Part shown: positions 1 through 64,000 of the stretch, one piece after another
Layout: each line of letters starts with the position of its first letter
Numbering within the stretch: the first letter of the stretch is position 1
Virus record (IMG/VR): IMGVR_UViG_3300006108_000013
Coordinates: 1-64,000 of that record
Direction: 5' to 3' (one strand)
Origin: a virus
DNA length: 64,000 bases
The notes under the pieces: generated by a model
Told to the model about the DNA's origin: nothing
Databases searched by the model: none
The model's input: the letters and a program-made list of their open reading frames with translations, nothing else
Position numbers and translations under genes: made by a program

Positions 1-222
1 GCTAAAGTCCTATACAATTGGATGGAGATGCATAATGTAGAAGCATTTGATGGTGTTGTTAATAGAAAGAAGTATGAAAAACTTTCTGAGCTTTACTATG
101 AGCTAATTCTAAATGTTTCTAGTTGTTATGAAAATGAGACTAGACATCAGACAGCTTTGAGATATATTAAGCAGATGGAAAAATTTGCTTATGATGAGAC
201 AACAGAAAAGGCTATAAAATAA
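1..222 (+). CDS. Hypothetical protein, 5'-truncated by window edge
   Basis: The reading frame is open from the first base of the window, so the gene starts upstream and only its last 73 codons are seen. An internal ATG lies at 22, but the open frame before it argues against that being the start. The visible part is helical and charged, with several Tyr and Glu residues and no motif I recognise. It ends one base before the next gene (TAATATG junction), so the two are probably translated together. Function unknown. Confidence 0.6.
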   Translation, partial: AKVLYNWMEMHNVEAFDGVVNRKKYEKLSELYYELILNVSSCYENETRHQTALRYIKQMEKFAYDETTEKAIK

Positions 223-223
223 T

Positions 224-532
224 ATGAGAGGAGAATGCAGATACTGTGGCTTTGTTGCTAAATGGGCAAATGAAAGCTGCTGGTGTGGTGCATTATCTAA
301 TCCAGAAAGAAAACCAACTCATCCAGAAAATATGAAGAAAGAAGAAAAGATTATTGAACTGCTTGAAATGATTGTAAAGCAGAATGAAGAGATTATAAAA
401 AATCAAAACATTTGGAGAACTCTTCCAACTGTTCCAGTACCTCCAAACATTGATCCTCATTTTGGAAAAGACATTCCTTATAAGCCATACTTTGGACCAA
501 CTTGTGAACACACTAACAATACAAATCTCTAG
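224..532 (+). CDS. Small zinc-ribbon-like hypothetical protein
   Basis: This 102-residue protein has an N-terminal CxxC (C5, C8) followed by CxC (C19, C21), which could bind one zinc. A Glu/Lys-rich helix (about 35-62) and a Pro-rich tail follow. The start ATG lies one base after the stop of the preceding gene, suggesting translational coupling. The family is not recognised; short zinc-ribbon proteins of this kind are common in large phages. The zinc site is inferred from cysteine spacing only. Confidence 0.6.
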   Translation: MRGECRYCGFVAKWANESCWCGALSNPERKPTHPENMKKEEKIIELLEMIVKQNEEIIKNQNIWRTLPTVPVPPNIDPHFGKDIPYKPYFGPTCEHTNNTNL

Positions 533-722
533 GTAAATGTGTTCTTTGTTTTTTAATATAGTCTCTTAAGTCTACAAAGACTACAAAGACCAAAATATAA
601 TGGAACAATTGTAACGAGGATTAATGTATCTAGTATTATGTTTTTCATAACAAAAATACTTATCCCAATAAGATACAAAATAACTACTTGATTGGTCGTT
701 ATTAAAGGATAAGTAAAATACT
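533..722. other. AT-rich intergenic region before the outer-membrane protein gene
   Basis: About 190 bases without a convincing gene. It holds a short direct repeat, CTACAAAGA twice at about 572-590, and otherwise A/T-rich sequence. It probably carries the promoter of the gene at 723, but I cannot point to a convincing -35/-10 pair. No terminator hairpin with a T-run was found. Confidence 0.4.
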
Positions 723-1451
723 ATGAAAAAGTTTACAACTCTATTAACAATATTATTGATTTCTATTTCAGCATATGCTGGTGATAAAGAGCCAATACCA
801 TTAACATCAACCAATACACCAATCACTTATTCGATTGGGGCGAAGTATCAGGGAGGTAGTGTTTCAACTTTAAAAAATGGAAAGTGGACAGGTTATGGTT
901 GGGCAAATAAAGAGACAGCGGTATTGAGAGCAGACTTCCACAATGGTCTTGAACTTATTTTTGAAGATTATTTAACCGAGAATCAGGTTAAAACATCTTC
1001 TACAAAGATAACTTCTAAGACTACAACAGTTAATCATCATAAGGTTATTACAAAGACAACCACAACTACTCATAAGACAACTGAAGCAACGGCTGGTGGA
1101 TTTGAAATTAAACCTAGATATACCTTTCATCTTACAAAGAAATTAGATTTTGGTTTACAAGTTGGTTTAGGAGATAGTTATGGTATACATAATACAGCTT
1201 TAGTTAATAAGTTCTATTATATTGGTGAGGCTCGTTTTGTTTATAAAGTTAATGATTGGTTAAAATTAAGAACAAGTTTCCAAATCCAAAATCCATTTAA
1301 TACTCAATATGACAATTGGGTTAATACAGTTAAAGTTGGTCCTGATATTAGAATTACAAAGAATATTGATACTACTATATCTTATGTTAATAATTTTGGT
1401 GGAACTCAACATGGTAACGCGTTTGAAACCGCACTTAATTATAGATTTTAA
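723..1451 (+). CDS. Predicted outer-membrane beta-barrel protein
   Basis: A 242-residue protein with a classical signal peptide: Lys-Lys, a hydrophobic core at residues 5-16, and a likely cleavage after AYA at 19. A Thr/Lys-rich linker follows at about 90-123. The C-terminal half has alternating hydrophobic and polar residues and ends in Tyr-Arg-Phe, the terminal-Phe signature of outer-membrane barrels recognised by BamA. This indicates a Gram-negative host and insertion into its outer membrane during infection. Phage outer-membrane proteins such as lambda Lom are known; a role in superinfection exclusion or surface remodelling is inference. No specific family is recognised. Confidence 0.7.
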   Translation: MKKFTTLLTILLISISAYAGDKEPIPLTSTNTPITYSIGAKYQGGSVSTLKNGKWTGYGWANKETAVLRADFHNGLELIFEDYLTENQVKTSSTKITSKTTTVNHHKVITKTTTTTHKTTEATAGGFEIKPRYTFHLTKKLDFGLQVGLGDSYGIHNTALVNKFYYIGEARFVYKVNDWLKLRTSFQIQNPFNTQYDNWVNTVKVGPDIRITKNIDTTISYVNNFGGTQHGNAFETALNYRF

Positions 1452-1489
1452 TTCTTGACATATAATACCAAATCATAGACGATATAGAT

Positions 1490-1648
1490 ATGAAAAGTAT
1501 CTGGAGACTTTGGGCTAAAGCCCTTGGTGATAAAGCAGGAAGACATAATGAAGAAGCTGACACTATAGCTTTAATCAGAACTTTAATTATTTTAGTTTAC
1601 ATTATCACCAATCTGTTTATAATAGCTGGTATAATTCACCATTGGTAA
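1490..1648 (+). CDS. Small conserved membrane protein (52 aa)
   Basis: An ATG at 1490 opens a 52-residue frame ending with TAA at 1646-1648, one base before the next gene. The protein starts MKSIWRLWAKALGDKAG, continues with an Asn/Glu/Asp-rich stretch, then one hydrophobic segment (about 27-49) that can span a membrane, and ends in HHW. From memory, small proteins with a WRLWAKALG motif plus one transmembrane helix recur in T4-like marine phages. Function unknown. The tight fit between neighbours supports it as a real gene. Confidence 0.75.
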   Translation: MKSIWRLWAKALGDKAGRHNEEADTIALIRTLIILVYIITNLFIIAGIIHHW

Positions 1649-1649
1649 A

Positions 1650-2219
1650 ATGAAAAATATATTCCTTATTGCAGATCTCCATTTTGGGGACTCAGACATG
1701 GTCACTCTTATCAAAGAGGATGGTCATCCTATGCGTCCCTTTAAGAGCGTAGAAGAACATGATGCGGCATTGATTGAGAATTGGAATAAGGTTGTTACTC
1801 ATCCGAGTGACAAAGTATATGTTCTTGGTGATGTGGCTCAGAGACCCAAAGACATTGCAAACTTTGGTAAACTTATGGGTAAGAAGATTCTTATCAAGGG
1901 AAACCATGACATCTACGAAATGAAGGAGTATGCAAAATATTTCAAGGATATTCGTGGTACTCATCGTTTACCCAATGGTATTCTTATGAGTCATATTCCA
2001 GTGCATCCTGGGACTTTTGGTAAAGCTCATAAGATCAATGTGCATGGTCATATTCATGATAAGAGAATAATGATACCGGCACCATTTTATCCAGATGCTA
2101 TGTTGAAAATCATAGATCCTAAATACTTTTGCGTATCAGTTGAGCATATCAACTATACTCCTATGGAACTTGGGGCTATTGAATTGGAAGTATTTGGTCT
2201 TAAAAATTATGGAAAATAA
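1650..2219 (+). CDS. Calcineurin-like metallophosphoesterase
   Basis: This 189-residue protein has the full metallophosphoesterase motif set: DLH at 9-11, GD at 60-61, GNHD at 84-87, H115 and the HGHIH block at 132-136. These residues bind two metal ions in phosphodiesterases and phosphatases of this fold. It is compact, like stand-alone phage and bacterial YfcE-type enzymes, and lacks the extra domains of gp47/SbcD, so I do not call it the gp46 partner. The start lies one base after the 52-aa gene. The substrate is unknown. Confidence 0.85.
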   Translation: MKNIFLIADLHFGDSDMVTLIKEDGHPMRPFKSVEEHDAALIENWNKVVTHPSDKVYVLGDVAQRPKDIANFGKLMGKKILIKGNHDIYEMKEYAKYFKDIRGTHRLPNGILMSHIPVHPGTFGKAHKINVHGHIHDKRIMIPAPFYPDAMLKIIDPKYFCVSVEHINYTPMELGAIELEVFGLKNYGK

Positions 2220-2532
2220 AGAATTACAACATTGGATAGACCAGTGTTTACATTTCCAACATGCTTGGGAAAAAACACAAGTTCTCTTAAATAACTTAAG
2301 AGAAGAACACAAAGATTTAATTCTTGAACTTAAACAAAAGGATGCTGCTATTCAAGTTCTTCAAGATATCATTGCGGATCACACATCTATACCAAAAGTT
2401 ATAATACCAATGCTTCGTCGTGAATTTCCAGAAATAGTACAAAGTGAAATTACACCGTATATTAAGGATTCTCGTGCAAATGCTTTAGACGAATTGACAA
2501 AGCAAGCTCAAGATCTCAACATGGGATATTAA
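2209..2532 (+). CDS. Coiled-coil hypothetical protein
   Basis: The chosen ATG at 2209 overlaps the end of the phosphoesterase gene by 11 bases and gives 107 residues; a longer frame starting at 2140 would lie deep inside the upstream gene. Residues about 20-55 form a heptad-like helix rich in Leu, Glu and Lys, probably a coiled coil. The rest is also helical. No family recognised. Confidence 0.6.
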   Translation: MENKELQHWIDQCLHFQHAWEKTQVLLNNLREEHKDLILELKQKDAAIQVLQDIIADHTSIPKVIIPMLRREFPEIVQSEITPYIKDSRANALDELTKQAQDLNMGY

Positions 2533-2554
2533 AATGTTACAATTCTGTAACATT
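2533..2554 (+). other. Perfect 9-bp stem-loop after a stop codon
   Basis: AATGTTACA (2533-2541), a four-base loop ATTC and TGTAACATT (2546-2554) form a perfect hairpin directly behind the stop codon at 2530-2532. No T-run follows, so it is not a typical intrinsic terminator. It stands just upstream of the late-promoter-like GATAAATA at 2559, so it may protect the 3' end of the upstream transcript. The function is inferred. Confidence 0.5.
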
Positions 2555-2558
2555 AAAA

Positions 2559-2566
2559 GATAAATA
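2559..2566 (+). promoter_or_regulatory. T4-type late promoter element
   Basis: GATAAATA matches the T4 late -10 consensus TATAAATA at seven of eight bases. Its last base is five bases before a GTG start at 2572. The gap is too short for a Shine-Dalgarno sequence, so transcripts should be nearly leaderless. Confidence 0.6.
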
Positions 2567-2571
2567 CTTTT

Positions 2572-2754
2572 GTGAACAATGATTCCTTTAACCTAATAGG
2601 TCACGTTGCTATCCTTTTGTTAGCAATGGGATTTATTGGGTTTCTTTTTATGGTATCTCCAGAATTTAGAAAACTATTAAAAAGAAACAAAAAGATTCAA
2701 AAGCGTAAAAATAATATTAAACAGTCTTCTAGAGCTAGAGACTATCAAATCTGA
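2572..2754 (+). CDS. Small single-span membrane protein
   Basis: A GTG start at 2572 gives 60 residues: a short polar N-terminus, one hydrophobic segment (about 9-28) and a strongly basic C-terminal tail rich in Lys and Arg. By the positive-inside rule the tail should be cytoplasmic. A late-promoter-like element lies directly in front and supports GTG as the start. Function unknown; small membrane proteins of this kind may act in lysis or exclusion, but nothing here shows that. Confidence 0.6.
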   Translation: MNNDSFNLIGHVAILLLAMGFIGFLFMVSPEFRKLLKRNKKIQKRKNNIKQSSRARDYQI

Positions 2755-2847
2755 TTATTTCTTAATAGCAGCCCAAGCAGCACCAATAATTGGTATTGAC
2801 ATTTGAAGCCATATAGTTGATAATGTAATGATATCTGATAATTGCAT
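2755..2847 (-). CDS. Possible 30-aa hydrophobic peptide
   Basis: On the minus strand an ATG at 2847 opens 30 codons ending in TAA at 2755-2757, exactly filling the gap between two plus-strand genes. The peptide is mostly hydrophobic (a Leu/Ile/Trp/Ala segment) and ends in Lys-Lys, as expected for a tiny one-span membrane peptide. No promoter is visible and such a frame could arise by chance. The composition is the only support. Confidence 0.3.
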   Translation of the reverse strand: MQLSDIITLSTIWLQMSIPIIGAAWAAIKK

Positions 2848-2850
2848 ACT

Positions 2851-3237
2851 ATGAATACAGCAAACACCATGCCAAATCACGAAAAAATAATCGAATTAAA
2901 TAAAATTTGGTATGATGTAATTGCTGGTGACTATCATAAAGATCGTGATTGTCACTTTAGAATAAGCACTCATTATTTTTATGGTGATAGAGTGGAATGG
3001 GAAGTAGAACATTTTGGTTATATTCTACAGAATTACGTAAGAGAGGTAGAAGAGTTTGAAACTCAACATGAAGCAGAAGTTTGGCTTATACACAATGTTT
3101 TAAAGTTTGGTATCTTAATGGAAGTTAATAATTTTCTTGATCATTACGGAGATCCAGATTGGGATCAACATACTCGTTATGATAAAGAACAACTTGAAGA
3201 CATCAAGAAGAAAGTTCTTGAAATTGCTCCAAACTAA
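2851..3237 (+). CDS. Hypothetical acidic protein
   Basis: I use the ATG at 2851 (128 aa); an in-frame TTG at 2842 is less likely. The protein is acidic and rich in His, Tyr and Trp (for example around 25-60), with mixed alpha/beta character. No conserved motif was recognised. It is followed at 14 bases by the coiled-coil gene on the same strand. Confidence 0.6.
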   Translation: MNTANTMPNHEKIIELNKIWYDVIAGDYHKDRDCHFRISTHYFYGDRVEWEVEHFGYILQNYVREVEEFETQHEAEVWLIHNVLKFGILMEVNNFLDHYGDPDWDQHTRYDKEQLEDIKKKVLEIAPN

Positions 3238-3251
3238 TCTATAATGCTATT

Positions 3252-3947
3252 ATGTTTAATTTATTCCCTAAAAAAAAGTCTGTCGATGAAATCATAGAAG
3301 ATGCTAATTTAACTCCACCTTGGAGTTGGACTCCAACCCAAACACCTAGCATGTTACAAGCTCAATCAGAAATGATTGATAATCTTTTAAAAGAAAATTG
3401 TGGTCTAAAAAAAGAAATCGAAGAGCTTAAAAAAGATTGGCATCAACCAGAGCTTTGCAGTGAAAAGATATCTGAACTCACAAAGGAGGTATCAAATTTA
3501 AAACACCTTAAACAAGAGAATGCTGATCTTATAGAAATGCTTGCAAAATATAGAGATGGTTATCAAGGATCTTGCTATGCATGTGAACCTGTTGGCGAAT
3601 TAAACCAAAAACTTCAAAAAGAAAAATCTGAACTTCTTAAACTATACAATGGTTTGCTTACAAAAGGCGACGAATATCTAAAAGCAAAACTTCAAATTGT
3701 TGAGAACGATTATATGAAGTGTGCTCGTGAGAGAGATGAGTATAAGCATCAATTAAATGCGACTAATAAAGAATTAGAGGAATTGAAAAGAAAAAATAAT
3801 TATCCTCATCATTGGGGTGGATATACAGACGAAACTCCTTGGGAAACTGCCGCTGCCGATTTAGCCTTGAGAGTTGTAAAACTTGAAAAACAAGTCGAGC
3901 AGTTAAAATTGATTAATTCCCAAATTCATGTAAATAAAAAATCATGA
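3252..3947 (+). CDS. Coiled-coil protein coupled to an ABC-type ATPase
   Basis: A 231-residue protein with long Leu/Glu/Lys heptad regions (about 35-85, 85-120 and 150-180), a CYAC pair near 113-116 and a Trp-rich N-terminal segment. It is probably an elongated dimer. Its TGA overlaps the ATG of the next gene by four bases (ATGA), so it is co-translated with the ABC-type ATPase. Coiled coils partnered with such ATPases recall SMC/Rad50-like systems, but that is inference. No enzymatic motif is seen. Confidence 0.65.
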   Translation: MFNLFPKKKSVDEIIEDANLTPPWSWTPTQTPSMLQAQSEMIDNLLKENCGLKKEIEELKKDWHQPELCSEKISELTKEVSNLKHLKQENADLIEMLAKYRDGYQGSCYACEPVGELNQKLQKEKSELLKLYNGLLTKGDEYLKAKLQIVENDYMKCARERDEYKHQLNATNKELEELKRKNNYPHHWGGYTDETPWETAAADLALRVVKLEKQVEQLKLINSQIHVNKKS

Positions 3948-4729
3948 TTAATAGAGTAAAGGTATTGAAAGGATTTGCATCAGAGCTTGTCTGTCTAAAA
4001 GACAGAGTGTTTCAATTCAGTGACGGATTTAATGTTCTGTTTGGTAGCAATGGGTGTGGTAAATCCACACTAATGAAATGCATTAAAGCCTATTGTGCAA
4101 TTGAACATGCTGGTTGGAGTAAGATCAGTAACTATATGTCTCTTGGTGCAAGTAGTGTTAGAAATTTTCCTATGTGTTATCGTGCATTAACCCCCACAAA
4201 GGAATGTGATACTATTGTTGAATGGGATGGAACACCAACCTTTTACAATGATAGTGACCTCCGTATTGATGATATGGCATGGTTTTATAACAAAGACATT
4301 CTTGCACAAGAGGGGTTAACCTCTGCGGCTGAGCAAATGGATTACATGGCAAAGAGACCATCATCCGGTCAGACTCGCATGCAAAAATTAAATAAGATTT
4401 TTAATCTTGCATTGAATCCCCCTGACTTTACTCTTACTACACCAAACCCTGGTAACAAATACGAACAAATGGAAGTTCAATATATTCGTTCTCTTCCTCG
4501 TAGAGGAAAGATTACAATAATGCTGGACGAACCGGAAAAGTCTCTTTCTATACCGAAGCAAATTGAATTGTTCAGATTGTTGAAGAGTTTTCAAGATAAA
4601 TTTCAAATTATTATTTCAACGCATTCTCCTTTTATTCTTTTTGAAGAGGGTATCAATGTCATTGAAATGGAAGGTGATTATATCAATACCTGTAAGAATA
4701 TAATCAAGGAATGTTCAACAAAACTATAA
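3944..4729 (+). CDS. ABC-class / AAA ATPase (RecF/SMC-like head)
   Basis: A 261-residue compact ATP-binding cassette. It has Walker A GSNGCGKST (about 34-42), a signature-like PSSGQ (about 140-144), Walker B with IMLDEPEKS (about 191-199) and an H-loop STHSPF (about 226-231). There is no transmembrane part and no room for a coiled-coil arm within this chain. The overlapping upstream gene is a coiled-coil protein that could supply such an arm. Related single-chain ATPases occur in many phages and in defence systems. The role here is unknown. Confidence 0.8.
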   Translation: MINRVKVLKGFASELVCLKDRVFQFSDGFNVLFGSNGCGKSTLMKCIKAYCAIEHAGWSKISNYMSLGASSVRNFPMCYRALTPTKECDTIVEWDGTPTFYNDSDLRIDDMAWFYNKDILAQEGLTSAAEQMDYMAKRPSSGQTRMQKLNKIFNLALNPPDFTLTTPNPGNKYEQMEVQYIRSLPRRGKITIMLDEPEKSLSIPKQIELFRLLKSFQDKFQIIISTHSPFILFEEGINVIEMEGDYINTCKNIIKECSTKL

Positions 4730-4730
4730 T

Positions 4731-4961
4731 ATGCCCAAGGCAATTTTAGAATTTAATCTCCCAGAAGAAGAACAAGAACACAGAGATGCTATTGAGGGTA
4801 CTATGTGGAAACTTGCCATGTGGGATATAGATCAAATATTGCGAAATGCAATCAAACACGGTTGCGACCAATGTGAAGACAATAAGTATGCAGCTTTTGA
4901 ATATATAAGAAAAGAAATCTATAATTCTCTTGACAGTTATAAACTTAGCCTTTTAGATTAG
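4731..4961 (+). CDS. Small conserved phage hypothetical protein
   Basis: This 76-residue protein begins with a beta strand (KAILEFNLPEE) followed by charged helices with a WDIDQILRN segment. From memory, short proteins with the pattern L-E-F-x-L-P-E-E and W-D-x-D are widespread in large phages without known function. The start follows the previous stop by one base and the stop precedes the next gene by one base, so it belongs to the same operon. Confidence 0.65.
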   Translation: MPKAILEFNLPEEEQEHRDAIEGTMWKLAMWDIDQILRNAIKHGCDQCEDNKYAAFEYIRKEIYNSLDSYKLSLLD

Positions 4962-4962
4962 T

Positions 4963-5562
4963 ATGTCATATCTTGAACCTATATACGAAAAACCTAAATT
5001 AAAAAAGATACCAACTGTCGTTTGGCTTACTGGTCTATCTGGTTCCGGTAAAACCACTGTCGCTAAAGCCCTTAAAGAGGCTTTACGTCTTAATGATGTA
5101 AAGATTGGATTTCTTGATGGTGATGAAGTTAGAAAATATCTACAAGAAAACAAAGAAAGAACATATGGGTTTTCTATGGAAGATAGAAAACAATTTGTTA
5201 ATAATGTTGTTTACATGGCAAGAAATATGATCGAGTTCCAAGGCGCAGAACTTATAATAATTGCTCTAATTTCCCCGCTCAAAGAAATGAGGGATAACGC
5301 AAGGAGTATATTTGAAAAATATTCAAATGCAAGATTCATTGAAGTTTACATGGATACCCCTCTTGAAGTATGTGAACAAAGAGATCCAAAGGGGCTATAT
5401 AAAAAAGCTCGTGCTGGTGAGATTAAGGAATTTACTGGAATTGATTCTCCATACGAGGCTCCACAATTTCCAGAAATAAGAATACACCCAAGGACTACAC
5501 TTTTTGGCGAAATGACAGTTGACAGAGCAGTAAAAATAATTTATAATCATATTAACAATTAA
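4963..5562 (+). CDS. cysC: Adenylylsulfate (APS) kinase
   Basis: A 199-residue enzyme of normal CysC length. It has Walker A GLSGSGKT (24-31), the DGDEVR block (52-57), and the highly conserved C-terminal RDPKGLYKKARAGEIKEFTG motif and IDSPYEAP that bind APS in this family. CysC phosphorylates APS to PAPS, the sulfate donor for sulfotransferases and for assimilation. No sulfurylase, PAPS reductase or sulfotransferase is visible in the window, so it probably supplements host sulfur metabolism or serves a sulfation step encoded elsewhere. Identification is firm; its purpose in the phage is inferred. Confidence 0.92.
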   Translation: MSYLEPIYEKPKLKKIPTVVWLTGLSGSGKTTVAKALKEALRLNDVKIGFLDGDEVRKYLQENKERTYGFSMEDRKQFVNNVVYMARNMIEFQGAELIIIALISPLKEMRDNARSIFEKYSNARFIEVYMDTPLEVCEQRDPKGLYKKARAGEIKEFTGIDSPYEAPQFPEIRIHPRTTLFGEMTVDRAVKIIYNHINN

Positions 5563-5566
5563 AAAT

Positions 5567-5890
5567 ATGGATATAAATAACCCACTTGAACTCGCATTAA
5601 CAATAGCTTTGATTCTGCTTTCCGTTTGGTTTGTAGAAAGAATTATTGCTGGTGCATTTAAAACTGTAATTGCAATATTCTTTATCTTTGGACTTCTCCT
5701 AGGATATGATTATGTCTTCCATAGGAAAGAGAAACCAAAAAAAGAAAAGTCATTGCCTAGTTTTACAATTCATGATTTGACTGATTATCCATCCTTTGAA
5801 AAGAAGTTTGATCTCTATAAAAAGGAAACGATTAAAGACGTAAAACAAGACTACTATGACGCAAAAAAGGAAATCGAAAACGGTAAATAA
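5567..5890 (+). CDS. Membrane protein with charged cytoplasmic tail
   Basis: This 107-residue protein has two hydrophobic segments (about 7-24 and 27-47), then a Lys/Glu-rich tail that is probably helical. Its end overlaps the next gene by 35 bases in another frame. It lies in the same plus-strand operon as cysC. No family recognised. Confidence 0.6.
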   Translation: MDINNPLELALTIALILLSVWFVERIIAGAFKTVIAIFFIFGLLLGYDYVFHRKEKPKKEKSLPSFTIHDLTDYPSFEKKFDLYKKETIKDVKQDYYDAKKEIENGK

Positions 5891-6173
5891 AACTTTTACC
5901 AAAACGGTACTACCAACTAATGATGTCTACATCCAATTTACGGATGAAGAAATTCAAGAATTTGGTTGGGAAAAAGGTCAAAAATTTGAATTCCAATATC
6001 AACCAGATGGATCATTTAAACTTGTTCCTTATACAAAATTGGAACTTGATCTTAATGAGTGGCCCGTCGAAATCCTACATATGATTATTAAGGAATCCTG
6101 CGAAAAAGATATTTCCGTTAATGATGTAATTAATAATCTCCTCAAAGAAGCTCTAAAAGACGAATTAAATTAA
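5856..6173 (+). CDS. AbrB/MazE-like small regulator, putative
   Basis: A 105-residue protein whose middle (about 22-57) reads as a beta-rich segment with DVYIQFTDEEIQEFGWEKG, resembling the swapped-hairpin AbrB/MazE fold. A C-terminal helical part (about 68-100) with VNDVINNLLKEAL follows. A DNA-binding or antitoxin-type role is possible but no toxin partner is seen. The start at 5856 overlaps the upstream gene by 35 bases; no later ATG keeps the beta domain. Fold assignment is tentative. Confidence 0.5.
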   Translation: MTQKRKSKTVNKTFTKTVLPTNDVYIQFTDEEIQEFGWEKGQKFEFQYQPDGSFKLVPYTKLELDLNEWPVEILHMIIKESCEKDISVNDVINNLLKEALKDELN

Positions 6174-6174
6174 A

Positions 6175-6360
6175 ATGTTTGAAGATATTAAATTAGACAG
6201 AGAAAGACTTTATAAAATGTATATGGATCATGTTGATTACATTTGTGATGAATGTGATTGGGTTTCTTCCTTTACACCTAGAGATATTATTAGTATAATT
6301 TCTACTATCATTGAAAATAATCCCGATTTGATATCAAAGGATAATGTACTCATTCGATAA
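6175..6360 (+). CDS. Small hypothetical protein
   Basis: A 61-residue acidic, helical protein with a CDEC pair (about 24-27). The start is one base after the upstream stop, and its end overlaps the DNA methyltransferase gene by 17 bases. No family recognised. Confidence 0.5.
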   Translation: MFEDIKLDRERLYKMYMDHVDYICDECDWVSSFTPRDIISIISTIIENNPDLISKDNVLIR

Positions 6361-7327
6361 TAATGTATTGGATACGGCTTATGCTTATGTTATAAGCAGG
6401 GGGTTTCCATACTATGAATTCTCGCTAGATGAGAAGAAAAAAGAATTAGAGAAGATCAAGAAATACGATCTATCTAAAATTATCCAAGGTGATATAATCA
6501 GGCAAACCATGCACGGATTGGGATTAGCTTGGTCGTATTTTCCTCATGCATGGAGTGTTAAAACCCGAAATATGAAAACTCCTATGGAGGTTTTTGATGA
6601 TAAGGATCTGCTTAAAAAAGCAATAGACAGGAGATTAAAAAGGGGAGGATTCCCTATGCTCAAGCCTGATGGATCTATGACTGATTCACAAATCAGAAAA
6701 GCACTTAGAAGTTACTCTGGTGTTCAGTCTGTATCGAATTTTAGACCATCAGCAGCGGCGGCAATTTATCAAACCTATGCAGGTGATGGGATTGTTTGGG
6801 ATATGTCCTGTGGCTTTGGTGGAAGGTTTCTGGGTGCATTAGCAAGCGGCGTAGTAAAGTTTTATTATGGAACCGATCCTTGCACCGAAACATTCGAAGG
6901 CTTGCAACAAATGCAAAAGGACTTTCAATACACAGGAATGTATTCGTTGATTCAGAAAAGAGGTAGCGAAGATAAATTCTTATTTTCTCAGGAAGTTGAC
7001 CTTTGTTTTACTTCCCCTCCGTATTTTAATACCGAAAAGTATTCGGATGAGGCAACGCAGAGTTATGTAGCATATAACAATGTTGAAGATTGGAATGAAA
7101 AGTTCTTGCGTAAGACTATTCAAAACTGCTATAGTTGTCTTAAATCCAATGGTCATATGATATTGAATGTTGCAAACGTAATATCGCATAAGATGCTAGA
7201 GGACGATACTGTTAAGATTGCACAACAAGAAGGGTTTACTTTAGTTGAAACTCTCAAACTTCAATTATCAAGTATTACTAAAGGTGGTTTTAAATACGAA
7301 CCTGTTTTTGTTTTTAAGAAGATATGA
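6344..7327 (+). CDS. DNA methyltransferase (N6-adenine/N4-cytosine type)
   Basis: A 327-residue protein with a SAM-binding region containing DMSCGFGGRF (about 151-160) and the amino-methyltransferase motif IV TSPPYF (about 223-228), which marks enzymes that methylate exocyclic amino groups of adenine or cytosine. No restriction partner is nearby, so it is an orphan methyltransferase, probably protecting phage DNA or marking it. The N-terminal 140 residues may hold target recognition. Four bases of overlap with the next gene imply coupling. Specificity cannot be read from the sequence. Confidence 0.8.
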   Translation: MYSFDNNVLDTAYAYVISRGFPYYEFSLDEKKKELEKIKKYDLSKIIQGDIIRQTMHGLGLAWSYFPHAWSVKTRNMKTPMEVFDDKDLLKKAIDRRLKRGGFPMLKPDGSMTDSQIRKALRSYSGVQSVSNFRPSAAAAIYQTYAGDGIVWDMSCGFGGRFLGALASGVVKFYYGTDPCTETFEGLQQMQKDFQYTGMYSLIQKRGSEDKFLFSQEVDLCFTSPPYFNTEKYSDEATQSYVAYNNVEDWNEKFLRKTIQNCYSCLKSNGHMILNVANVISHKMLEDDTVKIAQQEGFTLVETLKLQLSSITKGGFKYEPVFVFKKI

Positions 7328-7719
7328 AATACACTGACAACTACATAAACGAACTAAAGCCAAATGAAATTTTTGTATTTGGTTCAAATCTAAAAGGTAT
7401 TCATGGTGCAGGAGCAGCAAAACTCGCAAGAGAGAAATTCGGGGCTGAAATGGGAGTTGGTATTGGTATTACTGGGCAGTGTTATGCAATACCAACTAAA
7501 GATGAAATGATTTGGACTTTACCACTTACCAGAATCGAAGAACACGTTATGGATTTTCTGGATTATGTAAAGGATGTGCCTGATAAGATTTTTCTTGTCA
7601 CTCAAATTGGGTGTGGATTGGCTGGTTATACACCAGAAGATATTGCACCAATGTTTAAAACCCATCCCAGTAACGTAATTATCCCAAGAGAATTTCATGA
7701 AGTTATTTCTCATATGTAG
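7324..7719 (+). CDS. Macro-domain-like phage protein
   Basis: This 131-residue protein contains FVFGSNLKGIHGAGAA (18-33) and later VTQIGCGLAGY, a pattern of small phage proteins (A1S_2505-like) that resemble macro domains, which bind ADP-ribose. The glycine-rich loop and the IGCGLAG motif match ligand-binding loops of that fold. An ADP-ribose or NAD-related role is inference. It overlaps the methyltransferase stop (ATGA) and the next gene by 23 bases. Confidence 0.65.
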   Translation: MKYTDNYINELKPNEIFVFGSNLKGIHGAGAAKLAREKFGAEMGVGIGITGQCYAIPTKDEMIWTLPLTRIEEHVMDFLDYVKDVPDKIFLVTQIGCGLAGYTPEDIAPMFKTHPSNVIIPREFHEVISHM

Positions 7720-7933
7720 TTTATTTTTTGCAAGTGTTTGCTTTGCAGACACTAATAATATAAACTATATAAGTTTAAATGATAAAGAAATAGCTAAAGA
7801 GAAATTAGAAAACCTTTATACTTTAAAGGTTTCAAAATCTATAATTTTAAGCGGCGAAAATTTTATTGATTATAATAATTTCAATAATATTAATAGGATA
7901 AGAACTTATACCACTATTAAAATAAATTTCTGA
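7697..7933 (+). CDS. Small exported protein
   Basis: Starting at the ATG at 7697, the 78-residue protein has a clear signal peptide, MKLFLICSLFFASVCFA, with likely cleavage before Asp18. The mature part is Asn/Ile-rich and about 61 residues long. The gene overlaps the upstream one by 23 bases, which makes the start less certain, but the signal peptide is convincing. It would act in the periplasm or outer membrane of the host. Function unknown. Confidence 0.55.
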   Translation: MKLFLICSLFFASVCFADTNNINYISLNDKEIAKEKLENLYTLKVSKSIILSGENFIDYNNFNNINRIRTYTTIKINF

Positions 7934-7949
7934 TTTTGTTATCCATATG

Positions 7950-7957
7950 GGTAAATA
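7950..7957 (+). promoter_or_regulatory. T4-type late promoter element
   Basis: GGTAAATA, close to the late consensus TATAAATA, ends six bases before the ATG at 7964. Spacing matches the other late-promoter/start-codon units in the window. Confidence 0.5.
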
Positions 7958-7963
7958 TTCCAT

Positions 7964-8302
7964 ATGAACAAAAAAGATATCAGAAGTTTAATGGAAGCTT
8001 ATGAAGAAGTTGCTTCCTTTGAAGTTGCACCAGAAGAACATTTACATCGTGAAGATGATGGTGACTTTAGTAGAGATATCGAACCTTCACACGAAGAAGA
8101 AAGTTTAGAGGATTTAGAGCATGAAAAGATCCGTATGGTTGAAACTCGTTTACGCTCAACTATTGCGCATGCTCATCAGGCGATTGATGCGATAAAAAAA
8201 GGCAGTGTAATCGAACCTTGGATGCAGGATTTAATTACAACAGCAGAAGAACACGTTGTCAAAGTAGCTAACGTTTTAGTCTACAGACACGAGATTGACT
8301 AA
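7964..8302 (+). CDS. Small acidic protein, candidate internal head protein
   Basis: A 112-residue, strongly acidic protein with a His/Glu/Asp-rich centre and a helical C-terminus. The first residues (MNKKDIRSLMEAYEEV) form an amphipathic helix with an LxE, resembling capsid-targeting peptides of T4 internal proteins, which end in (L/I)xE and are cut by the prohead protease. A late promoter element directly in front agrees with a virion role. The 3' end overlaps the opposite-strand dCMP deaminase gene by 27 bases. The head location is inferred. Confidence 0.55.
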   Translation: MNKKDIRSLMEAYEEVASFEVAPEEHLHREDDGDFSRDIEPSHEEESLEDLEHEKIRMVETRLRSTIAHAHQAIDAIKKGSVIEPWMQDLITTAEEHVVKVANVLVYRHEID

Positions 8303-8677
8303 TTCTATTCCGAATTTTTTTGCTAGTTCAAGAGTTGATGGGTCTTGTTTATAGACTTCACCATATACAATCTTCTTAATCCCATAGGACGCAAGAGATT
8401 TTAAACAGTCGTTGCAAGGGAGAAGTGTTGTTGCTATTAAATAGCATTCGTTTGGTTTAACGTATCGTAATGCATTAATTTCAGAATGTACTACATATTT
8501 TCTTCTCTCGTCACGATCTGACCAATCCTCCTTCATACCAGCAGGAAAACCATTATAACCCAAGGAAGCAACGCTATTATCATGTCGAAGTAAACAACAT
8601 CCAACCTTTATATAAGGATCTTTGGATTTTTGTGCAGCAACTACTGCAAGATTATAAGCGTATCTTTCCCAAGTCAT
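8276..8677 (-). CDS. Deoxycytidylate (dCMP) deaminase
   Basis: A 133-residue zinc-dependent deaminase. It has the catalytic HSE (64-66) and the PCNDC zinc site (87-91), plus GYNGFPAG (40-47), which is typical of dCMP deaminases. The enzyme converts dCMP to dUMP, the substrate of thymidylate synthase, and here it fits with ThyX, NrdA and NrdB in the same genome. It is shorter than T4 Cd (193 aa) but complete in motifs. Its start lies two bases after the stop of the HNH gene. Confidence 0.9.
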   Translation of the reverse strand: MTWERYAYNLAVVAAQKSKDPYIKVGCCLLRHDNSVASLGYNGFPAGMKEDWSDRDERRKYVVHSEINALRYVKPNECYLIATTLLPCNDCLKSLASYGIKKIVYGEVYKQDPSTLELAKKFGIELVNLVSVD

Positions 8678-8679
8678 AA

Positions 8680-9261
8680 TTAAAAATTAAGAAACAATTC
8701 CCATTCCTTTATATTATGTTTATTTTTAATATAAAAAGTTGATGGCATGTGCCTTGGGATAGTAGGCGGTTTAATAAGCTTTAATCCCGCCTCTTCTGGC
8801 GTTCTATTAGCTTTCTGCGCATTAACCTCTTTATGAGCGAGAACACAATTATCCCAATTTGATTTGCCACCTCTGCTTCTAGGCATAACGTGATCGACAT
8901 TGCCTTCATTCTTTGAAAGCTTTTTACCAGTATATTGACAAATGCCACCATCACGAGTCCAAACACCACTCAAAGAAAACTTTGGTCTTTTCATTGGAAC
9001 TTTATTAAATTTACACAGAACAATAACCTTTGGAATTTTAATATTGCCATTTATCGTTTTAACATATTCTGATTGTTCATCATGAGGCAATGCAATCCAA
9101 TCCTTCCAACGATAAGGAATCATTTGATCTTCGCCTAGAATATCTAATCCGGTTGCCGCATCGGTATACATCATAGACAATGCTTCAGCTGGTGATTTAA
9201 CGTGAATAGCTTGCCAATTACGATTAAGAACAAGCACAGTTGACCTATTAAGATTATTCAT
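8680..9261 (-). CDS. HNH endonuclease-family protein
   Basis: A 193-residue protein. The C-terminal half holds an HNH fold: VDHVMPRSRGG with the catalytic-type DH, then WDNC and a downstream His (about residues 118-145). The expected first zinc knuckle is reduced to CQYTG. The N-terminal half (VLVLNRNWQAIHV and following) is typical of a family of bacterial and phage HNH proteins that also occurs outside mobile elements. It sits between nrdA and the dCMP deaminase gene. It could be a free-standing homing enzyme or a packaging-type nuclease; I cannot decide. Confidence 0.8.
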   Translation of the reverse strand: MNNLNRSTVLVLNRNWQAIHVKSPAEALSMMYTDAATGLDILGEDQMIPYRWKDWIALPHDEQSEYVKTINGNIKIPKVIVLCKFNKVPMKRPKFSLSGVWTRDGGICQYTGKKLSKNEGNVDHVMPRSRGGKSNWDNCVLAHKEVNAQKANRTPEEAGLKLIKPPTIPRHMPSTFYIKNKHNIKEWELFLNF

Positions 9262-9280
9262 ATGTTTAGATTATGCATTG

Positions 9281-9303
9281 ATATTCACCTATGAGGGGAA
9301 TAT
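9281..9303 (-). other. Imperfect hairpin downstream of nrdA
   Basis: ATATTC (9281-9286) and GAATAT (9298-9303) pair, with two further C-G pairs inside and one mismatch. It lies in the gap between the nrdA stop and the HNH gene start. No T-run follows on the minus strand, so a processing or protecting hairpin is more likely than a terminator. Weak. Confidence 0.3.
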
Positions 9304-9318
9304 TGATACTTATTCTAA

Positions 9319-10983
9319 TCAAGCTTCGCAGGATTTGCAAGTCATTATTGAACGAGCAAGCTCCTTTGCAGGATTGGTTGATCTCTGGTAATAGAGAGAC
9401 TTAATGCCCTGCTCCCAAGCAAAAATGATAAGTTCATTAACTGCTTTCGGCGGAGTACCAGCTGGTATAAGCATATTTAAACTCTGACCTTGATCAATAT
9501 ATTTTTGACGAGCCGCAGCTTGAATAATAATTTCTTTCTGTGATGTCTCTTCAAAGGTCTTGAATACATCTTTTTCTTCTTGGGTAAGGAAATCCAAATG
9601 CTGAACAGATCCACTATGCTTGAGAATGTCCATCCAGGTTTCCTCGTCATTCTTCCCCTTTTCCTTTAAGAGTTTCTTGAGATAAGGATTCTTATATGAA
9701 AATTTACCCTTGGCAAGATCCTTGACATAATAGTTACTATTATTTGGTTCAATACTTGGGGAGACTTGCCCTAGGATGAACGAGGATGAAGTTGTAGGGG
9801 CTACAGCAAGCGTTGTAGTGTTTCTGCGACCATAACCTTTAAGAAGGTCTGGTTCACCAATCAATTCAGAAAGTTCTTTTGTTGCTTTGTCTGCTCTCTC
9901 ACGAATAGTTTTCCAAATCGTATTATTAAGGAATTTTGCTTCCATTGATTCAAATGCAATCATCTTGGATTGAAGGAGTGAATGCCAACCAAGAACACCA
10001 AGTCCCAATGCACGATGACGAATTGCAAAATTGCGAGGTGCTTCCATGAACTTCATTCCTTCAGTTTTATTGATGAATTCAGTCATTACTGCATCCAAGA
10101 AAAAGATCATTGTTTCAACCGCATCAGTGTCTTTCCAATCTTCCCATCTTTCCAAATTCATTGAAGAAAGATCACATACAAATGATTCATCTTCACTATT
10201 AGGAAGCATGATTTCTGTACAAAGATTTGATTGTGTGATCTTCATTCCTTTCTGTCTGTAAACCAAAGGTGCTCTATTGTTTACATTATCGGTAAAGAAA
10301 ATATAAGGATAACCAGACTCAAATCTTTTCTTGAGAACAAGACCCCAAATTCTCCTCTTTTCTTTATCACCATCGAGCATGGACTTCATCCATTCGTCAG
10401 TGATAGTAACACCAATTGAAAGATCTTGAATTTCATTTCCTTCTCCACGAATTTTAAGGAACTCTTCGATATCTCCATGATCTATAGGAAGATATGCCGC
10501 AAAAGATCCACGACGAACATTACCTTGAGATACAACTCCCATTAGTTTATCGAACAACTCCATGAAATGAACTGATCCAGTTGACTCACCACCGGATGCA
10601 ATTGTTGCACCTCTTGATCTCAAATCACCAAAGTAAGCTGATGTTCCACCACCATTCTTTGTCATGATGCCCACTTCAGAAACCTTCTCAAGAATTCCTG
10701 ACATTGTATCGGGAATATGAGACCCAAAACATGAAATGGGAAGTCCACGTTTACGACCAAAGTTTGACCAGATGGGACTAGCCAACGAGTAATAGCCTAA
10801 ATGCATATAATTCTCAAATTTCTTTGCAAAGTCTTTTTGATTTAAAATTTTTTCCGCTGCTTTTGCGATATCAGAAATTCTTTGTTCTGGTGTTTCATCC
10901 TCTAACAAATATCCTCTTTGAAGGAACTTTCTGGAATCTTTGTTAAGCCAATAAATATCGGGATGCTGCGTTTCGGTACTCAT
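9319..10983 (-). CDS. nrdA: Ribonucleotide reductase, large (alpha) subunit, short form
   Basis: A 554-residue catalytic subunit, much shorter than T4 NrdA (754), mainly because it has no N-terminal ATP-cone. The active site is intact: C85 in ISCFGS (redox cysteine), NLCTEI (about 255-260) with the thiyl cysteine and Asn/Glu partners, the Tyr pair in SLYYQRSTNP for radical transfer, and a C-terminal CKSC (549-552) that re-reduces the active site. It reduces ribonucleotides to deoxyribonucleotides together with NrdB. Lack of the cone suggests no ATP/dATP activity switch at this site. A single gene separates it from nrdB. Confidence 0.95.
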   Translation of the reverse strand: MSTETQHPDIYWLNKDSRKFLQRGYLLEDETPEQRISDIAKAAEKILNQKDFAKKFENYMHLGYYSLASPIWSNFGRKRGLPISCFGSHIPDTMSGILEKVSEVGIMTKNGGGTSAYFGDLRSRGATIASGGESTGSVHFMELFDKLMGVVSQGNVRRGSFAAYLPIDHGDIEEFLKIRGEGNEIQDLSIGVTITDEWMKSMLDGDKEKRRIWGLVLKKRFESGYPYIFFTDNVNNRAPLVYRQKGMKITQSNLCTEIMLPNSEDESFVCDLSSMNLERWEDWKDTDAVETMIFFLDAVMTEFINKTEGMKFMEAPRNFAIRHRALGLGVLGWHSLLQSKMIAFESMEAKFLNNTIWKTIRERADKATKELSELIGEPDLLKGYGRRNTTTLAVAPTTSSSFILGQVSPSIEPNNSNYYVKDLAKGKFSYKNPYLKKLLKEKGKNDEETWMDILKHSGSVQHLDFLTQEEKDVFKTFEETSQKEIIIQAAARQKYIDQGQSLNMLIPAGTPPKAVNELIIFAWEQGIKSLYYQRSTNPAKELARSIMTCKSCEA

Positions 10984-11041
10984 AAAATTTATATGTTTAT
11001 ACTAATAGTTTGCATTTAAAATAGCAATCAAATTTTAAATT

Positions 11042-11464
11042 TTATTTTACTATTGTTGTATCTGGAATATCTTCTTCAGGTACAAGATAAATGTTAACCG
11101 TAGTTTTCTTTTCTATATCTTTAGCTTTCTTTAGTCTGTTTAATCCATCAGCTACAGATAATCCATATCTATTATTTTTAATAACTAGTAATGGAAAAGA
11201 TGTATCAGCTTTCATCATTCTAGCTGTTGATTTTTCTGGATCTGCTTGATTTTGTTTATTCCACCATTCAAGATTATGTTCTAAATCTTTAATAGGAAAA
11301 TTTGTTTTATAATATTTGTCTTTATTTTGTTCAGCAAATTCGATAACTTTATTAACTGATCTTTTAATACCATTGTCATCTTTCATCATACCAAGATCTG
11401 ATGTTTCATTTTCTAAAATTTGTTGATAAGCATTCTCTAATAAAATTGTATCTTTATCTCTCAT
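11042..11464 (-). CDS. Hypothetical protein between nrdB and nrdA, ParB-like segment
   Basis: A 140-residue protein. The C-terminal half (about 90-135) has a strand, then LSVADGLNRLKKA, then beta strands, reminiscent of ParB/sulfiredoxin-fold phage proteins that carry a D-G-x-x-R motif. The N-terminus (RDKDTILLENAYQQILENE) resembles the short (I/L)xE-terminated targeting helices noted elsewhere in this window. A late promoter element lies directly upstream, unlike the early-type nucleotide genes around it. Function unknown; both resemblances are tentative. Confidence 0.55.
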   Translation of the reverse strand: MRDKDTILLENAYQQILENETSDLGMMKDDNGIKRSVNKVIEFAEQNKDKYYKTNFPIKDLEHNLEWWNKQNQADPEKSTARMMKADTSFPLLVIKNNRYGLSVADGLNRLKKAKDIEKKTTVNIYLVPEEDIPDTTIVK

Positions 11465-11469
11465 TTGAA

Positions 11470-11477
11470 TATTTATT
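11470..11477 (-). promoter_or_regulatory. T4-type late promoter element (minus strand)
   Basis: On the minus strand this reads AATAAATA, ending five bases before the ATG at 11464. It would allow the gene between nrdA and nrdB to be expressed late, separately from its neighbours. Confidence 0.5.
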
Positions 11478-12447
11478 AAAATAATTCAGATTCATCAAAA
11501 CATTGATCCTTCTTTGCGTATTCGGTTGGCTTTTGGAAAAAAAAGTCAGTCATATTATTTCCAAGTAATTCTTCTGTAAACCACTTAGTTTCTTTAAGAA
11601 TTTCCTTATCAACTTCAAATGCTTTTCTGAAACCAATCTGAACAAGTGATTCATTGATACGATTCTTTATGAATTCTTTAACAATAGGTGCGCTAAGACC
11701 TTCTTCTTGAATTCCGTTGATCATCCAATCGACAATTTTTGCTTCAGATTTAAATGCTTCTTCTGCTTCGGAGATAATTTTGTTTTCAAGTTCTTCATCA
11801 AAAAATTCTGGATATTCAGAACGAATTGTATTGATGATCTTGATACCAACGAGAGCATGAATATTCTCTTCGTTGCGAGTATACTTTACTTGCTGATCTG
11901 TGTCCTTAAGAACGTTCTTAAAACGAGCAAACCAATTGATTACATAGAACTGCGAGAAGAGTGAAACATTCTCAACAAATAAAGTAAAAAGAATGATAGC
12001 ATAAAGATATTGCTTCTTTGAATCCTTATAATACTTGTGAGTATACTTGCGGAGATATTTCACACGACCTTCAATCCATTCAAGTTTAAGATTCTTTTCA
12101 AAAACATCTTCAAGACCAAGAACAGAAATTAAACGCTCGTAAGCATTATTGTGAATAACTTCTGTATTTGCCATTACATATCCAAGATCTTGCATGGCAG
12201 GATGTGGAAGATTCTCACCAAGCTTTGCCCAGAAAGTTTTGACTGCAATTTCAATTTGACCAATAGCAGAAAGAGTGCGAATAATAATTTCTCTCTCTTG
12301 TTCGGTGAGATTCACTTTGAATTGCTGAACATCTGATTTGAATGAGAATTCTTTATCTGTCCAGAAGCCATTGTGCATTGCTTCAATGAATTCTTCTGTC
12401 CAAGGATAAAGGTTGGGTTTACGGCTGATTTGTTCTTCGAATATCAT
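11476..12447 (-). CDS. nrdB: Ribonucleotide reductase, small (beta) subunit
   Basis: A 323-residue R2 protein. Metal ligands can be read as E66, E96/H99 (EVIH), E159 (FVEN) and E194/H197 (EENIH). The radical tyrosine is present as Y103, seven residues after E96. The first ligand is Glu where E. coli NrdB has Asp84. The protein ends in an acidic and aromatic tail (FDESELF) suited to binding NrdA. The sequence resembles Bacteroidota-type NrdB from memory. It is encoded upstream of nrdA on the same strand, separated by one small gene. Confidence 0.95.
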   Translation of the reverse strand: MIFEEQISRKPNLYPWTEEFIEAMHNGFWTDKEFSFKSDVQQFKVNLTEQEREIIIRTLSAIGQIEIAVKTFWAKLGENLPHPAMQDLGYVMANTEVIHNNAYERLISVLGLEDVFEKNLKLEWIEGRVKYLRKYTHKYYKDSKKQYLYAIILFTLFVENVSLFSQFYVINWFARFKNVLKDTDQQVKYTRNEENIHALVGIKIINTIRSEYPEFFDEELENKIISEAEEAFKSEAKIVDWMINGIQEEGLSAPIVKEFIKNRINESLVQIGFRKAFEVDKEILKETKWFTEELLGNNMTDFFFQKPTEYAKKDQCFDESELF

Positions 12448-12468
12448 AAAATTTAATCTTTAATTGTA

Positions 12469-12852
12469 TTAGTTTTTCTTTGCGGTTGAAAGCTTTTTTT
12501 TCTTCTTTTTTGGTCGGTTTAAAATGTGTTTTTGTAGTTCTGATTTGTAAAGTTTCATCGAAATATGTTTGAGGAAGAGAGCATGATCTAAGTGAGAAAC
12601 TAAATTTCTAACTCTTGATTCGGCATATAAAACTTGTGTCTCGCACCAGTTCGGTTCTAGATAATGTATACACTCATGGTATGCTGTTGAAAGTAATTCT
12701 CCTGCTGGATTAAATTCTAGGTCAGTCCAATTACAGTATCCATGTGTACCTCTCATTTTTCTAAATGAGAAAAATTCGGGGGGTTTTCTTCTTGCTAAAT
12801 TAAGACATCTATTATAAAGTTTTTTTGTTTTAATCTTTCCTAGCTTCTCCAT
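12469..12852 (-). CDS. Small HExxH protein, putative metallopeptidase
   Basis: This 127-residue protein contains HECIH (59-63), the HExxH zinc-binding motif, followed by possible third ligands E71 or E78. A very basic Lys-rich tail (about 113-127) follows. The layout recalls small SprT/IrrE-like or phage metalloprotease domains, but overall similarity is not clear. Trp and Cys residues flank the motif. A protease role is inference from one motif. A late-like promoter element lies upstream. Confidence 0.55.
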   Translation of the reverse strand: MEKLGKIKTKKLYNRCLNLARRKPPEFFSFRKMRGTHGYCNWTDLEFNPAGELLSTAYHECIHYLEPNWCETQVLYAESRVRNLVSHLDHALFLKHISMKLYKSELQKHILNRPKKKKKKLSTAKKN

Positions 12853-12858
12853 ACCCTA

Positions 12859-13056
12859 TTATTTATCTTTTTTCGGAGCCGTTGGCGAACCCCTAAAAAT
12901 GGCATTTAATATGATAAGTAACGCTAAAATTGATGCCCAATCTTGAATGTTGTAAACTATCCCAAGTTTAAAAATATTATTTAAACTCCATATAATAATC
13001 AGCGGTAAGACCAAAAGAGAAAAAAGGACAAAAGTAATAATAATTGCAGTTTTCAT
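12859..13056 (-). CDS. Small two-span membrane protein
   Basis: A 65-residue protein with two hydrophobic segments (about 3-26 and 38-55) and a basic C-terminal tail. The start lies 17 bases from the divergent AAA ATPase gene. No family recognised. Confidence 0.55.
   Translation of the reverse strand: MKTAIIITFVLFSLLVLPLIIIWSLNNIFKLGIVYNIQDWASILALLIILNAIFRGSPTAPKKDK
12860..12867 (-). promoter_or_regulatory. Late promoter-like element (minus strand)
   Basis: Minus-strand GATAAATA ends seven bases before the ATG at 12852 and overlaps the 3' end of the upstream membrane-protein gene. An AGGGT between the element and the start could act as a weak ribosome site. Confidence 0.45.
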
Positions 13057-13073
13057 TGAATTATTATCTAATA

Positions 13074-14357
13074 ATGCGGGTTAAATGTCAAATGAAAAGA
13101 ATTATATTGCTTTATACGATACCTATGGTAAAATTTATACCTATGTTTAAGTTAAAGGAATCAAAAATATTCAGACACGGAGATCAATCCAGAGATCTTT
13201 ATGCGCCTTCTACTGGTAGCGATTTTAACGTAAATCGCTATATACTAATGACATATGATACATCTCCGTCAACTTTATATTTTGATGAAAAGTTTAATGA
13301 AGACATTTTTGATTTTTTAATGGAAAACTCTAAACTGATTAAATTCAGTTCAACCGGAAAATTAATTCAATTATCAAAAAACAGTAAACATTTTAGAGGT
13401 GGAAGTTTTTGGTTTAAATACAAAGATGTTTATATAAAAATTTCAGCCGCTGGTGAAGAGGATGAATTTCAGGGAATGGATTTAAAGGGTATGCCTTTTT
13501 CTTTTGACTTGGATGACAATGCCAGAAAGGACGAAAGAATCAAACCAAAGAAGTACGATTTGGCGATTGCTGCTCCTTCTCATGTGCAAGATTATCACCT
13601 AGAAGACTTTGCAAAATTCATTATAAATGAACAAGGTTCAAAGGTTCATTTGTTTATCAAAAATCAATATGGGGATTATGCATTTGAACCAATTAGCGTT
13701 AACATCCCAGAAGATATTAATCTTGAGCTAAACTATGGTTCTAAGTTTTTGGAAACCGATAAGACTATCAAAGACAGATTGAGTAGTAGTAAGGGTGGAT
13801 TGTTTATGTTTCACGGACCACCAGGCACGGGCAAGACCACTTATATTAAATATTTGGCGAGTCAAATTGATAGGGATTTTATTTATATTCCCACCACAAT
13901 GATTGAGACTTTTACATCTGATCCAAATTGTTTGAGTATTCTTATACAGAAACCAAACTCTGTTATTATTTTGGAAGATGCAGAAAAAGCTATTATGAAA
14001 AGACACGGTGATGGAATGGATTCTTCTGCTGTATCTTCATTGCTTAATCTGTCTGATGGTATTATGAGTGATATCTTAAAGACTTCTGTTATATTGACTT
14101 ATAATTGCCCCAAGAACGAAATTGATTCTGCTCTTAGGAGAAAAGGAAGATTGCAGGTTGATTATGAATTTGGAGCGTTGTCTATAACTGATGCAAAAAA
14201 ATTAGCAAAGAGTCTTAAATATAGCAAGAAAACGATTGATGGTATTACCAAAGCAACTTCCGTTGCTGATATTTATAACCTAGAAAAAGACGTAGATTTA
14301 AACGAAGAAAAACCAAATGAAGATAAAGAAAGAGTCATCGGATTTGCAAGATCTTAA
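13074..14357 (+). CDS. BCS1-like AAA ATPase
   Basis: The AAA module has Walker A GPPGTGKTT (about 244-252 of a 427-residue chain), Walker B VIILEDAEKA, and a sensor/arginine-finger region SALRRKGRL typical of BCS1-type AAA proteins, which remodel or translocate proteins. The N-terminal 220 residues are beta-rich and unassigned. The start is uncertain: ATGs at 13074, 13092 and 13125 are all possible and none has a clear ribosome site. Similar ATPases occur in T4-like marine phages. The 3' end overlaps the nuclease gene by 41 bases. Confidence 0.8.
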   Translation: MRVKCQMKRIILLYTIPMVKFIPMFKLKESKIFRHGDQSRDLYAPSTGSDFNVNRYILMTYDTSPSTLYFDEKFNEDIFDFLMENSKLIKFSSTGKLIQLSKNSKHFRGGSFWFKYKDVYIKISAAGEEDEFQGMDLKGMPFSFDLDDNARKDERIKPKKYDLAIAAPSHVQDYHLEDFAKFIINEQGSKVHLFIKNQYGDYAFEPISVNIPEDINLELNYGSKFLETDKTIKDRLSSSKGGLFMFHGPPGTGKTTYIKYLASQIDRDFIYIPTTMIETFTSDPNCLSILIQKPNSVIILEDAEKAIMKRHGDGMDSSAVSSLLNLSDGIMSDILKTSVILTYNCPKNEIDSALRRKGRLQVDYEFGALSITDAKKLAKSLKYSKKTIDGITKATSVADIYNLEKDVDLNEEKPNEDKERVIGFARS

Positions 14358-15153
14358 TTTTAATGGACTAATAGTATTAGAGGATGCTTTCTCTGATATT
14401 AAGTTTTTTGAAAAGGATCATCATTATGAAATTGATGGTAAGAGGGCAGAAATGTCTGTATCTCAACTCATTAGCAAATATGAAAAACCATTTGATAAAG
14501 CTATTGCTCATAGGGTTGCCAAGAGAGACGGTAAACTCGTAGAAGATGTTCTTTGGCAATGGGATTATAATAAAGATTATTCTTGTCATAAAGGAAATGA
14601 ATTTCATTTGATGGTAGAAGAATTTTACCAAAGAAGAACTATTCCTATTGATAAGGAAAATATTATTAATTTTTTCAGAAAGAAACAGAATGATTATCAT
14701 ACAGATGATCAGCTTGCCACATATTATATGGAAATTGCTCACCTGCTTAAAAACTTCAAAAATTTTTATGAATGGTGGAAGCAAGATCATATTCTTTTAA
14801 AATCCGAATTTGTTATAGGTGATAGAGAAAAAAGAATTTGTGGTACTATTGATAACCTTTCTTATAATAAGAAAACTGGTAAATTGATGTTATTTGATTA
14901 CAAAACCAATAAAGAAATCAAAAGGGAGGGTTATAAAGGCGAAACAATGTTGCCTCCGATTGATAGCGTTCCTAAATGTGAACTTGGGAAATATAGCCTT
15001 CAGCTTTGTTTATACAAATTAATCTTGGAGAGAAATACGCCATTTGAAGTGGGTGATTGTAAAGTTATTTGGGTTGCTGGCGAAGATGACTACGAACTGA
15101 TAAGTATTTTGAATCTAGAAAAAGAAGCAGAAATACTTTTAAATAACGCATGA
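14317..15153 (+). CDS. PD-(D/E)XK (RecB/Cas4-like) nuclease
   Basis: A 278-residue protein. Motifs in order are a conserved helix with GNEFHLMVEEF (about 93-103), E164, GTID (176-179), DYKT (194-197) and a Gln/Tyr-rich helix SLQLCLYK (about 227-234). This is the pattern of the PD-(D/E)XK fold, where Asp179 and Asp194-x-Lys196 bind metal and cut DNA. The gene overlaps the AAA ATPase upstream and the FMN reductase downstream (ATGA), so all three are co-translated. It may be an exonuclease for recombination or host DNA breakdown. Confidence 0.8.
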   Translation: MKIKKESSDLQDLNFNGLIVLEDAFSDIKFFEKDHHYEIDGKRAEMSVSQLISKYEKPFDKAIAHRVAKRDGKLVEDVLWQWDYNKDYSCHKGNEFHLMVEEFYQRRTIPIDKENIINFFRKKQNDYHTDDQLATYYMEIAHLLKNFKNFYEWWKQDHILLKSEFVIGDREKRICGTIDNLSYNKKTGKLMLFDYKTNKEIKREGYKGETMLPPIDSVPKCELGKYSLQLCLYKLILERNTPFEVGDCKVIWVAGEDDYELISILNLEKEAEILLNNA

Positions 15154-15884
15154 ACAGAGAATTATTATTAACAATTGAATACTTAAAATCAAAAAATAAA
15201 GTATTACTATTATCGACAAGTAGTAGGGCAGAAAGTTCTAAGGATACACCAAAAAGTAAACGTATCGCTCAGCGTATTCAAGAAGCACTCGGAAAAGATA
15301 AATGCGTTTTAATTGATATCACTCAATTAAAAATTAATAGTTGCCAAGGAAACGTAAGCGAATCAACCGGAAATACTTGTGGGGTAAAGGATGCAGTCTT
15401 AAAAGATAAAAAGAAAAACCCAAGTGGTTATCATCGTTGTTGGTGTTCAATAGCTAATAAAGACGATGAACTTTGGAAAATTACAAAGGAGCTATTTGAA
15501 TCCGATGCTGTTGTATTTTTAGGGTCGGTGCGTTGGGGTCAAACTAATTCAAATTACCAAAGATTAATTGAAAGATTGGATTGGATTGAAAATCGTTGGG
15601 CATCATTAGGAGAAGATAATGTTATTTCAGATATTGATGCAGGAGTAATTTTAATCGGTCATAATTGGAATGGTCATAATGTTTTAAGAACACAGAAACA
15701 AGTTTTAAAATTTTACGGTTTTAAGGTTCCTCATGAATTATCATGGAATTGGCAATATACAAAAAATGAATTAGATGAGAGTTTAGAAGGATATAAACAA
15801 GATCCAAAAGTTTTTGAAAAGGTTTTTAATATTGTTATCGAATTAAAAGAATCTTTTAGAAATTGGATTACGCAAAGATTATGA
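15150..15884 (+). CDS. NADPH-dependent FMN reductase-like flavoprotein
   Basis: A 244-residue flavodoxin-fold protein. The first strand VLLLSTSSRAES carries the phosphate-binding loop expected for FMN, and VVFLGSVRWGQTNSNYQRLIERLDW resembles the conserved loop of NAD(P)H:flavin reductases. Cys pairs (CQGN..., CWC) around 58-99 are unusual and may bind metal or a cluster. Reactions would be electron transfer from NAD(P)H. Supply of electrons to ribonucleotide reductase is conceivable but not shown. The start overlaps the nuclease stop. Confidence 0.65.
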   Translation: MNRELLLTIEYLKSKNKVLLLSTSSRAESSKDTPKSKRIAQRIQEALGKDKCVLIDITQLKINSCQGNVSESTGNTCGVKDAVLKDKKKNPSGYHRCWCSIANKDDELWKITKELFESDAVVFLGSVRWGQTNSNYQRLIERLDWIENRWASLGEDNVISDIDAGVILIGHNWNGHNVLRTQKQVLKFYGFKVPHELSWNWQYTKNELDESLEGYKQDPKVFEKVFNIVIELKESFRNWITQRL

Positions 15885-16063
15885 ATTTAAATCCTGATGA
15901 TGGTAAAGAATTAGGTTATCAGTTTTTAGATACACGATTCACTGGTACGCAAACGCCCTTTTTATCAGGGATTTGTGACCCAGAGATTGCTGATTTTATA
16001 TTACCATGTGACAGAGGAGTTGCCAATAATTTGATTGATGTTGAATTAAAACCATATTTTTAA
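15881..16063 (+). CDS. Small hypothetical protein
   Basis: The ATG at 15881 overlaps the TGA of the reductase gene (ATGA) and gives 60 residues. Two Cys and several Pro/Asp residues are present; no motif recognised. The coupling to the upstream genes is the main support. Confidence 0.5.
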   Translation: MNLNPDDGKELGYQFLDTRFTGTQTPFLSGICDPEIADFILPCDRGVANNLIDVELKPYF

Positions 16064-16072
16064 AAAAAATTT

Positions 16073-17023
16073 GTGGAAATGGAATGTGTGAAGAGTAAAT
16101 ATTCAAAACAACATATGAAACAAGATCCTCTCACATCAGCGTATATGAAAGTACTCAACGAAAATGCAACCTCTGGAAAAGTCAATGGACAATCCTTAAA
16201 AGTTGGAGCACCATTCGGTGATGCTTCTAATCAAAAAAACGCAGAGACTTTTTATAAAGATTCTGGAACAGATAAAGTTGCAAAAGATGTTAAGAAGCCA
16301 GTAGAAGCTCCTGCTGAACTTTCAGAAGATCCAGAAAACGAGCCAAAGGAATATAAGGCTAGTGAGAAGTTAACTTTAAAGGATTCATTAAATCCATTTG
16401 ACGCATTATATAACAAGATCATTTCTGAAGATTCATTCTCCTTTGGTTCAGAGGAAGGCGTAGAACCAGAAGACAATTTTGGTGGACCTGAAGGCATCGG
16501 TCACGGTGATGAAGAATTAAGTGACGACGAAATGTTTGGTGACGATGACGAGGTTGAGGATTTTGAAGAAGACGAACACGAGGATTTAGAATCTCTTGTT
16601 TCCCAGCTTAAAGAACTCGTTGGTAAGCTTGAGTCTCACTTAGAGGGTCACATTGAACATGAAGAGGAAGGTGAGGAGCATGATGAATTACCAGAAGATT
16701 CAAGAGAAGATGGCTCTGAAGAGGGTGAAGAGGAAGAGGAAGTTAGTGAGGAATCAGTTGAAGCTGAAGTTCTTGGACACGCTCTCGTTGATCAAGAAAA
16801 ATTAGAAGCTGGTCAAACCAAGAAGTCAGTATTCACAGTTAAGGGTGCAGTTCCAAAAGCTGGTTCAAAGGCAACTGTAGAAAAGGGTAAGAAGGCAACA
16901 GGTAAGCCAGAAAACTTTGAAAACAAAGAAGGAATTAACAAATACCAGAAGCAGGGTAATTCATACGATGCAAAGGGCGTTAAGGTTGGTAAGTTCCTCT
17001 TTGACGATCAGCGTGGAGAATAA
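16073..17023 (+). CDS. Highly acidic protein, candidate prohead core/internal protein
   Basis: A 316-residue protein from a GTG start (an ATG lies two codons later). The centre (about 125-225) is extremely rich in Glu and Asp with helical stretches such as LVSQLKELVGKLESHL, and the last third is Lys/Gly-rich. Near the N-terminus LTSAYMKVLNENATS resembles the (L/I)xE capsid-targeting type. T4 scaffold and core proteins (gp22, gp67) are also acidic and cut at LxE sites, so a prohead core role is reasonable but inferred. A strong terminator follows. Confidence 0.55.
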   Translation: MEMECVKSKYSKQHMKQDPLTSAYMKVLNENATSGKVNGQSLKVGAPFGDASNQKNAETFYKDSGTDKVAKDVKKPVEAPAELSEDPENEPKEYKASEKLTLKDSLNPFDALYNKIISEDSFSFGSEEGVEPEDNFGGPEGIGHGDEELSDDEMFGDDDEVEDFEEDEHEDLESLVSQLKELVGKLESHLEGHIEHEEEGEEHDELPEDSREDGSEEGEEEEEVSEESVEAEVLGHALVDQEKLEAGQTKKSVFTVKGAVPKAGSKATVEKGKKATGKPENFENKEGINKYQKQGNSYDAKGVKVGKFLFDDQRGE

Positions 17024-17043
17024 TATAAAATAAATAAATTAAG

Positions 17044-17069
17044 AAAAGCCCTCTTCGGAGGGCTTTTTT
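17044..17069 (+). terminator. Rho-independent terminator
   Basis: AAAAGCCCTC (17044-17053), a UUCG-type loop and GAGGGCTTTT form a ten-base-pair stem that runs into a run of six T. It is the clearest intrinsic terminator in the window and ends the operon that begins with the AAA ATPase. Confidence 0.95.
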
Positions 17070-17086
17070 GTTGGTAAGTAATAATA

Positions 17087-17461
17087 ATGAACTTTAAGCA
17101 ATTTTTCTTAGAAAGAAGCGGTCACGCTCATCAATCAAATGCAGCAGCAACTGGTGCAAAGTTAGCTAGTCATGATATAAAAAAGAGTATGTCACTTGTT
17201 GCTAAAGATGTTACGAAGAAGCAAATGCTTGGTGTTAATAATCCAAAACTCAAAAGAGCAAAGGAAGCACCCAAAGGTACAAAGGTTCCTTTGATTTCAA
17301 CAACGCCTAATCTTAAAAAATTAAAATCTGCTGGTAACCCAATCAATTTTAATAAGATAGGAAAAGAAGGTAAAACATTAGCGGCTGGTAAAAACGGTGA
17401 GAGAGTTAAAGTTCACAGAAATCCTTTAACAGGAAAACTCTTTTTGAAAAAAGGAAAGTAA
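17087..17461 (+). CDS. Very basic small protein, candidate internal head protein
   Basis: This 124-residue protein is dominated by Lys, with Gly, Pro and Asn, and lacks a hydrophobic core. The N-terminus MNFKQFFLER resembles the T4 internal-protein targeting peptide MKTYQEFIAE. A basic, DNA-binding composition is what T4 internal proteins injected with the genome show. The gene lies right after a terminator, next to the neck protein gene. Packaging in the head is inference. Confidence 0.6.
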   Translation: MNFKQFFLERSGHAHQSNAAATGAKLASHDIKKSMSLVAKDVTKKQMLGVNNPKLKRAKEAPKGTKVPLISTTPNLKKLKSAGNPINFNKIGKEGKTLAAGKNGERVKVHRNPLTGKLFLKKGK

Positions 17462-17462
17462 A

Positions 17463-18092
17463 ATGGAATCACTACGTTATTTAAATAAAGGAATTAACTC
17501 CAATGAAAGACAACTTTTCAGTAACTACTGGAAAGAACAAATTCATGTTAATGGTCAATTGATAAACTATTATCAAAACCAAACTGCATTGTCTGGTGTT
17601 AATGTTCTTTACGGTGAAGAACCAAGTGCAGGATTTGCTCCACCAAAACAAATGATTGTTTTATTAAACCTCAGTAATGATTCATATTTGCTTTCTAAAT
17701 TCGGTATTATTGCTGATAGTGATATGAATGGAGTTTTACACCCTGATGATTTCACAACTGCTTTTGGTTTGTCAAGCGAACCAAAACCAAGTGATCTTCT
17801 GCAACTAGTAGAATTTGGAAGCGATAGAATCAATTTTCCTAAACGTGGAGCTACTGTATATGAACTAACAGAGGTTATCGATGAATTTGTAATCAATGCA
17901 TTGGGTGGTCACTATGTTTGGTTCTTTAAGGCGAAACGTTACGATTACAGCTACGAACCAGGTTCGCCAGGTTCTGGAGAAGGTAATAAACCAATCAATG
18001 ACAACGATGCATTGGAAGCATTGGCAGATAGTAACTTTAATTATCCATCCGATAACCCTTGTGCTAATACCAGCGTTTACGGCGAATATTAA
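17463..18092 (+). CDS. Neck / head-completion protein, gp14-like
   Basis: A 209-residue protein. The segment VNVLYGEEPS, a later KPSDLLQLVEFGSDR, a P-x-x-GATVYELTEVIDE stretch and LGGHYVWFFKAKRYDYSYE follow the order of motifs I associate with gp14-type neck proteins of T4-like phages, which join head and tail. T4 gp14 is 256 residues. The start follows the previous stop by one base. The 3' end shares a TTAA with the stop codon of the opposite gene. Family assignment is from pattern memory. Confidence 0.55.
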   Translation: MESLRYLNKGINSNERQLFSNYWKEQIHVNGQLINYYQNQTALSGVNVLYGEEPSAGFAPPKQMIVLLNLSNDSYLLSKFGIIADSDMNGVLHPDDFTTAFGLSSEPKPSDLLQLVEFGSDRINFPKRGATVYELTEVIDEFVINALGGHYVWFFKAKRYDYSYEPGSPGSGEGNKPINDNDALEALADSNFNYPSDNPCANTSVYGEY

Positions 18093-18358
18093 ACAAACTG
18101 GTACTCGTCTTTTTTAGGATCTTCTTCTTGATAGGCAACATCAATATTATGTTCTTGTCTAAGAAGTTTTCTAAGAAATAAATCTTCGGTTGCTTCGATA
18201 TACTCTCTGATCTTTAAAGGCTTAAAAACAACCTTTTCCAAAGGAATTTTCTTATCTTCAGCATTATCAATGATAATGTTTACTGCTTCGTAGAATGCCA
18301 TCCATCTAGCCCACTTAGCACTATCTTCGGTTATAACTTTCCAAGATTTATTTTTCAT
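18089..18358 (-). CDS. Hypothetical protein
   Basis: An 89-residue, charged, helical protein with Trp residues in the first third. Its start overlaps the end of the upstream membrane-protein gene by 11 bases, and its stop shares four bases with the neck gene on the other strand. No family recognised. Confidence 0.55.
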   Translation of the reverse strand: MKNKSWKVITEDSAKWARWMAFYEAVNIIIDNAEDKKIPLEKVVFKPLKIREYIEATEDLFLRKLLRQEHNIDVAYQEEDPKKDEYQFV

Positions 18359-18785
18359 TTGCGACAGTTTGAATTGATGGTATACCAGTAACAGATGGCA
18401 TATTAACAGGTTCTGTTATTCTTGCAACTACAAATTGTATGTTTACGAGATTTGTTTTATTGCAAGAATTGCAAATGAACTCTGCTCTTTCATTTTGATC
18501 AGGTAAAAAAGTCATTACATTTGATTTTGAACAATAAGCACAATCAAGAATGGTTGATAGTGGTTCAAGGGCATCAAGCTCCTTTTGATAGGTCTTTTGA
18601 AAGAAGTAGCTCTTTATTAGAGATGCTACAAAAGAAAATAGAATATATTGTAGAGCTACAAATAAGGCAAAAGCTGCCCAGAAATTACCACCGATTGTTT
18701 TTATGCCCAGTGAACCAATAAGAGATATTACTATAACTGTTAAGGTAGATCTTATAAAGATCCAAGGTATTTTTATTTTTGACAT
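18348..18785 (-). CDS. Membrane protein with zinc-ribbon tail
   Basis: A 145-residue protein with two transmembrane segments (about 8-30 and 33-55). These are followed by a ribbon with CAYC (about 82-85) and CNSC (about 106-109), spaced as in a four-cysteine zinc ribbon. The ribbon is probably cytoplasmic. It lies in an operon of small genes together with phoH. Function unknown. Confidence 0.65.
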   Translation of the reverse strand: MSKIKIPWIFIRSTLTVIVISLIGSLGIKTIGGNFWAAFALFVALQYILFSFVASLIKSYFFQKTYQKELDALEPLSTILDCAYCSKSNVMTFLPDQNERAEFICNSCNKTNLVNIQFVVARITEPVNMPSVTGIPSIQTVANEK

Positions 18786-18828
18786 ATAAGCAATATTACA
18801 ATATTACCTTTATCGTGTCAACTATTTT

Positions 18829-19314
18829 TTATCTAACTCTTATTCTTATTTTATTATTTAAAGCGGCGGATTCAGGTGGGATATACTCTGCCGCCGGTAC
18901 GGGATTCTGAGAAGGTTGCTCTCCTGCTATATTTGCAACATCAATTATATGCAATCCAATCTTTCTTATTCCCTTTAAAGCAAATTTTCCTATCTTATAA
19001 AAACGAATTAACTTTGTCTTTTGTTTATCACTTAGTGACGGATTGTTTCTAACCGCTGACGCAATCTTATCTATAGCTTGAGATAAGAAAACAAAGCTAT
19101 CTGTCAAATCATCAACTACGGTTCCAAGGGGCCACGGCATACTTGGAACCGATTGAGGTGGAGGATTGGTTAAATCGTCCTGATGTTGATACGGAAAATT
19201 CGGTGTATTTCTGGCTGATTGTGGAGTGAAATCTTTTCTAGCTGGTGAGCTATAGGCAGGATAAGACTTATTAGCAGTATCATATACTTCTGTTATGATC
19301 TTATCCAGTTCCAT
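18829..19314 (-). CDS. Hypothetical protein with internal-protein-like N-terminus
   Basis: A 161-residue protein. Residues 1-15 (MELDKIITEVYDTAN) form a short helix with an ITE that resembles the (I/L)xE processing site. A Pro/Ser/Gln-rich linker follows (about 16-60), then a helical domain (about 65-125) and a Pro-rich basic end. No enzyme motif. Possibly a packaged virion protein, by analogy only. Confidence 0.5.
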   Translation of the reverse strand: MELDKIITEVYDTANKSYPAYSSPARKDFTPQSARNTPNFPYQHQDDLTNPPPQSVPSMPWPLGTVVDDLTDSFVFLSQAIDKIASAVRNNPSLSDKQKTKLIRFYKIGKFALKGIRKIGLHIIDVANIAGEQPSQNPVPAAEYIPPESAALNNKIRIRVR

Positions 19315-19315
19315 T

Positions 19316-19498
19316 TTACTTTAAATTGCCAATTCTAACTAAATTGTTACATCTCCCGCACATCCAACGACACTCTTGAACTACTGACTTTGTTTTTGGA
19401 TCTTGCTTCGGTGTAACTCTGCCCTGTACTTGTGCACCACAAAAAGTGCAAGCAATAGGACGATTCTCTAATGTTTGATATTGAGGATTATTATTCAT
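19316..19498 (-). CDS. Small zinc-ribbon protein
   Basis: I take the ATG at 19498, giving 60 residues; a longer frame would run into phoH. CTFC (17-20) and CGRC (47-50), with C43 between them, form a zinc ribbon. Such small ribbons are common in T4-like phages, sometimes as transcription or nucleic-acid-binding factors. The start lies just after the phoH stop. Confidence 0.6.
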   Translation of the reverse strand: MNNNPQYQTLENRPIACTFCGAQVQGRVTPKQDPKTKSVVQECRWMCGRCNNLVRIGNLK

Positions 19499-19508
19499 CG
19501 TATTATAC

Positions 19509-20402
19509 TTACTTATTATCTGATGGTTTCCAACTATCTTTATGAGAGTTTTCTTTATGATGTTGAGCCTTATTAGCTTCATCTTGTTGAACAGCAAGCT
19601 GAAGTTCTTTAAACTTATGGGTAATAAAGCGACAGAGTTCAGAACGAACAATATCATCTTCTGTTAATTCCATGCAGAAAATACCCTGTTGTCTTGATTC
19701 TTCGTTATTGAACAATTCAAAAACTTTATTAAATCCTGATTTACCAGCAGGAAGATCGCTTTGTTCTGGGTCACCACAAAGGAATACCTTTGAGAATTCA
19801 CCGATACGACTCATAAGAGTGTGAATTTCTCTTCTAGAGAAGTTCTGAACTTCATCAGCACAAACAAACTTTGCTGAGAAGTGAAGACCTCTTGCAAAGT
19901 TAATTGGACAAATTGTTAAACGGTTATCTTTTTGTAGTCTGTCCAACTGAGCTTTGCAGAGAAGTTCTTCAAATTTGTCATGGAAAGGCGTAAGATATAC
20001 TGCAATTTTTTCATCCAGTGTGCCTGGCAAGAATCCCAATTTTGAATCTGAAGATTCAACTGCTGAACGAACCAATACCATATCGGAAATTCTTCTTCTA
20101 TTAAGAAGAGTTAAACCGCAATACATAGCAAGAGTTGTTTTAGATGTTCCTGCGGGTCCTTTTAATAAAAGAACTTTCGTTTCTTTATTCAAGAACTGTG
20201 CAATGATTTTCTTTTGATTATCAGTCCACGGAAGTTCTTTAATAGATAGTTCAAAATTTATTTTATCTCTTTGAAATACATATAAAGAATTATCTTTATT
20301 CTCGCCATCTTCGCAAGGAGCCGATGTTGTTGTTACGTGACGAGTTCTTCCAGATTGAGGTCTGTCTGAACCCTTTTTCTTGGGGCGCATTTTTTTGCTC
20401 AT
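19509..20402 (-). CDS. phoH: PhoH-like ATPase
   Basis: A 297-residue protein with Walker A GPAGTSKTT (82-90), Walker B ADEVQN (about 175-180), and GDPEQSDLP with the conserved switch region of PhoH proteins. The N-terminal 50 residues are basic and disordered. The C-terminal tail is His/Lys/Gln-rich. PhoH ATPases are frequent in T4-like and other marine phages; the activity may be RNA helicase or nucleotide related, and is not settled. It is not evidence of phosphate regulation by itself. Confidence 0.92.
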   Translation of the reverse strand: MSKKMRPKKKGSDRPQSGRTRHVTTTSAPCEDGENKDNSLYVFQRDKINFELSIKELPWTDNQKKIIAQFLNKETKVLLLKGPAGTSKTTLAMYCGLTLLNRRRISDMVLVRSAVESSDSKLGFLPGTLDEKIAVYLTPFHDKFEELLCKAQLDRLQKDNRLTICPINFARGLHFSAKFVCADEVQNFSRREIHTLMSRIGEFSKVFLCGDPEQSDLPAGKSGFNKVFELFNNEESRQQGIFCMELTEDDIVRSELCRFITHKFKELQLAVQQDEANKAQHHKENSHKDSWKPSDNK

Positions 20403-20426
20403 AAATTATATTAACAAATATGTTAA

Positions 20427-20855
20427 TTAGGGTTGAACTGTAGGCTGATTACCGGAACCCGATCCGTAGGTATTACCAGCGGTAACAGATCCTTGTGGAG
20501 TGTTAGTGCCACCAGTTTGATTTTCTGATGATGTAGAAGGCTCTTGTGAGCTACTATTTTTACCAATAGTAATACCAATTTTTTTAAGATGATCATCCAA
20601 TTCTGGAGTAAGATTAACCTTTGTGATATCATTTACTGGATGTTTTGGATCTATAACAGCCTGTAACTGTTCAACTGGTGTCATTTTATCAAATGGTTTA
20701 TTTGGTGTTAATGCTTGAACTGCGGCTTCGGCTGCTTTTTTAACTCCATCGGGAGAGGAATTTAATTGCGCTTCCGATCTTTGAATATCGCTGGGCGTTA
20801 AACCAGTAGCCTCGGAAATATATTTTCTTAAAATTGCATCAAAATGATTGCTCAT
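20427..20855 (-). CDS. Hypothetical protein, candidate internal head protein
   Basis: A 142-residue protein. The N-terminus MSNHFDAILRKYISEATG contains ISE followed by Ala, the best match in the window to the T4 capsid-targeting/cleavage pattern. The middle has helices with Pro-rich turns, and the last 40 residues are Ser/Thr/Gly/Gln-rich and probably disordered. No family recognised. Packaging is inferred. Confidence 0.5.
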   Translation of the reverse strand: MSNHFDAILRKYISEATGLTPSDIQRSEAQLNSSPDGVKKAAEAAVQALTPNKPFDKMTPVEQLQAVIDPKHPVNDITKVNLTPELDDHLKKIGITIGKNSSSQEPSTSSENQTGGTNTPQGSVTAGNTYGSGSGNQPTVQP

Positions 20856-20874
20856 AAAATTACTATAATATTAC

Positions 20875-21144
20875 TTACCAATCTTTACAAGCCTGATATT
20901 TAGGTGTGCCTGGTTTGGCTGATGAGCATTTGTGTCTTGCTCTAAATGACTTTCTTCTCTTTGCGTTATTTTTACCAACTCTTACGCCAGCTTGACCCCA
21001 GTGAATTCTTTTATATCCGCCCTTTGGGTTTTTTACGCATTTCATCCATTTCTTTCCTTTTCTGGTTGAGTGTGTTTTCTGGGTTACTCTGGTGCAATTT
21101 GCTTCTTCTAAAACAGAAGCTACTAATAGATCATATTTTGTCAT
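20875..21144 (-). CDS. Basic Cys/Trp protein, candidate internal head protein
   Basis: The ATG at 21144 gives 89 residues; the open frame extends further upstream but would add a hydrophobic stretch without support. MTKYDLLVASVLEEAN ends in LEE followed by Ala, like an internal-protein targeting peptide. The remainder is very basic and ends AKPGTPKYQACKDW, a signature I recall from small proteins of large phages and giant viruses (DUF5872-like). Charge suggests DNA binding inside the head. Function otherwise unknown. Confidence 0.65.
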   Translation of the reverse strand: MTKYDLLVASVLEEANCTRVTQKTHSTRKGKKWMKCVKNPKGGYKRIHWGQAGVRVGKNNAKRRKSFRARHKCSSAKPGTPKYQACKDW

Positions 21145-21207
21145 ATTAATATTACTTACTCTCAAAGAGAAATAAAAAAAGATTTTTATAAAATGGGTAT
21201 TTTCTAG

Positions 21208-21215
21208 GATAAATA
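21208..21215 (+). promoter_or_regulatory. T4-type late promoter element for the sheath gene
   Basis: GATAAATA ends twelve bases before the sheath ATG at 21228. This is the longest spacing of the set but still leaves no room for a normal leader. Confidence 0.65.
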
Positions 21216-21227
21216 CATTTAGAAAAT

Positions 21228-23930
21228 ATGTCAACTTTAACTATAACCTCACCAGGCGTTCAGATCAATGAGTTAGATCTTAGTTTAATATCTAACACAA
21301 CAGGAAACACAAATGTTCTCGCTGTTGGTTTTGCTAACCAAGGTCCGACAAACGAACTTATCAACGTAAGCAGTATCAGTGAATATGAAAATGTTTTTGG
21401 TCTTCCATCAAATGCAGCAGAGCGTTATCTCTATCACAGTGCTCGTCAGATTTTAAACACCTCTCCTGCCAATTTAAATATTGTTAGATTGCCTTATGGT
21501 ACTGGAGTTGGAAATGGTTATACAAGTAATCATAGCGCATTAGTATATCCAGTTTCAACTAATACACCTCTCTTTTCAACTGCAACAAGTTATACACTAT
21601 TAGAACCAGTTTCAATTCTCTTAAATGATGCACAATATGCTCAGCTTAAACAGAACAATATTACTTGGGGTGTAAGTCCTTATACCTCCACTACAGTTCA
21701 AGTTACTTCTGGTACTGTTACTGGATCAACTAGTGCTGCTGTACTTTCTTCATACTATGCATCAAACTTCATTAATGCTTCCGATGTTATCAGTACATCC
21801 TTTAGTTCAATTAATTCTGCTGTCAGCGTATCATACTATCCACACATTGCATCAACCGTAAGTATAAATCTTGTACCTACATTTGGTGCTATTACATCAG
21901 CATATGCTCTTTCTGGATATGCTAACACTTTTGTTGGTAATACCACAGCTTACTATAACAGTAATAATATTAACTTGATTACAACACCAAACTATGTATT
22001 ATCAAGTAGTCAGGTTGGAACATTAACAGCAGCTTCAACTCTCACAGGTTATACAACAGCATATAACGGAAGTTATAATCTCCAGCCTTTCACTGGATTC
22101 GGTAGCTTATCATCAAATTTTGTTAGTGGTTTAGTAGTTATCAATGAATCAAAGACAACTATCGATAATCTTTATCAAGGATATTATGTTGCAATTGCAT
22201 CCAATCAAGGTGTAAACCCAGCAACAAACTTTAATAGTGTAACTGGTGTAAGATCAGTTTATCAAATCGATTCAAATGGCGTAACTCAAGATTATATCAC
22301 AGTACCAACTAATAGATTTAATACACCAACTACGACGAATTACGGACCTTTAACTTCGACCTATAACAATTTCGGACCTGCAAGTATTTCGCAAATTGTT
22401 GAACAATTCCCAACAGGTTATAACTGGGCTTCCCCATCGTATCAAGATAGTTTATCAATTGTTCTCTTTAAGATCAATACATCAACTTATAATCAAGATA
22501 CAATTAAGTTATCTTATGCTGCGGCTGAAGGTTATGTCGGTTCACTTTATTCAAAGAGAACCCAAAGTAATGCAAATGGCGGTGCACCTGTAACATTCTT
22601 CATCGATGATGTTGTAAATAATGCATCAAAGAATATCAGTGTTCGTACAAACCCATACATCTCATCAAATGGTAACTGGACAGGATCAACAAATAATCTT
22701 AATCAGTATATTCCGCCTAAACAGGTAGGAGTTGCACCAGTTGCCCAAAACATCTATGCTTCTGGTTTATATCAATCAACGACTGATTATACTACAAAGG
22801 ATGTTGGCAATATTCCAGCAAAATTACAGACGGTTTTAAATACAATTCAAAACGATGATACAATTCAACTTGATATCTCAATTGAAGCTGGATTAGGAAC
22901 TATTTGGGCAAGTTGTAATGCATTATCTTCAGTATCACCAGCTGGCACACCATTATATTATTCTGAGTCATACAACTATCAGTTTAATCTTGGAACCACT
23001 GCTGACGCTGGCGCACCAAGTACTGGCTTATATGATATCACACAAGGTGCTTCATCTGGAACCGCTCCTTGGGCAAGTGGTGCTGGCGCAGATTACTTAA
23101 GTGTAGCTCAGCAGTTCGTTTCCCTTGCAAATGACACAAGAAAAGATCACATCTTTATTGCTGATCCAATCAGACATTTGTTAATTCAGGGTACAGATAA
23201 TAAAGTTACCGCAAATCCAAACTTTGTTTTCTCAAATGATGTATATTGGCCCCTCAACAATCAGTTTGGTTCAATCAATAGTAGTTATGTAACAACATAC
23301 GCTAACTGGATCAAATACAATGATGCAACATCAAACAAATTAGTTTGGATTCCATCATCTGGATATGTTGCAGCTAAGATGGCTACATCATTCCAGCAAA
23401 CATTCCCTTGGAATGCAGTTGCTGGATTTACAAGAGGCGGATTAGATAATGTTGTAGATCTCGCAATTAACCCAACCCAAAAGCAGAGAGATTTACTCTA
23501 TAAGGTAAACTTAAACCCAATTGCATACTTCGCAAACGAAGGTTATGTAATCTATGGTCAGAAGACCCTTTATAGAACACCATCTGCCTTTGATAGAATC
23601 AATGTACGTGAGTTGTTCTTGGTATTAGAAAAACAAACTCAAGCATTACTCAAATACTTTGTATTCGAACCAAATACTTATACAACACAGACAAGATTAG
23701 TTGCCGCATTGAAGCCATTATTTGATAATGCAAAAATCAACAACGGTTTATATAACTACTTGATTGTTTGTGATAGTAGAAATAATACACCAGATATTAT
23801 CGATGCTAATGAATTGAAGGTATCAATTTATATCCAACCAGTTAAAACCGCTGAATTCATCTTGTGTGACTTCATCGCAACACAAACAGGAGTAGACTTC
23901 AGCGAATTAGTTGCTAATAACCAATTCTAA
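21228..23930 (+). CDS. Tail sheath protein, gp18-like
   Basis: A 900-residue protein. The N-terminus LTITSPGVQINELD and the following SISEYENVFG are standard for contractile sheath proteins. The C-terminal 250 residues (GFTRGGL..., a long region with DRINVRELFLVLEKQ, then a beta-rich end with VKTAEFILCDF) form the conserved sheath core that interlinks subunits. It is longer than T4 gp18 (659): a Ser/Thr/Tyr-rich insertion at about 110-300 probably decorates the outside of the tail. The sheath contracts during injection. Confidence 0.95.
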   Translation: MSTLTITSPGVQINELDLSLISNTTGNTNVLAVGFANQGPTNELINVSSISEYENVFGLPSNAAERYLYHSARQILNTSPANLNIVRLPYGTGVGNGYTSNHSALVYPVSTNTPLFSTATSYTLLEPVSILLNDAQYAQLKQNNITWGVSPYTSTTVQVTSGTVTGSTSAAVLSSYYASNFINASDVISTSFSSINSAVSVSYYPHIASTVSINLVPTFGAITSAYALSGYANTFVGNTTAYYNSNNINLITTPNYVLSSSQVGTLTAASTLTGYTTAYNGSYNLQPFTGFGSLSSNFVSGLVVINESKTTIDNLYQGYYVAIASNQGVNPATNFNSVTGVRSVYQIDSNGVTQDYITVPTNRFNTPTTTNYGPLTSTYNNFGPASISQIVEQFPTGYNWASPSYQDSLSIVLFKINTSTYNQDTIKLSYAAAEGYVGSLYSKRTQSNANGGAPVTFFIDDVVNNASKNISVRTNPYISSNGNWTGSTNNLNQYIPPKQVGVAPVAQNIYASGLYQSTTDYTTKDVGNIPAKLQTVLNTIQNDDTIQLDISIEAGLGTIWASCNALSSVSPAGTPLYYSESYNYQFNLGTTADAGAPSTGLYDITQGASSGTAPWASGAGADYLSVAQQFVSLANDTRKDHIFIADPIRHLLIQGTDNKVTANPNFVFSNDVYWPLNNQFGSINSSYVTTYANWIKYNDATSNKLVWIPSSGYVAAKMATSFQQTFPWNAVAGFTRGGLDNVVDLAINPTQKQRDLLYKVNLNPIAYFANEGYVIYGQKTLYRTPSAFDRINVRELFLVLEKQTQALLKYFVFEPNTYTTQTRLVAALKPLFDNAKINNGLYNYLIVCDSRNNTPDIIDANELKVSIYIQPVKTAEFILCDFIATQTGVDFSELVANNQF

Positions 23931-23940
23931 TTGTATACAA
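23931..23940. other. Ten-base palindrome upstream of tail tube gene
   Basis: TTGTATACAA is a perfect palindrome lying just after the sheath stop codon and four bases before the late-promoter element of the tail-tube gene. It could bind a dimeric protein, but a chance A/T-rich palindrome cannot be excluded. Confidence 0.25.
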
Positions 23941-23944
23941 CAAG

Positions 23945-23952
23945 GATAAATA
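23945..23952 (+). promoter_or_regulatory. T4-type late promoter element for the tail tube gene
   Basis: GATAAATA ends seven bases before the ATG at 23960. It gives the abundant tube protein its own late start downstream of the sheath. Confidence 0.65.
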
Positions 23953-23959
23953 TTAATAT

Positions 23960-24499
23960 ATGAGCGGAATACTTGACACATACGGAATCGAAAACTTCTA
24001 CAATGCAGCATCACAAAATGATTTTGCAAGAAAGAATTTATTCAGAGTAGTCTCAATCGGTGGAACAACTTTTAACACCGACGAATTACTTTACATCACA
24101 ACAACAACCATGCCAGCAAAGGCAATCCAAAACGTTGAACTTCCTTTCATGGGATTGAAGTTCAACGTGCCAGGCACAGTGAATTATCCAAACAGTGCAG
24201 GTTGGAAGGTTGAGTTCCGTTTACCTCAAAATATTTCAATTCGTACAAAACTTGAACAGTGGATTAATTCAATTTTTGATGATGCCACAAGTACAGGAAA
24301 TTATAATATCCCATCAACAAATGCTGCTAATTCAATTATCTTAGTATTAATTGATAAGCAAGGTAATCCTCTTGAAACCTATACCCTTTACGGTGCTTGG
24401 TTACAAGAAGTTGGAGAGCTTGCATTAGATATTACAAATGCTGGTGAAGTATTAACACAAAGTGCTACGATTGCTTATCAGTATTGGAGAAAATCCTAA
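23960..24499 (+). CDS. Tail tube protein, gp19-like
   Basis: A 179-residue protein, close to T4 gp19 (163). Features are the N-terminal GIENFYNAASQNDFARKN, the strand-rich middle with TTMPAKAIQNVELPFMG and a final GEVLTQSATIAYQYW, as expected for tube subunits that stack as hexameric rings inside the sheath. It sits directly behind the sheath gene, the standard T4-like order. Two further tube-fold genes are encoded downstream. Confidence 0.9.
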   Translation: MSGILDTYGIENFYNAASQNDFARKNLFRVVSIGGTTFNTDELLYITTTTMPAKAIQNVELPFMGLKFNVPGTVNYPNSAGWKVEFRLPQNISIRTKLEQWINSIFDDATSTGNYNIPSTNAANSIILVLIDKQGNPLETYTLYGAWLQEVGELALDITNAGEVLTQSATIAYQYWRKS

Positions 24500-24514
24500 T
24501 ATTAAGCATTAAGG

Positions 24515-24522
24515 CATAAATA
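24515..24522 (+). promoter_or_regulatory. T4-type late promoter element
   Basis: CATAAATA ends five bases before the ATG at 24528, the second tube-like gene. Confidence 0.6.
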
Positions 24523-24527
24523 TTATT

Positions 24528-25244
24528 ATGCCACCAATTAATACATTTGGTTATAATAGTACATACGAATACTATCTAGCGTTACTGGGTAGTTGGCCCA
24601 CTAATCTAGCTTTAGCTAGTCAATGGTATTTGCAATTTACATCGTTAAATGATATTAACGCTTTATCAAATAACTTTGCTAATATATTAAATACCTATGA
24701 AAACAGTTCAAATTGGCAATATAGTCAATATGCTACTAGTGTTTTATTAGGTAATACGTTTCAAAATGCCCCTTATATTGGTTGTGCTTGGGCGAGAGAA
24801 GTTGACTTACCAGGTGAAACAATAAACGCCTCTCATGAAGGATTAGAATACGGAGGATATCAATCCCCTGCTATATCTGACACGAGAAAAAAATATGAAA
24901 AGTTATCAGTAACAATGTTAGAAACAAATGCATCATTTATTGATTTAATTTTAAGACCTTGGGCAATTGCAGTTGGTTATAATGGATTGGTTGCAAGAGA
25001 TAAATCATCTCAAAAATATGTAAAATGTGGTCAATTAGACATCGTAATGCTTGCAAAAACTGGTTATGGTAGTCCAATGGCTCCTAGAAAAGTTTACAGT
25101 TTTAGTAATGTTGCACCTGTTACAATTCCTCCAGAATCATATTCTTATATGGAAGAAGGTTTAAGAACAAGTCCCGTTGAATTTGTTTTTGATTCATATT
25201 GGGTGTCAGATGCAGCTACTGGATCTTTAATACAATCTCTCTAA
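24528..25244 (+). CDS. Second tail-tube-like protein
   Basis: A 238-residue protein related in layout to gp19: a segment AREVDLPGETINAS in the position of the tube protein loop, SVTMLETNASFIDLIL, and an end with PVEFVFDSYWV typical of tube-fold subunits. The N-terminal 70 residues are extra. It could cap or start the tube (gp54-like) or form part of the baseplate-tube junction. It lies between the tube and gp26-like genes with its own late promoter. The exact ring is not known. Confidence 0.6.
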   Translation: MPPINTFGYNSTYEYYLALLGSWPTNLALASQWYLQFTSLNDINALSNNFANILNTYENSSNWQYSQYATSVLLGNTFQNAPYIGCAWAREVDLPGETINASHEGLEYGGYQSPAISDTRKKYEKLSVTMLETNASFIDLILRPWAIAVGYNGLVARDKSSQKYVKCGQLDIVMLAKTGYGSPMAPRKVYSFSNVAPVTIPPESYSYMEEGLRTSPVEFVFDSYWVSDAATGSLIQSL

Positions 25245-25252
25245 GTTATTGA

Positions 25253-26224
25253 GTGGAATACTATAACTATAGTACTGAATTACCCTTTTCTGGTAAAAAG
25301 ATTAGGTTTAAGGAAATTACAACCCAACAACAAATAGCTTTGGCAAAGGCTAATTTGTCGTTTCCTAATACTAAAAATAACTATTTTGATTATAATGATT
25401 TTGTTTTAAAAACCATTAAAAATTCCTTAGAAAATAAAGAAGAATTAGACGATATTAATATCGTAGATTATGTTTTATTTTTAACAAAATTGAGAATAAT
25501 AAGTGTAGGTTCTATCATAGAGTTAATTACCAAAACTGATAATCAGGAATTTAAAACGGCAAAAACTACGATTGATTTAAATTTATTTTTAAAAAATTTA
25601 TATTTTGGTGCAACCGAAGCTATTAAGGAAAACTTAATAACTGAAGGTAATATGGAAATTAAGATCGGTTGGCCCACCGTAAAATCGATAAAAACCTTTC
25701 AACAGATAATTGATAACGATTACAAAATAATATTCGATAGTTTTCAAGAATTTATTGAGTATATAAAAATCGATGACAAAAAAATAATTTTTTCTAATTT
25801 TAATTCTACACAGCGAAATGAAATTTTTTGCAAACTATCCGTTTCAATGCTCAAAAAAGTTCAAGAATTGATTTTAGAAAACGTAAAAAAGTTAAATCAA
25901 TGTAATCTATTTGGCATAGAATCATTTAAAAATAATACCTTTAATCTTTATAATCTTTCCTTTATTGATTTTATAAGACTATTTTTTACATATGACGTAA
26001 GATCACTCTATCAGGAAATCTACTTTATGGCAGGAGAGAACCTGTTACCTGAATATGTATTAACAATTTCACCAGCCGAAAGAAAAGTATATTCATCTAT
26101 TATAATAGAAACACGAAAGAAGAGAGAAAATAGCCAAAATGATGGAGTTGACAACATGATTAAGAGTAATTCTAGTAAAACGGTTAGGGATTTGGCACTT
26201 GAATTTGGACAAACACCACCCTAA
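25253..26224 (+). CDS. Baseplate hub protein, gp26-like (copy 1)
   Basis: A GTG start at 25253 gives 323 residues. The N-terminal LPFSGKKIRFKEITTQQQIAL matches the pattern of the T4 baseplate gp26 family, where a beta hairpin followed by a helix opens the protein. The rest is helical and Lys/Ile/Asn-rich. The neighbouring gene has the same opening, so they form a pair. Assignment rests on the N-terminus and position. Confidence 0.55.
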   Translation: MEYYNYSTELPFSGKKIRFKEITTQQQIALAKANLSFPNTKNNYFDYNDFVLKTIKNSLENKEELDDINIVDYVLFLTKLRIISVGSIIELITKTDNQEFKTAKTTIDLNLFLKNLYFGATEAIKENLITEGNMEIKIGWPTVKSIKTFQQIIDNDYKIIFDSFQEFIEYIKIDDKKIIFSNFNSTQRNEIFCKLSVSMLKKVQELILENVKKLNQCNLFGIESFKNNTFNLYNLSFIDFIRLFFTYDVRSLYQEIYFMAGENLLPEYVLTISPAERKVYSSIIIETRKKRENSQNDGVDNMIKSNSSKTVRDLALEFGQTPP

Positions 26225-26227
26225 ATA
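26220..26227 (+). promoter_or_regulatory. Late promoter-like element
   Basis: CCTAAATA, a weaker match to the late consensus, ends five bases before the ATG at 26233. It overlaps the stop codon of the upstream gene. Confidence 0.4.
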
Positions 26228-26232
26228 ATAAC

Positions 26233-27042
26233 ATGACAGAAGAAAATACAATTTTAGATTTTAATTCAGCGATTAATGCTCTCAATAGCATATCAGAATC
26301 GTTCAAAATTGACGTTTATATTCCTTCAAAGCAAAAGACCATATCATTTAAAGAAATTGATGCAAAGCAACAAAAAAGCCTTTTAAGCGCAGCTATTGAC
26401 AATTCAGTTTACAACTCTGATTTCATTAAAACTTTTTATTCTATCTTAAAAGAGAATATTTTAGCAGAAGACAAGTCAATTGTTGATGAATTGACCATAA
26501 CAGATAGATCGTTTATCGCAATTGCTTTAAAATCACAGATTTCAGAAGAGTTAAATGTTAAATTTACGGATGAAGTTTCATCTAAAATAAACTTAAAGGA
26601 TGTTATTTCTAAATTCACAACTTATAAAACGCCATCTTTAACTGAAGTTGAACTTAAAAACGAGTCTGTTACTTTAACTGTTGGTATAACCTTGCCAACT
26701 ATTAAGATAGAAGTAGATTACGAAGAGAATTTCTATAAAGATTATAAGAAAGTAGATCAAATTAAGACTAATAAAGATGTACAAGATATTATATCTGATG
26801 CATTTATATCAGAAACCTCAAAATATATCAGTTATGTCAATATAAATGGGGCAAAATATGATTTTAACACTTTAACTTTCAATCAAAAAATTAGAGTTGT
26901 TGAAAAACTTCCATCGGGATTGATTCAAAAAGTTTTAGAACAAGTGTCAAAATGGAAAAATGATATTGATTCTGTTTTAACTGTTACTAATGGTGATCTT
27001 AAGAGGGTTATTGCTATAGATAGTTTATTATTTTTAAGTTAA
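26233..27042 (+). CDS. Baseplate hub protein, gp26-like (copy 2)
   Basis: A 269-residue protein with the same opening logic as the previous gene: IDVYIPSKQKTISFKEIDAK, then Gln/Lys and helices. The C-terminal part LTFNQKIRVVEKLPSGLI, followed by a VLTVTNGDLKRVIAIDSLLFL end, is like T4 gp26/gp51-type hub subunits. T4 gp26 is 208 residues. The two adjacent copies may form different positions in the hub. Confidence 0.6.
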   Translation: MTEENTILDFNSAINALNSISESFKIDVYIPSKQKTISFKEIDAKQQKSLLSAAIDNSVYNSDFIKTFYSILKENILAEDKSIVDELTITDRSFIAIALKSQISEELNVKFTDEVSSKINLKDVISKFTTYKTPSLTEVELKNESVTLTVGITLPTIKIEVDYEENFYKDYKKVDQIKTNKDVQDIISDAFISETSKYISYVNINGAKYDFNTLTFNQKIRVVEKLPSGLIQKVLEQVSKWKNDIDSVLTVTNGDLKRVIAIDSLLFLS

Positions 27043-27061
27043 GCTTAAACCATCTTTGCCA

Positions 27062-27069
27062 TATAAATA
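27062..27069 (+). promoter_or_regulatory. T4-type late promoter element (perfect consensus)
   Basis: TATAAATA is identical to the T4 late consensus and ends six bases before the ATG at 27076. Confidence 0.7.
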
Positions 27070-27075
27070 TTATAT

Positions 27076-29094
27076 ATGGCAGAAGACATTCTAAAAGTCC
27101 TAGATAGCGTTAGAGATAGTTTTAGTGGGGAGATTGATACCCAGAACTTTATCGATAGACTTTTATTTGGTGATGATAGTGCTTATATAAATGATTTTCA
27201 TTCTGCTTTTAAAGAAAATTATTTTCTTCCTGTTACCGGAAAAATAAAAGATTTTTATTCTTTAATAAAAAAGAAATTAGATACTGTAAACAATACCACT
27301 ATTGACAAGTTGACCGATCCCTTTGGGCTTTCAAGTATTAATAAAGAATACGAAGATGCAATTAAACAATATAAAGCAAACATGGAAAAATTTCTTAATA
27401 AGAAATTTGAATCAACTGAAGAAAAAAATCCAAATGCTTTAAACTTAAAACAAAATCGAGCAGGTCAATATGTAGATCAGAATAATAGATTTGTATCTAA
27501 TGAGGTAAGAGATCAATTTCTTGCACAACAAGCAGCAGCAAAACCAGCAGAAAATTTAAATAGAGTAAGTCAACCTATTCAAAATATAATTCCTGATTCG
27601 GTAAAAAATACAAACCCAAGCCAAGCTCTCGATCAAGAACAAAAGAATTTCGGTCCTCAAGAAATATTAATTAACTTTTCAAAAAACGGTAAACAATTTT
27701 TAACAGAACTTCTAGATAATGAATTTAAAAAATTACCTAAACCATCTGTTAACGTTAATAATGTTAAAGCAGAAGATAAAAATTCTCCAACTTGGTTATT
27801 AGCAAGTTTAATACTAGGGTTAATATCAGATGCGATATTATTGACTAAGAAATTAGGTGGTGCTTTTGAAGCATTAATTAAAAATCCAATAACTAGATTA
27901 ATGGGTATTTTAGAAGATGAAGGACTTTATAAATTTGCTGACTATAAAGCATGGTTTGAATTACGTTGGGAAAAATATATCTGGGAACCGCTGAAATCGA
28001 AATTTCCAAGTTTAGAAGAGTTAGGAACTAAATTTGAAATTTTTGGCAGTAGAATTGTTAAATTTAAAGATTCTATTGTACAAGGATTAAAATTAGATGA
28101 CCTAGGTGCATGGATTTCTCTTCGTTGGGAGCAATATATAAAAAATCCAATAACAAAAGTATTTGGTGAAATACCAAAAAGTTTTGAAGGCGTAACTCAG
28201 TTGGGTGAACGCTTATTAGGATGGGTTACTAAATTCAGAGGACCACTTAGTTATATAATGGAAGGACTTGAGGCAATCGCTAGAATTTTTACTATTCCTG
28301 TAATGGCAGCTATAAGTGGTATTATAGATGGATTTAGAACTCTTTTTAGTGTTTTTGGAGATGATAAACTTTCGTTTATACAAAAAACAACTGCTGTTGT
28401 TACTGGGTTTTTTGGTGGTGTAGGTAGTTTGGCAGGTGATTTTGTAAAATTAATTGGAGATATAATATCCCTTATTCCTGGTTTACATGGTGTTGGCTCG
28501 GCAATAGAAAAAATCGCTAGTGTTATGGATACTCATAATTTGGGTAAACAGGCTGCTGATACCATGAAAGAAGTAAAGGAGTCTGGTGGCATTGTAAACG
28601 CTGGAAAAGATGTATTAAAAGGTATTTTTTCTTTTAAGGAAGGAGTTCAACCAGAAGATAGGGAAGCGTATAAACAACTTGAAAGTTATAAAAATGCAAC
28701 CCCCGAAAGAAAAAAACAAATTGATGAAATGCAAGCTAATTATTATAAAGGATTAGATGAAAAAAGTAAAACTGTAGCAACGCAAGACGCAGAGATTAGC
28801 GCAACTGAAATTAGAGGTGCGGATGGTAAAACTTATATTCCAAATAAAACAGAAGATACAATAATAGCTACTAAATCTGGTGGTTCAATAGATAAGTCTA
28901 TTAGTAACTTAAATAAAACTGTAGCAAGTTTAGCTTTAGCAATTGGTAAAATGCAAACCGATAACAATCAATCACAAAATAATGTTTCTGCTGTTAACAT
29001 AACAGCAAATAATAATTCTAAATCCTCTTCACGAGATCCAATACACGATATGAGAATTGGACATTATATATTATCAGGGAGGGGAATGGCTTAA
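27076..29094 (+). CDS. Tape-measure-like tail protein
   Basis: A 672-residue protein. The first 230 residues are helical and Gln/Asn-rich. The centre (about 235-500) has several hydrophobic Gly/Ala-rich helices (for example about 240-262 and 390-425), as tape-measure proteins do, and a long helical/disordered tail follows. Two internal repeats are visible, each with a W-x-x-L-R-W-E-x-Y-I core (about 296-306 and 350-360). It lies between gp26-like and gp48-like genes, where gp29-type measure proteins belong. T4 gp29 is 590 residues. Confidence 0.6.
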   Translation: MAEDILKVLDSVRDSFSGEIDTQNFIDRLLFGDDSAYINDFHSAFKENYFLPVTGKIKDFYSLIKKKLDTVNNTTIDKLTDPFGLSSINKEYEDAIKQYKANMEKFLNKKFESTEEKNPNALNLKQNRAGQYVDQNNRFVSNEVRDQFLAQQAAAKPAENLNRVSQPIQNIIPDSVKNTNPSQALDQEQKNFGPQEILINFSKNGKQFLTELLDNEFKKLPKPSVNVNNVKAEDKNSPTWLLASLILGLISDAILLTKKLGGAFEALIKNPITRLMGILEDEGLYKFADYKAWFELRWEKYIWEPLKSKFPSLEELGTKFEIFGSRIVKFKDSIVQGLKLDDLGAWISLRWEQYIKNPITKVFGEIPKSFEGVTQLGERLLGWVTKFRGPLSYIMEGLEAIARIFTIPVMAAISGIIDGFRTLFSVFGDDKLSFIQKTTAVVTGFFGGVGSLAGDFVKLIGDIISLIPGLHGVGSAIEKIASVMDTHNLGKQAADTMKEVKESGGIVNAGKDVLKGIFSFKEGVQPEDREAYKQLESYKNATPERKKQIDEMQANYYKGLDEKSKTVATQDAEISATEIRGADGKTYIPNKTEDTIIATKSGGSIDKSISNLNKTVASLALAIGKMQTDNNQSQNNVSAVNITANNNSKSSSRDPIHDMRIGHYILSGRGMA

Positions 29095-29096
29095 TT

Positions 29097-30149
29097 ATGG
29101 GAATACAAGGTACTAGATTTTATGGCGTTGGTAACGCTCCGCAAAATATACCAGATTTAAATCTTGCGTCTAATAATGTTCCATATTTGACACCAAATGG
29201 AACAGGTTGTATAGATGTATTAAATGATTTATATTGGTCTAATTCAGGTGATGTTTCGGAAGTTCCGTTCATCATGGCAACAGAATACGAATTACAATTT
29301 GGTACATGGGTTCAAAATTTAGCTAATGCTTATTTTTTAACAGCAAATGCGACAAATTTAAAAGATACCGATCCTTATTTAACATTATATTCCGCAAAGC
29401 CTACGGGATTTAGTTATGCTTTTCCTTGGTTAGTGGGTTCTGAAAATCCAAAAATAAGATCCGTTGGTAATCAATGGAGTGATGCTTCGGCTGCGAGTAG
29501 TGGTTCAAGTTCATCCACTGGTGGCACTAAACCAAATGGTAAAATGGCAGCAGTATCAAATTTTGTAGGCGCAGCATTAGGTGTAGCTGGTGCTGCCATA
29601 TCACCAGGCATTGGATTGGAAGCAACATATCAATATAACGATACTAATATCCAAGAATTAACAATTAAATTTCCTTTATATAATACAATTGACACAAAAA
29701 GTGCATTGGACAATTATAATTTTGTTTCTTTGTTTACGTTTCAAAATTTAAAAAATAGAACATCTTTTATCACGTTTATACCGCCAAAAATTTATAGTTT
29801 AGATGGTCTTGCTTTTGGTGGAATATATTGGCCCGCCGCTTATGTGAGTAACTTAGACATAGAAAGTATTGGCACAGCGAGATATCTTTATGAAAGTGGA
29901 TATAATGCACAAACTGGTGGTAAGGGATTATTAGTCCCTGAAGCATATAAAATTAGTATAACATTTAAACAATTAGTTGCAGATAGTTCTAATATATTTT
30001 CTGGAACAATGGGTGGTACAAAAGTTCAAGTCTTAAAGCCAATTGGTGAACAATTAAAGGCTAATGGTGCAGCGTTGGGTAACGAAATAAAAGGACTGCA
30101 AACTGCTGTTGGTCAAGGGGTACAGAATTTAGGCAATAAATTAAAATAA
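29097..30149 (+). CDS. Baseplate tail-tube cap protein, gp48-like
   Basis: A 350-residue protein, close to T4 gp48 (364). Supporting pieces are FPWLVGSENPKIRS, YNDTNIQELTIKFPLYNT, ITFIPPKIYSLDG and YWPAAYVSNLDIESIGT, in the order seen in gp48-type proteins that nucleate tail tube growth on the baseplate. A Ser/Gly-rich linker lies at about 130-150, with a Gly/Ala hydrophobic patch behind it. It is encoded two bases after the tape-measure-like gene and one base before the gp53-like gene. Confidence 0.7.
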   Translation: MGIQGTRFYGVGNAPQNIPDLNLASNNVPYLTPNGTGCIDVLNDLYWSNSGDVSEVPFIMATEYELQFGTWVQNLANAYFLTANATNLKDTDPYLTLYSAKPTGFSYAFPWLVGSENPKIRSVGNQWSDASAASSGSSSSTGGTKPNGKMAAVSNFVGAALGVAGAAISPGIGLEATYQYNDTNIQELTIKFPLYNTIDTKSALDNYNFVSLFTFQNLKNRTSFITFIPPKIYSLDGLAFGGIYWPAAYVSNLDIESIGTARYLYESGYNAQTGGKGLLVPEAYKISITFKQLVADSSNIFSGTMGGTKVQVLKPIGEQLKANGAALGNEIKGLQTAVGQGVQNLGNKLK

Positions 30150-30150
30150 A

Positions 30151-30510
30151 ATGAATCAAAATAATTTTTCAAATTTACCAAAGCTAAATTCTCCTTATAG
30201 ATATGAGAATTTTTTAAACGTATATCAGGATAAAGATAGCAATTATTTTTATAATTTATTAAGAAACATAACAATAATACCAGCAAATAATAATTCAATT
30301 GAAGATAGCTATACGATAAAATCAAATGATACATGGTATTTAATTTCATATAATCATTATGGAACTATGGATTTATGGTGGTTAGTTTGTGAATATAATA
30401 ATATTACTAATCCCACTTTAATGCCACCAGCTGGGACAACTTTGAAATTATTGAAATCTGAATACGTTTCTGCTATTTTACAACAATTAAATTTACAAAA
30501 TAATAGTTAA
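30151..30510 (+). CDS. Baseplate wedge protein, gp53-like (LysM)
   Basis: This 119-residue protein has a LysM-like motif, YTIKSNDTWYLISYNHYGTM with the following DLWWLVCEYNNI and NP, at about 54-92. That is the hallmark of T4 gp53 (196 aa), which carries a LysM domain in the baseplate wedge. This version is shorter. Its stop shares TTAA with the opposite-strand gene. Confidence 0.75.
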   Translation: MNQNNFSNLPKLNSPYRYENFLNVYQDKDSNYFYNLLRNITIIPANNNSIEDSYTIKSNDTWYLISYNHYGTMDLWWLVCEYNNITNPTLMPPAGTTLKLLKSEYVSAILQQLNLQNNS

Positions 30511-30893
30511 ATTATATCTTCAAGATCAAAGTAAAATCTAACATAGATTCTACTTTTGTCTTTTCCTTTTTTACCAGAAGTATAACAATATACTTGGTCT
30601 TTATATTTGAATAAATGAAAATCTGGCATATCTTCATCATAAACATTTAATTCAAAATCTATATCTGGATTTTTATATAGAAATTCTTCAACTTCATCAA
30701 CTGGTAAATCTTGTAAACCGTTTTGATATTCTAAAATATTAAGTTTATTTTGTAATCGTGTCCATATTCCAGTTTCGTCAGTTAAGTGTAAAACAAAAAT
30801 GGGCCAACGACTATCGTATTGAAAAACACCATCCTTTTTACCCAAATCAACAATTTTTTCTTCTTTTAGTGGTTCAGAATCAGGCTGGTTCAC
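30507..30893 (-). CDS. Hypothetical acidic protein
   Basis: A GTG start at 30893 gives 128 residues; the ATG two bases upstream is out of frame. The protein is acidic with several aromatic residues and mixed alpha/beta character. It is an isolated minus-strand gene inside the tail operon, with its own late-like promoter element. No family recognised. Confidence 0.6.
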   Translation of the reverse strand: MNQPDSEPLKEEKIVDLGKKDGVFQYDSRWPIFVLHLTDETGIWTRLQNKLNILEYQNGLQDLPVDEVEEFLYKNPDIDFELNVYDEDMPDFHLFKYKDQVYCYTSGKKGKDKSRIYVRFYFDLEDII

Positions 30894-30898
30894 ATAAG

Positions 30899-30906
30899 TA
30901 TTTACT
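30899..30906 (-). promoter_or_regulatory. Late promoter-like element (minus strand)
   Basis: Minus-strand AGTAAATA ends five bases before the GTG start at 30893. It occupies the 18-base gap to the divergent terminase gene. Confidence 0.5.
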
Positions 30907-30911
30907 ATACA

Positions 30912-32792
30912 ATGGGAAGAAAGCCTAAAATAGTAAATGATGCACCGTCTTTATCTGATCTTAATGCAGAAGATATTTTAGTAGATGGTAGCTTTTATAA
31001 AGGAAATGAAAACCTTTTAAGAGGAAACGCTCAAATTAAATGGACTCCAGAAATGATGGAGGAAATGAGATTATGTGCAAAAAAGATTTTACATTTTGCT
31101 GAAGAGTACTTTTATATTATTACCGAAGAAGGTAAACAAAAAATTAGCTTATATAAATATCAAAAACAATTATTAAAAGCTTTCGTAAATAATAGATTCA
31201 ATGTAGTTTTATCAAGCCGCCAGAGCGGAAAAACAACTACGATAACGATATATGCACTTTGGATGGTATGCTTCCAAAGTGACAAAAGAGTAACAATTGT
31301 TGCTAATAAAGAGAGTACAGCAAAAGAAATTTATGCTCGTATTAAAATGTCATTTGAAGAGCTTCCGATTTGGATGAAACCATCGGTAAAATCATTTAGA
31401 AATGATGGGTTTGATTTGCAAAATGGATCAAAAATAACAGTTGCTTCAACATCAACATCTTCTGCTCGTGGTACTACAAGTAATCTTTTGATTATAGATG
31501 AGATGGCTCACTGTTCAAATGACCTCATGAAAGAGCTATGGAAATCTGCTATTCCTATTATTTCTTCTATGAAGAAATCACAGCTTGTTGTTATCAGTAC
31601 GCCTAATGGTGTAGATAATAAGTTTTATGAGCTTGTAGAACAAGCTAAAAAACCAGATAGCGATTGGCATTTAGAAACGGTTAATTGGTGGGATGTGCCA
31701 GGTCGTGACGAGGCTTGGAAAAAAGAGGCAATGGACGCAATCGGGTCTAAAGACGATTTCGATCAAGAGTATGGAAATGTTTTCCATGAGAAAGGAAAAA
31801 CCGCAATTGATCCCGAAGAATTAGAAAGATTAAAAGCTCAATGTAAAGATCCTATTCTTGTAATGGATAACGGTGATTATAAGATATTCACCCAACCGAA
31901 AGATGGTTCTTTTTATGTAATCGGAGTAGACGTTGGTGAAGGTATTGGTAGATCTAACAGCGTATGTCAAATATTGGACGTATCTGATTTGGGTAACATA
32001 GATCAAGTTGCTGTTTATGCTAGCAATAATATAAGCCCTTATAATTTTGGCACACGAATAATGGGTATCTTAGAAGATTGGGGAAGACCACCTGTTTTAA
32101 TTGAAAATAACAACAACGGTGTAGAAGTATTGAATGTTTTATCAAAAACTCATAACTATGAAAATATAGTTACATATACTTTTGAGGGTATGAGTAAACA
32201 TTATAATAATGATAATCGTTTAGGTATTCATAATCATACTAATACTCGTTATAAAGGTATTACAAATTTCAGATATTGGGCTAATAGTTTAAAAGCATTA
32301 AAATTAAATGATCTAGATACAGCAGTAGAACTTTCAAATTTTGTTCGTTTACCCAATTTTACCTTTAGCAAAAGAACAGATAAAGATTTAGATGATAGAG
32401 TAATGGCTCTGGTTTGGGCATTATTTTTACTCGATCCAAATTTAGCTACAAAATATTTTAGTGTTATTGATTTAGATGACCAAGGAAGACCATTAAAAAT
32501 AAAACCTCTTATAGATAATTCTGATTTAATTGGAAAAAGTCCTATTTTTCAAGGGCAAGTTTCAATTTATAAGAAAACTGCTGTTAGCACAACACCTTTA
32601 TCGTGGATTGGTAGATTCGATGAAAACCATAATCCACAAATGGACGAAGATGTTGCAAATTTTGCTGCATGGTTACAAGGTTGGGATGGTAAAAGCGTTC
32701 CACCTATATACAGACCAATTTCTAGACCTATTAAACCATCTGAACCTGATAAATATGAAGGGGATGGTTATATGCCATCTATATTATTTTAA
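30912..32792 (+). CDS. Terminase large subunit, gp17-like
   Basis: A 626-residue packaging motor, similar in length to T4 gp17 (610). The ATPase domain has Walker A SSRQSGKTT (about 98-106) and Walker B LLIIDEMAH (about 194-202), with the STPNG coupling motif after it. The nuclease domain starts at IGVDVGEGIG (about 336-345) with the first metal Asp and reaches a later DDRVMALVWAL. It cuts and pumps DNA into the prohead. No small terminase was identified next to it; the neighbours are baseplate genes. Confidence 0.95.
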   Translation: MGRKPKIVNDAPSLSDLNAEDILVDGSFYKGNENLLRGNAQIKWTPEMMEEMRLCAKKILHFAEEYFYIITEEGKQKISLYKYQKQLLKAFVNNRFNVVLSSRQSGKTTTITIYALWMVCFQSDKRVTIVANKESTAKEIYARIKMSFEELPIWMKPSVKSFRNDGFDLQNGSKITVASTSTSSARGTTSNLLIIDEMAHCSNDLMKELWKSAIPIISSMKKSQLVVISTPNGVDNKFYELVEQAKKPDSDWHLETVNWWDVPGRDEAWKKEAMDAIGSKDDFDQEYGNVFHEKGKTAIDPEELERLKAQCKDPILVMDNGDYKIFTQPKDGSFYVIGVDVGEGIGRSNSVCQILDVSDLGNIDQVAVYASNNISPYNFGTRIMGILEDWGRPPVLIENNNNGVEVLNVLSKTHNYENIVTYTFEGMSKHYNNDNRLGIHNHTNTRYKGITNFRYWANSLKALKLNDLDTAVELSNFVRLPNFTFSKRTDKDLDDRVMALVWALFLLDPNLATKYFSVIDLDDQGRPLKIKPLIDNSDLIGKSPIFQGQVSIYKKTAVSTTPLSWIGRFDENHNPQMDEDVANFAAWLQGWDGKSVPPIYRPISRPIKPSEPDKYEGDGYMPSILF

Positions 32793-32795
32793 TTT

Positions 32796-33386
32796 ATGTA
32801 TCAAACACCATTAAACAGATCTAGGAATGATAAATTCACGATGATTTTGGACTTGCCTCTTGCAATGAAGGCAATAAGCGATCCTGTTCTTGGTACGAAT
32901 TACTCTGCTGATCCTATTCAATTTACCATTTATGGATCTCCTGTGCCAGCAATAACAGTTCCTGATATCAATTTGCCTTTTGGTGGACAGGTTGCTAGAA
33001 TTTCTTCTAATTCCAGACCTGCTTATAATCCATTAACAATAAAATTTTTAGTTGATAATGGCTATAAAAATTATTGGATACTTTGGAACTGGTTAAATCT
33101 TTTTAACAATTCGCAAACTTCTAGTTCTGATATTGCATCTTTTCCTAACAATAATAATATTTTAAAAAATCCAGTTTCTCAATATGTTTCAACCTTTAAT
33201 ATCTTTTCATTGGATGAATATAATAATAAAGTAGTGAATTTTTCATATACTAATGCATTTCCAACTGGATTAAGTGAAATAAACTTTTCAAATCAAGACC
33301 CAAGCGAGGTTAATTGTACTGTTACCTTTGCTTTTAATCAATTAAATGTATCTTTGGTTGCTAATGTTGATCAAGTTAATTGTTAA
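32796..33386 (+). CDS. Third tail-tube-like protein (baseplate/tube junction)
   Basis: A 196-residue protein. The segments ITVPDINLPFGGQVARISS and LTIKFLVDNGYKNYWILWNWL correspond to the tube-fold loop and helix, and the end NCTVTFAFNQLNVSLV is a typical last strand pair. It is encoded next to the hub gene, so it may form the ring connecting hub and tube (gp54-like). The assignment to the tube fold is from pattern, the exact role from context. Confidence 0.6.
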   Translation: MYQTPLNRSRNDKFTMILDLPLAMKAISDPVLGTNYSADPIQFTIYGSPVPAITVPDINLPFGGQVARISSNSRPAYNPLTIKFLVDNGYKNYWILWNWLNLFNNSQTSSSDIASFPNNNNILKNPVSQYVSTFNIFSLDEYNNKVVNFSYTNAFPTGLSEINFSNQDPSEVNCTVTFAFNQLNVSLVANVDQVNC

Positions 33387-33388
33387 TT

Positions 33389-35095
33389 ATGGACTCGGCT
33401 AATAATACTCAGTCTAATGGATTACCACCAATAAATTCTACTACTGGTGCAGCAACGCAAAATAATATAAATCAGGCGTTTATTTCGACGATACAGAATG
33501 TACCGTATTATTTTGAAATATTTCTCTTTAATGCATTAGAAAGTGATGGTTATGCACCCGTTCCTATAACTTGGAAAATTATTGATGAAATATCAATAGA
33601 AGAGTCGTTTATGACTTGGGTTGTAAAAGGTTATATTACATTAAATTCGGACTTTGAAGTTTTGGAAAGAGGTGCATTAGCAGCTGCCTCAAGTCCTGCG
33701 ATAAAAGCACCGTATGTTTTTAGAACCGATGGTAGAAATAAAATTAGTTTACGAATAAGACCTTTGCTTTCTGATCCAAATTATTTGGATAAAGATTGGG
33801 AAATGTCTTTTGATTGTGTAATTTATGATATAGAAGATTTAGATTCCGATAGCAACGGAAGAAAATTAAGAAGATATTATTTTTGGGATGAAAGATATCA
33901 AATATTAACGGAAAGAAATATAGATTATTCATCAGTTTATAGCAATCCTAATTTTACTTCCGCAAATGGGTTAACAATGCAACAGAAAGCATATAATCCA
34001 AATTTAATGTTAAAGGATATAATAACAACCGCAGCATCAAATCCACCCATAATGGTTAAGGGTATTAGTAATAATGTTAATAACACTATTAAAGTTGGAT
34101 TTGATTATCGATTAAAGGGAGAGAGTATCGCAAATCCAACTCAATCAATGGCTGTTTTTGATGATGGTGGAACCGATAAAATAAACCAATTATTAGAATC
34201 GAATTGGGATAATGGTAACCAAAGTAATTTATACTTTTATACATCACCTGCAAACTCAAGGGCAATTGATGATATAACACATGTTTTAAATTATTGTGTT
34301 TCTAATGTGCAAAATGGTCCGGTTTTTCTTCGTTTTGGTAGAGCAAATAGTGATAAAAAATGGAAGCTTGTATCTTTAGCTTCTATATTTTCACAATCAC
34401 AACAAAATCAAATTGAAAGATTTTTTATAGAAGATGGTATTCCTGCTCAGACTCCTTATGTTGCTAGATCGTGGGCTGATCCAAATGGTAATAATGTAAA
34501 CTTTGTATCGCCAATGGGATCAAGAATTCAAAATTACAAATATTCTCCAATGGTTGCAACAGATGACGCAAGAATAACAAATGCTCCTGTTCACAATTAT
34601 AACTTTAATACTAATTCATGGACTGTAAATTTCGCTCAAAATACTGCAAAAGCTGTTAGAGATGGATTACAATCTTTTGGAAAATTGGGTCTTTTTAATT
34701 TGAGTAGTGCTAATTCAAATTCAGCTAATGCTCATGTATTATTAAATTTAAATCAATCAAAACAAAATGGATCAATATTAAAAAATGTTTTAGTAACATC
34801 AGAATTTTTCCCACCTAATTATGCTGCAAATAAAATGTTAAAAGATGCATTATTTTTAAATGAAGCAATATCTTTTGATACATTTGGATTAACATTAAGA
34901 ACAGCAGGTAAATTTATTTTTATTGATAAACCAAATAGTTCAACATCGAATCCATTCGATGATAAATTTTTAGGTCAATGGTTAACCGTAAAGGTGAATC
35001 ATATCTTTAGAACGGATGGATATGTAAATAATATTTGTGCAATAAAGGTTGACTCGCATTCAAAACTTTGGACGCAAACCGATAAAACAATTTAA
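33389..35095 (+). CDS. Baseplate hub protein, gp27/gp44-like
   Basis: From the ATG at 33389 (three bases after the preceding stop; an in-frame TTG at 33380 is less likely), 568 residues. The beta-rich opening with VPITWKIIDEISIEESFMTW and DFEVLERG, a middle helix region with RAIDDITHVLNYC, and the end WLTVKVNHIFRTDGYVNNI with VDSH fit a hub protein that forms the trimeric channel above the spike. T4 gp27 is 391 residues, so this one carries extra domains. The spike genes follow. Confidence 0.65.
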   Translation: MDSANNTQSNGLPPINSTTGAATQNNINQAFISTIQNVPYYFEIFLFNALESDGYAPVPITWKIIDEISIEESFMTWVVKGYITLNSDFEVLERGALAAASSPAIKAPYVFRTDGRNKISLRIRPLLSDPNYLDKDWEMSFDCVIYDIEDLDSDSNGRKLRRYYFWDERYQILTERNIDYSSVYSNPNFTSANGLTMQQKAYNPNLMLKDIITTAASNPPIMVKGISNNVNNTIKVGFDYRLKGESIANPTQSMAVFDDGGTDKINQLLESNWDNGNQSNLYFYTSPANSRAIDDITHVLNYCVSNVQNGPVFLRFGRANSDKKWKLVSLASIFSQSQQNQIERFFIEDGIPAQTPYVARSWADPNGNNVNFVSPMGSRIQNYKYSPMVATDDARITNAPVHNYNFNTNSWTVNFAQNTAKAVRDGLQSFGKLGLFNLSSANSNSANAHVLLNLNQSKQNGSILKNVLVTSEFFPPNYAANKMLKDALFLNEAISFDTFGLTLRTAGKFIFIDKPNSSTSNPFDDKFLGQWLTVKVNHIFRTDGYVNNICAIKVDSHSKLWTQTDKTI

Positions 35096-35096
35096 T

Positions 35097-35399
35097 ATGG
35101 ATAAAGAAAAATTAAAAAAAATATTATTAGAAAATGTTAAAAAGAACGCTAATCGTCAAGCAATGCCATCCCCCGTTCAAATGGCTAAAAATTTAGCGCA
35201 TACAGCAGTGGCAACAGTTAAATCCGTTGCGGCTGGTAATCCAATTAATGCGCCACAGGATCTTATTGATAAGAGAAAAAATATATGTAACGCTTGCCCT
35301 GCCTTTAGCAAGGATCAAAATAGATGTACAAAATGTGGGTGTAATATGGGAATGAAAACCTATATCAAAGCTGCTTCTTGTCCCCTTGGTAAATGGTAG
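35097..35399 (+). CDS. Small zinc-binding phage protein
   Basis: The ATG at 35097, one base after the hub stop, gives 100 residues. The C-terminal half has CNACPAF, CTKCGCNM and a final ASCPLGKW, a six- to seven-Cys zinc-binding pattern found in many myoviruses. The N-terminus MDKEKLKKILLENVKKN resembles the (L/I)xE targeting helix, so it may be packaged or attached to the virion. The 3' end overlaps the opposite kinase gene by 35 bases. Confidence 0.7.
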   Translation: MDKEKLKKILLENVKKNANRQAMPSPVQMAKNLAHTAVATVKSVAAGNPINAPQDLIDKRKNICNACPAFSKDQNRCTKCGCNMGMKTYIKAASCPLGKW

Positions 35400-35970
35400 A
35401 CATTTTTTCTATTGCTTCTTTAGCATAAGAATCAATATTTGCTCTATCATTTTGTTCGCTTAAAGAATCCCAAGAAACGATATAATCAGCCATTTGTTTA
35501 ATAATAAAATTATTAACTCTTTCTGTATCATTAGCATCATAAATTCCTTTTCTTTCTACAAAAATTAAGAATCCATTCATCTCATTTTTAAGCCAGAAAA
35601 CTTCATCTTTAGGATATTCTACATATCTAATGTCAGGTAAAATATTTATTGCATCCTGTTCGGGTTGAAATTGCTCAATAAAATATCTACCTTGCGTTTT
35701 TGCTCTCTGCATTTTGCCATATTCCACAAGAAGAGGTCTCATAAATTCCTTTTCTTCAGTTATTTCGGTGAAAGAATCTAATTTAAACTTTCTTTCTATC
35801 AATTCTTGTAAATCTCCCTTTACTGTATCACCTGCAATTGATTTTCTAACTGCTAAAACTCCTAATTTTAGGAATTCTCTGGTTAATGCTCTACAGAGAG
35901 TATCTTTACCAGCACGAGCAGCACCGGATATACCAATGACATTAGGGTATGAAAATAGAGTTTCAGGCAT
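35365..35970 (-). CDS. Deoxynucleoside monophosphate kinase, T4 gp1-like
   Basis: A 201-residue P-loop kinase. GAARAGKDTLCRAL (about 16-29) is the Walker A form typical of T4 gp1-type dNMP kinases, and LPDIRYVEY (about 112-120) matches the conserved Asp-Xaa-Arg region. The enzyme phosphorylates dGMP, dTMP or modified dCMP to diphosphates, which joins it to the reductase and ThyX pathway. It is the only nucleotide-metabolism gene within the tail region. Confidence 0.75.
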   Translation of the reverse strand: MPETLFSYPNVIGISGAARAGKDTLCRALTREFLKLGVLAVRKSIAGDTVKGDLQELIERKFKLDSFTEITEEKEFMRPLLVEYGKMQRAKTQGRYFIEQFQPEQDAINILPDIRYVEYPKDEVFWLKNEMNGFLIFVERKGIYDANDTERVNNFIIKQMADYIVSWDSLSEQNDRANIDSYAKEAIEKMSTIYQGDKKQL

Positions 35971-36013
35971 AAATATATTATAAGGGTAAATTTATAAAAA
36001 TCAAATAAAATTT

Positions 36014-37699
36014 ATGGCAGACAATACATCATTTGGAAATGTAACAGTTCCACAAGTGCAAATTACCTATGCTGGAGAACAGAATAATTCCGTCCCTACT
36101 GGTAATTTAATCGGTGGTGGTAGTAATATATTTAACAATATAGCTAATTCGCCAGAAGTTCAAGCTGCCACTACGCCCTTAACAGTCCCTCCTTCTAACG
36201 TTAGTGAAAATAATGTAATTGGTAATATTGGCGTAACAACAAACCCGAATCAAACTATATCATCAAGTCCGCCTCCACCCGCTAAACCATCGCCAAATGT
36301 AAACGCATCTCATAAACAGAGTATAAAAAAAGCTCAGGCTAATCAAAAGCCTGATTCATTAATTGATTTAGAAAAAAAATCCGGTTTAAATACAGAAGAT
36401 TTAGTTTATCTTAAAGGTAAATTTTGCAGAATAAATGATAACTATTGGTATCTGTTATTGTGCTTTTTAGTTTATGGATTTGATTATCAGGTAATGACAG
36501 CAAATGCAAATCCTGATCATGCACAGGCACATGTTGATCAAAATTTTATCAGAGATTTCAAAGCTCTTGCTAATACAAATGATCCAATTTTATTAAAAAT
36601 AATTCAAAAAACACCAGCATTTAGTAAACATTGTTTTGATGATATTGGAATGTTTGGTGTTACTCATGGTGTAAATTCAAATAAACAACCAGCAAACCCA
36701 ATGTCAGGACCTACCAAGCAAGCTGGTACAAGTTTAGTGGAAAGATTATTAAACACTATTAATAATAAAATTAATGGTTTGTTAGAAAATAATTTAAATA
36801 AAACAAGAACCCAAGCTTATTTAGCTTTACCAGCAACTGCCTTTGCATCATTTCAAAAAGCAGTTGCTGCTATAAATGGAATTATAAATGCATATGAAGC
36901 ATTATTGCGTGATATATATCAAGGCATAGTTCAATTAGTTCAGCAGATTTATGCAGTCATAAATGGAATCATTGCTGCAATTCAATATTATCTTTTAAGT
37001 TTAATTAACAAATATATTATCCCAATAGATTTATTATGTTTGATATTAGAATTATTAGAATCTTTTTTTGGCGATAGTAAATTTTTCTCTTCGTTATTTA
37101 ATCAATCTGCATTTTTAAACAAATATTTAGGACAATTTGAATCCGCAATAAACAAAGAAGTTAGCATGGTTGGTAATGTATTGGGATCTTTGCAACCACA
37201 TTTTCCACCGCAAGTAAATCAAGTTATTCAAATTGTAAACAGCTTGGCATTAAATCCCGCATTAGGAACAGGTGTATTGCATTATGGTTATCATCAGTCT
37301 TTACTCGGCTTACAAGCTAGCTTGATAAGTCAAATTGTTACAAAGTACGGTCCTAACTTTGCAGCTTTATCACCTTTAGGGCAAAACCAAAATGGAAATA
37401 CTTCACCGTTTCCACCTGCCCCTTCCACCTTTAATAACAGTTCATATAAAAATTATAATGGAATTCCTACATATATTAATAATATGCCACAGATTCCACA
37501 AACTATAAGCTTACCTGGCGTTAGTAATGTACCTAATCCATTTTCTGTATTTAATAATCCAAATGCAGGATTTGGTAATATTGGAAATGATTTAGCTGCT
37601 ATTGGTCAAGGGTTTAATGATATCGGAACCGCTGGTAATAATTTAGGAACCGCTATTAACAATGCGGTAAATCCAAATACCGCTGCACCTGCGCAATAA
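36014..37699 (+). CDS. Hypothetical structural protein in spike operon
   Basis: A 561-residue protein. N- and C-terminal thirds are Asn/Pro/Gly/Ser-rich and probably extended. The middle (about 255-400) is strongly helical and hydrophobic, with LLSLINKYIIPIDLLCLILELLESFF. It lies between the hub and spike genes and ends one base before the lysozyme-spike gene, so a baseplate role or chaperone role is likely. No family recognised. Confidence 0.55.
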   Translation: MADNTSFGNVTVPQVQITYAGEQNNSVPTGNLIGGGSNIFNNIANSPEVQAATTPLTVPPSNVSENNVIGNIGVTTNPNQTISSSPPPPAKPSPNVNASHKQSIKKAQANQKPDSLIDLEKKSGLNTEDLVYLKGKFCRINDNYWYLLLCFLVYGFDYQVMTANANPDHAQAHVDQNFIRDFKALANTNDPILLKIIQKTPAFSKHCFDDIGMFGVTHGVNSNKQPANPMSGPTKQAGTSLVERLLNTINNKINGLLENNLNKTRTQAYLALPATAFASFQKAVAAINGIINAYEALLRDIYQGIVQLVQQIYAVINGIIAAIQYYLLSLINKYIIPIDLLCLILELLESFFGDSKFFSSLFNQSAFLNKYLGQFESAINKEVSMVGNVLGSLQPHFPPQVNQVIQIVNSLALNPALGTGVLHYGYHQSLLGLQASLISQIVTKYGPNFAALSPLGQNQNGNTSPFPPAPSTFNNSSYKNYNGIPTYINNMPQIPQTISLPGVSNVPNPFSVFNNPNAGFGNIGNDLAAIGQGFNDIGTAGNNLGTAINNAVNPNTAAPAQ

Positions 37700-37700
37700 T

Positions 37701-38897
37701 ATGAATGAACCGATTTTAGGAAATCATATTGGAATTGTAATTGATAGTGATAACACAGATGGGTTACAAATTTTTGTTCCAAATGTTACTAATACTCTTA
37801 TTGATGGTTGGAATGGAGATTTAAAAGATCTATCATTTAAGACTGTTGAAACGCAACAAACTAGCGGAGGAATTACCCCTGCCATTTTCCAAAGATTAAA
37901 GGAAGTTTTACCTTGGGCGAAACCAGCGGCTCCGTTTTTTGGTGGCGGTACATCAGCACCCGTTAATACATCTTTAGGGGCGGCAACAGTAAGTCCGCAA
38001 TCAAATGCAGTTCAAGCACAAAACAATCCACCAACACCGATTAGTAATACTAGTCAAAATCAACCAGTTGCACCTAATGCAAATTTAAATCAAACTAGTT
38101 CTGCTGATAGTGCTGGATTGCAAAAGTTAGCATCAGATAGACAGGCAAGATTTGCTCAAGAATTACAAGATCCAGTTGTTCAAAATCGTTTGGCTGCATC
38201 GGCTATACATGAAGTTGGAAGCAACCCTTATGCACAACAGGCAATGATGGAAACCGTTTTCAATCGTGCACAGTTTACAGGTCAATCAATTATCTCAATT
38301 CTGAATGCCGATTACGGTCCGGGTTGGGGTGGAAGGGATAAAGTTAATGTTCCAGCATCTTCTAATTCTATCCAAGCCATGAATAACGTTTTAAATGGTA
38401 GTAACATTACTGGAATGGCTGTTGACAATTCTTCAAATGAAGCTGGTAATACACTTGCGGCAAGAAACGTAGCGTATGGTACATCTGGTTATGTTTGGTT
38501 AGATAGCAGTCATGGTCAAATTGTTACTGATCAAGCTACAATTGATGCATTAAATTCTGGCAGTACACAAGGAAATTACGAATTATTATATCGTGGATCA
38601 AACGGCAGTAGAAATCAAACGGGTGCAAGTATAAATGCGAATTCTTACGCTGATGCAAATGGATTACAATCTTCTGCTTTAGTATCAAGTGGAACTTCAA
38701 TTATAGGTTATAGTCCTAATAGGAGTATGGTTGCTAATATGGTTAGTGCTCATCTACCAAGTGGAGGTGCAAATGGATTTTATTCAAAACCAGCTATCGG
38801 TGCAAAGGTTTGGGTATTTTTTTATGGTGGAGATATTCAAAGACCAATATATTTTGCATCTGTTCTTGATGGTTCAGGCGTTGCATATCAATCTTAA
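37701..38897 (+). CDS. gp5-like spike protein with embedded cell-wall hydrolase
   Basis: A 398-residue protein. It opens with an OB-type strand pair, GNHIGIVIDSDNTDGLQIFV (about 7-26), and closes with PAIGAKVWVFFYGGDIQRPI (about 367-386), which reads as the last strands of the same gp5 OB fold. Between them lies a linker (about 85-145) and a domain with AASAIHEVGSNPYAQQAMM and VFNRA (about 160-195), a SleB-like cell-wall hydrolase pattern. T4 gp5 places its lysozyme after the OB fold instead. It would open peptidoglycan during infection. Confidence 0.65.
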   Translation: MNEPILGNHIGIVIDSDNTDGLQIFVPNVTNTLIDGWNGDLKDLSFKTVETQQTSGGITPAIFQRLKEVLPWAKPAAPFFGGGTSAPVNTSLGAATVSPQSNAVQAQNNPPTPISNTSQNQPVAPNANLNQTSSADSAGLQKLASDRQARFAQELQDPVVQNRLAASAIHEVGSNPYAQQAMMETVFNRAQFTGQSIISILNADYGPGWGGRDKVNVPASSNSIQAMNNVLNGSNITGMAVDNSSNEAGNTLAARNVAYGTSGYVWLDSSHGQIVTDQATIDALNSGSTQGNYELLYRGSNGSRNQTGASINANSYADANGLQSSALVSSGTSIIGYSPNRSMVANMVSAHLPSGGANGFYSKPAIGAKVWVFFYGGDIQRPIYFASVLDGSGVAYQS

Positions 38898-38899
38898 TT

Positions 38900-38907
38900 T
38901 ATAAATA
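38900..38907 (+). promoter_or_regulatory. T4-type late promoter element (perfect consensus)
   Basis: TATAAATA ends six bases before the ATG at 38914. Confidence 0.7.
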
Positions 38908-38913
38908 TATAAT

Positions 38914-40947
38914 ATGTCAGCAGATAAATCAGATAATCAAGCATTTAGCCAGACTAATAATCTAGCATCCGATGCTGGCAGTTTGCAATTAAACTCTTAT
39001 ATTTCCACGAGTCCTAATTCTAGTATTGTTAATGACCAATCTATAGCAGGATTGTTTCATAAAAATGGATCTTATTTACAATTTATAGGTGGTGATGGTC
39101 TTTTTAATACTAAAGCTGATTTTCATTATAATATAGGTGGAAATATGACATATTCTGTCATAGGCGATACTCAATTTACAACTCTCGGTCAAAGTCATAC
39201 TATGGCATCAACTGGCGGTGCTCATATACAAACTGATTTAAGTCCATCTGCCATAGCTGCTCATGCTGCACACCAACAATCTTTAGATAAAATCCAACAA
39301 GCTAAAGCTGATGCTTTTAATGGTGCAACAAAAAAAGTTCCATGTCCAGTATGTAATCAAAGTATTACTAATGATAGAGCTAGTGCAATTTTAGATAAAA
39401 TTTTGGGTGGATTGAGCAATATATGGCCCCCTTATATACCGTTTTCTTATACAACTTTTAGAAAAGTAATTGGTGGATTGGTAATCCCAATGTTGAGTAT
39501 TTTTACTAATAAGAGTGCAACTAAAAAAGGAACTTGCAATCATCCCAACTGTGATGGTAATAATGTAACCGTACCTGATTTTGATTCTGCTACAAAGGCA
39601 GCAACTTCTGCTATCCAAGGTGACACGACGATACAAGATAACGAGCAAAAAATGGCAAAACAGGATGTTATCGGTGCTCAGCATCATGCCAACTTTGCAC
39701 TTAAAGCAGGTGTTGTACCTAGTTCAGTTTCGCCTTATGTAGAAAACGTAAATAACTCAAATTTTCCAACAGCACATGAATGTAATGGTCAGGCTTTAGC
39801 AAACGTATCGAATGGAGCACCTAGCAAAATAAATTATTATTTAACTCCTGATCATTCACCAGTTGGAAATATTCATTTAGACGCATCTCATAGTGTTGAT
39901 GTAACATCTGGTGGTAATGGTACGCATTTAATTTCGCAAGGACCTGTTGAGATAAAGGCAGGTCACGTAGAGGTTACATCAACTCAAGCAAATGTAGATA
40001 TTTTTGCTAAAGGATTAGCTCAATTAAGAGGTAAACAAGTTATCATTGATGCAAAGGATAATAGTGGTGATGGTGGCGTTCATATAAACTCTAATCACGT
40101 TTTAACAACTGGTCAGCTTAGTGTCAATGGCGATTTATCTGTTAAAGGTTCCATCATGATGGATGGAACTGTTTATGCTCCAAATTTAGTTACAAAAAGT
40201 ATGTCAATGCAGAGTGAACCATCTGCTTCAATTCAATCCGTTGGACATGCGCCATCATGGAATAGTCCACCACCATTTAATGCTAATCAACAAGCAACTA
40301 CTAGAAATATTTTTTCAGAAGCACTTCATGCAATTAAAGCAGGATTTGATTTTATAACAGGTGAATTATTAACGGTTACTGGATTATACAATGTTGTAGT
40401 CAGAGCAATAAACACCACAAAATTAGCAGTGCCAATAGACAATCAAGGTATACCAACTGGATTAGCTTTTACTTATGGTGCTGATATGACACCAGTTCAA
40501 GTTGTTGGTGTTGCTATGACAGCATGGGGACCCGCACCACTTGAAGCATTTGTTGTACCTACTTTTATTCCTGTTTATAACGGTCCTCACAATCACGATA
40601 ATATATCTGGTATGCATAGTCACCAATATAGCGGACCGGAAATAACTCACTGTGACACCACTGCTGGATTCCAAGCACAGAGACCTTCTCCAGCACCGCA
40701 GCCGACTCCACCGAGAGGAAACGGCGCAGGTACAAGTCCTGCTGATTCTGGTTCGCTTCCTATATCACTTTGCTTTGGATTAGGTTTAGGTGGCGGTAGC
40801 GGTACTGGCGCAAGAAATGCGGCTTATGGTGTTCAAGGTGATGGAGATGGATTCAATGGTAATAACTACGTTGAAGCATATCCTAATTATAACCCAGATG
40901 GTTCGCTTAACCCACCGCCAAAATTAAGCCCATTCAGAAATTGCTAA
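38914..40947 (+). CDS. Central spike / beta-helix baseplate protein
   Basis: A 677-residue protein. An N-terminal beta region (about 40-105) is followed by a helical insert holding CPVC (144-147) and CNHPNC (208-213), a likely zinc site. A repetitive beta-strand stretch (about 305-425) suits a trimeric beta-helix. Near 558-575 a PHNHDN...HSH cluster resembles the HxH iron-binding tips of P2 gpV-type spikes. The rest is Gly/Pro-rich. With the upstream gp5-like gene it probably builds the membrane-piercing spike in two chains. Confidence 0.6.
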   Translation: MSADKSDNQAFSQTNNLASDAGSLQLNSYISTSPNSSIVNDQSIAGLFHKNGSYLQFIGGDGLFNTKADFHYNIGGNMTYSVIGDTQFTTLGQSHTMASTGGAHIQTDLSPSAIAAHAAHQQSLDKIQQAKADAFNGATKKVPCPVCNQSITNDRASAILDKILGGLSNIWPPYIPFSYTTFRKVIGGLVIPMLSIFTNKSATKKGTCNHPNCDGNNVTVPDFDSATKAATSAIQGDTTIQDNEQKMAKQDVIGAQHHANFALKAGVVPSSVSPYVENVNNSNFPTAHECNGQALANVSNGAPSKINYYLTPDHSPVGNIHLDASHSVDVTSGGNGTHLISQGPVEIKAGHVEVTSTQANVDIFAKGLAQLRGKQVIIDAKDNSGDGGVHINSNHVLTTGQLSVNGDLSVKGSIMMDGTVYAPNLVTKSMSMQSEPSASIQSVGHAPSWNSPPPFNANQQATTRNIFSEALHAIKAGFDFITGELLTVTGLYNVVVRAINTTKLAVPIDNQGIPTGLAFTYGADMTPVQVVGVAMTAWGPAPLEAFVVPTFIPVYNGPHNHDNISGMHSHQYSGPEITHCDTTAGFQAQRPSPAPQPTPPRGNGAGTSPADSGSLPISLCFGLGLGGGSGTGARNAAYGVQGDGDGFNGNNYVEAYPNYNPDGSLNPPPKLSPFRNC

Positions 40948-41987
40948 CCATTTATAGCAGTCTTAATTTGAGACAATTTAGTAGCTGAAGTAGCTTTATT
41001 AAGTGTATCGTAGCTTGTTAAAGCATTAGCCCCAAAATTATCAATCTGTTCACTAATAATAGTTTGAGCAAGATTTGGATCTTGAACATGCGAAAGAAGT
41101 AAAGTGTAATCGGGAATGGGGGACATAACCATTCTTGCCATTGCATTATTTGTAGGTTTAATCATCGGTATAACTTGAATAGTTGAACCAGAAGTTATAT
41201 AGCCTATTCCATTTGGATTTACATTACCAGCAGGTAAAAGTGCATTTAAAACCGACTGTGCTGAATCTAAATGATATTTTAAATAAACAGTAGATTGCGA
41301 AACATTAGATGCCATATGATCTAATTGAACATAGAATAAAGGTGGCATATTTGTTTGAACTAAAGTCGCTCTCCAGCCATTACCGGATTTAACATCATTT
41401 GAAACTTCAGTGGGATATACAAGTTTTATATATTCGATAAATGCATTTGCATAAATATCTTGTTGATTTTGTAAATAATTTGCATAAAAAGCTGCAATTG
41501 ATTCTTCAGTTATTGGCTCCATTAATCCCGTAGGATTAGGTGGAACATAATAACCATAAAGATTTATATCTCCATTGCCAACTGTCGTTTGCACTGGCTG
41601 ATTTTGACGAGATAAAATTGGTACATCATCAGGACCACAAACATAGGAGTCAATAACTTTTACACCACCTGCTTTTTTAACCTCAAGCTGAGTTATAATT
41701 TTCGGTAAAAATTCCGTAAAACAAGCAGATAAAATCGCACCATCAGAAAACCTAGGATCACCACAAGCAGTTAATACGGAGAAATTAACATGAGGTGTCC
41801 AATCGTAAGAAGGTGGTGTTACTAATACTGGATCTACATTTGGATTGGTTGCAAAATTAACAAGATCGCACAAAAACGGCAATATATTATATGCAGAACC
41901 CATTGCAGCCAACGTAGAACCCGTTGGATATAACGAGGAATCAAATAAAGGTGCGCATGTCGTATCTATATTATTCATCGTCTGCAT
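40944..41987 (-). CDS. Hypothetical protein downstream of clamp genes
   Basis: A 347-residue protein from the ATG at 41987 (or 41978), overlapping the end of the upstream gene. It is rich in Asn, Pro, Thr and Ser with several Cys and long beta-type stretches, which suits a virion protein. It closes the minus-strand replication block and shares CTAA with the spike gene stop. No family recognised. Confidence 0.6.
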   Translation of the reverse strand: MQTMNNIDTTCAPLFDSSLYPTGSTLAAMGSAYNILPFLCDLVNFATNPNVDPVLVTPPSYDWTPHVNFSVLTACGDPRFSDGAILSACFTEFLPKIITQLEVKKAGGVKVIDSYVCGPDDVPILSRQNQPVQTTVGNGDINLYGYYVPPNPTGLMEPITEESIAAFYANYLQNQQDIYANAFIEYIKLVYPTEVSNDVKSGNGWRATLVQTNMPPLFYVQLDHMASNVSQSTVYLKYHLDSAQSVLNALLPAGNVNPNGIGYITSGSTIQVIPMIKPTNNAMARMVMSPIPDYTLLLSHVQDPNLAQTIISEQIDNFGANALTSYDTLNKATSATKLSQIKTAING

Positions 41988-42366
41988 CTAAAAAATTTTC
42001 GTGTTGCTGTTTAAGGAAAATTGTTTTTAAAAATTCCATAATCGCATCACGATCTCTTGCGTTTTTAAAATTTTGTAAAATGATTCTATCACCATTTACA
42101 TTGTATCCAAACATTAAAAAAGTATCCAAATATTCGGATACTATACCTTTAAGAATACCTAAATCCCTCATTGAGATTTGGTTTTCTTTTCGGTTTTCCT
42201 TCATCCATTTATCAATACTTTTCTGAAGTTCTACGTTAGAAATAGCATCAAATACCTTTCGGGTTAACTCTTCTTGTGAATCGTTTCTTTCGATTTTTAT
42301 ATTATTAGTTAGGCTTTCCACCGAAGAAAGCGAAGGTGTATTTGTTTTCTTTTTTCGGGGAGCCAT
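41971..42366 (-). CDS. Small charged helical protein
   Basis: A 131-residue protein with a basic, Ser/Thr-rich N-terminus and helical remainder (ISMRDLGILKGIVSEYLD and a final IFLKQQHENF with an acidic end). It is two genes downstream of the sliding clamp. A late-transcription co-activator such as gp33 would be expected near here, but I see no decisive match. Its ATG lies two bases from a late-like element. Confidence 0.5.
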   Translation of the reverse strand: MAPRKKKTNTPSLSSVESLTNNIKIERNDSQEELTRKVFDAISNVELQKSIDKWMKENRKENQISMRDLGILKGIVSEYLDTFLMFGYNVNGDRIILQNFKNARDRDAIMEFLKTIFLKQQHENFLDADDE

Positions 42367-42368
42367 AA

Positions 42369-42376
42369 TATTTACT
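42369..42376 (-). promoter_or_regulatory. Late promoter-like element (minus strand)
   Basis: Minus-strand AGTAAATA lies only two bases before the ATG at 42366. If used as a promoter, transcription would start inside the coding region, so this one is doubtful. Confidence 0.3.
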
Positions 42377-42692
42377 TTCGATAAGATTCTGCTTTATTAT
42401 TGATATTAAACTTAACAAGATATTCAATCAAAACCTCAATTGAACTGGTTTTAATTTTAAAATGTTCTGGAATATACTGACCTCCATCATGCATTTCAAA
42501 ATATTCTTCTCCTAAATAATTATGATTATTAAAACAAGTAATCATTACCGATGATACTTTGGGGTCAACAACTACAGTCCACGATCTTGGATCGCTGTCT
42601 GAATAATCAGTGAATACTTTATCAGTTACATAACCGCTATCACGAAGACGCTTAATGAAGTAACTACATGTTGTTAGTTTATTTTTAGCCAT
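42372..42692 (-). CDS. Conserved T4-like phage protein next to the clamp
   Basis: A 106-residue protein: TCSYFIKRLRDSGYVTDKVF, then DYSDSDPRSWTVVVDP, then beta strands and a helix ending EVLIEYLVKFNI. From memory a protein with this pattern recurs in T4-like marine phages near replication genes, without a function. Its start is preceded by a late promoter element. Confidence 0.65.
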   Translation of the reverse strand: MAKNKLTTCSYFIKRLRDSGYVTDKVFTDYSDSDPRSWTVVVDPKVSSVMITCFNNHNYLGEEYFEMHDGGQYIPEHFKIKTSSIEVLIEYLVKFNINNKAESYRK

Positions 42693-42697
42693 AATAT

Positions 42698-42705
42698 TAT
42701 TTATT
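42698..42705 (-). promoter_or_regulatory. T4-type late promoter element (minus strand)
   Basis: Minus-strand AATAAATA ends five bases before the ATG at 42692, behind the clamp gene stop. Confidence 0.5.
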
Positions 42706-42713
42706 TGTTTATT

Positions 42714-43478
42714 CTATTTAACAAGAGCAGAAACGATATATTTAAGTTGAACGTTATCGTCTTCCTTAGTATTAAAGACAAAAACTTTCATTTTATCGTT
42801 GTTTTTAACCTTAACTTTTACAGGATATTTGCTACTAACCAAGCTCTTAAATACTTCAATCTTTATTGATATGTGATCCATCTCATTGCCTTCATATTCA
42901 TTGGCAATTAACAATGAAACGTTATCAACATTCTGCATGGTTTTATCATCAATCTCAGCATAAACTTTGCCGTTGTTGGTGTAAAAATAAATCTTTGTAA
43001 CGTCAGATACAAAAGAATATGCTGACATGATTTGTCTAATCTTAGCTAATGATATTTCAAACTCTGTATCAAATTGAAGCGCAGCTATATTTTCAATTTT
43101 AACAGGTGCTTCCTTAATGATACCATCGTCTACCAAATGATATTTGAAATGAGTATTTTCGCCAGTTTCTTCGTTTTTTGACTGACACTTAATATTATTT
43201 GGGAGAATTTTTAATGAAAATTCTCCATCATCACCTAAACACTCTAAACCAGTAAGAAGTTTTTTAATATTAATTATATTCAATTTGCTATCATCAATTT
43301 CCATTGGGAGCTTGCAATTAGCATAAAGAATAACACTGTTATCCTGTGATGTACAAATTGAATCTAAAACATCACCTCTAGTTTTTAGCACACAGCTTTC
43401 GGTAAGCCTATTGATAGGCTTTAAAAGCTTTTCTAAAGATGTTTTAGGTAGAGGTAAAAATTTTCCGTTATCACTCAT
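42714..43478 (-). CDS. Sliding clamp, gp45-like
   Basis: A 254-residue protein, close to T4 gp45 (228). It has the two-domain, strand-rich layout of PCNA-type clamps and ends in LKYIVSALVK, which matches the conserved C-terminal strand of phage clamps. The clamp encircles DNA, tethers the polymerase and in T4 also activates late transcription. It overlaps the end of the upstream gene by eight bases and lies in the SSB-helicase-UvsX operon. No clamp-loader genes (44/62) are visible in the window. Confidence 0.8.
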   Translation of the reverse strand: MSDNGKFLPLPKTSLEKLLKPINRLTESCVLKTRGDVLDSICTSQDNSVILYANCKLPMEIDDSKLNIINIKKLLTGLECLGDDGEFSLKILPNNIKCQSKNEETGENTHFKYHLVDDGIIKEAPVKIENIAALQFDTEFEISLAKIRQIMSAYSFVSDVTKIYFYTNNGKVYAEIDDKTMQNVDNVSLLIANEYEGNEMDHISIKIEVFKSLVSSKYPVKVKVKNNDKMKVFVFNTKEDDNVQLKYIVSALVK

Positions 43479-43899
43479 GTTGATTCAATGTTGTTTGAAT
43501 CAATTCTAACAGAGTTTGAAGCGTATTACCAATCTTTTCTACCTTATCTTCAATATTTTTTAAAGACTCAGATGCTACGGCAGGTGATACCTGTGCAGGA
43601 GGCGTTGGCATTGGGATTAACTCTGGTGCAGGTGCGACGAAAGACCTAGGCTCTGGTACAGCCATTGCCTCACGCATTGCATCTTCCATCGCCTTCTGTT
43701 GAAGGCGATCTACTGGTGCAGGTTGATTAAACCTTACGTTTTGACCTTTTGCCTTGGCGACAAAGGCGTTGATATCAATTCGATTTGCTGGCATTCCGCC
43801 ATTATCAGATCTTAAAGAATCAACAACCCTTAGTTGCCCACCAACCATCGCCGCAAGTTTAGCAGCTTCTAATGCTTCTTCCTGTTGCTGGCGATTCAT
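43471..43899 (-). CDS. Hypothetical protein between SSB and clamp
   Basis: A 142-residue protein. It starts with a Gln/Ala/Leu-rich helix (RQQQEEALEAAKLAAMVGG), has a Pro-rich linker (about 70-108) and ends in a helix with heptad Leu/Ile residues (SLKNIEDKVEKIGNTLQTLL). A Pro linker plus coiled-coil end suits an adaptor that joins replication proteins, but no family is recognised. Confidence 0.6.
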   Translation of the reverse strand: MNRQQQEEALEAAKLAAMVGGQLRVVDSLRSDNGGMPANRIDINAFVAKAKGQNVRFNQPAPVDRLQQKAMEDAMREAMAVPEPRSFVAPAPELIPMPTPPAQVSPAVASESLKNIEDKVEKIGNTLQTLLELIQTTLNQHE

Positions 43900-43904
43900 C
43901 TATT

Positions 43905-44753
43905 TTAGAGATCCTTGAGAATATCTTGCATCTTCTTGTCGTGATCGGACAAGGTGGACGGTTCAACCGACTTAACAGGAGTTACAACCTCGTCTGAATT
44001 GTCGTCATCATCGATATCATCGACAGTTGTTGCTGATTCATCCTTACCAAAGAAATGAACATCAAGAAGTTTCTTAATATCATCATATGACTTGGCTTGG
44101 AAGATTGTATCAAGAGCCTTGAACTTACCATAAACTTCATCGAGATCATCAAGACCTTCAATCTCGCTAGGAGAAACAAACTTAGAAGCAACATAGGTTG
44201 GATAGCCACCATCATTCTTCTCAACCTTAATCCTTAGATTGCAACCAGAAGGAGAAAGATTAAAGATCTTGTGAGCACCAAACTCCTCTGCATCATCACC
44301 ATCAATTGCATTCTGGATAATCTTGTGCAGTTGAGTACCTGCATTGATAATCTTAACCTGCCCCTGATTATCAGGATTGGTAGGATCTTTGATAACGTAG
44401 GCGCAATAGAGCCACTTTTCGGTTCTCTTGAGGGGGCGAGACTGTTCAATAAGAACTTCATTCTTTGCGTTATAAGCCTTGCTACGATATTCATCAATTG
44501 GGCATTTCTCACCATATGTATGAGGGCAAAGAACACTAATGAACTTGCCGTTGACGTTTGACTTAAAAACGTGCTGGTAATAGTGGAAACGAGTCAGCTT
44601 CGTATTCTCAAGATTTGGGATGAGACGAACAAGATAAGTCTTGTCTGGCTCCATCTTCAAGAAATCCTTGAAGCTGTTTTCTGATGCAGTGTCCTTCGTG
44701 GAAAGGGCATCCTTGAGTGAATCGAATAGGTTTGAGTTGTATTTAGTTGTCAT
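43905..44753 (-). CDS. Single-stranded DNA-binding protein, gp32-like
   Basis: A 282-residue protein, near T4 gp32 (301). The N-terminal basic segment, an OB-type core with YLVRLIPNLENTKLTRFHYY, and CPHTYGEKCPIDEY (about 76-89) with spaced Cys/His residues fit the zinc-binding core of gp32. The C-terminal 60 residues are very acidic (DDIDDDDN...), the part that in gp32 recruits partners. It coats single-stranded DNA in replication and recombination. Encoded directly upstream of the clamp genes. Confidence 0.85.
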   Translation of the reverse strand: MTTKYNSNLFDSLKDALSTKDTASENSFKDFLKMEPDKTYLVRLIPNLENTKLTRFHYYQHVFKSNVNGKFISVLCPHTYGEKCPIDEYRSKAYNAKNEVLIEQSRPLKRTEKWLYCAYVIKDPTNPDNQGQVKIINAGTQLHKIIQNAIDGDDAEEFGAHKIFNLSPSGCNLRIKVEKNDGGYPTYVASKFVSPSEIEGLDDLDEVYGKFKALDTIFQAKSYDDIKKLLDVHFFGKDESATTVDDIDDDDNSDEVVTPVKSVEPSTLSDHDKKMQDILKDL

Positions 44754-44763
44754 AATGTTCTCT

Positions 44764-45432
44764 TTATACTAACAGGATTTTGCTGGATTGCAAGTTGTTT
44801 TTTATAAAAATCTTAATTTTGTTTGTCGCTTCCTTTACAAGAGTCTTCGTTTCATTTGAAGAATTGTATCTGTTTTTATATGCTACAAAATTCTCATTAA
44901 GATTTTTTGCAAAAAGTTCTACTTCGTCCTTGGGTAAATTTGAAAGACATTCGTGAAGGTTGCCCAATTCCATCAAGCTATATGGACTAATACGATGCTC
45001 TCTATAATGGTTTAACCATGAAAGCATGTATCCAGTTTTATGCGTTAAGTATTTTTCCAATAGAATATTGTTTTCAAGACAAAACATTCCAATAAACCTA
45101 AAACTTTCTTTAATGTGATCGAATTGCTTTTCTGGATTTTCTTCTTCTTGTTTCTTTTTAAAAAGCGTATAATTTTTAGTAGCAGCAAGAGTTGTAAAAA
45201 AAGAAAGAGATGGATATTTTTCTTCGGGATGCATCTCATTAGGAGCCTTAAAATAATCTTCCATTTTTATATGGGGATAACGAGAGAGGAAAATAAAAAT
45301 CTTTTTGATGGAAACGATAGTGTTTTCATCTAAATCAGAAAAATCTTTTCTAGGTGTATAGGGTTGTCCTTTCCTAGAATTTTTTAAATAACAATTGTAT
45401 ATGGATTTTTCTTTATCTGATAAATTAGGCAT
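44764..45432 (-). CDS. Hypothetical replication protein, possible helicase loader
   Basis: A 222-residue, helical, Lys/Glu/Asn-rich protein encoded between the SSB and helicase genes, the place where T4 relatives often carry gp59 (helicase loader, 217 aa). Length and all-helical make-up agree, but I see no decisive sequence match, so this is a context guess. The start overlaps the upstream gene by eight bases. Confidence 0.5.
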   Translation of the reverse strand: MPNLSDKEKSIYNCYLKNSRKGQPYTPRKDFSDLDENTIVSIKKIFIFLSRYPHIKMEDYFKAPNEMHPEEKYPSLSFFTTLAATKNYTLFKKKQEEENPEKQFDHIKESFRFIGMFCLENNILLEKYLTHKTGYMLSWLNHYREHRISPYSLMELGNLHECLSNLPKDEVELFAKNLNENFVAYKNRYNSSNETKTLVKEATNKIKIFIKNNLQSSKILLV

Positions 45433-45727
45433 TTTTCTTACGGTTTAATTTGGATCTGAATATCTTTTTATAGACATTGGGTGTAGATCCAAGATACGTC
45501 TTTATTATATTTTGTAAAGAATATTCTCCGAGTAATGCAAAATAAATTTTTTGTGTTTTCTTATCGTCCACCAAAAATTTTAAAAAATTGAGATAGTTCA
45601 TTTTTTTACCTTTGGCAATACAAACAAAAGAACCAAATTTTAAAGTGATATCTTCAAATTCTTCAACGTTTAATGCATCGTATGGATTGCTTAAATTATC
45701 AAATTGTTGTGATGATGTTATAATCAT
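45425..45727 (-). CDS. Small hypothetical protein in replication operon
   Basis: A 100-residue protein with a strand-rich first half and a basic helical end (YLGSTPNVYKKIFRSKLNRKK). It lies between the helicase and the putative loader gene. The start is preceded by a GTAAACT that is a poor late-element match. No family recognised. Confidence 0.55.
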   Translation of the reverse strand: MIITSSQQFDNLSNPYDALNVEEFEDITLKFGSFVCIAKGKKMNYLNFLKFLVDDKKTQKIYFALLGEYSLQNIIKTYLGSTPNVYKKIFRSKLNRKKNA

Positions 45728-45750
45728 TAAGTTTACTTACATGTAAACCT

Positions 45751-47151
45751 TTAATTGTCACTATCATCTGAGTAATTTTCTGCACTATTTAAAATATCAG
45801 TTATACTTGGGTTAGAATCATTAGATAAATTCTTCGGAGCAGATCCTTTAAGCGTATAATTAAATACAACATCATCAAGCTCAGAAATTGATAGCGTTGG
45901 ATAATCAATTTTTAGCTGGGTATGGATTCCTCTGCTACCAAAACGATTTTTAGCAATACCCAAATGAATAATACCAAGTTCAAAATCCTGTTCATCAACC
46001 CAAATTGGAAACTGTGCATCGGCGGTATGAGCAAGACCCATAGATTCACTAGTTGTTTCTAGGTCTGGCATTTCATTTTTATACCCAGAACGATTGGTTT
46101 GAGTTGCTGTTATGATTGGGCATTCAAATTTATACGTCAAAGCTCTAACGTATTCTGTAATTTCCTTGATTGATTCGTATGAATTTTTATTAGCATGGGG
46201 CGGAGCAATAAGATTCAAATAATCCAAAATGATTACGTCAGGTTTAACACCTTTTCTGATAAGTTTTTCAATATAAGTCTTAATACCAAGAACAGTAACA
46301 CCCTTTGTTGGGAATTCTTTAATGATAAGTTTACTTTCGCTGTTTTTAACCTTATATTGATGAAGTTTTGACTTAAGAGGATCAATTTGCAATTTAAGAT
46401 CATTAGATGGAATCTTAGATAGACATGCACTAATTCTTTTTGCGTAAACGTGTTCAGGCATTTCCAAAGAAATCAAAACAACTGTTTTATTCTGATTAAG
46501 AATATTGGTTGCCATATTACCCAAAAATATAGATTTACCCACGTTTGTTGATCCGTAGAATACATATAATGCTCTACCATCTTTGAGAAAGCCACCACCA
46601 AGGTTTTTATCAAGCCACTTCCAACCCGTAGAAATTTTCTCTTCGGTTTTTAAAAGTTCATCAGCATGTTCATCAATACTTTCCAAATAATCTAATCCAA
46701 GATTATCAACCAAGGAAAGATTACACGCTTCTTCAAATTTTTTAAGCAGAATTGAACTATCAATCTCACCACTCTGAACGTCTACGGACGTATTAAAATA
46801 AGTGTTTAATATAGCTTTTTGCTTTAACCATCTTTCGGTATTTTTAAGCAAAACTTCTTTATCATATTGCTTATCAAGATTGTTGAAAGAAAGTATAACT
46901 CTCTTAAGAGCCTGTTTATCATCTTCAGATGGTAAATGTGCTTTAATTTCTGTTACATTTGGAATCTTTTGAAACTCTTGATAATAAGAATTTACAGTAT
47001 TAAAGATAGTTTTAATATCCTTATCTTTAAAGTAAGCAGGTTTTACATGCTCAATTATAGTCTCAAGATATGACTCATCAAAGATCGAGTTATACATAAC
47101 GATCTTTTCATATTCATCAAGATCTAAAGGGATTGATTTATCTGACATCAA
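45751..47151 (-). CDS. Replicative DNA helicase, gp41/DnaB-like
   Basis: A 466-residue hexameric helicase, close to T4 gp41 (475). The N-terminal 150 residues are helical. The RecA-type core has Walker A GSTNVGKS (200-207), Walker B VIILDYLNLI (about 300-309) and the QTNR motif (about 340) of DnaB-family enzymes. The acidic end may contact primase or other partners. It unwinds DNA ahead of the polymerase. No primase (gp61) is recognised nearby. Confidence 0.93.
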   Translation of the reverse strand: MMSDKSIPLDLDEYEKIVMYNSIFDESYLETIIEHVKPAYFKDKDIKTIFNTVNSYYQEFQKIPNVTEIKAHLPSEDDKQALKRVILSFNNLDKQYDKEVLLKNTERWLKQKAILNTYFNTSVDVQSGEIDSSILLKKFEEACNLSLVDNLGLDYLESIDEHADELLKTEEKISTGWKWLDKNLGGGFLKDGRALYVFYGSTNVGKSIFLGNMATNILNQNKTVVLISLEMPEHVYAKRISACLSKIPSNDLKLQIDPLKSKLHQYKVKNSESKLIIKEFPTKGVTVLGIKTYIEKLIRKGVKPDVIILDYLNLIAPPHANKNSYESIKEITEYVRALTYKFECPIITATQTNRSGYKNEMPDLETTSESMGLAHTADAQFPIWVDEQDFELGIIHLGIAKNRFGSRGIHTQLKIDYPTLSISELDDVVFNYTLKGSAPKNLSNDSNPSITDILNSAENYSDDSDN

Positions 47152-47191
47152 ACCATTATAGGTTGCTTCTTATATAAAAGCAACCCATAAA

Positions 47192-47491
47192 TTACTTATT
47201 TCCCCAAATAGTACCACCAAAAAGATTTCCAATGCCCTTAGTAACTTTATTAGTTTCGGTTGAGGGTCTTTTTGTAAAAGCATTTGGTATATTATGTGGA
47301 TCTTGTGTCCGATCAAATGCAACAGGTGCTGGCTGCGGAGCAGGTTCAGGAATCGAAGGGGGCGTAGCTACGGAAGTTTCTATTGCTTGCTCAACTTCTT
47401 TTGCTTCATTCTCAACCAAATTATACTTTTCCTTAAAAAAAGATAAAAGTTCTTCTTCCTTACCACTCAAAAGTTCAAATAACGTTGTCAT
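47192..47491 (-). CDS. Small hypothetical protein between UvsX and helicase
   Basis: A 99-residue protein with a Glu/Leu-rich N-terminal helix, a Pro/Ala-rich linker (about 42-58) and a Gly/Phe/Trp-containing end (GIGNLFGGTIWGNK). It is probably a small accessory replication protein; no family recognised. Confidence 0.55.
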   Translation of the reverse strand: MTTLFELLSGKEEELLSFFKEKYNLVENEAKEVEQAIETSVATPPSIPEPAPQPAPVAFDRTQDPHNIPNAFTKRPSTETNKVTKGIGNLFGGTIWGNK

Positions 47492-47497
47492 ATTGAT

Positions 47498-47505
47498 TAT
47501 TTAGA
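47498..47505 (-). promoter_or_regulatory. Late promoter-like element (minus strand)
   Basis: Minus-strand TCTAAATA ends six bases before the ATG at 47491 and overlaps the uvsX stop codon. A weaker match to the consensus. Confidence 0.35.
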
Positions 47506-48604
47506 CACCTTCATTCTTAAAAGCAAGAGCACTCTGGAGCTTTTTCTCCAACTCTGGAAGGATCTTAAGCCAAACATCCTCATTATCTTTCCAATCCTTG
47601 AAGAAACCAAGCGTTTCACCGTTAAAAACGTATCTATGACCTGCTTTTTCAAGCACACCATAGCCTTCTGCCATTTCAAGAAGACCAGAATACTTGTTCA
47701 AACCAGTTCTAAAGTTCAAATACATTTCAATTTCAAGAAATGGCGTAACAAAACGATTTTTTGTTGTCAATGCTCTTAATGTTAAGCCGTTAATACCCTT
47801 TGAAAGAAGAGTAGTTTCGGTATTTGAATCTTTATTCTTACTATCTTCTGCTCTTTCTGCCTTCTTTGCCATCTGAACGATTACAGAAGCCATGTAAAGA
47901 GGTCCTGAGCCACCAGCTTGCTTCTTAATTGCTGTTGGATGAAGCTGAGATGGGTCATCATAGATATGATTAGTAAAAACAACAGGGCAATTTGCCTTTG
48001 CTGCTGAATGTGTAATTGCTCTCATCATTGATTTAAGAGCCTTTGCACGATTACCCATATCAGGCGTATCAGAACCTTCTTGAATCTTCTTTTTTTCCTG
48101 TGCAGTGATCAAATTACCCAGTGAATCAATTGCGAGAAGAACCTTTCCTTGCAATCCCTTCTCAATAACAATATCAAGAAACTTTACAATTTGATTTCTA
48201 CAATCTTCGGTAACTTCACTAGGAACATGTTTGATCTTTGATGTATCGCAACCAAGTCTCTTGGCGGTGTTTTCATCCAATGCACCTTCGGTATCAAAAT
48301 ATGCAATGTGCATACCCTTTTTATTTTGTGCATTAGCCATAATCTTGTTAACCATTAAGGTTTTGCCGCATGATTCAGGTCCTACAAATCCAGTAAGTCT
48401 ACCCATTGGGATTCCCCCATAAAGAGAACCCGATATAATCGCATTTAGTGCATACGATCCAGTATCAATCCAATCATTTACACTAGATAGACTGTTATCA
48501 TCAAGAAAAGCAGCTTCTGGATTTAGATCTGATAATACATTAAATGCATCTTCGATGCTTCCAACATTAACTTCTTCTGTTTCTTCGTTTTTCTTTTTAG
48601 CCAT
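47501..48604 (-). CDS. uvsX: UvsX/RecA-type recombinase
   Basis: A 367-residue strand-exchange ATPase (T4 UvsX 391). Walker A is GPESCGKT (75-82), which is closer to bacterial RecA (GPESSGKT) than to the T4 form. Walker B is LLAIDSLGNL (about 156-165), and an AGGSGPLYMAS loop is followed by strands of the core. It forms filaments on single-stranded DNA for recombination-dependent replication, working with gp32 and gp46. A hairpin terminator lies just upstream of its start. Confidence 0.93.
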   Translation of the reverse strand: MAKKKNEETEEVNVGSIEDAFNVLSDLNPEAAFLDDNSLSSVNDWIDTGSYALNAIISGSLYGGIPMGRLTGFVGPESCGKTLMVNKIMANAQNKKGMHIAYFDTEGALDENTAKRLGCDTSKIKHVPSEVTEDCRNQIVKFLDIVIEKGLQGKVLLAIDSLGNLITAQEKKKIQEGSDTPDMGNRAKALKSMMRAITHSAAKANCPVVFTNHIYDDPSQLHPTAIKKQAGGSGPLYMASVIVQMAKKAERAEDSKNKDSNTETTLLSKGINGLTLRALTTKNRFVTPFLEIEMYLNFRTGLNKYSGLLEMAEGYGVLEKAGHRYVFNGETLGFFKDWKDNEDVWLKILPELEKKLQSALAFKNEGV

Positions 48605-48620
48605 ATGATATATAATAACA

Positions 48621-48657
48621 AAAAATCCCAGAAAGTCAAAGACAATCTGGGATTTTT
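48621..48657 (-). terminator. Hairpin terminator upstream of uvsX
   Basis: AAAAATCCCAGA (48621-48632) and TCTGGGATTTTT (48646-48657) form a perfect 12-base-pair stem with a 13-base loop. On the minus strand it is followed by a T-rich run, so it should end transcription from the 126-aa gene before uvsX. It would also work on the plus strand. Confidence 0.85.
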
Positions 48658-48680
48658 AGCGAGTTATTTTTTATCGCAGT

Positions 48681-49061
48681 TTACTCGTCAAATAAATTGA
48701 TTACGCTTTGATTTGTTCCACCAGTTGGAGCCTGTGCTGGGGCAGCAAACGTATTGGTCTTATTAAACATCTGGGCATATTGAGCCTGAAGTCTAAAGTC
48801 GAGAGCATCGATATCGGTTGTGCTAACACGATTGACATCGTAGTTTACCGTTACGTCACCCGTCTTGTCTCCGAGGAATTCTCTGAAGAAAAGCGGAAGA
48901 AGCTGAACTGACATCTTACCCTGATTATCAGCAGGAATGACATGGAGAACAACTGGATTCTTAATTGAGATCTTAGTTGTGTCGGTTGATGTTACAGTCT
49001 CACCAAGAATGGTGCGACCTACGGAATCTAATATTACGGTTAGTGATGTTGTATTTGACAT
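48681..49061 (-). CDS. Hypothetical protein upstream of uvsX
   Basis: A 126-residue protein with a beta-rich first part (SLTVILDSVGRTILGE, NPVVLHVIPAD), then LQAQYAQMFNK and a Gly/Ala/Pro-rich end with INLFDE. A terminator follows it, so it is expressed as its own unit. No family recognised. An acidic-aromatic C-terminus could be a protein-binding peptide. Confidence 0.6.
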   Translation of the reverse strand: MSNTTSLTVILDSVGRTILGETVTSTDTTKISIKNPVVLHVIPADNQGKMSVQLLPLFFREFLGDKTGDVTVNYDVNRVSTTDIDALDFRLQAQYAQMFNKTNTFAAPAQAPTGGTNQSVINLFDE

Positions 49062-49098
49062 ATAATAAATTTAACACATTTTTTAAGTATTGCAAGTA

Positions 49099-49106
49099 GA
49101 TAAATA
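49099..49106 (+). promoter_or_regulatory. T4-type late promoter element
   Basis: GATAAATA ends seven bases before the ATG at 49114. It drives a single plus-strand gene embedded in the minus-strand replication block. Confidence 0.6.
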
Positions 49107-49113
49107 TAAGATA

Positions 49114-49524
49114 ATGAAAAAATATGAAAAAATTTATAGAGATTTGATTTCTTATAATCCGCCATCGTTTGATAATAAAGAAATAAAAAGTTTTGATGGT
49201 GAAAACTACGAATCAAAAAATTTTATTGCTTATAAAGTTGAATATAAAATAAAATATACTGATAAAGATAAAATTCACGTATCAGGATATGATTTTTTAA
49301 CTGAAAAAGACGCTGAAACTGAAATGTTTAATTTTTTTAATAAGATTATAAATGATTTACCTGCAAATATAGCAAATAAACATTTACAAGATATCGCTGA
49401 TCAAGAAAAAAATAAACCGGAAGAATATCTATCTTATGAAGATGGGTTGAAAGCCTTTGAAAACATTAAAAGAAAATTAAGAGGCGAAAGTTTTAAAGAT
49501 TTCTTTAATTCAAGACCATCCTAA
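49114..49524 (+). CDS. Hypothetical late protein inside the replication block
   Basis: From the ATG at 49114 (136 aa; a TTG further upstream would read through the promoter element). The protein is Lys/Asp/Glu/Tyr-rich with mixed strands and helices, ending ESFKDFFNSRPS. It is transcribed against its neighbours from its own late element and overlaps the thyX 3' end by 15 bases. That expression pattern suits a virion protein. No family recognised. Confidence 0.6.
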   Translation: MKKYEKIYRDLISYNPPSFDNKEIKSFDGENYESKNFIAYKVEYKIKYTDKDKIHVSGYDFLTEKDAETEMFNFFNKIINDLPANIANKHLQDIADQEKNKPEEYLSYEDGLKAFENIKRKLRGESFKDFFNSRPS

Positions 49525-50151
49525 TGCTTCTGAAACATTAGGAAATTGATCTTTAAAAATATCTTTAATTGCATATGCAATTTCACGATGTTCTTTTTGA
49601 GTATCTTCTTTTGCTCTAATATCAATATAGTGAATCCAGCTACGAATAGTACCACTCATATAAATCGTAGTAGAAGTATTAAGAGGTAAAACCATACGAG
49701 CACATTCTTTTGCAACGCCTTGATCAATTAATTCATGATAAAGCTCTTCGCATTTATTTTGCACTAAACATAATTCGTCTCGTAGATTAACTGGAAGTTC
49801 TACTATTTCATCACCAACTTGACGATTTGTTTTACCTTGTAATCTCCACTCAATATCTTCAAGTTCAGTTGCTGTCGAATATCTTTGGGAAAATTCTTGA
49901 AAAGAAAAACTACGATGACGTAAAATCTGTGCAGCAATTGCACGAGATGTTTTAATTTCTATTGTCATACTTGCCATCTCCATAGGCGACCAGTGTTTGT
50001 GCTTGATTAAATAAGCAAGCAGCTTTGGTGCGGTTTCGGTATTCATCTGATTAGATGGATTAGAAACTCTTGCGCAGTAAGAAATTAAATCTTCTGCTGT
50101 CGTTAAGCCTTCTATTTCGGGTTTAGTTATTGATACTAGTTTTGTTTTCAT
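49510..50151 (-). CDS. thyX: Flavin-dependent thymidylate synthase
   Basis: A 213-residue ThyX. The signature RHRX7S is present: RHR at 78-80 and Ser88. The flanking region TSRAIAAQILRHRSF and the C-terminal IRSWIHYIDIRA are typical. The enzyme makes dTMP from dUMP with methylene-tetrahydrofolate and FADH2. It completes a route with the dCMP deaminase and the dNMP kinase. The start overlaps the polymerase stop (ATGA), so both are co-translated. Confidence 0.95.
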   Translation of the reverse strand: MKTKLVSITKPEIEGLTTAEDLISYCARVSNPSNQMNTETAPKLLAYLIKHKHWSPMEMASMTIEIKTSRAIAAQILRHRSFSFQEFSQRYSTATELEDIEWRLQGKTNRQVGDEIVELPVNLRDELCLVQNKCEELYHELIDQGVAKECARMVLPLNTSTTIYMSGTIRSWIHYIDIRAKEDTQKEHREIAYAIKDIFKDQFPNVSEALGWS

Positions 50152-52721
50152 GAAAATAAAGAAATTAAATCGTTATACTCCTCGCAACCAATTTCCGGTG
50201 TGGGCCAACCAATAATGTTAAAGATTCTGGTTACAACAGGCATGACTGTTTTCTCAAACATCATCTTGTAATCGGGTTTAATATAAGCTTGAATTTCTGT
50301 CGGCAATTCATCGGCAAATGCAAATGCATCATAACCAAATTTATTTTTCTTACAATAAAAAACCTTTATTTTAGACCCAGTTTGGATTGGATGATATTTA
50401 TTTTCAAGGTTTAACTTCTTGAGTAGAGTATTAAAATATATAGCAGCCTTAGTATGACCTTGAGTACCCTTGGCAATTTGATCATCTTTAACTTTATCTT
50501 GATATTCCTTTAACTTGTTTACCTTTTTTCTAATTGCAATTGCGTCAACAGGAAGACTACAGAATTGTTCGTATCCATTTTGAAAAAGCTGATTAGCTTT
50601 CTTTCTATCTTTAGAGAGAATCGCAGATTCAACAATAGATTTGATCAATTCTTTAATTTCTTTTGAAATTTTTGAAGTGGCAACCTCAATTCCTTTATAC
50701 AAAAATTCATTAGTTGGTACACCTTCGCTATCCAAGATATGAAGAATGTAATATTTTTTTGCCTGAAGCAAAGCGGCATCGCATATTTTTTCTCTCTTGA
50801 AAAAATATCTTGGATCAATTGTCTTTAATTCGATTTTAGCCCACTCATTAATTTTTTCATTAAGGTATTTTCCAATATCTTTAATAGTTTCGGATGCTTC
50901 AGGTGTGATTTCGTTATTTTTCCCCAAAATGATACCCATCTTGTCAAATAATTTTCTAAAACTGAAGTATACGCTATCTGTATCGGAATAAACACAAATA
51001 TCATGAAGATCTCCATCAAATCCCTTACTAACTGCATACTCATGAACTATTCTTGCTCCGTTTTTAACGACTGCTTGTCCTGTTAACGTAACACTTTCTG
51101 CATGTTCGATATCAAAAAGTGGAGAATAGATGTTAGAAAAGACCCCATAAATAGAATTAAGAAGAGTTTTATACACGTTTTGAAGTGTATAATTGTCATT
51201 AGCTTCTTCCTCAAGAATTCTCTTTTCGTTTTCATCCTTTGTCTTAGCTAATTTCTTTTCTGCTTCCAACATTTTATTCTTTGCTGCAATTCTTTCGTTG
51301 TAAAGTTTATCAATCAACTTTGGAACAACGCCTTTTACTTTTTGTGTGTATAAAATATTTGCCTTTGTAATTGAAAGTTGTTGTTCGGTGATAAATTTTT
51401 TAAAATTATCAGCTGTAAATGACATTTTTTTGTCGTTTGAAAACATTACTTCGAACTTTCCATCTTCAAACTTTGAAATTTTACCAATCTTTGTCTCTGG
51501 TGAGATATTTAAAGTAATAATTGTATTTGGATAAAGACTATTTGCATCATATGTGACTAGATCGTCGTATAAGCCAGGCACTGGTTCGTAAACATAGCCA
51601 CCAGCGAAGGATTTTTTCTCTCTTTCGTCTTTAAATGTTGGAATTATATAGCCATCTCTCATTGCTTGGTGCGCAACTGCACCAGTAATGACGGAAACCT
51701 TTGCCAGTGCCTTTGTAAACGGTACAAATCCCCTATAAGAAAGGTTGCGAATGAGTCTAAGATACTTTAATTTTTCCTCCAGCTTGATTAAAATACGAAC
51801 GTCCTGAATGTTATAGTCAACAAACTTCATCCAATCCTCATCAGCAAGGCGAGAAAGCGAATAACTACCAACTGCAATTTTCCCTTCACCTAATTCATAT
51901 TCGCCAATGTAATTTAAACCATAGCTTTCACGATCACCCATTGAGAATGTCTTATAAACTTCCATGTAGTCCAAAATACTAATACCGTGAATATACCAAC
52001 GATCAATTGCTTGACCTAATTTGTTAACGGAAACCTTTTCCCTGAATTGAATTCTATTAACAGGTGATAATTCCTTTGGTTTACTCTCGTCTTCCCAAAT
52101 TTTCGCAATTCTATTAATAATATATGGAATATCATAGTTATCAATGTTCCAACCAGTGACAATATCAGGATAATCCTTTTTCCAAAACTTAAGAAATTGA
52201 GTCAGAAGATCTTTTTCCGAATAACACTTGATATATTTTACATTTTCATCAGTTGTTGCGTATTTATTACAACCAAATGTGTAATATATTTCACTTAAAG
52301 AATCATAAATTGTAATAAGATTGATTGGATCATTTGCATCGGATGCTTTCGAGAAACCTGTACCATCCGAATAAGTCTCAATATCAATATAAAAGATTTT
52401 TAATGGTTGTTTTCCATAATCTTCTTTGTCTACATCGTTCTTAAAGTTATCAAGAAGAAATTGTTGGTCAGTTCCGAGATTGTAAAACAATCTATCAATA
52501 GGGGTTTCTTCTATAAACTTATTTCTAGCTCTTTGATTGTTAAATTTAACCTTTTTAAGGGAAGAATTAAAGATAGATTTGCCATCGCAACCATTTTGCG
52601 ATTCGATATATAAATATGGAGAATATGAGCATAGAACCTTTGTTCTATTGCCGTCTTTATCCCAAGTAAAGAGGTGAATTACCTCATTATTATTGTCATA
52701 GTATATTCCTCTATAGCTCAT
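50148..52721 (-). CDS. Family B DNA polymerase, gp43-like
   Basis: An 857-residue polymerase (T4 gp43 898). The exonuclease domain opens with IDIETY (about 111-116). Palm motif A is YDANSLYPN (about 391-399), motif B is in KTLLNSIYG (about 515-523) and motif C is YSDTDSVYF (about 577-585) with both catalytic Asp. A single unbroken chain, unlike some phages with split polymerases. It overlaps thyX by four bases. A homing endonuclease gene lies next to its 5' end. Confidence 0.96.
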   Translation of the reverse strand: MSYRGIYYDNNNEVIHLFTWDKDGNRTKVLCSYSPYLYIESQNGCDGKSIFNSSLKKVKFNNQRARNKFIEETPIDRLFYNLGTDQQFLLDNFKNDVDKEDYGKQPLKIFYIDIETYSDGTGFSKASDANDPINLITIYDSLSEIYYTFGCNKYATTDENVKYIKCYSEKDLLTQFLKFWKKDYPDIVTGWNIDNYDIPYIINRIAKIWEDESKPKELSPVNRIQFREKVSVNKLGQAIDRWYIHGISILDYMEVYKTFSMGDRESYGLNYIGEYELGEGKIAVGSYSLSRLADEDWMKFVDYNIQDVRILIKLEEKLKYLRLIRNLSYRGFVPFTKALAKVSVITGAVAHQAMRDGYIIPTFKDEREKKSFAGGYVYEPVPGLYDDLVTYDANSLYPNTIITLNISPETKIGKISKFEDGKFEVMFSNDKKMSFTADNFKKFITEQQLSITKANILYTQKVKGVVPKLIDKLYNERIAAKNKMLEAEKKLAKTKDENEKRILEEEANDNYTLQNVYKTLLNSIYGVFSNIYSPLFDIEHAESVTLTGQAVVKNGARIVHEYAVSKGFDGDLHDICVYSDTDSVYFSFRKLFDKMGIILGKNNEITPEASETIKDIGKYLNEKINEWAKIELKTIDPRYFFKREKICDAALLQAKKYYILHILDSEGVPTNEFLYKGIEVATSKISKEIKELIKSIVESAILSKDRKKANQLFQNGYEQFCSLPVDAIAIRKKVNKLKEYQDKVKDDQIAKGTQGHTKAAIYFNTLLKKLNLENKYHPIQTGSKIKVFYCKKNKFGYDAFAFADELPTEIQAYIKPDYKMMFEKTVMPVVTRIFNIIGWPTPEIGCEEYNDLISLFS

Positions 52722-52808
52722 TTACTGTGATAATATCATTTGTAACTTTTTTTGTCAAATTCTAATTTTTTTTTTATTAAAAAGCTATATATTCAAATAA
52801 GTAGTTTT

Positions 52809-53612
52809 ATGAAAAAATTTAACAATTCAAAATATACTAAATGGTATTTTTCTATTGTCAATCATAGAAAAATAAATCCCGTATTAAATTCTAAATATAA
52901 AGAAATACATCATATTGTACCTAGAAAAATGGGCGGAAACAACAATAAAGAAAATCTAGTTGCTTTAACCGCAAAGGAACATTTTATTGTACATTTACTT
53001 TTAACGAAAATGACAAGCGGATTAGATAAAAAATATATGTTTCACGCATTAAATTTAATGGCATACACTAGAAAAATTAAATTAACGTCAAAAACATATT
53101 CTTATATTAAAGAAAATTATTCTAAAGAAAATTTAGGATATAAAAATATAATGTTTGGTAAAGTTGGAGAAAATCATCCAGCATTTGGATATAAACATAC
53201 TGAAGAACATAAAAAATATATTTCAAATAAGCTTAAAGGAAGAAAACATAAAGAAGAATCTATAAAAAAAATGTCAGAAAAGGCTAAAGGTAGAAAAATC
53301 TCAGAAGAGACAAAAAATAAAATTTCAAAAGCTAATAAAGGATTTAATAATTTTATGTTTGGCAAAAACCATTCCTTGGAAACTAAACAAAAAATGAAAA
53401 AAAATCATTGGTGTTTAAAAAAACCATATAAACTGTGGCATATATTAGATAATAGTACTAAAGAAAATATTTTTTACTATGGAAGTATTTATACATTATG
53501 TAAAACTTTAAATACTAGAGCATCAATTTTATTAAAAACTATTAAAACAAATAAACCTGTTAATAAAGGAGTATTAAAAAATCTTATTATTATAAATTCT
53601 TATAATTTTTGA
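52809..53612 (+). mobile_element. HNH homing endonuclease gene with NUMOD3-type repeats
   Basis: The ATG at 52809 gives 267 residues (an upstream in-frame TTG is unlikely). An HNH motif with HHIVPRKMGG and a later His (about 35-60) is followed by repeated short helices of the NUMOD3 type (HTEEHKKYISNKLKG, KEESIKKMSEKAKG, SEETKNKISKANKG and a fourth, about 137-215), which bind DNA in phage homing enzymes. The gene is oriented against its neighbours, beside the polymerase gene, and has very high A content. It is probably a free-standing mobile gene; its 3' end overlaps the next gene by 13 bases. Confidence 0.85.
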
Positions 53613-54913
53613 TCTGGGTTTAAATCTATTAACCCCGAATTACTTTCGTTTCTTTCTTTAGAACCCCAACTAGTAAAATACAAGTCGTGATATTTTTGAA
53701 TGTGATCTTCAAGCCACAATCCTTCTGTAAACTTTCTAGCTTTACCAGAAAGATCCATATAACGATCAAAATCAGATGTCAAATAATCTAATTGGTCAAT
53801 TAATTCATCACCAGATTTGAATTTATGCTCTGCTTCAGCATAGGTGCAAAGATCTTGATACGTGCCAGGTAATCCTAGACCACCTGCTTCAACCATTTTG
53901 ATGTTGCTCTTTGATTTATTAAAGATGTTATCGATCAATGGAGCAAAAACTGCATTACAATTAGCATCAACAAGTCCCTGCGGATAATCTGGTAAAGGAG
54001 ACCAATCAATAAACTCCATTTCGCCATTATCAATATATGGTTTGACTGCTAATGGGAAACACCCCTTCCAAACAAACTTAAATTTCTTACGAGCCTTGAT
54101 AATCGAATCAACCACATGGTAGAAATCATCTTTAAGACCTGTTCTGTTGAGAACATCAATGTGCGTACCTGATCCCGAATAAAGAATACGAGGTCTTTTC
54201 TTATTTTGATCGTATAATCTTTCAAGTTTCTGCTTATCGTAGAATCTATCAAGCCAAAACTTGGGTGCATAATTGGGAATAACTGTAATATTTTTATTAC
54301 CTGTTTTTTCCTGATAATATTCCTTCATGAATGGGCAAGTAACGGTAATTTCATCCATCATTCCCATAATTTCCAAGATACTATCAATAATTGATTGATC
54401 ACAGAAAGCATCTTTGCAACGATTATAGTCTGGAATGTCATTTTTGAAAACAATATCATCGACTTCGTAAATTAAACGGAAATCCATTTGCTTACTGGCT
54501 TTCTTAAGCTCTTTAATGAAGTCTCTTTGTACAGGAGTTGCTTGTCTTTGCATTCTAATCGCTTTTACGCTTTGGTAAAAACGAACATCCATTACCATAC
54601 AGGTTAAACCAGATATACAAGCCTTCTGATATTGATTTAGCATGAACTCGGGCCAAATCATTCTCCAGAAACCACACCCACCATAGTCCGCATAGTAATT
54701 TAACGCTCTAGGAAGAGAACTTTCTGGCATTTCTAATGGTGGTGGTGCTGGAACATTAACTGGTTTTAATGAAACATGAGAATATACTGGCATTCCTGCT
54801 GGTAAACCATGAGGAGGATTTGGAATTCCCGAATATGTCGGTGCATATTCAAATGTAATACCGTTATTTAACGCAGGTGCTGCTTTTGGTTGTTCTTTGA
54901 GTTTAAGTGCCAT
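53600..54913 (-). CDS. Glycosyltransferase-like protein
   Basis: A 437-residue protein. The N-terminal 70 residues are Pro-rich. A first Rossmann half includes FRLIYEVDDIVFKND and VTCPFMKEYY, and the second half holds PRILYSGSGTHIDVLN, FKFVWKGCFPL and SNIKMVEAGGLGLPG (about 350-364), as in GT-B glycosyltransferases. Target unknown: surface glycan, virion or modified DNA are all possible. It lies downstream of gp46 on the same strand, apart from the main sugar cluster. Confidence 0.7.
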   Translation of the reverse strand: MALKLKEQPKAAPALNNGITFEYAPTYSGIPNPPHGLPAGMPVYSHVSLKPVNVPAPPPLEMPESSLPRALNYYADYGGCGFWRMIWPEFMLNQYQKACISGLTCMVMDVRFYQSVKAIRMQRQATPVQRDFIKELKKASKQMDFRLIYEVDDIVFKNDIPDYNRCKDAFCDQSIIDSILEIMGMMDEITVTCPFMKEYYQEKTGNKNITVIPNYAPKFWLDRFYDKQKLERLYDQNKKRPRILYSGSGTHIDVLNRTGLKDDFYHVVDSIIKARKKFKFVWKGCFPLAVKPYIDNGEMEFIDWSPLPDYPQGLVDANCNAVFAPLIDNIFNKSKSNIKMVEAGGLGLPGTYQDLCTYAEAEHKFKSGDELIDQLDYLTSDFDRYMDLSGKARKFTEGLWLEDHIQKYHDLYFTSWGSKERNESNSGLIDLNPDQKL

Positions 54914-54942
54914 ATGTAAATTTATAAAATTATGTTAATATA

Positions 54943-56751
54943 TCAACTGACTATTTTAGTGACACCGTTTTCTTTTTCTAGGAGAAGAACATTATCAATT
55001 CTTGCCATATCTGATGATTTATGACTTACAATATATACTGATTCATCATACTTTACAACTCTTTCTTTTAGCAAACCAATAATTTTGTCGGTTCCTTGTT
55101 GGTCGAGTGCAGAATCAATCATTTCATCGTAGATATTCAAGGAATATGAGGTTCCATTATGTGTTCTCAATAAGTCTTGAAACATAAATAAGATTGCAGT
55201 GTCAATTCTTTTTCTTTCTCCACCACTAAAATTAAAATATGAACACTCTTTACCTGTTTCATTGGTAATAGTCTCTTCAAATAGCTCGTTAAACTCGCAT
55301 TTGCATGGAGTATCAAGCTCCTTCAAATAATAATTTAACTTATTATTAAGAAGTTTAAGCATTTTCTTAACGATATATGTCTTAACGCCTTCTTCTGAAA
55401 CAATAAACTTAACTGAATCAAGAATTGCCATTTGTGTTTTTACATCAATTAATTCTTTTTCAGTTTTTTCAATTTCTTTCTTTGTGTTTTCAATGTTTGA
55501 ATCAATTGATGGATCATCCTTCTTGGTATCCTCAATCCATTTCAAACAATCTTTAATGTTTCCTTCGCAATTTAAAATTTTCTGATTATTAATTTTAATG
55601 TCATTTTTCTTTTGATCTAATTCTCTAATCTTTTTATTGATTTTATCAATTCCTTCTTCGACTTCTTCGATTTTATCATCCCAAGTAATTTTTTCAGCAT
55701 TAACATTAAATGCTTCTTTCATAAGAGTTGATGTTTTGTCATCAATATCTTTTAATAATTGCTTAACGGCTTCAAGATCTTCCTCGCAATAGTCTCTATT
55801 ACAAGTTGGACACGTATTACCTTTGTCTATAATTTTTTGTTTCTCCTTTGCTAACTGTTTTATCTCTGCTGATATGTCAGAACTTTTTGTTATTAGATCA
55901 GATCTCGTATTAATAAATGATTTAACGCCAGTTTTTAAAATGTTAACCTTGTTTTCTTGCTCCTGAATTTGTTTAATAATATCTTCTAATGAAGGAAGAT
56001 CATTATTCTGTAAATCTTCTATAAGTTTTTCATTATCTCTAATACGAGAATTAAAAGCATCAATCTTTTCTTGCTTTTTTGTTTCTGCATTAGTCTTTTG
56101 ATCTTCAAATGTGGTTAAGTTTCTTTGAAGATTAATAAAATTGTTACTCAATAAATCATTTTCTTTCTTATAATCATTATAATCACCCCTAGCCTTGAGT
56201 AACATTTCACTAAAAATGTTAAGATTAAGAATTCCTTCGATGAACTTTCTTTTATCGGTCTTCTTTTGCGCCATAAAAGGCACTGTATTGTTTGCAGACA
56301 TAATAACTGCATTCTGGAAGACTTCTTCTGTTGCGCCAAGTATCTCTTTAATATATGCATTAGTCTCTGGCATCGTAGAAAGAGTCATATCAACATCTCT
56401 TTGTTGATTGTGAGCAGTGATAGTAACCTTACTTGGTTCTAAAGATCTTTCTATTGTGTATGGTGTTACATGATTCTCGGTAATTTCTTCAAAATTCAAT
56501 GAAACCTTACAATCTTTCTTGCTAAGATTATGAATTATCTTGTCATTTTTAATATCACGAATGGTATTACCAAATAAACACCAGTAAATTGCTTCAAGAA
56601 TTGAACTTTTACCTATTCCATTCTTACCTCCCTTATCTTTGTTCTCCCCTGTAATAAGATTTATCCCTTTTTGAAAAGGAATAATCAAAGGTTCTTTACC
56701 AACAGATAAAAAATTTTGTATTTCTACGTAGTTGAATTTAATTCTTTTCAT
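54943..56751 (-). CDS. Recombination endonuclease subunit gp46 (SbcC/Rad50-like)
   Basis: A 602-residue protein (T4 gp46 560). Walker A is KNGIGKSS (43-50). Two long coiled-coil arms flank a zinc hook CPTC (about 316-319). The signature NFSGGERKR (about 506-514) and Walker B NIYDEMIDSALD (about 536-547) close the ATPase head. With gp47 it processes DNA ends for recombination-dependent replication. The usual gp47 gene is not adjacent; a glycosyltransferase gene follows instead. Confidence 0.93.
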   Translation of the reverse strand: MKRIKFNYVEIQNFLSVGKEPLIIPFQKGINLITGENKDKGGKNGIGKSSILEAIYWCLFGNTIRDIKNDKIIHNLSKKDCKVSLNFEEITENHVTPYTIERSLEPSKVTITAHNQQRDVDMTLSTMPETNAYIKEILGATEEVFQNAVIMSANNTVPFMAQKKTDKRKFIEGILNLNIFSEMLLKARGDYNDYKKENDLLSNNFINLQRNLTTFEDQKTNAETKKQEKIDAFNSRIRDNEKLIEDLQNNDLPSLEDIIKQIQEQENKVNILKTGVKSFINTRSDLITKSSDISAEIKQLAKEKQKIIDKGNTCPTCNRDYCEEDLEAVKQLLKDIDDKTSTLMKEAFNVNAEKITWDDKIEEVEEGIDKINKKIRELDQKKNDIKINNQKILNCEGNIKDCLKWIEDTKKDDPSIDSNIENTKKEIEKTEKELIDVKTQMAILDSVKFIVSEEGVKTYIVKKMLKLLNNKLNYYLKELDTPCKCEFNELFEETITNETGKECSYFNFSGGERKRIDTAILFMFQDLLRTHNGTSYSLNIYDEMIDSALDQQGTDKIIGLLKERVVKYDESVYIVSHKSSDMARIDNVLLLEKENGVTKIVS

Positions 56752-56756
56752 TTATA

Positions 56757-56772
56757 CCCTATTAGTATAGGG
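56757..56772 (-). promoter_or_regulatory. Hairpin in the gp46 leader
   Basis: CCCTAT and ATAGGG form a six-base stem with a four-base loop between the epimerase stop and the gp46 start. There is no T-run, so termination is unlikely. On the transcript the AGGG of one arm lies about five bases before the ATG, so pairing could hide a ribosome site. Weak but specific. Confidence 0.4.
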
Positions 56773-56782
56773 CGTTTTAAAA

Positions 56783-57694
56783 TTAAATCAACTTTAAAAT
56801 CCAATCTCTAACATTTATGGTTGGATTATAATTTAAATGTTTTTTTGCCTCTGAAATATCTGCTAATGTATGCTCGGCTTCACCTTCTCTTGCTGGTATG
56901 TGAGTTATATCATCACTTATTAGCTTTGCTATATCATTTATAGAAATATTTTCACCTGTTCCGATATTATATAAATTTCTACCATCGTGCGTTGGTGTTT
57001 CGGCTGCTAAAATATTAACATTTGCTATATCATGAACATGGACAAAATCTCTGCGTTGTTCACCTGTTCCAACAATGGTTAACGATTCATTATTATTTTT
57101 TTGGCGTTTAAAAATACCTATAACTGGAGCATATTGACCAGTTGTTGGGCTTCTTTCCCCAAAAACATTAAAATATCTAAATACAACAGTTTTTAAACCA
57201 TACATCTTTGTATACATTTCAACCATTTGTTCTCCTGAATATTTTGTAGCAGAATATGGGTTCAAACAATCAATTGGTTCATTTTCATCAGTGGGAAGTT
57301 TACATAAATTACCATAAACAGAAGAAGTGGAAGAATATATAAACTTTTCAACATTATAAAGCCTACTATATTGCAACATTTTGGTTGTACCGACTGCATT
57401 TATTTGTGTCGCTCTTACTGGGTTAAGAATTGCAGGACCTATTCTAGATTCTGCTGCTAAATGAAAAACATATTTTGCATTTTCAAAAATTTCTTTATGC
57501 GGAATGGAATCATCGTTAATATCAAACTTAAAATATTTTGCAGAATCATTAAAATAAAATTCTTCATTTGATTCGGCTGATAAATCATCGATTACGTATA
57601 CATCATAATTTTTTTCTATAAGTTTATCAACTAAATGACTACCAATAAACCCACAACCACCTGTTACTACTGCTTTATTTTTTAAATTGCTCAT
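56783..57694 (-). CDS. NAD-dependent sugar epimerase/dehydratase (extended SDR)
   Basis: A 303-residue enzyme of the GalE/HldD type. NAD binding is shown by TGGCGFIGSH (11-20) and DD at 36-37, and catalysis by S122-S125 and Y147-x3-K151. The sequence reads more like GalE-type NDP-sugar 4-epimerases or related enzymes than HldD. It is the last gene of the heptose operon and overlaps the phosphatase/nucleotidyltransferase gene by 20 bases, so an NDP-heptose product of that enzyme is a likely substrate. Specificity is inferred from context. Confidence 0.85.
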   Translation of the reverse strand: MSNLKNKAVVTGGCGFIGSHLVDKLIEKNYDVYVIDDLSAESNEEFYFNDSAKYFKFDINDDSIPHKEIFENAKYVFHLAAESRIGPAILNPVRATQINAVGTTKMLQYSRLYNVEKFIYSSTSSVYGNLCKLPTDENEPIDCLNPYSATKYSGEQMVEMYTKMYGLKTVVFRYFNVFGERSPTTGQYAPVIGIFKRQKNNNESLTIVGTGEQRRDFVHVHDIANVNILAAETPTHDGRNLYNIGTGENISINDIAKLISDDITHIPAREGEAEHTLADISEAKKHLNYNPTINVRDWILKLI

Positions 57695-58406
57695 GTATTA
57701 ATGTTTTAAATTTTGTTGTGCTCCATCCGTGATCCCTATTTATGAAATATTCAGTAATATTCAAATCTTTACCTGTATAATCTTTGTCCTTGTAATCATC
57801 TCCCATGATTCTAACATGAAATATGAAATTGGATAAAATCTCATAGAGATCTTTTTCGGTTTCATATGTAATAATTTCATCAATGTATTTGATAGATGAT
57901 AAAATCTCCTTTCTTTCGTCTACTGTATGAATTGGTTTTAATTTTTCTGGTCTTTCTTTCGACGCATCAACATGAAGTAATACCGTAAGATGATCACATT
58001 GTTGTTTTGCTTCTTTGAAAGCACAAATATAACCAAAGTGAACAACATCAAAAGAACCAATTATTACTCCTTTTTTTTGATTTATCGGTTTAAAAAATGA
58101 TTCACTGTAAATTGCTTTATCATCAACAAATAAATCATACGGAGGCTTACCTAAAATTAATTCGTGATATTTTAATCCCCAATTATTAATTTGATTCTTT
58201 GTCAGGCTATAATATTTGTCTAAAACCAATGCTAAATTTCCTTTAAATTCCGTTGTACCCCTAGCAGTATATATTTTAATATAATATCCTTTGTCATAAA
58301 GATCATTTACTATGTTAATTCGATCTGTAATAGGAATTGCATTGTGATAACCTTTTTTTTCAGTTATACATAAAGTATTATCTAAATCAAAACAATAAAT
58401 TTGCAT
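57675..58406 (-). CDS. Bifunctional HAD phosphatase / nucleotidyltransferase
   Basis: A 243-residue fusion. The N-terminal HAD domain has FDLDNT (D7 nucleophile, D9 acid), T47 in YTARG, K87 and D95-D96. The C-terminal domain is a cytidylyl/adenylyltransferase-type Rossmann fold: GSFDVVHFGY (117-126), RPEKLKPIHTVDER, IMGDDYKDKDYTG (200-212) and WSTTKFK. The usual HxGH is HFGY here; from memory a related subfamily also shows Tyr at this place. In the operon it would dephosphorylate heptose-1,7-bisphosphate (GmhB role) and then attach a nucleotide. The nucleotide is unknown. Confidence 0.8.
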   Translation of the reverse strand: MQIYCFDLDNTLCITEKKGYHNAIPITDRINIVNDLYDKGYYIKIYTARGTTEFKGNLALVLDKYYSLTKNQINNWGLKYHELILGKPPYDLFVDDKAIYSESFFKPINQKKGVIIGSFDVVHFGYICAFKEAKQQCDHLTVLLHVDASKERPEKLKPIHTVDERKEILSSIKYIDEIITYETEKDLYEILSNFIFHVRIMGDDYKDKDYTGKDLNITEYFINRDHGWSTTKFKTLIHEQFKK

Positions 58407-59389
58407 TAGTTTGTAAAATTACCTAAAATCATTGACCCATGATTATCCATTCCAAAATGTAATCTTGGGAAATTGTTATTTAACATAAATTCATCCAGTT
58501 TATCTTGGTTATTTGGACAATATAATAGTAGAAATCCGCCTCCACCTGCCCCAATTATCTTGCCACCTAACACACCAAAATATTTTTTAGTGTGTTCATA
58601 AATCTCATCAACGATAGGGACAGAAATTTTATTAGACAATTGTTTTTTAAGTTGCCAATATTCGTCCATTAAAATACCATAACTTTCAAAATCGCCATCA
58701 AGTAAATAAGTTATTGTTTTTAAGCCATGCTCTTTAACAATTTTTAATATGTCTTCGGAATTACCCTTCAGTTTCTGTTGATCAGAAAGAACTTCGGAAG
58801 CATCACGTTTAATGTTTAGATAATAAACACATAAATTAGATATAAATTTATTTTTTAAACTTTCGTTTATCTTTAAATCGCTTACGTTTACATTACCATT
58901 CATTCCAATATTAAGAATTTTAATTCCACCGTATGCTGCAATATACTGATCTTGTTTTCCTACTGGTTCTTTCAATCTGTTAATTTCTATGTCACATGCC
59001 TCTTCTGCGAGTATATGAGGCTCTCTATTAAGCTTTTTATATTCTCTTATGCAATTCAACGTTCCAACTAAAAAACTACCAGACGAACCTAGTCCAGTAT
59101 TAGAAGGAAGATCCGCACAGGAATTTATTTCGCAACTATTATCGATCCCATGAATCAAAAGTGCTTCTTTTGCTCTATGATTTTTTAATTCCGAAGCATG
59201 GTTAACAATTTCAATTTGGGAATAACGAAGTTTTAATTGCTTTTCAAAAAAATCTGGTTTGTAAGTCAAGTAAATATACTTGTTAATAGCCATAGAAACG
59301 ACTAGTCCGCCATGTTTTGAGTAAAAACTGGGTAGGTCTGTTCCACCGCCACCTAAAGTAATTCTTAAAGGAGTTCTGCTAATGATCAT
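58406..59389 (-). CDS. GHMP kinase, heptose-7-phosphate kinase (HddA)-like
   Basis: A 327-residue GHMP-family kinase. Substrate/ATP motifs are RTPLRITLGGGGTDLPSFY (5-23), the phosphate loop PSNTGLGSSGSF (95-106) and GGKIIGAGGGGFLLL (about 280-294). This motif set, especially LGGGGTDLP, is typical of HddA, which makes D-glycero-D-manno-heptose-1,7-bisphosphate, and of related fucose/GDP-sugar kinases. Position directly after GmhA and transaldolase genes supports the heptose role. Start and stop overlap neighbours (ATGA and TAATG), so it is strictly co-translated. Confidence 0.85.
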   Translation of the reverse strand: MIISRTPLRITLGGGGTDLPSFYSKHGGLVVSMAINKYIYLTYKPDFFEKQLKLRYSQIEIVNHASELKNHRAKEALLIHGIDNSCEINSCADLPSNTGLGSSGSFLVGTLNCIREYKKLNREPHILAEEACDIEINRLKEPVGKQDQYIAAYGGIKILNIGMNGNVNVSDLKINESLKNKFISNLCVYYLNIKRDASEVLSDQQKLKGNSEDILKIVKEHGLKTITYLLDGDFESYGILMDEYWQLKKQLSNKISVPIVDEIYEHTKKYFGVLGGKIIGAGGGGFLLLYCPNNQDKLDEFMLNNNFPRLHFGMDNHGSMILGNFTN

Positions 59390-60093
59390 ATGTTCAAATT
59401 TGATAATTTTGCATCATCAAAGAACATTTTAACAGTTTCTAAAGAAAAGTCACTTAAATTTTTATCTTTAAGCTTTAATTTTGGTAAAATATCAGGAGTT
59501 ACTGTAATAATATCGCAACCAGAACGTTCTGCTTCGTATACATTATACACTGAACGTGTACTCGCCCACAATGTTTCTATTTTTGACTTCCTATCTTTTA
59601 AAAATTGCGTGGTTGCAGATGTTAATTCGATTGGATTTCTACCAGTATCAGAAATTCTACCAGCAAATATTGAAATTATAAGAGGATGAAAAGTTCCTAT
59701 AAGGTTTTTGATGATGCTTCCAACCTGTACACCATCAAAAACAGCCGTAACGTTAATTTTTATACCTTTATCATTCATTTTGGTAATCAAATCGACAGTA
59801 GAAACACCTTTAGTGTTGGTTATGGGAACTTTCACGTAAATATTATCACCATATTCTGCAATTTTTTGGATTTGATATTCCATTTCATCCAATTCATCGG
59901 CAAAAATCTCAAAGGAAAAAGGTAAATCTGAAATCTTACTAGTTATTTCTTTTATAAATGGAACATATTCGGTAATACCAGCCTTTTTCATGAGGCTAGG
60001 ATTAGTTGTAAAACCTGTTACTGTTTTATTATTTTCATATATGTCAAATATCTCTTTGACATTTGATGTATCAGCGAATATTTTAATGCTCAT
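59386..60093 (-). CDS. Transaldolase
   Basis: From the ATG at 60093 (one base after the upstream stop), 235 residues; an earlier ATG at 60117 would overlap the isomerase gene. Motifs are IFADTSNV (5-12), GFTTNPSLM (27-35), the Schiff-base Lys88 in VKVP and GRISDTGR, as in the small transaldolase/fructose-6-phosphate aldolase family. Transaldolase links fructose-6-phosphate and erythrose-4-phosphate with sedoheptulose-7-phosphate. Cyanophages carry talC for the pentose pathway, but here it lies within a heptose operon and probably feeds GmhA. Confidence 0.85.
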   Translation of the reverse strand: MSIKIFADTSNVKEIFDIYENNKTVTGFTTNPSLMKKAGITEYVPFIKEITSKISDLPFSFEIFADELDEMEYQIQKIAEYGDNIYVKVPITNTKGVSTVDLITKMNDKGIKINVTAVFDGVQVGSIIKNLIGTFHPLIISIFAGRISDTGRNPIELTSATTQFLKDRKSKIETLWASTRSVYNVYEAERSGCDIITVTPDILPKLKLKDKNLSDFSLETVKMFFDDAKLSNLNI

Positions 60094-60094
60094 A

Positions 60095-60661
60095 TTATTT
60101 TGTAAAGTAATTAACAACCAAATGTAAAATTATACCTTGCCATTCTTCTGCATGGGCAGTGACTCTTTCGGGTTTTATAGGCGGAATTAGGATACAAGCA
60201 TTTGAAAGCTGTTTAGCAACACCACCATCTTTACTCACAACAGAAAGTATATAGCTTTTTGTTTTCTTTGCTAATTTCATTGCGTTAACAAGATTTTTAG
60301 ATGTTGTTTCAGAACCACCGCCAACGGAAAAAATAATAATTGCATCCTTTGATGAAAGTTTACTACCCTTTAACCAATTTGCATAAGAATCTTCCCAAGA
60401 TTCATCGTTTATTCTTGCGGTAAGTTCAGAAACATTATCAGTAACTGCGTAAGTTTCTATTCCAAGAATCTTTCTAAAATCATTTACGGCATGGCTGGCA
60501 TTTGCAGCACTTCCACCAACACCTAAAACAAAAAGTCTACCTTTTGTAGATTTAATTTTTTTAATTATTTCAATAAATTTAACAATTGAATCCGTTTCAA
60601 TGTTATCTATAATTGATATTATCTCACCAAAATATGTTGTAATGTAATTTTTAATTTTCAT
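60095..60661 (-). CDS. SIS-domain sedoheptulose-7-phosphate isomerase, GmhA-like
   Basis: A 188-residue protein of GmhA length (E. coli 192). The SIS fold is shown by FVLGVGGSAANASHAVNDF (44-62) and IIIFSVGGGSETT (108-120), and a C-terminal helix carries H170, Q175 and H180 in a pattern near the catalytic Gln/His of GmhA. Some residues differ (FSVGGGSET instead of STSGNS), so a related keto-aldose isomerase is possible. The expected reaction is sedoheptulose-7-phosphate to D-glycero-D-manno-heptose-7-phosphate. It overlaps the FkbM gene end by 11 bases. Confidence 0.8.
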   Translation of the reverse strand: MKIKNYITTYFGEIISIIDNIETDSIVKFIEIIKKIKSTKGRLFVLGVGGSAANASHAVNDFRKILGIETYAVTDNVSELTARINDESWEDSYANWLKGSKLSSKDAIIIFSVGGGSETTSKNLVNAMKLAKKTKSYILSVVSKDGGVAKQLSNACILIPPIKPERVTAHAEEWQGIILHLVVNYFTK

Positions 60662-61290
60662 ATGTAAAAAGTGTATCTACGTCTGATATATTTTCCAAAA
60701 TTTTGTAATTCTTAGAAGTCATATAAGAAGATATCATATTATACCTATATTCGTTACCAGTTTCAATTAAAAAATATTTAGGTTTATATTCATTTATGTC
60801 AAATCCATTTAAAACTTCTATTTCATATCCTTCGACATCTAAACTAAAAAAATCTATATTAGATATGTTATGTTTCTTTAAAATAGAATTTAAAGTTGTA
60901 CAAGGTACATTTATAATCGAACTGTTTTCGTTTTTAAAATCCAAACTGTTTTTTAAATCATCATCAAAATAATTTTCTTTACGAGTAATCTGTCCACATA
61001 AAGATGAGGAAATATCACTATAAGAAAAATCACCACTTATAGTTTTATCTTCGTAATTATCGCTAACTAATGCATAATTTTCCACTATACAATTTGGTCT
61101 ATTTTTTTTTACATTCTTCATATTTTATAAAAGAAGGTTCAATTAGTAATCCAGACCAACCATATTTTTGTTCGTACATTAATGTGTTAGATTGATTAAC
61201 TCCATCATTAGCACCAGCTTCTATAAAGAATCCATTATTAAAATTTAAATATTTTAATAATTTTTCGTCTAAATTATTTAAAGAATACAT
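60651..61290 (-). CDS. FkbM-type methyltransferase, split by a run of nine A
   Basis: Two frames together make one FkbM methyltransferase. The first (ATG at 61290, stop at 61099) has FFIEAGANDGVNQSNTL with the SAM site. The second frame, open to the stop at 60651, continues NRPNCIVENYALVSDN and has DFFSLDVEGYEIEVLNG, the other FkbM signature. They join at nine A (61102-61110): with eight A the reading continues as one chain of about 212 residues. Either the gene is broken, or slippage restores it, or the assembly has one A too many. FkbM enzymes O-methylate sugars. Confidence 0.75.
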
Positions 61291-61291
61291 T

Positions 61292-62011
61292 TTACCCCTT
61301 TAAAAAAAGCTCATCGATATCATCATATTCCATTAAATCTACTAATTTAGATTTTTTTTCTGGGTGTGTAAAATTATCATTGTATTGATAAGGAGGAGTA
61401 AAATCCATTTCAAAATTTTCTTCCCATAAAAAGGCAATTTCCGTTTGTAAATCTCCGAATTTATTATGATACGCCTGACTAGAAGCAAAATTAAAATTTA
61501 CATGCTCCATTAATCCCATTTTAGGGTATCCACAAAATACTTTATTTTTAATAGTGTAAATCCACCTATGGTGATGATACCCCAAATAATTTCCTTCCCA
61601 TCTCTTCGTATCCATGTATTTAGTTGGAACTGCAATCAGTCCTGCGTCCGCTATTTTGAATAAATTTAAAATAACCTGAATAGGTGCATTAAGATCTTCT
61701 AATGTATGAGTGCATACCACGAAATCAAACTTACCATTTTTCTCGACGTATTTAAAAATAGGAGTCCACGTATCATTTAATTCCATATCTCCACCAAATT
61801 TAATAACATTGTCATTTTTTAATTTTTCTGGTTGAAAATCTAAAATATGAGTTGTGTATTCTGGTATTCTTAATTTGGCAGCACCACCAATATCTATTAA
61901 TGTAATATCTCTCCCCTTTTTTTGTTTTAATTCATTTAAATAGTCATAAACTTCTTTATCCTTGGTGTGTTCATGTTCACCATTCCAACTGGATTTTATA
62001 TATTTTATCAT
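61292..62011 (-). CDS. Class I SAM-dependent methyltransferase-like
   Basis: A 239-residue protein with a motif I-like ITLIDIGGAAK (about 36-46), ILDFQPEKL as motif II and FDFVVCTHTLEDL (about 94-106) as motif IV. The second half is Tyr/His/Asn-rich and gives substrate specificity. It lies two bases before the FkbM gene and three bases after the TylF-like gene. A sugar methyltransferase is likely. No exact family is recognised. Confidence 0.65.
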   Translation of the reverse strand: MIKYIKSSWNGEHEHTKDKEVYDYLNELKQKKGRDITLIDIGGAAKLRIPEYTTHILDFQPEKLKNDNVIKFGGDMELNDTWTPIFKYVEKNGKFDFVVCTHTLEDLNAPIQVILNLFKIADAGLIAVPTKYMDTKRWEGNYLGYHHHRWIYTIKNKVFCGYPKMGLMEHVNFNFASSQAYHNKFGDLQTEIAFLWEENFEMDFTPPYQYNDNFTHPEKKSKLVDLMEYDDIDELFLKG

Positions 62012-62014
62012 ATT

Positions 62015-62689
62015 TTATATTAATTTAAATAAACCTTGACTGTAGCTTTCTTTTTGATGTAGCAATGGCTGATAATCAAAACCAGTATCCAATAAAAATT
62101 CAGCAAAAGCTTTAATCTCATGATTTCGGTAATCATCATAATCATTGATTTCATCAAACAATAATACCGAGCCTTTTTTGAATCTAGGAGTCAATTCTGT
62201 TAAAACTGTTTTAGCGGATGAATATAAGTCACCATCAATATGAACGAAAGCAACATCACCTTCAAACTTTTTTAAGAAAAGTGGTAAAGAATCCTCGAAA
62301 AGACCCTTTATAAGTTTTACGTTTTCGGGCCATGGCTTCCAATTTTGTGGAAGGCTACTATCAAACATAGAATGATTTTCGCCAACAATATAACCTGGTG
62401 GTACATTACCACCTAAACTATAACAATTTTTTGGATTATTTGAATCCCAATACTCAGGTAATCCTTCAAAGCAATCAAAGCCATATATTTCCTTTGGTGC
62501 TTTTCTGGAAAATTGTTCAATACTTCTTCCAGTAAATACACCAAATTCTAACCATAATCCATCAAGTTCAACGTATTCGGTGCATTTTAAATGAAACGTT
62601 TCATGATAATCATGAATGCAATCCGTTACAATTGCTTCGGTTCTGAGTCTATGTTCTATTTCGTCTATTTTTTCTTCTACTGTTTTCAT
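62015..62689 (-). CDS. TylF/macrocin-type O-methyltransferase
   Basis: A 224-residue protein. LWLEFGVFTGRSIEQFSRKA (about 46-65) with GFDCFEGLPEYW and VAFVHIDGDLYSSAKTVL (about 146-163) are the signature blocks of the TylF family, metal-dependent enzymes that O-methylate sugar hydroxyls. Three Asp residues in HIDGDLY and in LLFDEINDYDD could bind the metal. It is part of the glycan operon between a GT4 glycosyltransferase and another methyltransferase. Confidence 0.85.
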   Translation of the reverse strand: MKTVEEKIDEIEHRLRTEAIVTDCIHDYHETFHLKCTEYVELDGLWLEFGVFTGRSIEQFSRKAPKEIYGFDCFEGLPEYWDSNNPKNCYSLGGNVPPGYIVGENHSMFDSSLPQNWKPWPENVKLIKGLFEDSLPLFLKKFEGDVAFVHIDGDLYSSAKTVLTELTPRFKKGSVLLFDEINDYDDYRNHEIKAFAEFLLDTGFDYQPLLHQKESYSQGLFKLI

Positions 62690-62693
62690 ATTT

Positions 62694-63785
62694 TTATTTA
62701 GAGAGGTTATCGTATAAGTCTATAATAGATTGTTCAACTTTTCTATAATCATATTTTTGATAATATCTAGTTAGAGTGTTTTCGCTTTTTTCGACATAGT
62801 AATCTTTATTATCTCTTAACAATGATAATTCTGATGCATATTCTTCAACTGAATATGCCACCTTTCCACATCCTTCTATTTGCTCTAAATGTCCCATATT
62901 TAACGCAGGATGACTTACAACAGGTTTACCGTGATACATTGCTTCTATTATTGAAGCAGAACAAACCTCGCCGTCTGATCTTGCATGAGCAAAAACATCA
63001 ATTCCTTCTAAATAATTGTGAATGTTTTCAACAGAACTTGTAAATTTTACAAAATAAACATTTTTAAGCTGTAATTCTCTAGCTAAATTTATATGTTGTT
63101 CACTTCCACCCAGAATAATAAAACAAGTATTGTCATTCTGCACTAATGAATATGCTTGCAAAGAAACAGGTGAAAATATATCACCTCTGGTTGCTTGGTG
63201 AAAGCCGTATACAAATTTATCCTCACTTATACCTAATAATTCTCTAATATTTGATTTCTTTTTTTCTGGTACTTTTACAATAGATGGGATTATTTCGGCT
63301 TTTGATATATTACCACCATTAGCTCCCCATTTATCAGCTTGCCATTTGCACAATAAAATAGCTTTCTTAATGTTTGGTTTATCTTCTCCTGTAAAACTAT
63401 GAATGCTATCAATGATTGAACATTGGTTAATTAAATTAAATGGATATTCGGGATAACCACATCTACCAGTTTGCACAAAATCATAATTGGATTCTTTAAA
63501 AATATCCCAAAAATTAGTACCAACCCATTCATACGGTTCAACGTTACCGATTTTATGATCAACATGAACTTGGATTGTTTTTATACCATTGTTTTCTACG
63601 AATTCTTTTCTTTTGAGGTCGTTATCAGGATGTTCAAAACTAGAATACCAAAATGGTGCGGCATTAGTGTAAAAATAATCAACTTGATAACGATCTTTAG
63701 GTAATAAACAAGCTATAGTCTGGAGATATTTTTCAATTCCACCGGAAGCTAATCCTGCAAATTTAATAAATGCTATTTTTTTCAT
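62694..63785 (-). CDS. GT4-family glycosyltransferase
   Basis: A 363-residue GT-B enzyme. The N-terminal FIKFAGLASGGIEKYLQTIA (about 6-25) is the acceptor-side glycine motif, and DVFAHARSDGEVCSASIIEAMYHGKPVVSH (about 262-291; first and second Glu of the E-x7-E donor site) marks GT4. It transfers a sugar from a nucleotide donor, possibly the NDP-heptose made by the operon downstream. Its ATG overlaps the preceding stop by one base (TAATG). Confidence 0.85.
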   Translation of the reverse strand: MKKIAFIKFAGLASGGIEKYLQTIACLLPKDRYQVDYFYTNAAPFWYSSFEHPDNDLKRKEFVENNGIKTIQVHVDHKIGNVEPYEWVGTNFWDIFKESNYDFVQTGRCGYPEYPFNLINQCSIIDSIHSFTGEDKPNIKKAILLCKWQADKWGANGGNISKAEIIPSIVKVPEKKKSNIRELLGISEDKFVYGFHQATRGDIFSPVSLQAYSLVQNDNTCFIILGGSEQHINLARELQLKNVYFVKFTSSVENIHNYLEGIDVFAHARSDGEVCSASIIEAMYHGKPVVSHPALNMGHLEQIEGCGKVAYSVEEYASELSLLRDNKDYYVEKSENTLTRYYQKYDYRKVEQSIIDLYDNLSK

Positions 63786-64000
63786 TATCTTTGTCTTTGT
63801 CCCGAATCTAATGTTGATGTATATAATCCGGTTCTAGAACCTTGTGTCGCTATAGATGGATACCACCAATAGGTTTTAGCATCAAATTTATATAACTGAT
63901 AAGCAATCTCCCAATCGGAAACTAATTGGAATGGAACAGCCGATTCATATATTTTAGATGCTATTTGCGGTTTTAAAAGATAAGCTTCTGCACAATTTGT
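63785..64000 (-). CDS. GT25-like glycosyltransferase, C-terminal part (runs off edge)
   Basis: The minus-strand frame enters from the right edge and ends with TAA at 63785-63787, giving 71 visible residues. NCAEAYLLKPQIASKIYE, SDWEIAYQLYKFDAKTYWW, PSIATQGSRTGLYTSTLDS and a basic end follow the order of the C-terminal half of LPS/procollagen-type GT25 enzymes: AYLL, DWE, YWW..P, QGS..G..S. The stop overlaps the next ATG. The family call is from pattern only, since the catalytic half lies outside. Confidence 0.55.
   Translation of the reverse strand, partial: TNCAEAYLLKPQIASKIYESAVPFQLVSDWEIAYQLYKFDAKTYWWYPSIATQGSRTGLYTSTLDSGQRQR

Follow-up and report, generated by a model that had tools for sequence, protein, structure and literature searches.

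Our data predict that an accessory gene at 723-1451 on the + strand of a T4-like phage genome encodes an exported outer-membrane beta-barrel protein of 242 residues, a prediction that combines its open reading frame, several sequence signals and weak family matches. That the product folds as a barrel and is located in the outer membrane we regard as probable, the evidence being moderate; that it is a late-made, host-type barrel which alters the surface of the infected cell is the best explanation overall among those weighed here, albeit one that we put forward tentatively.

The window, i.e. the whole stretch of DNA analysed, covers the opening 64 kb of the 88.7-kb record of a large tailed phage that is represented by metagenomic DNA alone. 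A preceding sequence-only reading had described this genome as T4-like, and the description is borne out by sheath, tube, terminase, UvsX-like, DNA polymerase, SbcC-like and ssDNA-binding families, all of which match PHROGs. Between 56.8 and 63.8 kb lie sugar genes with matches to epimerase, cytidylyltransferase, GHMP kinase, transaldolase, SIS and glycosyltransferase families, and a phage lysozyme (PF00959) is present. Shortly before the lysozyme gene, with a small membrane protein in between, lies a candidate unimolecular spanin (L025:15184-15765; record positions 79184-79765), a lipoprotein that has a membrane segment at its C-terminus; seven other records (G003, G019, G024, G027, G034, G036, G039) contain look-alikes that start in a similar way. 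Since no family model matches the spanin candidate convincingly, its name is a reading of the sequence, and as a predicted unimolecular spanin it suggests that the host has an outer membrane. Scanning genome_contigs for the host group with the sugar-kinase gene found nothing, the scan using exact peptide seeds that reach close relatives only. A related 163-kb record (G003) carries an array of 16 tRNA genes (L033:10486-18505); the window's own record has none.

In the window's list of open reading frames, 723-1451 is a single frame open over 242 codons, an event with a probability of about 3e-9 for a random frame of the assumed base composition, and its GC content is 31.3% compared with 32.8% for the window. 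By reading, residues 1-19 (MKKFTTLLTILLISISAYA; 723-779, + strand) form a Sec signal peptide, with MKK followed by a hydrophobic core and AYA-G; our home-made export filter flags the protein as well, placing the cut at residue 16 rather than 19. The protein lacks cysteine and is therefore not a lipoprotein. Of the 36 residues from 89 to 124 (987-1094, + strand), 15 are Thr and 6 are Lys, and the last nine residues (234-242; 1422-1448, + strand), FETALNYRF, match a beta-signal pattern and have the form of the ends of OmpA (LSLGVSYRF) and OmpG (AGVGVNYSF). The export signal, Thr/Lys-rich stretch and aromatic C-terminus that had been noticed beforehand are all confirmed, within one frame of 242 codons.

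Reading the mature protein by hand gives ten strands in which long loops alternate with short turns, an alternation that would place both ends of the protein in the periplasm. It follows from this strand order that the Thr/Lys-rich stretch, earlier taken as a linker outside the barrel, is present as described and yet would lie between strands 3 and 4 as an outward, extracellular loop or hairpin. A home-made amphipathic-strand script, normalised against 2000 shuffles of the protein itself and run beside 45 control proteins, likewise places ten strand windows, a number that 430 of the 2000 shuffles also reach; eight of the ten coincide with hand-drawn strands (starts near residues 34, 127, 141, 169, 180, 203, 214 and 234). 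The strand score (z=2.06) beats 1978 shuffles, is equalled or passed by 22 and exceeds that of every control (45/45; highest 1.76). It is, however, about half that of the OmpA barrel (3.9) or OmpG (4.2), and by raw score three of the 45 controls (ycbU, fabA, ycjU) lie above our protein. This weakness relative to true outer-membrane proteins speaks for a rival explanation that sees the product as a secreted or periplasmic protein, rich in beta structure but not a barrel. So do two AlphaFold models from single-sequence input, which give no fold (pLDDT 31 and 30) and both draw a hairpin at the Thr/Lys stretch, at pLDDT below 50.

Family searches bear on the same question. The best Pfam match is the porin family Porin_OmpG (PF09381; E=0.01, or 0.0073 without the signal peptide) at about 14.6-16.5 bits, far below the curated cut-off of 26.5, and the best NCBIfam match is the AcfA family outer membrane barrel (NF033908; E=0.006) at 16 bits, far below a cut-off of 100, with a soluble enzyme second (E=0.03). 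As the OmpG model also scores below cut-off in the archaeon Methanocaldococcus jannaschii, so weak a match can be chance, a point on the side of the non-barrel protein. Among Pfam outer-membrane barrels, including Ail/Lom, omptin and OmpW, OmpG alone matched at E up to 10, a search in which HMMER filters may hide weaker matches. When the mature protein was reversed or shuffled eight times and searched against Pfam, no barrel family came up, and unrelated families appeared down to E=0.024. All the same, a beta-rich protein other than a barrel seems to us unlikely, because the top matches in both libraries are barrels and because the canonical C-terminus is joined to an export signal and is itself uncommon in these phages: the pattern (F, W or Y last; hydrophobic residues at -3, -5 and -7) fits 5/945 ORFs in an initial set and 22/2889 in a larger one. 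The outer-membrane barrel, claimed previously from the signal peptide and C-terminal Phe, is the best-supported reading, and it is unproved in that the models are of low confidence, our searches found no homologue and the family matches fall far below cut-off.

If the product is a barrel, the OmpG match invites the idea of an outer-membrane porin through which the infected cell would take up more of the small solutes around it, an auxiliary metabolic role. Such an idea has precedents in the viral porin OmpL from marine virus contigs (PMC8115048) and in the phage CsgG pores, for which uptake of larger molecules is proposed as the simplest reading (PMC7029224). We think it improbable nonetheless: apart from the match being below cut-off, about ten strands would, we infer, leave a narrow lumen, and late expression would bring little benefit in uptake. 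The Thr/Lys-rich loop and the weak AcfA-family match could instead point to an adhesin-like barrel whose long loop would attach to nearby cells or surfaces and draw new hosts close to released phages, much as 'sibling capture' is proposed for pelagimyophage curli genes (PMC7029224). As no adhesin family in Pfam or NCBIfam matches the protein, so that loop composition is the sole support, this seems more doubtful still.

Barrel proteins had been called rare in T4-like phages, and within the scope of our searches the statement holds. We found no relative of the barrel protein in GenBank phages and none in the 71 virus records that share genes with the window (0/6 and 0/15 at E up to 10; 0/50 at E up to 1), a set with many fragments and some loose relatives; the gene therefore looks accessory. 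Scans of viral_contigs with the whole protein and with its C-terminal half, and of genome_contigs with the protein, also gave no relative, exact peptide seeds reaching close relatives only. There was no match in PHROGs, nor a relative among PDB sequences (one chance match, E=0.8) or plasmids (71 records matched at E up to 10, the best 20 of which lie at E=1 to E=9 and are mostly TrbL), and with phmmer the best other ORF of the compared records stood at E=0.64. No report of this protein family was met in the part of the open-licence literature surveyed.

The joint count of export and beta-signals also bears on rarity. The larger set, made of pieces of 26 records including the window's own (2.27 Mb in all, with 2889 ORFs no shorter than 60 aa), contains 89 ORFs that pass the export filter, a crude one which misses the exported protein at 7697 (see below). 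Five ORFs carry both signals where 0.68 are expected (hypergeometric P = 4e-4), a value that is partly post hoc since the beta-signal pattern was written with the barrel protein in view. Moreover, four of the five belong to one small exported family and so are not independent. The barrel protein is the only double-positive ORF longer than 99 aa among the 2889.

By analogy with T4, late transcription of the barrel gene appears the somewhat likelier case, because ATAAGTA (709-715, + strand), which starts 14 nt before its start codon and is one mismatch away from a late-promoter-like ATAAATA, resembles T4 late promoters. The latter have the form TATAAATA. In the window, ATAAATA is found at -12 to -14 from the start codon of 8/81 genes when exact and of 18/81 with at most one mismatch, compared with 0-2/81 and 0-7/81, respectively, at four control offsets. 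Exact copies precede the genes at 2572, 11042, 12469, 23960, 24528, 27076, 38914 and 42372 at this distance, and the gene at 21228 at -19; among the genes so preceded are those for the tail tube and, at -19, the tail sheath, along with some outside the structural block, such as 2572 and 11042, and some that are not classable as late. A motif common to tail genes would fit a product that is itself part of the virion. This we judge highly improbable, however, given that the product has a signal peptide, that its gene is distant from the structural block and that no copy was found in any of the 71 records searched. A Sigma-70 promoter scan was uninformative (45 sites versus 43 in shuffles). In transcripts that start from ATAAATA at 12-14 nt, the leader would be very short, if present at all.

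The barrel gene sits in a variable slot. On its 5' side is a gap of 190 nt (533-722) with no + strand ORF of at least 40 aa, overlapped by an antisense ORF of 81 aa (581-826); downstream come a 52-codon ORF and then a phosphoesterase gene (1650-2219, + strand; PHROG 547, E=1e-39) which has relatives in other records and forms the right edge of the slot. Close relatives keep the phosphoesterase gene and differ in the stretch just upstream, an observation that supports variability there. In this place G002 encodes two proteins, a Pro-rich one bearing a signal peptide and another with a PEP-CTERM-like end, and G003 a lipoprotein rich in Tyr and Gly, some 1.7 kb upstream of the phosphoesterase, so that in the window, G002 and G003 alike an exported protein is encoded no more than about 2 kb upstream of it. 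A dedicated 'envelope slot' is not supported by the wider set, where the same filter flags an upstream exported ORF at just 6/25 loci (L074 and L075, which are once more G003 and G002, L082, L089, L091, L096), those without one including L072, L073, L077, L078, L079, L080, L081 and L083. The G002 gene with the PEP-CTERM-like sorting end (L075:2411-3001; TIGR02595, 15 bits versus a cut-off of 16) has a signal peptide as well.

The small exported protein at 7697-7933 (+ strand; 78 aa, ending in TYTTIKINF) belongs to a family that we grew from three orthologues by profile searches until further records were reached. Full-length members occur in 14 records as 11 distinct sequences (window 7697-7933; L046:1833-2069; L032:17977-18279; L080:6153-6452; L072:5477-5767; L188:12221-12451; L195:19584-19823; L198:5949-6215; L200:1693-1938; L160:3992-4222; L228:1472-1720), and a fifteenth record has a truncated copy. 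An aromatic last residue is found in 14/14 records (13 F, 1 W), with one of the searches selecting for such an ending and two others not. A profile built without the L072 and L080 members recovers both (E=3e-3 and 3e-4, respectively). Two members searched in GenBank phages and four in Pfam gave no match, and among nine members PHROG matches were single and weak (best E=0.0045). The truncated gene is seen in G028 (L225:16653-16805 and L081:6149-6301), and G027 has a full-length one with a lipoprotein about 2 kb away that is identical to that of G028.

With a mature length of about 60 residues and two strands by reading, the small protein cannot close a barrel alone; judged from its sequence it may be an oligomer, a periplasmic plug or a decoy for BAM. 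Its ending resembles the C-termini of TonB-dependent receptors. Origin from such receptors is unsupported (PF00593 in 0/9 records, nothing in Pfam), and of two profile searches of PDB with the small protein the first had a soluble regulator as its sole match, at E=0.11, and the second had no match. A common origin of barrel and small family was likewise rejected, the best domain scoring -1.5 bits. The small protein also occurs where the barrel does not, in G002 and G003. As for the sequence-only reading that this phage reshapes the host surface at several levels, the 7697 protein does belong to a real family and the glycan genes are real; their common purpose is inferred, and no sequence kinship links the barrel to the small family. 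A layered outer-membrane programme, in which the small proteins, each with a hairpin of two strands and an invariably aromatic C-terminus, would act as BAM decoy or oligomeric pore to alter host outer-membrane proteins and the slot would supply envelope proteins particular to each phage - here a complete barrel that replaces a host surface protein - can be imagined, though we give it very little credence.

Our preferred explanation, a surface-altering barrel, would run as follows. As accessory cargo in the variable slot, the gene would be transcribed probably late and its product exported by Sec; the C-terminal beta-signal would be recognised by the BAM machinery, and the protein would insert as a small barrel of about ten strands with its long Thr/Lys-rich loop facing outward. 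The changed cell surface might then keep further phages, or new progeny, from useless adsorption to the cell or its debris. Sugar-nucleotide and glycosyltransferase genes in the same genome count in favour of a surface role, which we prefer to the others because the lytic phage T5 acts in this way through an envelope protein and pelagimyophages combine surface genes similarly (PMC7029224). T5 is described as altering its host receptor via the small envelope protein Llp (PMC9586334), exclusion as sparing phages from infected cells and debris (PMC9586334) and receptor inactivation as a common strategy (review PMC11436027). By this analogy surface exclusion is a possible function of the barrel, if a slightly less secure proposal than surface alteration as such. 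Many phages are said in PMC9586334 to make exclusion proteins early, so that late expression fits poorly unless protection of progeny is the aim. If our reading is true, a T4-like phage puts a barrel of its own into the outer membrane of its host, probably at a late stage of infection, and one can then test whether such phages remodel the host surface to exclude others, to protect progeny or to aid uptake. The small exported family is the more general lead, being common to several phages of the group and without a described relative in the libraries searched.

How does the predicted barrel compare with known systems? OmpG (PF09381) is an exported barrel too, to which our protein aligns weakly over 132 residues and with a similar C-terminus (NYSF versus NYRF here); in contrast, it has 13 strand windows rather than 10 and is a cellular porin, and the match reaches 16 bits against a cut-off of 26.5. 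Likeness to the AcfA family (NF033908) extends over 74 residues, again weakly, with 16 bits against a cut-off of 100. Lom, which is akin to Ail, and Lc porin are phage outer-membrane proteins, those of the Lom type coming from temperate phages. Lom-type genes resemble ours in being phage genes for host-type outer-membrane proteins, but a Pfam search of our protein up to E=10 listed no Ail/Lom family. LomW of phage 933W is named as a phage-encoded outer-membrane protein in PMC6692519; in PMC5082946 porins appear only as host genes. OmpL, as presented in PMC8115048, is a viral porin with a conserved beta-barrel and thus another outer-membrane barrel gene carried by a virus; unlike ours it sits with glnK and the ammonium transporter gene amtB and is traced to Bacteroidetes, and the likeness is drawn here from its description. 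Llp of T5 and Cor of phi80/N15 are, according to PMC9586334 and PMC11436027, phage envelope proteins that alter the host surface against further infection, as we propose for the barrel; Llp, however, is a small periplasmic lipoprotein, whereas the barrel protein has neither cysteine nor lipobox and reads as a barrel. CsgG and CsgF of pelagimyophages (PMC7029224) share with it the setting: they are outer-membrane pore genes within a region that is hypervariable across a large group of phages, which carries LPS genes too, yet they are of another family and form an operon there as opposed to a single gene here. Outer-membrane proteins borne by viruses are thus known already, and to these the 723-1451 product would be, from its sequence, an unrelated-looking addition in a T4-like phage.
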